22,986 bases of DNA from positions 1 to 22,986 of the IMG/VR virus record IMGVR_UViG_3300017708_002979; one strand, given 5' to 3'. The notes beneath the pieces were generated by a model. That model was given only the letters and a program-made list of their open reading frames with translations, did not search any database and was not told where the DNA came from. The translations under genes and the position numbers were made by a program. Below, piece by piece: positions 1 through 22,986 of this stretch. Each line of letters begins with the position of its first letter. Position 1 is the stretch's first letter. Source of the stretch: a virus.

Positions 1-141
1 AATCAATTCCATGTTAGTCATGGCATCTTCGATCATGCAAATGGTCTTACCACCACCCGTAGGGATGATCACCTGACCTCTGCTGTTGTCCCACATTGCA
101 TTAACTGCTTTTTTCTGGTGGGGGCGAAGGGTGGTGGTCAT
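1..141 (-). CDS. Superfamily 2 DNA/RNA helicase, N-terminal fragment (runs off the window)
   Basis: Only the first 47 codons are inside the window. The start is the ATG at 141, preceded by an AAGAGAG ribosome-binding-like stretch. The peptide begins MTTTLRPHQKKAVNAM and then has IIPTGGGKT at about residues 25-33. This is the Q-motif-like LRPHQ start and the Walker A (motif I) loop of DEAD/DEAH or type III restriction-like superfamily 2 helicases. These ATPases unwind or remodel nucleic acid, and in T4-like phages such enzymes serve replication and recombination. T4 UvsW carries an extra N-terminal domain before the helicase core. That domain is absent here, so I do not assign the uvsW name. 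A sigma70-like promoter lies directly upstream, consistent with early or middle expression. Confidence 0.85.
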   Translation of the reverse strand, partial: MTTTLRPHQKKAVNAMWDNSRGQVIIPTGGGKTICMIEDAMTNMELI

Positions 142-163
142 GCTCTCTTGCGTTGATACAGTT

Positions 164-192
164 ATTATAACAGAAAAGGGGGCCCCTGTGAA
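164..192 (-). promoter_or_regulatory. Sigma70-like promoter of the helicase gene, overlapping a terminator
   Basis: On the minus strand TTCACA (192-187) is followed by exactly 17 bases and then TATAAT (169-164). The -10 is a perfect match and the -35 matches at four of six positions. The -10 lies 22 bases before the helicase ATG. The -35 is formed by the loop of the terminator hairpin of the upstream gene, and the spacer contains that terminator's 3' arm and U-tract. Promoter activity is inferred from sequence only. Confidence 0.6.
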
Positions 193-200
193 GGGCCCCC
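174..200 (-). terminator. Intrinsic terminator of the 387-residue gene
   Basis: On the minus strand GGGGGCCC (200-193), a seven-base loop TTCACAG, and GGGCCCCC (185-178) form an uninterrupted all-GC stem of eight base pairs, followed by TTTT (177-174). It begins 28 bases after the stop codon of the minus-strand gene ending at 229. This is a textbook Rho-independent terminator. The hairpin is symmetrical, but only the minus strand has a following T-run. Confidence 0.9.
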
Positions 201-228
201 TAACCAGTTTGCAGATTGTCACATGGAC

Positions 229-1392
229 TCAGGGTTGAGTCAGAGTGATGCAGTCAGCTTTAGGATCAAACTGAATAGAATTACCATACATATCGACGAT
301 GTTTTGTTCAGTAGGACGACCCTTATCATTAGGATCTGGTTTAATATACTGCGCCTTGAATCCAGCCAACTTGACTTGAATACGAGACTCATCAAACTCA
401 CCACAATCATCGAAGATACTCATGGCAAACTTCACCCAAGTTTCTTTCTGTTCATTCCAATCAGCAATGAACTTACTACGAAACTCTTCAAGATCGTCTA
501 CACGATTCTGAGAGTATCCTATCACATAGACAGGTACACCATACTTGACAGAGTTACTAATAGCACGAGCCCATACAGACTTGTTGTTACCAGCACCAGA
601 GCAATATACAATATAACCCTGTGTCTGAATCTCTCCTTTAGAGCGACCTTCAATACCCTGTTTAGCAAGGTTTTGAGCAGCAATGAAACCATTCAAGGTG
701 TTCTTGCCATGTCCAGTAGAATTATAAGTACGGAAGTTACTGAAAACTTCACACTCACTATAGGAAGCTTTCTTGATCTTGCTACGTTGCGTTACAGTAC
801 GATCAGCAGCAATAATTTCAACAAAGGCATCAATAGCATCTTGAGTATTCTCAATTAGACCACGCTCTTTAGCGTTAACGACCTCTTTTACATAATCAGG
901 GATCTTTTGATCCATCTGAGGATTACTGTGGTGATTGCTTACGTTACGAGCAACTACTTCAGCATACTCATCCTCATACTCATAAATGTCAAAGATGTAA
1001 CACTCTTGACCTAGATTGTTCAGGGCACCATCACGATTAAAACCAGATTGTGCTCTTAGTGAGTAGATACTGGTGCTTTGTGAATCAAAGCAAGCAATAG
1101 GAGGTTGAGATTCCTTACGATAACCAACAGTATTGAAGTTGTTGGTCAGGTTATTAACGTGCTCAGAGTCATTGTTCTTATCACGAGGTTGTTGTGCTTC
1201 ATCATAACGAACAAACTGACGTGGGATGATATAACGTCCCATGAAATTAGCACCAGCATATTCTTTGGGTGGTGCAGTCTCTAAAGACTCTTGTAACAGT
1301 TCTTCGGTTAAACCAAGAGGATTGTTACATGTAAGAAGAACCTTTTGCCACATGGCAAGAACTTCTACGGAGATGTTGATAGTAGGATTCAT
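229..1392 (-). CDS. Phage protein of uncertain function, possibly ParB/sulfiredoxin-like (387 residues)
   Basis: The protein is soluble, with no signal peptide or membrane segment. About residues 75-140 contain a stretch with QPPIACFD and then SGFNRDGAL, which loosely resembles the ParB/sulfiredoxin-like nuclease fold: a conserved residue patch followed by a GxxR-type loop. The C-terminal half is rich in charged residues, and a segment near residues 265-295 (GYIVYCSGAGNNKSVWARA) is glycine-rich without being a clear P-loop. I do not recognise a family with certainty. I chose the ATG at 1392 (MNPTINIS). An in-frame GTG at 1413 would add seven residues and has a GAGG only four bases upstream. 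The gene has its own sigma70-like promoter and a strong terminator, so it looks like a single-gene transcription unit, probably early. Confidence 0.75.
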   Translation of the reverse strand: MNPTINISVEVLAMWQKVLLTCNNPLGLTEELLQESLETAPPKEYAGANFMGRYIIPRQFVRYDEAQQPRDKNNDSEHVNNLTNNFNTVGYRKESQPPIACFDSQSTSIYSLRAQSGFNRDGALNNLGQECYIFDIYEYEDEYAEVVARNVSNHHSNPQMDQKIPDYVKEVVNAKERGLIENTQDAIDAFVEIIAADRTVTQRSKIKKASYSECEVFSNFRTYNSTGHGKNTLNGFIAAQNLAKQGIEGRSKGEIQTQGYIVYCSGAGNNKSVWARAISNSVKYGVPVYVIGYSQNRVDDLEEFRSKFIADWNEQKETWVKFAMSIFDDCGEFDESRIQVKLAGFKAQYIKPDPNDKGRPTEQNIVDMYGNSIQFDPKADCITLTQP

Positions 1393-1453
1393 TAAATGAA
1401 TTGAATAGAACACATGACCTCGGGAGTTGAACTCCTGTCCTGATCACTTAGCT

Positions 1454-1482
1454 AATATAGGTCAGAACGAGCCTCCTGTCAA
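1454..1482 (-). promoter_or_regulatory. Sigma70-like promoter of the 387-residue gene
   Basis: On the minus strand a perfect TTGACA -35 (1482-1477) is separated by 17 bases from TATATT (1459-1454), which matches the -10 consensus at five of six positions. The -35 overlaps the TGA stop of the preceding 162-residue gene. Together with the promoters at 1995-2023 and 164-192, it suggests host-type RNA polymerase drives each early gene here. Confidence 0.65.
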
Positions 1483-1967
1483 CCCCTTATCCAATCTTTT
1501 TTGAGTCTCACTCCAAGAACTCTCTTACATAACTCAAGAGATACCTGTTGTGGCCTGCCTTTCCACCCATACCATTTAGTTTTCTTTCCTGTATCATATG
1601 GCGGATTCGCTTTCACTGACCAGTATTGTTCAGCAGTACAGTCATATACAGTGTCATCATATTGCAACCACCAGTGTTTCTCACCACGATAATCTTCACC
1701 ACTATATGATACTAACTCATCACTATCGATAAGAAAACATAATGCTTGAGTAGAATGATAGCAATGACCATAGAATCTATTCATACCCTTATCTTTAGGG
1801 TACATTAATCTCTTTCCTTTCAATAGATCTACAGTAAGTTCTTTTTGAATAAGACTCATTACTTCTTCAATATCATCAAAAGACCATGGCTCAAACTCTA
1901 GAACCCTGGTCTCTGTTATTTTATTTCCATTATAACGATGCCTTTCAACACTCTTTAAAGAGCTCAT
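1479..1967 (-). CDS. Small protein with possible papain-like Cys-His-Asp triad (162 residues)
   Basis: The sequence contains YGHCYHSTQAL (about residues 66-76), KHWWLQYDD (97-105) and VYDCTAEQYW (107-116). A GHCY motif followed by an aromatic HWxL strand and a D-x-TA-x-Q-[FY] motif resembles a family of small phage and bacterial proteins with a papain/transglutaminase-like fold. The candidate residues are C69, H98 and D109. The C-terminus is basic and aromatic (KKTKWYGWKGRPQ). There is no signal peptide. The start is the ATG at 1967, 28 bases downstream of a perfect consensus sigma70 promoter. The role in infection is unknown: early expression would fit host takeover, but that is inference. 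The substrate cannot be named from sequence. Confidence 0.75.
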   Translation of the reverse strand: MSSLKSVERHRYNGNKITETRVLEFEPWSFDDIEEVMSLIQKELTVDLLKGKRLMYPKDKGMNRFYGHCYHSTQALCFLIDSDELVSYSGEDYRGEKHWWLQYDDTVYDCTAEQYWSVKANPPYDTGKKTKWYGWKGRPQQVSLELCKRVLGVRLKKDWIRG

Positions 1968-1994
1968 TATGTTTTATTATCCTGGACAAGCCAG

Positions 1995-2023
1995 ATTATA
2001 CACATATTTCAAGGTCTTGTCAA
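1995..2023 (-). promoter_or_regulatory. Perfect-consensus sigma70 promoter
   Basis: On the minus strand TTGACA (2023-2018), 17 bases, then TATAAT (2000-1995) match the bacterial housekeeping consensus at all twelve positions with ideal spacing. It occupies the 59-base gap between the stop of the 773-residue fibre gene and the ATG of the 162-residue gene. It marks the boundary between late structural genes and early-type genes. A GACAAG/CTTGTC inverted pair surrounds the -10. Confidence 0.8.
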
Positions 2024-2026
2024 GTT

Positions 2027-4348
2027 TTAATAGAAATTATTCCAACTAGATCCATCCCAACCTTGATGCTTACCAGTGCTTGTATTAAAGATAATTGCTC
2101 CTGCTTCTGGGTTACCACCATCAATATTATTTCTTTCAGAAGTTGTTACCACTGGAGGTAGAATATAACTATCAGTGGCAAAACCAACATCAATTACGGC
2201 TCTGGGGTTTGCTACACCTGCACCAATCTTTCCACGACCCTCAAAGGTGGTACCAAGTCTTACAGTACCCGCTGTTATTGTATTTTCAAAAGTTGCAATA
2301 CCACTGACAAGTATATCTTCTTGTAGTTCAAGGGTGGACGTAATTACTGGAATAGATGCCCCAAAACCAACACTGAGAGTTTGTCCAAGATCTAAAGAAG
2401 AGAATGTTGAAATTCCACTTGTTGTAAGAAAATTCTGATCAGGCCCGAAAACAAGTGGATTTCCCGCAAGATCCAAATTATCAATAGTTACTGCAATACC
2501 AGTAAAGTTTGCACCACTAGTGTTAATGCCTATACCAGCACCAAAATCGATACCAGCTGCAAAGGTCGAAATACCTGCTTCTATACTTGAATTGATCCGT
2601 ACATCATTAAAAGTAGATACTCCAGCAACACTTAGATCAGTAACTTCAAGTCTTGGCAAAAGTGGGAAGTGTGCTATATCCGAAAATGTAGAAATTCCAC
2701 CAACAGTCAATCCAAAGGTATCAAGATTTCTAAGTGTTGTGACTCCAGCAGTTGTCGCATAATTGAAGTCGGCAAATGAAGTGAAGTCAGGTGCTTTTAT
2801 GAACTTTACATCAAAGAATGTAGAAATACCTGATGTATTATTAAGATTGATAACTACATCAGGTAATGTTACATCATTAGTAACAACCAATTGTTCAATA
2901 GTTGCAATGTTATTTACATTGAGATCGTTAGCTGTTGCAACGCCTACAATGCTATTATATCTAATTGAACCTTGAACATGAAGATCACCAGCAATATCAA
3001 CCTTACTACTAAATGTAGATGCTCCAGTTACTGAAGCACCGCCAACTACATTCAAAGTTGTAGGTGGATTTGTGTTACCTAAACCTAAACGACCATCACC
3101 AGTAAGAGTCAAAATCTCAACTGCGGGATCAGCTTCTAACCACCTAAAGTTTCCATTAGCAGTAGATTGATCACGTCCAAGGTAATATGAAACATCACCA
3201 GTCGCATAGTTTGATAGTTCTAGATCTTCATCATTGTATCTTAGTTCTACAGTGCTAGCACCAATACCATAATTGCCGCCTATATTAAGAGCAGCAAAAC
3301 CAGACTCACTATGAACTTCTAATCTAGTATCTGCGGTGTCAGTGATAACAACCTTGGATGTTGTTGCTTGATCAGTACCAATACCAATCTTGCTATTAAT
3401 AATATTAAATTCTGATGTTCCAACTTTGAAACTATTTCCTGTAACAGTTAGTACACCAACATTAGCATCTCCAGTAATGTTTGCACGATTGACTGTTAAT
3501 CCAATACCTAGATCTGCATGGTTTGCAGATGTAAATCCAACACGAATGTCGGGTGTTCCCGTTAATGTTCTAGCAGTTGAAGCTGTAGCAATTACAGTTC
3601 CAGTTGCTTCTAGATCTACAAAAGTTGAGATACCTGATGATAAAATATCACCAGTTACATTACCAGTAAATGGTCCACTAAATTCAGCGGCAGTGATTAT
3701 ACCAGCAAACTCTAGATTTTGTTCTAACTTCTCTACTGGTAAAATTGGAATCTTTGATAGTTCTAATCTTGGTATTCTTGCCTGAGTTACGATACCAGAA
3801 GTAATATTATCAGCATCAAGATCTGTTAGATTAGCACCATCACCATGGAATCTAGTTGCAGTTACAGCAGCTGAAACATATACATTTCCTTCTCTAACAC
3901 CAACACCATTAGCACCTATACTTTCTGGATTGTCACCAATTTGTAATGTGTATTGTGGAACTAGAGTTGAAATACCAACATTTCCACCATTATAAACACT
4001 AGATACACCAATACCTAGATCAACATCAATCCATTGAGATGTTGGGATATTTTGCAATCCCGCTCCATCACCAAAGAATTTGATATCTGTAGCTGTTCCA
4101 GTGGATGAAGTAATAATACCTGAAAAGACTGATACGATACCAGCTTTAACTCCTGTGGTAAAAGTTGCTCCGCGACTAACAGTTACGTCAGTAATTGCAA
4201 CACCAGTGAAGTTGGCTTCATTTCTAACATCAAAGAAAGTGGTTGGAACTGATGTTCCAATTCCAACCAGAGATCCATTTACAACAAACGTACTATCATC
4301 AACCTGAACACCTTCTCTGAAATTTAAAACTTTCTTAAAATTAGCCAT
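2027..4348 (-). CDS. Tail fibre-like structural protein with GISTF repeats (773 residues)
   Basis: The protein is low in charge and built of short beta-rich repeats. The motif G-[IV]-[SA]-T-F followed by a hydrophobic or acidic strand recurs through the length (GISTFVDLE, GISTFFDVK, GVSTFNDVR, GISTFAAG, GISTFSSLD, GIATFENT). Segments such as FHGDGANLTDL and GIGT with nearby proline are typical of cyanophage trimeric fibres. The N-terminus MANFKKVLNFREGVQ resembles the virion-attachment end of such fibres. The C-terminal 60 residues end in IIFNTSTGKHQGWDGSSW, a common fibre-tip ending. By analogy it is a homotrimeric adhesin or fibre on the baseplate or neck. It follows the 1944-residue fibre gene and has a late promoter 19 bases upstream. 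No intrinsic terminator is visible downstream. Confidence 0.85.
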   Translation of the reverse strand: MANFKKVLNFREGVQVDDSTFVVNGSLVGIGTSVPTTFFDVRNEANFTGVAITDVTVSRGATFTTGVKAGIVSVFSGIITSSTGTATDIKFFGDGAGLQNIPTSQWIDVDLGIGVSSVYNGGNVGISTLVPQYTLQIGDNPESIGANGVGVREGNVYVSAAVTATRFHGDGANLTDLDADNITSGIVTQARIPRLELSKIPILPVEKLEQNLEFAGIITAAEFSGPFTGNVTGDILSSGISTFVDLEATGTVIATASTARTLTGTPDIRVGFTSANHADLGIGLTVNRANITGDANVGVLTVTGNSFKVGTSEFNIINSKIGIGTDQATTSKVVITDTADTRLEVHSESGFAALNIGGNYGIGASTVELRYNDEDLELSNYATGDVSYYLGRDQSTANGNFRWLEADPAVEILTLTGDGRLGLGNTNPPTTLNVVGGASVTGASTFSSKVDIAGDLHVQGSIRYNSIVGVATANDLNVNNIATIEQLVVTNDVTLPDVVINLNNTSGISTFFDVKFIKAPDFTSFADFNYATTAGVTTLRNLDTFGLTVGGISTFSDIAHFPLLPRLEVTDLSVAGVSTFNDVRINSSIEAGISTFAAGIDFGAGIGINTSGANFTGIAVTIDNLDLAGNPLVFGPDQNFLTTSGISTFSSLDLGQTLSVGFGASIPVITSTLELQEDILVSGIATFENTITAGTVRLGTTFEGRGKIGAGVANPRAVIDVGFATDSYILPPVVTTSERNNIDGGNPEAGAIIFNTSTGKHQGWDGSSWNNFY

Positions 4349-4367
4349 CGATATTGGTGTTTTTTAG

Positions 4368-4374
4368 TATTTAT
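4368..4374 (-). promoter_or_regulatory. T4-type late promoter of the 773-residue fibre gene
   Basis: ATAAATA on the minus strand matches the core of the T4 gp55-dependent late promoter (TATAAATA). It sits 19 bases before the ATG at 4348, a spacing shared with other late genes in this window. It overlaps the last base of the upstream gene's TAA stop. Confidence 0.6.
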
Positions 4375-7300
4375 TATTGAACGCGAATGATGTATGATAA
4401 TGCAAGATATGGTGGTAGATTTGCATTAGTTCCACTTACACCAGCAGCTGTTGGAGTAATGTCATGGTTGTGAGCACCTTCACTATTTGTGGTGTGAATA
4501 TGTCCACCAGCATCAACAGCGCCGTGAGCATGACTACCAGCATCAACAGTATTGTGAGCATGACCACCAGCATTGTTGGTATTATGTGCGTGACCACCAG
4601 TATTGTTGGTGTTATGTCCATGACCACCAGTATTGTTGGTGTTATGTCCATGATTACCATTATTACTCATGTTGTGGTTGTGACCACCACCACCACCAGT
4701 TCCACGGTTTCTATATGATTGAGTTGCTGACTGGTTGTTTCTATTACCACGCTCTACACTACCATTTGCTCTTTGGTAATTATGTGCATGATTACCATTA
4801 TTATTCATATTGTGGTTGTGACCACCATTACCACTGGTATTATGCCTGTGAGCACCAGCATTGTTAGTATTATGGGCGTGAGCTCCAGCATTGTTGGTAT
4901 TATGAGCGTGAGCAGCAGCTGCTACTACGTTATGAGCATGATCTGCAGATGCTTGAATTGAGTGACCATGATTTGCAACTTGACTTGTGCCATGATCATG
5001 ATCAGAAGCGGAAACAGAATTAATAACGTGGTTGTGTGCAACTGTAAATGCATCAGTAGATCCACCAGATGCTCCCATTGCATATGATCCCTCAGTAGCA
5101 ACAACAAACTTATCACTCAAATCTGGTAGTAAGAATGTAGTTCCAGATGGATTTGCGCCGAATGGGAAGACAATTCCACCATTTGTTAGTGCATCATATA
5201 GATCTGGATATGTTGCCTGATCCAACTCAGCACCATCCGCTAGTTTCCAGTTAGCAGGAATCTTAGAAGAATGTCCTGCATAGTTCATAACACCACCGAT
5301 GGGTGGAATGTTGGGTACAATTAGGAAGTTTGCGGATAGTTTGCCAACAACATCCATATTGTCGTTGACTCTAACAATACTAGTTGAATCAGATTGTAGT
5401 GTTAGATCACCAGTTGCAGTCGTGATAACACTTGTGCTAGCTCCAACACCAATTTTGATGTTTGCAAAGTCAGCACCAGCTTTAGCATTGAGTTGACTGA
5501 TAAATGTACCAACACCAGCAACATTTAAATTACCATCAATATTGGTATTTCCTTGTACGTTAAAATCACTACCTAGTTCTAGGTTTCCGTCAAGTGTTGT
5601 GTTTCCAGAAACATTTAGTGTATTGTCAACAGAAACTGGACCACCGAAGGAAGATAGAATAGTCTTAGAAGCACCACCTTCAACAGTTAGTCTGTCATTA
5701 ACAACAACCTCGTCAAAGATAACGGATAGAACTGAAGGATCTTCGCCACGAATACTAGGAATGGGTGCATTGAAGGTTGTCTCTTCACCAGTAGATGGAT
5801 TGATAATCTTGTTACCAATAAAGAAGTCACCGTCATTATTCATAGCGGTGTATACAACCACACCAGCTGATCTGTTCTGAGACTGTGTTAAGAATTCTTC
5901 CTTATCAGTTAGAGTAATTGTCTGGACTTGTGGGAGACCAGTAGAATAGTTACCAGGACCATAACCAAGATATTCAAAGGTATGACCAGATGCACGAAGG
6001 ATAGATGGTCTTCTTAGTTCTGTGCCAAATACCTTAATTCTACGAACTAAAGCACCCTCTTGATGATTCTTAGTATTAGAACCGAGATAACCTCTAATAA
6101 CTACCAATTCATTATTAAGTGATCCTGAGAATTCAGAACTTGCAATTCTCATAATTTCACCATCAATCTCAAGATAAGTTCCTAGTGGGAATCTATCTGT
6201 TGTAGAGATGCCAGAGTTTGCAAGGTTAATTACAATCTTATTATCATCTTTTCCAGAACCTAGATCGTTACCAAGTAAACCAGAATCTCCATCCCAAAGA
6301 TTTATACCTCTAGAACCTAGTGATTCTGTTTCATCACTGATGTTTCCACCTCTAGCTGCGAATGTTGAGGGTAGAACCATAAATGGATCTGTCTGCAAAT
6401 TATTGCTAGTAGTGATTGTGAACGTATTAATACCAACTCTTTCTAATACATTATACTCACCAACATTATTGTTTGAGGAGTCTACGATCTTAAGACTTGA
6501 ACCAGAGATCAAACCATGAGCATCATTACATACAATAGTGTTAACATTACCAACTTTAGTAATAGTGCTAATTGCTACTGACTTACCAGAATTTACAACA
6601 AATTGATTCAACATAACATTTGGATCACCAGATGTCATCGCAAAAGCAACTTTATTTGCATCTGGGATACTTGTAATTCTATAGATGCCATCAGTAGTCT
6701 TACCAACACCAGTTAGTTGAATGGCATTATCATCGGAAGTAGAAATACCACTGTTTGAAATAGTCAGTGATGCTCCAGAGAATCCATCAAAATTAAGAAT
6801 TTCGCCATCTACATATCCAGAACCAGGAGAAATAATCTTTGCACCAATAATATTACCACCAGATCCAACTGTAACTTTAGATGTTGCACCATCCCATGTA
6901 GATGTTCCATCATTGATTAGTTTTACATTATAATAGTTTCCTGCAGCAAATCCAGTTCCACCTGATAGTGAACTATATGTTACAATGCCAGAAAGTCCAT
7001 GTCTTCTGTCCAGAGTTAGGGTAGTAATACCACTAGAATTGTCTCTTTCAATAGAAATGACAGATCTACCAACACCAATAACTCTACTAATCTTATCAAC
7101 AGTTTCTCTTGTAATGCTGCTTTCTGGATCATCAATAGCAACATCCCCCATAGGGTCTCTCTTAGCGAAAGACTTAGCTGAAGGTGGGTTCTCACTTAGA
7201 TTGTCTCTATCAAGTTGTGGATAGAAGTTTTCAATTTTGGGTAGATAATTCTGACCAGTAAATTCTTCAGGGATACTGTTGTCAGCAGATAGAGCTAAGA

Positions 7301-10208
7301 AGTGGAAGATGCCATCACTAATATTAGGGATATGCTTCTGAATTACCTGAGATCTATAAACTGTAGCATTAACTTGGTTGTTAACTTTCTGGAACCTAGG
7401 CATCAATGATACTCTAGTATTCATGTCAGAAGTAAAGTCTCCAGGTTGTCTAGAGTTACCATCTACATCGTTTGTTCCGTAAGTAAATGTTTGATCGTCA
7501 TTAATATCAGTGACAGAGAATTCTCCATTAAATCCACTTAGTGCAGCACCAGTGCTATTTGTGGTACTCTTAACATCAACAATTTGTACTTTATCACCAA
7601 CATGCAATTCATGTGGCAATTCACATCTTACGACTACATTTGAACCACTAACACTACATGTTGCAATATATCTTACGTTTCGATTGTAGTCATAATCATC
7701 TAAGTTTAAACCAGTGAGTGTGAAGTCTTGGTCAGTCCTTACATTGGTAGTGGCACTATCTTGTAATACAAATCCCTCAACAGGGTTTCTACCTAGATCA
7801 GCTTCCTTAGGTATAAAGTATCTAAGTTTATAAATCCTATCATTTAGGTTTCTGCTATCAGGAACTCTTTTAATAAAAGTTTCTGATGTCTGTGGACCAA
7901 TTCCAGTAACACCACCAGCAGAGTCTAGGAGTTGATTGTAGATATCATTATTTTCCTCTACGTGAACAAACCAGTTATTGTAGTTGGGGTCATATAATAC
8001 AGGACATCCAATATCATTAACACCTTTATCAGATACACGACTTTCAACTCTTAAACCTGTTCCACCATAGACTGAAATAGTTTCACCTTTCCGAGCATCT
8101 GATTCTGTAGAAGCAACTTCAAATGTAATACTATCAATGACAACTGCAAAATAGATTGTATTTTCTTCTAGGTTTTCTGGCAAATCGCCATCTTCGCTAA
8201 AGATACGAATCTTTTCACCAGTAACTAAATTATGTGGGGCTGGATCTGTAGAGAACTCTCCATTTTCAGTGAGACCTCCAATAGGAGTAATTCTCTCCTT
8301 AGTTCCCTGTCCACTAACAATAGTGGATGAGGTTGATACTATATTATCTGTAATTAGAATTGGAGCAGAATAATCCACACCACCAATCTTTACAAATAGA
8401 TTATCATTTTTCTTAGCACCAATTCTGTATCCTTGGATCAAAACACTTGGTGGATTATCTCTATCAGTAAAGTTTTTCAGATAAAGGTGACTTGATACAC
8501 CAACAGATGTAGTTAAACCAACATCTAAACCTAACCAATCAAAAGTTCTTTCCTTTTTTTCTACAGTCTTAGGAGCTACAATAGATGTAATATATCCTAG
8601 ATCATCTTTTGCAAATGCTTCTTTCTTAAATCCGTCAGAAACAAGCGCAATCTGACCAAAGTTAGAGTTTGAGTTTGTAATAGATGCGTCACCACCAGAC
8701 TCACACATAAAGTGCTTATTAAATCCAATAGCGAAAACAGACACCAACTGAATGATGGCATCATTGCTCATCTTAACGTGAGTAGTTTCCCAACCACTCC
8801 TATAGATAGCGTTACTATCTAAGTGATAAACAGTATTTGGGTTGGTAGAAGATGAACCTGATGCAAGTTCAGAACCTGTGACTTTTGTGATCGTGATTCC
8901 GTCATAAGTTCTCGATACAGGATTATATTTTACAAAAGATCTATCGTCTTTTTGAAGAGACACAGCTGTAAACTGTGCAACAACCATTGAACGGAATCCA
9001 GAGGCATTTTTACCATTAGCTATCATTCCGTTCATGCCATAAACGGAGCGTAGAGAGACGTTAAAGATATATGGAGACGCACCTGTGACTGTATCAGTCT
9101 CAATGATTACTTTCGCTCCAGAGGTCGTTCCAGTGGCAGCTAGGAGGGGATCGACAGCAGGTAATAGATAGGTAAATTTTGTACTACTGGGTACATCTTG
9201 TACGAATGTTGAGATATTATATGCATCAGGATTAACACCAGTAATCTTAACTGGAGTGCCTGAAGTTAGTCCATGTTCTGTCTGAGTTGTTACTGTAATT
9301 TGAGTGTTTGGTGTGATGCCATCACCAGAGATAATTGTCTTAATTTCTACTGGGTCAGCTGCGAAGGCACCAACGATTTCCCACTCAATTCTAGATTTGG
9401 AGAAACCACCAGGAAGTTGTGGATACTTCTGATCAATATTTCTACCAGATGCTTCGTTGAAAGCATTAGATAGTTTGCTATAATACATGTCAAGGTCAGT
9501 TAACCCTGTACCATCAACCTCATTTACACCATCAGCATAACCAAAACAAGTAAGTTTGTTATGTGAAAATGTAGGTTTAGATCTATTTGAAGGTGAGAAG
9601 TCTTGGGAGTCAGTATATACAGTAGAGTCTAGTTGTCCATCGAAGAAAGTAAAATCTCTAAAGTAACAAGTACCAGTTAGACGAATAAGATCTGATGCAG
9701 GAACACCATCATCTGTAGGGTTTGGAACATATAGCGGACGAACCTTGGTCTTTCTTAAATCAAGACCAACGATTGCAGTACCTCTAGGAAGAATAACTCC
9801 ACCGTTCACACTATTGAACTTGTAGAGCATATTGTCTTCAACACCCAAATTGAAGACTGATTCAACAGATAAAGTTAGAGTAGATTGTGCAAGTGTTTCT
9901 ACACCAGCAGGAGATACAGCCTTTGCTGTACCATTATCATCTTTGATTTTAAATCCAGGTCTATTATCAATTATATGTTCGCCTGGGAACAATAGAATTG
10001 TAGTTCTATCGAACAAATCGTTACTATTTCCTCGGATGTAGGAAAAACGGGCAGCTTCAATCAGAGCCCTTTGTATTGTTTTGAACGGTTGTGATAAAGA
10101 ATTACCTTGGTTTTCAATACTATCGGTAGCACCAATGTCATTTGGATTGACATATAGTAGTTTACCTTCGGTGTTCTTAATAAAATTTTGGAGCTTACTA
10201 AGAGGCAT
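4374..10208 (-). CDS. Giant tail fibre/adhesin with tail-collar domain and HxH metal-binding tip (1944 residues)
   Basis: Domains in order: an N-terminal region with SQPFKTIQRALIEAARFSY and TILLFPGEH (about residues 40-80), resembling the start of pectate-lyase-like phage beta-helix proteins; a long beta-rich shaft (about 100-1500); a repeat shaft with VDNTLNVSGNTTLDGNL-type strands (about 1540-1625); a phage tail-collar domain starting at IPPIGGVMNYAG (about 1633-1720) as in T4 gp12; and about 190 residues carrying 17 HxH motifs spaced mostly ten residues apart (GGHAHNTNNAG type). It ends LPPYLALSYIIRVQ, the usual end of collar-domain fibres. T4 gp12 and gp37 bind metal through HxH motifs in trimers, so the same is inferred here. 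It is probably the host-receptor-contacting fibre. It starts at ATG 10208 without a clear Shine-Dalgarno but with a late promoter upstream. Confidence 0.9.
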   Translation of the reverse strand: MPLSKLQNFIKNTEGKLLYVNPNDIGATDSIENQGNSLSQPFKTIQRALIEAARFSYIRGNSNDLFDRTTILLFPGEHIIDNRPGFKIKDDNGTAKAVSPAGVETLAQSTLTLSVESVFNLGVEDNMLYKFNSVNGGVILPRGTAIVGLDLRKTKVRPLYVPNPTDDGVPASDLIRLTGTCYFRDFTFFDGQLDSTVYTDSQDFSPSNRSKPTFSHNKLTCFGYADGVNEVDGTGLTDLDMYYSKLSNAFNEASGRNIDQKYPQLPGGFSKSRIEWEIVGAFAADPVEIKTIISGDGITPNTQITVTTQTEHGLTSGTPVKITGVNPDAYNISTFVQDVPSSTKFTYLLPAVDPLLAATGTTSGAKVIIETDTVTGASPYIFNVSLRSVYGMNGMIANGKNASGFRSMVVAQFTAVSLQKDDRSFVKYNPVSRTYDGITITKVTGSELASGSSSTNPNTVYHLDSNAIYRSGWETTHVKMSNDAIIQLVSVFAIGFNKHFMCESGGDASITNSNSNFGQIALVSDGFKKEAFAKDDLGYITSIVAPKTVEKKERTFDWLGLDVGLTTSVGVSSHLYLKNFTDRDNPPSVLIQGYRIGAKKNDNLFVKIGGVDYSAPILITDNIVSTSSTIVSGQGTKERITPIGGLTENGEFSTDPAPHNLVTGEKIRIFSEDGDLPENLEENTIYFAVVIDSITFEVASTESDARKGETISVYGGTGLRVESRVSDKGVNDIGCPVLYDPNYNNWFVHVEENNDIYNQLLDSAGGVTGIGPQTSETFIKRVPDSRNLNDRIYKLRYFIPKEADLGRNPVEGFVLQDSATTNVRTDQDFTLTGLNLDDYDYNRNVRYIATCSVSGSNVVVRCELPHELHVGDKVQIVDVKSTTNSTGAALSGFNGEFSVTDINDDQTFTYGTNDVDGNSRQPGDFTSDMNTRVSLMPRFQKVNNQVNATVYRSQVIQKHIPNISDGIFHFLALSADNSIPEEFTGQNYLPKIENFYPQLDRDNLSENPPSAKSFAKRDPMGDVAIDDPESSITRETVDKISRVIGVGRSVISIERDNSSGITTLTLDRRHGLSGIVTYSSLSGGTGFAAGNYYNVKLINDGTSTWDGATSKVTVGSGGNIIGAKIISPGSGYVDGEILNFDGFSGASLTISNSGISTSDDNAIQLTGVGKTTDGIYRITSIPDANKVAFAMTSGDPNVMLNQFVVNSGKSVAISTITKVGNVNTIVCNDAHGLISGSSLKIVDSSNNNVGEYNVLERVGINTFTITTSNNLQTDPFMVLPSTFAARGGNISDETESLGSRGINLWDGDSGLLGNDLGSGKDDNKIVINLANSGISTTDRFPLGTYLEIDGEIMRIASSEFSGSLNNELVVIRGYLGSNTKNHQEGALVRRIKVFGTELRRPSILRASGHTFEYLGYGPGNYSTGLPQVQTITLTDKEEFLTQSQNRSAGVVVYTAMNNDGDFFIGNKIINPSTGEETTFNAPIPSIRGEDPSVLSVIFDEVVVNDRLTVEGGASKTILSSFGGPVSVDNTLNVSGNTTLDGNLELGSDFNVQGNTNIDGNLNVAGVGTFISQLNAKAGADFANIKIGVGASTSVITTATGDLTLQSDSTSIVRVNDNMDVVGKLSANFLIVPNIPPIGGVMNYAGHSSKIPANWKLADGAELDQATYPDLYDALTNGGIVFPFGANPSGTTFLLPDLSDKFVVATEGSYAMGASGGSTDAFTVAHNHVINSVSASDHDHGTSQVANHGHSIQASADHAHNVVAAAAHAHNTNNAGAHAHNTNNAGAHRHNTSGNGGHNHNMNNNGNHAHNYQRANGSVERGNRNNQSATQSYRNRGTGGGGGHNHNMSNNGNHGHNTNNTGGHGHNTNNTGGHAHNTNNAGGHAHNTVDAGSHAHGAVDAGGHIHTTNSEGAHNHDITPTAAGVSGTNANLPPYLALSYIIRVQ
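4441..5028 (-). repeat. In-frame 30-bp repeats encoding HxH decapeptides
   Basis: The repeat phase is 30 bp, with plus-strand units starting near 4441, 4471, 4501, 4531, 4561, 4591, 4621 and 4651, then again from 4789 to 5028. The units at 4591-4620 and 4621-4650 are identical and their neighbours diverge gradually. Each unit encodes a ten-residue His-x-His motif in the 1944-residue fibre. A 108-base stretch (4681-4788), one HAH motif plus 26 extra residues, interrupts the array. The array is coding and lacks unique spacers, so it is not a CRISPR. Confidence 0.9.
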
Positions 10209-10222
10209 GGATATAGAAACGC

Positions 10223-10251
10223 TACTTGCTTTATGATATATTTAGCAAGTA
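10223..10251. repeat. Inverted repeat enclosing the late promoter
   Basis: TACTTGCT (10223-10230) and AGCAAGTA (10244-10251) form a perfect eight-base inverted repeat around a 13-base AT-rich centre. The late promoter heptamer lies partly in the loop and partly in one arm. It lies about 15 bases before the ATG of the 1944-residue fibre. It may be a 5' UTR hairpin or a protein-binding site. There is no direct evidence for either. Confidence 0.6.
10239..10245 (-). promoter_or_regulatory. T4-type late promoter of the 1944-residue fibre gene
   Basis: CTAAATA followed by TATC on the minus strand, 30 bases before the fibre ATG. The same CTAAATA heptamer precedes the plus-strand genes at 21884 and 22686. 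It lies just downstream of the tRNA gene in the direction of transcription. Confidence 0.65.
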
Positions 10252-10287
10252 AACATTCAATACCCGTGGTCGGGCTCAAACTAACTA

Positions 10288-10360
10288 TGCTTCCTGTGAG
10301 GATCGAACTCACCTTAGGCAAATTATGAGTTTGCTGCATTCACCAGATTGCTAAGGAAGC
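10288..10360 (-). tRNA. tRNA with anticodon CAT (elongator Met or Ile2)
   Basis: A 73-base cloverleaf can be drawn by eye. The acceptor is GCTTCCT/AGGAAGC with discriminator A. The D arm is GCAATCTGGTGAATGC. The anticodon stem is GCAAA/TTTGC with loop CTCATAA, so the anticodon is CAT. The variable loop is CTAAG. The T arm is GTGAG-TTCGATC-CTCAC. All stems are fully paired. It is not an initiator tRNA, because the first acceptor pair is G-C and the anticodon stem lacks the three G-C pairs of tRNA-fMet. It is either elongator Met or an isoleucine tRNA whose C34 would be changed to lysidine to read AUA. CCA is not encoded, so it needs host CCA addition. It lies seven bases after the 62-residue gene. 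Confidence 0.93.
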
Positions 10361-10366
10361 CAACTA

Positions 10367-10555
10367 TTACATTGTTAAGAGACCTGCATATGAAACTTGA
10401 TCTTCTGGAAGACTCGCCTCTACAACTGCAAGAACATCAAGAAACTGTTTTGGAGTATTGCAAAAAATTTGGCGTTCAGAACCATCAGATCCCAATAGTT
10501 TGAAAGAACGCATACAAATGTCAATCACACACTTTTGAAGAGTTTCTGAAAACAT
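10367..10555 (-). CDS. Small conserved-looking phage protein (62 residues)
   Basis: The ATG at 10555 opens a 62-codon frame with balanced composition (MFSETLQKCVIDIC at the start, then a GSDGSERQIFC segment and a helical C-terminal half). There are three cysteines (residues 9, 14 and 32), no membrane segment and no recognisable domain. It is preceded by a TTGTAT-17-TATAAT promoter and followed seven bases later by the tRNA gene, so the two may be co-transcribed. I judge it real because it fills an otherwise empty gap with its own promoter and has protein-like sequence. The function is unknown. Confidence 0.65.
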   Translation of the reverse strand: MFSETLQKCVIDICMRSFKLLGSDGSERQIFCNTPKQFLDVLAVVEASLPEDQVSYAGLLTM

Positions 10556-10578
10556 GTGGTGTCTTTTGATTACCTAGT

Positions 10579-10607
10579 AATTATACCCCAGTATCGCTTG
10601 GAATACA
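10579..10607 (-). promoter_or_regulatory. Sigma70-like promoter for the small gene and tRNA
   Basis: On the minus strand TTGTAT (10607-10602), 17 bases, then TATAAT (10584-10579). The -10 is perfect and the -35 keeps TTG. It lies 23 bases before the ATG at 10555. It would let this gene and the tRNA be expressed early, independently of the late tail operon upstream. Confidence 0.5.
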
Positions 10608-10647
10608 AGGGCAGTAGGCCAGTTTGCAAACTGGTTCAGTCCCCTTG
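10606..10647. repeat. Nested inverted repeats at the end of the tail operon
   Basis: The perfect 16-bp palindrome CCAGTTTGCAAACTGG (10619-10634) sits inside an outer pair CAAGGG (10606-10611) / CCCTTG (10642-10647). It spans the TGA or TAA end of the 239-residue structural gene (10636) and the -35 of the next promoter. It can fold as a hairpin on either strand but has no T-run, so it is not a standard intrinsic terminator. It may be a mRNA 3'-end protective hairpin or an operator. Confidence 0.6.
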
Positions 10648-11355
10648 GATATTTGGAAGAAATGTCTCGATTCTATTAATTTTTGATTGAGTCTCATTCT
10701 GACCCGCTTCGACAGCCCATATCTGAATCTCATACTCTGCAATCTCATCCTTTAAAGTATCTGACTGACCTATAAGTGAGGATCTTCCAGATTGTGCATT
10801 TGATGCTTCAGTCAATTTAGCTTGTCTTTCTTCTTCTAATTCTGTACAAGTCTTTGCACATATACTGGGCATGAATATATTTTCATAAATCACACGCATA
10901 ACAACACTAGAACCAGATCCAACAAAACTATCAACACCTTTCCCTAAATTCTGAGTATTGATTGTAGTGTCACTACCAACACCATTGGTTAAGTTTATAG
11001 TTCCAGCATCACCATAAGGATCATCCCCACCATAACCACCACCACTTAGATTCTCCATTGATGCTTTTGCTACTTCATAATAAGTGGTCGATACACCAAC
11101 AAAAACAGTAACACCAACACCAGCAACAGAACAACCACATCCAATTGCTGTGGAAACAATACCAACAGCTTCATCAATTAATCTATTATAATCAACAACA
11201 GACTGTGCTATCTTTTTATCAGGTGTAGATGCAAGAGTAACTAACATAGGTACATACCTATTAGACTCTTTCTTTAGATTTTCTAATGCCACTATATCTT
11301 TCTTGAGGCGTGGCAGTTCGTCATCATATTTGTCCCTAAGTTCTTTCTTAGACAT
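10636..11355 (-). CDS. Putative virion structural protein with coiled-coil ends (239 residues)
   Basis: The N-terminal 45 residues (MSKKELRDKYDDELPRLKKD onward) and the C-terminal 70 residues (from about ELEEERQAKL to the end) are charged heptad-like helices. They flank a central hydrophobic Gly/Val-rich segment (about 75-100, GIVSTAIGCGCSVAG) and a Gly/Ser/Asp-rich linker (GGGYGGDDPYGDAG). The chosen start is the ATG at 11355 with GAGG nine bases upstream. An in-frame TTG at 11358 would add one residue. It is the last gene of the tail hub operon and two bases or so after the previous stop. I do not recognise the family beyond cyanophage structural hypothetical. The layout suggests a trimeric or tubular assembly component, which is inference. 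Confidence 0.7.
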   Translation of the reverse strand: MSKKELRDKYDDELPRLKKDIVALENLKKESNRYVPMLVTLASTPDKKIAQSVVDYNRLIDEAVGIVSTAIGCGCSVAGVGVTVFVGVSTTYYEVAKASMENLSGGGYGGDDPYGDAGTINLTNGVGSDTTINTQNLGKGVDSFVGSGSSVVMRVIYENIFMPSICAKTCTELEEERQAKLTEASNAQSGRSSLIGQSDTLKDEIAEYEIQIWAVEAGQNETQSKINRIETFLPNIQGD

Positions 11356-11358
11356 CAA

Positions 11359-12219
11359 TCAAACCTCATTGTAGTTTATATATCTATCTTCAACACGACT
11401 ACCATCACGCTTGATCTTAACAGGAGATTTTTTATATTCCATATCATCACTACCTTTGTATTCAACAACTAAATCACCAATATCCTTTCTCTCCGCAGTA
11501 ACATGATAAAAATATTCTAAATCTGCACATTGATGCCCAACTATGATCTGATTGTTGGATATACTCTTAACATGTAGTGAACTACATGCTTTACCCATCG
11601 GTGTAAGTTGAACAGTAATTGAATTCTCGTGGACAAGATTTACCCAATATTCTGGTAGTGGAATTACTTTATCTTTAGTCTTTCCCCTATAATATACACC
11701 AAACTCAGGTCCTTCTATACATGCATATGTGAGTCTATAATCTTTTTTAGTGGGATGTTGAATATTAAATTGTTTAAAAGGTGCAGATACGGCTGCAAAT
11801 GTCCCTAGTGGTGCTTTAACTTGTGTTGCAGATGTAATTGGTGCAGCAGTTAAGTTTTTACCAGCAGTTGTATGTGCAGATGCCTCAACACATGCGCCAG
11901 TGTTTATCTTAACAGCAGCAGATGTATCAATTGCAAGTTTGGTTGCAGCACCAACTACTTGTATGGTACCAACTTGAGTGTGGGCACCAATAAAGTTAGT
12001 CGCTCCAGTAACTTCCATAGAGAATGGAAGACCTAATCCTAATGGTGGGCCAACAGAAACTGTTGCGCGATCAATGCCAATAGCAGGAACAGCACCAAAA
12101 TATGCTGGACCATTAACTGTCAACAATCCAGGTAGTAATTTAGATAGTGTTAGATTGGTAGATGGAATAGCACCAACGTGAAGTTTTCCTGCTGTAAATG
12201 TAGAAAATGAACCAGCCAT
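11359..12219 (-). CDS. Putative tail/baseplate fibre or whisker protein (286 residues)
   Basis: The first about 150 residues are Ala/Gly/Thr/Val-rich and low in charge, with beta-repeat character (FSTFTAGKLHVGAIPS, VTGATNFIGAHTQVGTIQVV). From about residue 155 a compact domain starts with FNIQHPTKKDYRLTYACIEG and continues with GVYYRGKTKD, LPEYWVNLV, ITVQLTPMG and AERKDI. This HPT...LxYxxxEGPE-GVYxRG domain recurs at the C-termini of fibre-like proteins in marine phages. Its biochemical activity is not known to me. The gene overlaps the preceding spike gene by one base (TAATG), so it is likely translated in a coupled way and assembled near the spike or baseplate. Confidence 0.75.
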   Translation of the reverse strand: MAGSFSTFTAGKLHVGAIPSTNLTLSKLLPGLLTVNGPAYFGAVPAIGIDRATVSVGPPLGLGLPFSMEVTGATNFIGAHTQVGTIQVVGAATKLAIDTSAAVKINTGACVEASAHTTAGKNLTAAPITSATQVKAPLGTFAAVSAPFKQFNIQHPTKKDYRLTYACIEGPEFGVYYRGKTKDKVIPLPEYWVNLVHENSITVQLTPMGKACSSLHVKSISNNQIIVGHQCADLEYFYHVTAERKDIGDLVVEYKGSDDMEYKKSPVKIKRDGSRVEDRYINYNEV

Positions 12220-12800
12220 TATCTGAGACCTCTAATCTGATTTGATACACCTTCTAATAATCCTGCCCAGCCACCACCAAGGAATGATGAAATAGTTCCT
12301 ACGATTGATGGATGTCCTGCATTTTTCATATCACCTATCATGTATAGAAAACCATTAGCGTCACACACAACATCTTTCTCAGCAGCAATTTGAACTTCAC
12401 CACCTTGAATCCTAACAGTTTCATTAGTTACCATGGTAATATTACCATTGGAAACAATATCAATGTTGCCATTAGGTGAGATGCCCTCAGCTTCAAATAT
12501 AATATTCTTTCCTTTAAATTTTATATTACCATCGCAAAGGACCACAAAATCACCATTTTCACATTTTATTAATTTAGATACCCCTTCCTCTAATACTTGA
12601 GCAGGTTTTGCATTAGTCACCTCCATAGAGGGACCATTAGTTATTCTTGTATGTCCACCATTTTGCCAATGTGTATCACAATTCCCAGCTCTAGTCCAAG
12701 TGGTTAGTTGTCTACCAGTCTCATGCTTATCAGTGCCAGGACCAGTAAAGATGGTGGCAAATGGATTATCTAATAAACGGTAAGTTCTCTTTATCTTCAT
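12219..12800 (-). CDS. Separate beta-helix tail spike, gp5 C-terminal/VgrG-like (193 residues)
   Basis: The middle of the protein (about residues 75-155) consists of short alternating strands of the type found in the triple-stranded beta-helix of T4 gp5 and VgrG spikes: ENGDFVVLCDGNIKFKGKNI, NGNIDIVSNGNITMVT and RIQGGEVQIAAEKDV. The N-terminal 70 residues are a small domain with several histidines, and the C-terminal 40 residues are Gly-rich. It overlaps the preceding gp5-like hub gene by one base (TGATG). In T4 the OB domain, lysozyme and beta-helix are one polypeptide. Here the needle seems to be a separate gene. It is inferred to pierce the outer membrane. Confidence 0.8.
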   Translation of the reverse strand: MKIKRTYRLLDNPFATIFTGPGTDKHETGRQLTTWTRAGNCDTHWQNGGHTRITNGPSMEVTNAKPAQVLEEGVSKLIKCENGDFVVLCDGNIKFKGKNIIFEAEGISPNGNIDIVSNGNITMVTNETVRIQGGEVQIAAEKDVVCDANGFLYMIGDMKNAGHPSIVGTISSFLGGGWAGLLEGVSNQIRGLR

Positions 12801-15022
12801 CAGCTAGAAATACATTGTACAACTTGGAGGATACCTTCCTTAATACGTTTCCTGTCTTCTTCTTCAAATTCAGTTGCTTTTGTGAATGTTAAGACAGGTC
12901 TAAGTTCAACACCAACACCAGTAGCACTATTTATCGTAATATCTGGAATATCAGTGAAACCACAGACATTACCAGAAACTTCCAATTTAACTAATTGTCC
13001 AGCCTCTGTATATCTTGCTATGAGTTCTAATCCATCAATCTCCTGACTGATGAATATTTCATCATTCTGATCATATCCAATACCAGTATTGATAACTAAA
13101 ACTTCATCTAAACATCCAACAACAGGAACTGTAGGGAATCTAGTGGGATCATTCTCTCTAGGATATCCTGGTACAACTCCAGGAATACCAGAACCATCAG
13201 AACCATCAGAACCATCAGAACCACCAGGATCAGTTGTATTTCCTCCATTACCTCTATCAACTTTACTAGCATCACCATTAGGCAATTGAATAGTTTCTCT
13301 AGGATCAGGTCTATTTAAAGTATCCTCGGAAGGATCGAAAGTTGTTCTACCATTTGGAGAATCTATATATCCATAACCAGGATTTGTAATTATAATTTTT
13401 TGAAGGAATCCAAATTTAGCGTCTATAACACCATATCCAGCTGCGTTTCTACCATATCCACAGGGATCACGGAAAGTAACGAATGGGGGTCTAACATATC
13501 CAAGACCTTTATCTTCCAATACTGCACCAATAACTTGACCCGCCTGATTTACAACAGCAGATGCAAGCGCATTTGATCCCTTTCCACCAAATATTTGTAT
13601 TTGTGGTGGACCACATTGTTCAGGTACAAGTTCACATGATGATTTGCCAAGTACACCCTGCCCTGGAGAAGTGAAATCATCACTTAAACTAAATCCAGCA
13701 CCATCTAACCATTCTGTAGCATCATCACTAATGTCTTTTAGACTAATATCTTTTAAGAAATTTTGATAATCATCCACTGCGGCTGGAACTGGACCTCCCC
13801 ATGGAGATGCTGTAAACTCTTTAACATCAAAACATTCTTTATTAATACACAAGAAACCAAGCACCCCAAGAACTTGATCAATGGCATCCATTATTTGTCC
13901 ACCAATCTCAAGAACACCGCTTAAGATATCATTAATCTCACTAATAATTGGTTTGATAGCGTTATCAATATCTTGAATTATATTATTGAGAGTTGCATTT
14001 ATGAACTGTTCAGCAGCACAAACTGGTGCTGCAAAAAATCTTCCAATAATAGCAGCAATGAAGTCTGCAATCAGTAAAGGCAATTTATCAATAACATCTT
14101 GAAATGCACAGAATAATGCGTCAAATATCTTTGCAATGATTGAGTCTTTAATATCTTTAAGAACATCGGTTAAGATAGCATCTAATGCATCTCTTAAAAG
14201 GTTGCGAAGTTTTCTGAGGATAAAGTTTCTGAGTCTCTGAACTAGAGTTCTTATCACTGCAGCAATATTATTGATAACCGTTTGCAATTGGTCAGTTACA
14301 TTTGCAATCGTATTTGCAGTTTCTACAACATATAGTTGATAATATTTTTTTATTCCTCTCAATATAACAGTAAGTCTATTAAGTTCTACTTGTATTCTCG
14401 ATACAACATTGCCGCAGTTATCTGGTCCAGGTGTCTTTTCATCTAATTTATCAATCTCATTGGCAGCTGCCGCACTTACTCCAGGTTGTGCGTTATCATC
14501 TCCCCTAAGAGATGCTGACTCCTCGCCAGTTGGTTCCGCTGTTCCTCCCTGATTACTATTAAAAAAATTAACATTTGGATCTAATTTTGCTGCACCAATC
14601 CTCCATGTTGCGAAATTTGCTGGAGATATACTCTTAAAATTTGTTGACTTATTTTTTAATGCTTCTGGTATTGTTGTCCCACTAGTATTTACATATCTAT
14701 CAATAATTCCAGTAATAACTGGTTGTTGACCTTCCTCGCCATCGAGATAAAACCCAATTACCGTTTCCCCACCGACAATACCACTACTTTGCCTATTATC
14801 ATATCCAGATTCAACAGACTTTGATATTAAAGCATGAAACAACTCATCGTCGGGCAAAATTGCCCCATCTCCAGTATCGGAGCCCATGATTCTAACACGT
14901 ACTCTTTCACCCCAACCTTCACTAGTTGGAGTTTGTCCAGGTGGAACTTGTGCAATAAACCACCTATATCCATCCATTCCTATGAATGAATTTCTGATGA
15001 ATACGTCGTTAACTACACTCAT
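12800..15022 (-). CDS. gp5: gp5-like baseplate hub protein with OB fold, no lysozyme domain (740 residues)
   Basis: Residues about 15-110 match the gp5/VgrG OB-fold: RVRVRIMGSDTGDGAILPDD, then GGETVIGFYLDGEEGQQPVI and TGIIDRY. Residues about 200-390 form a long amphipathic to hydrophobic helical region (IAAVIRTLVQRLRNFILRK and LIADFIAAIIGRFF) that is not in T4 gp5. The C-terminal 260 residues are Gly/Pro-rich beta repeats (GLGYVRPPFVTF, GYGYIDSPNG, GIGYDQNDEIF) joined by an SDG-repeat linker near residue 606. There is no lysozyme catalytic segment. The protein is likely the central hub platform that binds gp27 and carries the spike. It lies five bases after the CP12-like gene. Cyanophage annotations often call such proteins gp5. 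Confidence 0.82.
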   Translation of the reverse strand: MSVVNDVFIRNSFIGMDGYRWFIAQVPPGQTPTSEGWGERVRVRIMGSDTGDGAILPDDELFHALISKSVESGYDNRQSSGIVGGETVIGFYLDGEEGQQPVITGIIDRYVNTSGTTIPEALKNKSTNFKSISPANFATWRIGAAKLDPNVNFFNSNQGGTAEPTGEESASLRGDDNAQPGVSAAAANEIDKLDEKTPGPDNCGNVVSRIQVELNRLTVILRGIKKYYQLYVVETANTIANVTDQLQTVINNIAAVIRTLVQRLRNFILRKLRNLLRDALDAILTDVLKDIKDSIIAKIFDALFCAFQDVIDKLPLLIADFIAAIIGRFFAAPVCAAEQFINATLNNIIQDIDNAIKPIISEINDILSGVLEIGGQIMDAIDQVLGVLGFLCINKECFDVKEFTASPWGGPVPAAVDDYQNFLKDISLKDISDDATEWLDGAGFSLSDDFTSPGQGVLGKSSCELVPEQCGPPQIQIFGGKGSNALASAVVNQAGQVIGAVLEDKGLGYVRPPFVTFRDPCGYGRNAAGYGVIDAKFGFLQKIIITNPGYGYIDSPNGRTTFDPSEDTLNRPDPRETIQLPNGDASKVDRGNGGNTTDPGGSDGSDGSDGSGIPGVVPGYPRENDPTRFPTVPVVGCLDEVLVINTGIGYDQNDEIFISQEIDGLELIARYTEAGQLVKLEVSGNVCGFTDIPDITINSATGVGVELRPVLTFTKATEFEEEDRKRIKEGILQVVQCISS

Positions 15023-15027
15023 GTTTA

Positions 15028-15255
15028 TTAGTCTTCGTAGATTCTACATTCATCTGCATCTGGTTCCATTTCACAGTACAATTCTAATGCTGTAGGATCG
15101 TGATGATCACCTGCTTCAATTTCTTCTTTGTGGTTTTTTGCATAAACTTCAAGTTCATGAAGTTCACCTTCGATATGACGACGTTGGTTAGGAGAAGTCA
15201 AAGGATTGTCAAGGATCTCTTTGTCCTTAGCAATATGTGTTTCGATGTTTTTCAT
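15028..15255 (-). CDS. cp12: CP12-like Calvin-cycle inhibitor (75 residues)
   Basis: The C-terminus LELYCEMEPDADECRIYED (C61 and C70) matches the CP12 tail, in which a redox-switchable cysteine pair of the form C-x8-C lies around a proline and ends in ECR-x-Y-[ED]D. The middle HIEGELHELEVYAKNHKEE (about 27-45) resembles the CP12 AWDxVEEL helix. The N-terminal cysteine pair of many host CP12 proteins is missing. CP12 ties phosphoribulokinase and GAPDH into an inactive complex. Cyanophage versions have been proposed to divert host carbon from the Calvin cycle to the pentose phosphate pathway. The gene has a five-base gap on each side inside the tail-hub operon, so it is probably translated with those genes. 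Confidence 0.75.
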   Translation of the reverse strand: MKNIETHIAKDKEILDNPLTSPNQRRHIEGELHELEVYAKNHKEEIEAGDHHDPTALELYCEMEPDADECRIYED

Positions 15256-15260
15256 AGTTT

Positions 15261-16550
15261 TTACTGTTTTCTACCGTATGTATCTCTAACAATTTGTAGT
15301 GATGTGTACGCTGACTCTGCTGATGAATAGTGGCATAATTCTTTAATCAAATATTTTCCACTAATTTCTGCATCTATTTCAGATGAACCAGTTTTTGGAA
15401 AATCGCATAATATTAAATTACCAACCGTCAAATCTAGATTCATAGGTACTATAATATTTATAACCTGATTCAAAATGGTATTATATCTCATAGTTGTTTG
15501 AGAAATAATATTTTCAAGTTGTTCTTCTAAACTTTTATCAGTATAGTCTATACTACCTCGTTTTACAACACCAACAAAATTTCTACTTGGCTTTAAAAAA
15601 TCTCCATCAAGAGTACTATTAACAGTACTATTTCCAAGATTATCCATTTTGTCTCTGTAATCTTCTGGACCATAATCTAAATTAATTTCAGCAATTGATC
15701 CTGTATATGGATCGAAAAAAGTTCTCTTCGATGAAAAAACTCCAAACTGCAAATTTTCAAGCAAATCATTATTTTCTATCACATTTTTTGCAAGTATTTT
15801 TTCTTTAGGATCGGTTCCCTTAGGATCATATGTGCTGAGAATCGCATTAATTTCTTTATAATTTGCTACAATTTCTTCTTTAATCAATCCATCAATTGAT
15901 CTGAAGTTGAGACCATTTTGAGTCTCATAAAAAACAAATCCAGCACTATTTGAAACTGTAGATTCGGGAATTGCTTTCGATGCTAGACTGAATATAACAG
16001 TAAAAGGTTTTTTACCATTGCCTTTATAAGTTATATTTCCAACCGATGGTTCAACATTATTAATATTTGAAATAATATTCAGATTTTTATCAAGAATATC
16101 AAGTACATGTCCTGTTGCTGTTTTATTCCTGAGAACTTTTTCTACTCTATTCACATTATCAGTTACAGCAGATTTTGAAATCATATGTAAGGTGAATGAC
16201 TCTCTATTGTTATTACTAGAAATATTTGATATTCTATTGATGAATAATCTTGCAGATTGTAATTCTAATCCTCCAATAGAATTTTCATGAGTCATTAAAA
16301 TTTCAATATCTTCTCCTCCTTTCAAAGGAACACCACTAATTAAAGTCGTTCGATTAGAACCATTTTTATCAATCTGAACATTACCAGTTGCCATAATTGT
16401 TGCAGTGGCAGTCAAGATAGGAGAATAAAGATCTTCATAATATCTAAATTCCACTACAGACGATGAAATATCAATAGACTGCTCTATTCCACGATCGTTT
16501 TTTGTAATAATATTAAACTTTGAATAATTTGCTGAATCTAAAGCTGCCAT
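15261..16550 (-). CDS. gp27: gp27-like baseplate central hub protein (429 residues)
   Basis: Near the N-terminus SSVVEFRYYEDLYSPILTAT (about 29-48) is typical of phage hub proteins of the gp27/gpD class, where a tube-like beta-barrel domain follows. The C-terminus has GKYLIKELCHYSSAESAYTS, the conserved hub ending. The length is close to T4 gp27 (391). The start ATG overlaps the previous stop by one base (TAATG). In T4 gp27 forms the trimeric hub that joins gp5 to the tail tube. The order here, just before CP12 and the gp5-like gene, supports the same role. It is a cylinder-forming structural protein and not an enzyme. Confidence 0.82.
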   Translation of the reverse strand: MAALDSANYSKFNIITKNDRGIEQSIDISSSVVEFRYYEDLYSPILTATATIMATGNVQIDKNGSNRTTLISGVPLKGGEDIEILMTHENSIGGLELQSARLFINRISNISSNNNRESFTLHMISKSAVTDNVNRVEKVLRNKTATGHVLDILDKNLNIISNINNVEPSVGNITYKGNGKKPFTVIFSLASKAIPESTVSNSAGFVFYETQNGLNFRSIDGLIKEEIVANYKEINAILSTYDPKGTDPKEKILAKNVIENNDLLENLQFGVFSSKRTFFDPYTGSIAEINLDYGPEDYRDKMDNLGNSTVNSTLDGDFLKPSRNFVGVVKRGSIDYTDKSLEEQLENIISQTTMRYNTILNQVINIIVPMNLDLTVGNLILCDFPKTGSSEIDAEISGKYLIKELCHYSSAESAYTSLQIVRDTYGRKQ

Positions 16551-18481
16551 TATGCGTGTGCAAGTTTGATTTTCATAATTCTATTTAACAAATCTTCTTT
16601 AGATGTAACCATCATTCCAGAAGAATTTTCACTAGCAACCGTTTGAGATTGTGATGCGGGTGGAGTAATTATGGTTGTAGATCCACCTTCTCTAGTTTTC
16701 ATCGTTGGTCCTAGATATCCAATCTCTTTTCCTAAATGTGTTTTTACCCAATCAATAGGGTCAACTTGATTACCAGCTGGTCCAATCTCCCAATGTAAAT
16801 GAGGGCCTTCTGAGTTACCAGTGCTACCAACATTGCCGAGGAGATCTCCTGCATTAAATTCTTGACCAACTTGTAATAACGAAGGTACTTTCATATGTGC
16901 GAATAGGTGCAATTGATTATAAACAGAATCTCTCCACTCTATCAAATTGCCATATCCAGGATCAAATTTATTTTGTGTGATTTTTCCAGGTAGATATGCA
17001 TATAAACCTGTGCCGCTATTTGCAGCAATATCAATACCTCGGTGATCTCGGCCAAAACGCTTACCCATTGCGGATACAATTTCAGCACCTCCAGTTTCTC
17101 CTGGCATAAATGGAGAATTACTAATAGAAACAGATGTTCTTGCTGGTCTATTACCTACTGAAGATCCAGTATTACCACTTACAGGAGCACCATTGAATTG
17201 AGGTTCTGGTCTAGATACAGATTTAGTTCTAGACTTAATTTCTTCAGGTGGTTCAGCTGCAATATATTTGTTTTTTCCTGTCTGTGCATATTGTCTTGAT
17301 CCAGGACCTACAAAGTTTCCAAATTGATTATCATTTTGATTTCTTTGTCTTATCTCAGTAGAACTATTATCTGGTTTTGATAGTTTAGCGCCATGAAAAT
17401 CTGTTCTCCCTTCAACCCAACTTCTTGCATTTCTCTGTAGCGTTTTATTTGTCAATGCTGCTAATGTAGCATCAACTTCTCTAGAAGCTATTTCCCTTGA
17501 GAGACCATCTGATTTCATTAATGCCTTAATGGCACCTTCTCTATCTTCAATTTCACGAAATTCTTTAGGTGCTCTACGCACAGGTTCATATTGTGACCCA
17601 TTTCCTTGTAAGATTAGTCCCCTAATTGATCCACCTTGAAATCCAAACTTAGCACCAGCTCTTTTTCTATTATAAATTGACTGCGCTACATCTGCACGAC
17701 CCTGTGGATCACTATCTTCTAGAGCAGAAATAGCAACTAATGTCCAAAAATCTGCATTTTTACTCGATGATTGTTGCTGTTGCTGTTGTGCTTGACCCTG
17801 ACCTGATCCATCTGGATTGCCACCAGGACCATAATATTCTTGACCTGATTGTTGTGCTCCAGGGAATGGAATACCCAAATATTCAAATATAGTTTTCGGC
17901 AAATTTTCTTTTATCCAGTTAAAACTTTCAGAAAAAGAATCTCTTAGTTGTATAAATTTACTTTCTAAATCATTAGCAATATTTGATATAGTGACTTTTA
18001 CATTCTCAAAATTAAAATTTTGCCTGATAAAATTATAACTATTCTCTGCAAATTGCTTAAGAGGTTTTAATTGATTGAAAGTATTACTTAAAAATTTTTT
18101 CCCCGATGATACAATAGACTGAATTTTTTCCTTCAATCTAATTACATTATCCCTAATTATAGGATAATTTTGAATTAACCAACCCAAAAATAGAGAGCCA
18201 ACTGCTCCCATAATTCTTCCAAGGAATCCTTTTCCTTTGTTGACAAGATAGGATACTCCACCAGTAGATAGTGATTTTAATTTACTTGCTTCTAAAGATT
18301 CTTCTCTTTGTCGTCTCTTCTTTTTTTGTTCAAATATATAAGTAACTCTTTTTTCATCAGCAAATAATTTTTGACTAGAGATCCTTTTTTTCTTAACAAC
18401 AGAGGTAAGGTTGGTAGAGGATTTTCTAGCAAAGATGCTACTTCTTCCTAATGATGCTATATTTTGATTTAGTGTACTCAT
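16550..18481 (-). CDS. Tape-measure-like tail protein with SleB-like and M23 peptidase domains (643 residues)
   Basis: The N-terminal 60 residues are basic, followed by a hydrophobic helix (about 84-107, FLGRIMGAVGSLFLGWLIQ) and amphipathic helices to about residue 205. A Gln-rich linker (about 228-240) leads to a SleB-like hydrolase segment (about 243-375, LVAISALEDSDPQGRADVAQ with candidate E255, then SIYNRKR). Residues about 465-585 are an M23 metallopeptidase domain: GRDHRGIDIA gives zinc ligands H480 and D484, FAHMK gives catalytic-site H529, and GPHLHWEIG gives H561 and H563. All key M23 residues are present. The protein likely travels with the tail tip and cuts peptidoglycan at entry, replacing the gp5 lysozyme. 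The gap to the previous gene is two bases, with GAGG upstream of the ATG. Confidence 0.85.
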   Translation of the reverse strand: MSTLNQNIASLGRSSIFARKSSTNLTSVVKKKRISSQKLFADEKRVTYIFEQKKKRRQREESLEASKLKSLSTGGVSYLVNKGKGFLGRIMGAVGSLFLGWLIQNYPIIRDNVIRLKEKIQSIVSSGKKFLSNTFNQLKPLKQFAENSYNFIRQNFNFENVKVTISNIANDLESKFIQLRDSFSESFNWIKENLPKTIFEYLGIPFPGAQQSGQEYYGPGGNPDGSGQGQAQQQQQQSSSKNADFWTLVAISALEDSDPQGRADVAQSIYNRKRAGAKFGFQGGSIRGLILQGNGSQYEPVRRAPKEFREIEDREGAIKALMKSDGLSREIASREVDATLAALTNKTLQRNARSWVEGRTDFHGAKLSKPDNSSTEIRQRNQNDNQFGNFVGPGSRQYAQTGKNKYIAAEPPEEIKSRTKSVSRPEPQFNGAPVSGNTGSSVGNRPARTSVSISNSPFMPGETGGAEIVSAMGKRFGRDHRGIDIAANSGTGLYAYLPGKITQNKFDPGYGNLIEWRDSVYNQLHLFAHMKVPSLLQVGQEFNAGDLLGNVGSTGNSEGPHLHWEIGPAGNQVDPIDWVKTHLGKEIGYLGPTMKTREGGSTTIITPPASQSQTVASENSSGMMVTSKEDLLNRIMKIKLAHA

Positions 18482-18483
18482 AA

Positions 18484-20097
18484 TCAGAACCTCACATTAT
18501 AGATAGATCTTGCTAAATCATTAAATGGATTATCTGGATTTTTAGTTGGAATTACAGGAATAAGAGTAGGAACACCAATATTAGCAGAAGATGTATTTGA
18601 ATCATTGGAATCAAAAACAATAGATGCTATGTTGGATGCATCATCAAAATCAAATCCAGATCTGACCAGACCTTGTATCATTGATTGTTTTTCAGGATTA
18701 GGAGTTGTAGTAACAAGTCCATTATTATTTTGAGACTCAGAATTTCCACTAATAAGGTCATTATATGATTGATTGCGATCAAATGGGTTAATGTCAAGTT
18801 TGCCAAAAGCCTTTTCAGCAACATCTAAGTAATAATTTCTCCTAGATTGAGCATCAGGTGTATCATCTATTGTCATATATGTTACTTGTCTCAACGCAGC
18901 TTCAAGCAACTCCGCGTTTTTTCCATCTGGACTTATTGTTTGTTCTCCAGAAATAATTTTTCTAGAATCCAAGATTGGAGCACCAAATGGATTTTGGAAC
19001 ATTCCAGTCTTTTTAACTTCAAATTGACCACCTTCAAAAATTTGTAATTTATAATCTTTCATAGGACTACCCTCTCTATCATATAATTCAAAGGTTCCTT
19101 GCCCTTCTTGTTTAAATTGGCCAAATAACTTATCAAACAATGCAGCGGATTCAGTTCCCGCAAATGAAGCTGCACCAACACCAGCAGGTATAGAAAATAC
19201 AAGTCCAGCACCTGTAAGTGCTAATCCTTTTGCAACTAATGCACCTGTACCATATGCAGCGCCAGAAACAAGTAGTGATTTTAGTGCTGATAATTTTTTA
19301 TCGTATCCTTCTTCCCTACCACCCTTAAATTCAAGAGTTCCACCAAGACCTAGCAAAGCTCTGCCAAACAATCTGCCAAGTCTTGTCCTTATTTTACCTT
19401 TTCCAAGACCTTTTACTTTTGGTTTTCCTTTCTCTGATCTGGGTACTCTCCCAGGTCCTTTAAATTTACCCTTTCCACTTCCAGGACGTAACTTAAATAA
19501 TGATTTTAAAAGTTTGAATGGGGATAAGACAAGAAACTTGCCAATTTTAAAAGCAAGCGATCCCATTATTTTGGCAATTCTAAAGAAATTACCATCAAGA
19601 ATCGACATGACGCCTACTGCTAGGCCCACCCCTTTTATTATTTCCCCACCAAACTTTTTAAGTCTTTCATTAAAAGTTCCACCTTCCTTATCGAACAACT
19701 TGATAAGTTTATCAGTAAGCCATCCACCAAAGAGAAGAAGTAAAGCCCTCTTTAAACTCTCTAATGGACCTGCAATAGTTTTGGTTGCGACGTTTATTGG
19801 TCTTTTGACCGCCGCAACTACAGAACCTTCTAATGATTTCTCTGCACCACCAAAAGATTCTTTCTCTGCTAATCTAATTCTTCTTCTTTTCTCTCCCCTA
19901 ATTCTAGTAGTACTAAGTCTATCTTCACGTACTAATGCACTAGCAACTGTCTGTATATTATTCCCTACTGCTATAATATTCTGATTAATTGAAACTAATT
20001 GTTTAGATACTAGTTCATCTCCTCCCCTATTAGAAGTTAAGAGTGATGAGGGTCTACCTCGAATCACTGATGGTTTTACTAGGAGATTAGATGCCAT
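18484..20097 (-). CDS. Tape-measure/baseplate hub candidate, gp29-like position (537 residues)
   Basis: The N-terminus (about 1-60) is polar and SINQNIIAVGNNIQTVAS is a helix. It is followed by a strongly basic stretch (RGEKRRRIRLAEK, 67-79), a hydrophobic helix (LLLLFGGWLTDKLIKL, about 119-134) and further hydrophobic helices to 200. Next come a Lys/Arg/Gly-rich linker (about 203-245) and a Gly/Ala-rich hydrophobic segment (about 275-315). The C-terminal third is polar. Gly/Ala-rich hydrophobic helices and a position right after the gp26/gp51 chaperone pair are what is expected of the tape measure (T4 gp29, 590 residues). Sequence identity to gp29 is not obvious by eye. The ATG overlaps the end of the gp51-like frame by 11 bases. 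Confidence 0.65.
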   Translation of the reverse strand: MASNLLVKPSVIRGRPSSLLTSNRGGDELVSKQLVSINQNIIAVGNNIQTVASALVREDRLSTTRIRGEKRRRIRLAEKESFGGAEKSLEGSVVAAVKRPINVATKTIAGPLESLKRALLLLFGGWLTDKLIKLFDKEGGTFNERLKKFGGEIIKGVGLAVGVMSILDGNFFRIAKIMGSLAFKIGKFLVLSPFKLLKSLFKLRPGSGKGKFKGPGRVPRSEKGKPKVKGLGKGKIRTRLGRLFGRALLGLGGTLEFKGGREEGYDKKLSALKSLLVSGAAYGTGALVAKGLALTGAGLVFSIPAGVGAASFAGTESAALFDKLFGQFKQEGQGTFELYDREGSPMKDYKLQIFEGGQFEVKKTGMFQNPFGAPILDSRKIISGEQTISPDGKNAELLEAALRQVTYMTIDDTPDAQSRRNYYLDVAEKAFGKLDINPFDRNQSYNDLISGNSESQNNNGLVTTTPNPEKQSMIQGLVRSGFDFDDASNIASIVFDSNDSNTSSANIGVPTLIPVIPTKNPDNPFNDLARSIYNVRF

Positions 20098-20275
20098 TTT
20101 TCTGTTTATACCTCAATTCCTCTTCTTCTAAGTACGTTGTGAGTAGAGAAATATAAACATCTCTTTCCCACGGCATCATATTTTCTAACTCTGTCAAGCT
20201 GTATTTATGGTGCTGCATCAATGCAAAATTCGTCTGGTAGTATGAGGACAGATTCTCATGCGCCAGGGCTAACCG
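20087..20275 (-). CDS. gp51: gp51-like C-terminal extension made by -1 frameshift from gp26
   Basis: The -1 frame is open from the end of gp26 to a TAA at 20089-20087, overlapping the next gene's ATG by 11 bases. Its 62 codons read RLALAHENLSSYYQTNFALM, then HHKYSLTELENMMPWERDVY, and end in an acidic/basic tail. The tail-chaperone-like KYSxTELExMMPWERD region is protein-like and strongly non-random. A slippery T TTT TTC lies at its start, so the fusion would be 299 residues. The first in-frame ATG (20218) would give only 43 residues and would skip the conserved first third, which argues for frameshifting. In T4, genes 26 and 51 are adjacent. The fusion is inferred to be a tape-measure chaperone needed in small amounts and absent from virions. 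Confidence 0.72.
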   Translation of the reverse strand, partial: RLALAHENLSSYYQTNFALMQHHKYSLTELENMMPWERDVYISLLTTYLEEEELRYKQKNGI

Positions 20276-20985
20276 AAAAAAGATGCCAAACCTTCCAATA
20301 CAATTTCACTTTCAACCTTTGTCTTAGGGTTAGTTACTTTGAGAGTATGTGTAAGTTTGGGCATTGTTAAGAAGAATTTCTCAACTTTAGTAAACTGTGA
20401 AGTTGTTAAATTCTCAACAAATTCCATCAATTCTTTTTTACTACAATCAGTTGCAGTCCAAGATTCTTCTTCATTAAAGACTTGTTCAATACAGTTTGCA
20501 ATAATATCAAATCCCTCATCAACATTATTATCACCTTGTGAGAAGTTGTTTTGAACAAACTCATTCAAGGATGGGTATCTCATTCTCAATGTTAAAGCAT
20601 CATCAAGTTTAATATCTCGATTATGGTTTTCATCAGTAGTGACTTTGATATCATCAATATTAATTTGCATCTCTACAGATGTTTCACCATCATCAGGGCA
20701 AGTGACATTTACATCAATAACTTCACCTACAGATTTACCACGAACATTTAGAAACAGATACTCAATATCAAACGTAGATAGTTTATCTACCTTGATGCCT
20801 CTAGTCTGAATGCAGGCAGTTAGAACATTTTTTACAGCATCTGTAACTTGCTTCATATCTTCACTTTCAAGAGCCAAGATAAGAACTTTTTCTTCCTTTA
20901 CAAGGAATGGACGATATTTAATCTTTTTCTTTGATGAAGGCATCTCAAGTTCATAGACAGGAGTCGTAGACTTAGGTAAAGGCAT
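20269..20985 (-). CDS. gp26: gp26 baseplate hub assembly protein (238 residues)
   Basis: The sequence MPLPKSTTPVYELEMPSSKK, then YRPFLVKEEKVLILALESED, matches the T4 gp26/T4_baseplate family. It is followed by a region with VNVTCPDDGETSVEMQIN (about 91-108). The length is near T4 gp26 (208). In T4 it acts in hub assembly and is not a major mature component. It is the first gene after a late promoter (ATAAATA) 21 bases upstream of the ATG at 20985. It ends ...ASFFG at TAG 20271-20269. Four bases upstream of that TAG is a U UUU UUC heptamer that would shift a fraction of ribosomes into the -1 frame to make the gp51-like product. Confidence 0.85.
   Translation of the reverse strand: MPLPKSTTPVYELEMPSSKKKIKYRPFLVKEEKVLILALESEDMKQVTDAVKNVLTACIQTRGIKVDKLSTFDIEYLFLNVRGKSVGEVIDVNVTCPDDGETSVEMQINIDDIKVTTDENHNRDIKLDDALTLRMRYPSLNEFVQNNFSQGDNNVDEGFDIIANCIEQVFNEEESWTATDCSKKELMEFVENLTTSQFTKVEKFFLTMPKLTHTLKVTNPKTKVESEIVLEGLASFFG
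20275..20281 (-). promoter_or_regulatory. Programmed -1 ribosomal frameshift site (T TTT TTC)
   Basis: The zero-frame codons are GCA TCT TTT TTC GGT TAG. Slipping back one base re-pairs P-site TTT with TTT and A-site TTC with TTT, the ideal X XXY YYZ geometry. The new frame reads TTT CGG TTA GCC and stays open for 62 codons. An imperfect downstream stem (ATGAG with CTCAT, at 20259-20255 and 20246-20242) could act as a stimulator. It is analogous to lambda G/GT and P2 E/E'. Confidence 0.7.
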
Positions 20986-21006
20986 AATATACTATGATAT
21001 TTTTTT

Positions 21007-21013
21007 TATTTAT
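21007..21013 (-). promoter_or_regulatory. T4-type late promoter of the gp26 operon
   Basis: ATAAATA on the minus strand, 21 bases before the gp26 ATG. The heptamer contains the TAA stop of the preceding gene (21012-21010). It would drive gp26, gp51, the tape measures and the hub genes. Confidence 0.65.
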
Positions 21014-21882
21014 GATGCCTTAGTAAAGTTGATATATTTCCTAGTAGGAAGTCCGTCACCACCAAAATCAGGTTTGTTATTTATAAAATCGTCAACGAAA
21101 GATTGATTTGTTAACTGCTGTCTGAAAGACTTGAATGCATTTGGCGATGTAAAATACTGGGATAATCCAGATGGTAGAGTTTCACTTCCAGATGTAGCTG
21201 CAGCATCTTTATATGACCTATCATACAGAGCATTATCTGATGTATCTGCAATGTTGCTCAATTTATCTCCACCAGAACCAATCTCTCCAGCAGAACCAAC
21301 CACGTACCTATCGTAGTTAAATTCTACGTTGATTCTAAGGACCTGAGATGACTCGTAAGATACTGGAGTTGATGTTACTGCCTTTGGAAATAGTGATATA
21401 AAATTATATTGCAAACTATGCTTTGGATTATAATCTCGATCAAACTTGACAATGGTCATTGCCTCACACTTATATTGATCAGGATATCTCATCCTATAGA
21501 AGTATCCTTTGGCAAGACTGTCTGATGATCCTGCGCCTGAAATATATTCAATCCAATATTCAAAGAATCTGAGCATTTTATATTCAGAGTCACAATAAAA
21601 CTGCAAACTAATATTTCCAAACTGCCTGGTATGTGCATATTCCTGTTGCACCCCCGTGAAATTACCTTCAACATTTACTGTAGCAAGAGATGATCCAGGT
21701 AATGATGCATCATGACATAGAAGGCCTGCCTTTCTATAGATAAAGTTTGAATCAACTCCTCTCTTATCTAAATATTTTCTCAACCCCTTTGGAAATCCAT
21801 CCATGATTATCTCAAAGTGTGAACTTTGAGCTAAATTCATTAAGACTGGTTTTAGATCTGAAATTCTTTTTGGACTTGGCAC
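21010..21882 (-). CDS. gp54: Tail-tube-fold baseplate protein, probable gp54 tube initiator (290 residues)
   Basis: The protein shows alternating strands such as VNVEGNFTGVQQEYAHTRQF, NISLQFYCDSEYK, RFFEYWIEYI, CEAMTIVKFDRDYN and QVLRINVEFNYDRYVVG. These are typical of T4 gp19/gp54-type tail-tube beta-barrels, with a Ser/Gly-rich C-terminal third. It fits the tube initiator gp54 (T4 length 320) better than the shorter gp19 (about 160), and its place beside the hub genes supports gp54, but I cannot exclude another tube paralogue. The start is GTG at 21882. The next in-frame ATG is 14 codons inside. It is divergent from gp4, with a 30-base gap that holds candidate late promoters for both directions. 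Confidence 0.65.
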   Translation of the reverse strand: MPSPKRISDLKPVLMNLAQSSHFEIIMDGFPKGLRKYLDKRGVDSNFIYRKAGLLCHDASLPGSSLATVNVEGNFTGVQQEYAHTRQFGNISLQFYCDSEYKMLRFFEYWIEYISGAGSSDSLAKGYFYRMRYPDQYKCEAMTIVKFDRDYNPKHSLQYNFISLFPKAVTSTPVSYESSQVLRINVEFNYDRYVVGSAGEIGSGGDKLSNIADTSDNALYDRSYKDAAATSGSETLPSGLSQYFTSPNAFKSFRQQLTNQSFVDDFINNKPDFGGDGLPTRKYINFTKAS

Positions 21883-21883
21883 T

Positions 21884-21890
21884 CTAAATA
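21884..21890 (+). promoter_or_regulatory. T4-type late promoter for gp4
   Basis: CTAAATA followed by CCTA on the plus strand, 22 bases before the gp4 ATG at 21913. The same 11-base string CTAAATACCTA recurs before the gene at 22706, which supports a real signal. Confidence 0.65.
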
Positions 21891-21903
21891 CCTATAGTGA
21901 AAA

Positions 21904-21910
21904 TTTTTAT
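21904..21910 (-). promoter_or_regulatory. Possible late promoter for the gp54-like gene
   Basis: ATAAAAA on the minus strand, one base different from ATAAATA, lies 21 bases before the GTG at 21882, the same spacing as the other late promoters. The variant base makes this tentative. Confidence 0.4.
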
Positions 21911-21912
21911 GG

Positions 21913-22347
21913 ATGTCATATAAAGGTAAATTTCGCCCCTCAAATACGAAAAAGTATAGAGGAGACCCAACTAACATTATTTATAGGTCTCTGTGGGAAA
22001 GAAAGTTTATGATCTACTGTGACCTAAATGAGAATATTCTTGAATGGGGTAGTGAAGAATTCTGGATTCCATATCGCTCACCAATTGATTCCAGAGTTCA
22101 CCGATACTTTCCAGATTTCTATATTAAGGTTCGTGAAAGTAATGGATCTATCAAAAAATATGTGATTGAAATCAAACCTAAAAGACAGTGTATTGAACCA
22201 AAAGTTCAAACTAAGAAAACAAAATCATACATTAAAGAAGTCACTGAATATGCTAAGAATCAAGCAAAGTGGGAAGCCGCACAGGACTTTTGTGAAGATC
22301 GTAACTGGCAATTCAAGGTGTTTACCGAAATAGAACTAGGAATATGA
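21913..22347 (+). CDS. gp4: gp4-like head completion nuclease (144 residues)
   Basis: The length and sequence fit T4 gp4 (150 residues). The segment SLWERKFMIYCDLNENILEW near the N-terminus carries an acidic residue typical of PD-(D/E)XK and TnsA-like folds. It is followed by HRYFPDFYIKV (PD motif) and KYVIEIKPK (ExK motif), with a basic C-terminal half. These are the core of a restriction-like endonuclease. In T4, gp4 acts in head completion after packaging to make the head competent for tail joining. The gene starts at ATG 21913 after a late promoter and overlaps the next gene by four bases (ATGA). Confidence 0.88.
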   Translation: MSYKGKFRPSNTKKYRGDPTNIIYRSLWERKFMIYCDLNENILEWGSEEFWIPYRSPIDSRVHRYFPDFYIKVRESNGSIKKYVIEIKPKRQCIEPKVQTKKTKSYIKEVTEYAKNQAKWEAAQDFCEDRNWQFKVFTEIELGI

Positions 22348-22697
22348 ACCGAGTTCAATCAATAATTGACAAACTATCTGGATCTGAAAATGCAGATGAT
22401 TTGATGATTGAAATCATGGGAGTATTGACTGAAGTTGTTGAATCAACTGAAGTTGAGGTTGGTAATTATTGCACGTTTGTATACTCTCCTAAGACACCAT
22501 ACCTAAAATATGATCAAAACCCATTAGTAGCTGTCGTTAATAAGTTTGAATGGGGATTCCGTGGTATCAATTATCATTGGGGAGAATTCCGTAATTATAC
22601 AAATGAAGAGGTTATTGGACCACTCCATTTGGTACATCCAAATGAAGTAAATGACTTGAGAAGTATACCATATGCAAATTATAGACTAAATACCTAA
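22344..22697 (+). CDS. Conserved-looking phage protein of unknown function, after gp4 (117 residues)
   Basis: The protein has an acidic N-terminal half (MNRVQSIIDKLSGSENADD, then EVVESTEVEVG) and a C-terminal half rich in aromatic residues (NKFEWGFRGINYHWGEFRN, then GPLHLVHPNEV). It has no membrane segment. It overlaps gp4 by four bases, so the two are probably translated together. Gp4 neighbours in cyanophages include baseplate proteins such as gp53 or gp48, but I do not see a match that lets me name it. The last codons carry a late promoter for the following gene. Confidence 0.75.
   Translation: MNRVQSIIDKLSGSENADDLMIEIMGVLTEVVESTEVEVGNYCTFVYSPKTPYLKYDQNPLVAVVNKFEWGFRGINYHWGEFRNYTNEEVIGPLHLVHPNEVNDLRSIPYANYRLNT
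22686..22692 (+). promoter_or_regulatory. T4-type late promoter for the gp48-like gene
   Basis: CTAAATA followed by CCTA, inside the last codons of the 117-residue gene and 13 bases before the next ATG. It repeats the string at 21884-21894. Confidence 0.6.
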
Positions 22698-22705
22698 AAA
22701 GATAT

Positions 22706-22986
22706 ATGGCAAAAAGTCTCCGATATCCACTTGCCACTCTGACAAAAGAGTCGGACTATCTTTTCATGACTATTGAAAAGTATAAACCGGCTGGATTTAA
22801 AGGTGATCAATTACGTCAAAGATTAAGTAGGGGACTAGGAAATAGTAGAGCAACAACTCAGGCATCAATTATTCTACCAATTCCCACGACTATTACAGAT
22901 TCAAATGGAATCTCTTGGGGATCTGGCACATTAAATGCATTTGAAAGATCTGCTCTCGGTGGTGCTAAAGATGCATTTGACGGCGA
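22706..22986 (+). CDS. gp48: gp48-like baseplate tail-tube cap protein, N-terminal part (runs off the window)
   Basis: The visible 93 residues begin MAKSLRYPLATLTKESDYLF with MTIEKYKPAGFKG next, then TQASIILPIPTTITDSNGIS and WGSGTLNAFE. The pattern LRYP...ESDYL..I..Y and ILPIP..I.DSNG..WG...LN is one I associate with cyanophage baseplate proteins annotated gp48 (tail tube cap). The ATG at 22706 is eight bases after the previous stop. The full length cannot be judged, so the name is tentative while a structural baseplate role is likely. Confidence 0.6.
   Translation, partial: MAKSLRYPLATLTKESDYLFMTIEKYKPAGFKGDQLRQRLSRGLGNSRATTQASIILPIPTTITDSNGISWGSGTLNAFERSALGGAKDAFDG

Follow-up and report, generated by a model that had tools for sequence, protein, structure and literature searches.

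A predicted -1 frameshift joins gp26 and gp51 in relatives of phage T4

Introduction

Comparative analysis of a 22,986-nucleotide stretch of viral DNA (IMG/VR record IMGVR_UViG_3300017708_002979, below "the window") and of its relatives makes it highly probable, on the evidence of sequence, that gp26 and the -1 reading frame behind it constitute a single tail assembly chaperone gene, whose short (gp26, TAC-N) and long (gp26-gp51, TAC-NC) products would be generated by -1 frameshifting in the manner of the lambda G/GT pair. A first-pass annotation of the window had proposed that gp51 in cyanophages is the frameshifted C-terminus of gp26 and not an independent gene; the comparisons described below support this for cyanophages and for many other phages of the T4 superfamily, but not for T4 itself.

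Frameshifted tail assembly chaperones of long-tailed phages, including lambda G/GT, have been described by Xu et al. (2004) and reviewed in 2016 (PMC5009743), where T4 is presented as the exception to G-T frameshifting. In T4, gp26 and gp51 are described as hub assembly chaperones (PMC3004832). Sullivan et al. (2010; PMC3037559) reported that cyanophage and marine vibriophage gp51 is short of the N-terminal ~200 residues and that Aeh1 has no gp51, and the portion of that paper considered here makes no mention of frameshifting.

Results

Junction of gp26 and the -1 frame in the window

The features of the junction and of its flanking genes are as follows.

21010 to 21882, minus strand: tail tube-like protein, upstream of gp26 (PF23849, E 7.7e-19; phrog_45, tail tube)
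20269 to 20985, minus strand: gp26 of the T4 gp26 family, putative short tail assembly chaperone (TAC-N), 238 aa (PF12322, E 3.5e-74; phrog_150; N-domain model similar to the HK97 chaperone)
20291 to 20296, minus strand: Shine-Dalgarno (SD)-like GGAAGG 5' of the slip site, a weak form of the family motif GAGGGR (family conservation and anti-SD energy)
20275 to 20281, minus strand: putative -1 slippery heptamer T TTT TTC, gp26 codons Phe236 and Phe237 (sequence, conservation and synonymous constraint)
20269 to 20271, minus strand: gp26 stop TAG, one codon 3' of the heptamer (sequence)
20234 to 20266, minus strand: predicted hairpin 3' of the slip site (-9.3 kcal/mol), different from the strong covarying hairpin of relatives
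20090 to 20275, minus strand: -1 extension of 62 codons, the so-called gp51 (phrog_634; C-terminal part of phrog_150; BLASTP to the C-terminus of T4-type gp51)
20216 to 20221, minus strand: earliest starts available in the -1 frame, TTG (20221-20219) and then ATG (20218-20216), too late for a full-length gp51
20087 to 20089, minus strand: stop TAA of the -1 frame (sequence)
18484 to 20097, minus strand: next gene, 537 aa, overlapping the end of the -1 frame, a candidate tape measure gene (position; phrog_3405, unknown function)

The 3' end of gp26 reads GCA TCT TTT TTC GGT TAG, with T TTT TTC in a phase that fits a -1 slip and with a spacer of one codon (GGT, 3 nt) before the stop; the heptamer is therefore present as originally noted, while the spacer is one base shorter than the four bases given at that time. 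The -1 frame contains no stop between 20305 and its TAA and, as first described, continues for 62 codons after the slip, its end overlapping the ATG (20097-20095) of the next gene. It contains no ATG, GTG or TTG before position 20221, which already lies inside the conserved peptide, in agreement with the earlier observation that the frame has no early start. Thus, in the window a separate ORF with its own start for a full-length gp51 is absent, and just the C-terminal 62 residues are encoded, as a -1 frame. The peptide following the slip is RLALAHENLSSYYQTNFALMQHHKYSLTELENMMPWERDVYISLLTTYLEEEELRYKQKNGI, and the predicted fusion (TAC-NC) would combine gp26 residues 1-237 with these 62 residues into a protein of 299 aa, with ASFFRLALAHENLSSYYQTNF as the junction-spanning peptide. 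The extension is matched by phrog_634 (annotated as "baseplate hub assembly catalyst") at E 9.5e-30 and by the C-terminal end of phrog_150, the N-terminal part of which is gp26; no Pfam model covers the -1 peptide.

By itself the heptamer does not exceed what chance would give, as the window contains 12 copies of TTTTTTC vs. 8.8 expected. Ten in-frame A/T heptamers are found among the genes of the window, the one in gp26 being the sole case within the last 10 codons of a gene. Because a heptamer alone is found at about chance frequency, the evidence for a slip site comes from its conservation.

Conservation of the heptamer and of the -1 frame

The comparison covered 213 gp26 loci representing 189 distinct junctions. 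Most loci were gathered with gp26 peptides, so the junction was not used for their selection; annotated phage records entered the sample through matches to gp26 or to the -1 peptide. Within this sample of phylogenetically linked relatives, an in-frame T TTT TT followed by C, T or G is kept at 188 of the 189 distinct junctions, occupying the identical place (10 nt before the stop) in 184 and carrying C as the seventh base in 183. The codon preceding Phe-Phe always ends in T (AGT, TCT, GCT, GAT, AAT or GGT), even as it encodes five different amino acids (Ser, Ala, Asp, Asn and Gly). When the sequences are clustered at 50% protein identity, 13 of 14 clusters keep the heptamer, and the product of the per-cluster chances of finding it, given each gene's own codon use, is ~10^-9.5. 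Among 182 close relatives, Phe236 is encoded by TTT in every case and Phe237 by TTC in 180 and by TTT in two, although TTT is the usual Phe codon; nowhere else in gp26 is synonymous entropy as low as at these two codons.

Slippage of RNA polymerase on the T run, yielding frame-changed mRNAs with no slip of the ribosome, would be another way to reach the -1 frame, and the six or seven consecutive T at the site are in keeping with it. Nevertheless, the seventh base is nearly always C, though a T there would extend the run and still specify Phe. Polymerase slippage generally calls for runs longer than six T. Ribosomes are also favored by the X XXY YYZ phase, by the SD-like element and by the spacing of the hairpin (see below), and we consider the polymerase-based explanation very unlikely.

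Beyond the gp26 stop, the -1 frame remains open for 167-203 nt in all 181 untruncated loci, compared with 5-6 stops in the other frames of the same region, and the changes in this region fall mostly at third (59%) and seldom at second (11%) codon positions of the -1 frame, which points to selection at the protein level. A conserved heptamer, a conserved -1 peptide and suppressed synonymous change near the overlap had been named in the first-pass annotation as expected signs of frameshifting, and all three are observed. The chance frequency of the heptamer in the window is what would be expected if the -1 frame were open by accident and untranslated; at the level of protein-coding conservation, however, this explanation is refuted by the invariably open frame, the protein-like substitution pattern and the homology of the -1 peptide to phrog_634 and to the C-terminus of T4-type gp51, leaving it a vanishingly small probability.

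The heptamer is also present in Aeh1, Citrobacter Ci1, Stenotrophomonas Ps15, Acidovorax ACP17, Sinorhizobium phiN3 and S-PM2. It is absent from Ackermannviridae (Salmonella Det7, L232, and Dickeya phiD3, L233) and from one Vibrio clade (K413 and K475; L071 and L235). The gp26 relatives of Det7, phiD3, K413 and K475 retain a -1 open frame without the heptamer, and in phiD3, K413 and K475 the gp26 stop shares bases with an ATG (TAATG), the corresponding sequence in Det7 being TAATT. These four phages may have switched to coupled initiation.

Flanking elements and the case for coupled re-initiation

Across the family, a GAGGG-like element ends ~8 nt upstream of the heptamer. The Glu located eight codons before the gp26 stop is encoded by GAG in 142 of 176 sequences, compared with 32% for Glu in the gene body (20 of 57 for gene-body Glu codons that are followed by Gly), and the Gly next to it is encoded by GGG in 20% vs. 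5%. The anti-SD binding energy has one sharp peak, at this upstream element only, with no peak near a possible gp51 start (+5). The window's own version of the element is weak, at the 33rd percentile of synonymous resamples.

Downstream of the heptamer, predicted folding is stronger than in shuffled sequences for 50-nt windows that begin at +2 (mean z -2.26 for 52 representatives), and this signal is lost by +10. A hairpin of 11 bp starting 5 nt after the heptamer is found in 93 of 179 relatives. Its inner pair is seen as T-A, G-C and A-T (GCT/GAG in 55, GCG/GCG in 19 and GCA/GTG in 9), a synonymous Ala change on one arm tracking a Glu/Ala/Val change on the other, with this covariation counted across related loci and in a region that is also coding in the -1 frame. 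A search for the conserved hairpin in the window gave just a weak one, no better than shuffles (z -0.50). In P-HM2 (L057:2510-2536), a short GC-rich hairpin of its own (CCCUC...GAGGG) lies right after the gp26 stop in place of the common one; the stimulator may have been replaced in this lineage.

These elements bear on the view that gp51 is an independent gene expressed by translational coupling, via re-initiation at a nearby ATG of the -1 frame, the T run being simply two conserved Phe codons. Several public records indeed annotate gp51 as re-initiated at an ATG near the gp26 stop, and such codons are common: an ATG lies 5 nt downstream of the stop's first base in 126 of the 189 relatives and overlaps the stop (TAATG/TGATG type) in seven. 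Homologues with an intact start codon and a ribosome-binding site for a full-length gp51 had been named at the outset as one finding that would refute frameshifting; a start codon is present in part of the relatives, but the +5 ATG has no SD peak nearby and is buried in the covarying stem in 92 of the 93 hairpin-bearing relatives. Moreover, no ATG precedes the conserved peptide in the window, Sf-CH8, P-HM1/2, ACG-2014d, Melnitz-3, the L050-L055 group and others. Coupling also leaves unexplained the fixation of NNT TTT TTC, which is present where the -1 frame follows and not in gp26 of the T4 clade. Judging from the available start codons, coupled re-initiation could not provide a full-length gp51 in the window, and we consider it improbable as the general explanation; it may add free gp51 in those relatives that have an ATG right after the stop.

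We lean, with moderate confidence, toward a broader interpretation, in which gene 26 of many marine T4-like phages ends in a recoding cassette of three parts, a GAGGG-like element, the T TTT TTC heptamer and a covarying hairpin, tuned to set the ratio of short to long chaperone, the hairpin in addition hiding the ATG for free gp51, while T4 would obtain the same two products via gene duplication and splitting. All three parts are also combined in the E. coli dnaX cassette (SD-like element, heptamer and downstream hairpin), which differs in belonging to another gene; the flanking elements in the window itself are weak.

Chaperone fold and neighboring genes

A structure model of gp26 (pLDDT 87) was compared with solved structures. 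Foldseek against the PDB returned no significant match for this model or for that of a T4-type gp51. VIA ranked the HK97 tail assembly chaperone 2OB9 first for the gp26 model (Z 8.0, rmsd 3.8, alignment of 84 residues of the N-terminal domain), with 3FGX tied (Z 7.7) and the next match at Z 4.7; for the T4-type gp51 model (pLDDT 89) VIA did not return 2OB9, and no solved structure was matched when the joint alignment was used for a profile search. This comparison of models lends moderate support to a tail-assembly-chaperone fold of the gp26 N-domain.

By its position the next gene is a likely candidate for the tape measure gene, and the overlap noted at first with the tape-measure start is an overlap with the ATG of this candidate; the BLASTP similarity of its 537-aa product to T4 gp29 is too weak (E 0.026) to establish the assignment. 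The two long genes that follow the -1 frame, at 16550-18481 and 18484-20097, share a weak N-terminal similarity (BLASTP E 0.004), and the second of them ends in an M23 peptidase domain; either may encode the tape measure. Elsewhere in the window (4500-4919), a 30-base repeat array near the C-terminus of a 1944-residue protein encodes His/Asn-rich, HAHNTNNAGA-like units.

The suggested analogy with lambda G/GT is borne out in several respects, including a heptamer close to where the upstream ORF terminates, a -1 extension without a start of its own, a location between a preceding tail tube-like gene and a long gene that follows, and the modeled resemblance of the gp26 N-domain to the HK97 chaperone. 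Differences from lambda are the larger size of gp26 (238 aa), the sequence of the site (T TTT TTC) and the presence of an SD-like element and a hairpin in many relatives.

Comparison with T4 gp26 and gp51

T4 carries genes 26 and 51 in divergent orientation on opposite strands, with ~50 nt between them. Residues 1-201 of T4 gp51 (249 aa) match PF12322 (E 4e-52), the same family as T4 gp26 (E 9e-64), and gp26 and gp51 of one T4-clade phage are paralogues by BLASTP (E 6e-5); a profile comparison of gp26 with T4-type gp51 gave a probability of 85, a weaker result than that from Pfam. The C-terminus of Klebsiella JD18 gp51 aligns with the -1 peptide of the window over 51 residues without gaps at 33% identity, from the junction on (BLASTP E 8e-9 for that single comparison). 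Because T4 gp51 consists of a PF12322 domain and a C-terminus homologous to the -1 peptide, it appears to be the fusion product hard-wired as a gene of its own, with T4 gp26 as the equivalent of the short product. Two T4 genes would do, with no need of a slip, what one gene would do here, the window gp26 being a PF12322 homologue and T4 gp51 a gp26-like domain joined to the same C-terminal peptide. The 12 T4-clade gp26 genes analyzed (with gp51 as a separate gene) contain no heptamer; nine retain Phe-Phe at the corresponding position, written GAG/GAA TTC TTT, and the three others have lost it. From their sequences, these genes can be taken as a natural control, with no -1 frame behind them and the slip site gone.

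Discussion

By the proposed mechanism, most ribosomes would reach the TAG and release the short protein gp26 (TAC-N), while some would slip back by one base on T TTT TTC, bypass the TAG and produce the 299-residue gp26-gp51 fusion (TAC-NC). If lambda G/GT is taken as the model, gp26 is most likely the short chaperone made in abundance, and the long frameshift product is most likely rare, their ratio being set by the efficiency of slipping. Coating of the tape measure protein would then fall to the gp26 part, and recruitment of tail tube subunits to the added helical domain.

As cited in PMC10885494 and PMC12846349, Vladimirov, Gautam and Davidson (2022; Virology 566:9-15) named tail assembly chaperone genes of T4-like phages, with poly-T slippery sites in the TAC-N genes and, in some of these phages, with frameshifting replaced by two genes, one short and one for the long fusion. 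On the basis of these citations, the core idea of a frameshifted T4-like chaperone has very likely been published already; the flanking elements and the solution of the puzzle raised by Sullivan et al. and by Aeh1 may be new. In Aeh1 (L228:1081-1290), T TTT TTC precedes the gp26 stop and is followed by an unannotated -1 peptide (RLTLVNDSVYDLFNVNYEMHKEGW...), which indicates that gp51 is present in this phage.

In public records (loci L057, L059, L056, L058, L064, L075 and L231), gp51 is given as 30 aa in P-HM2 and 43 aa in Sf-CH8 and is left out in S-WAM1, ACG-2014d, Ah1, AsFcp_2 and ACP17. These short or omitted entries are annotation artefacts of the predicted frameshift.

Overall, gene 51 is listed as nearly core in T4-like phages, and its annotation would change across hundreds of cyanophage genomes, where gp51 is currently missing, cut short or given a false start. 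The puzzle of cyanophage and marine vibriophage gp51 lacking the first ~200 residues is explained if gp26 supplies them through the frameshift, and the description of T4 as the exception (PMC5009743) is to be qualified, as frameshifting of the G-T type appears to be used in much of the T4 superfamily at large.
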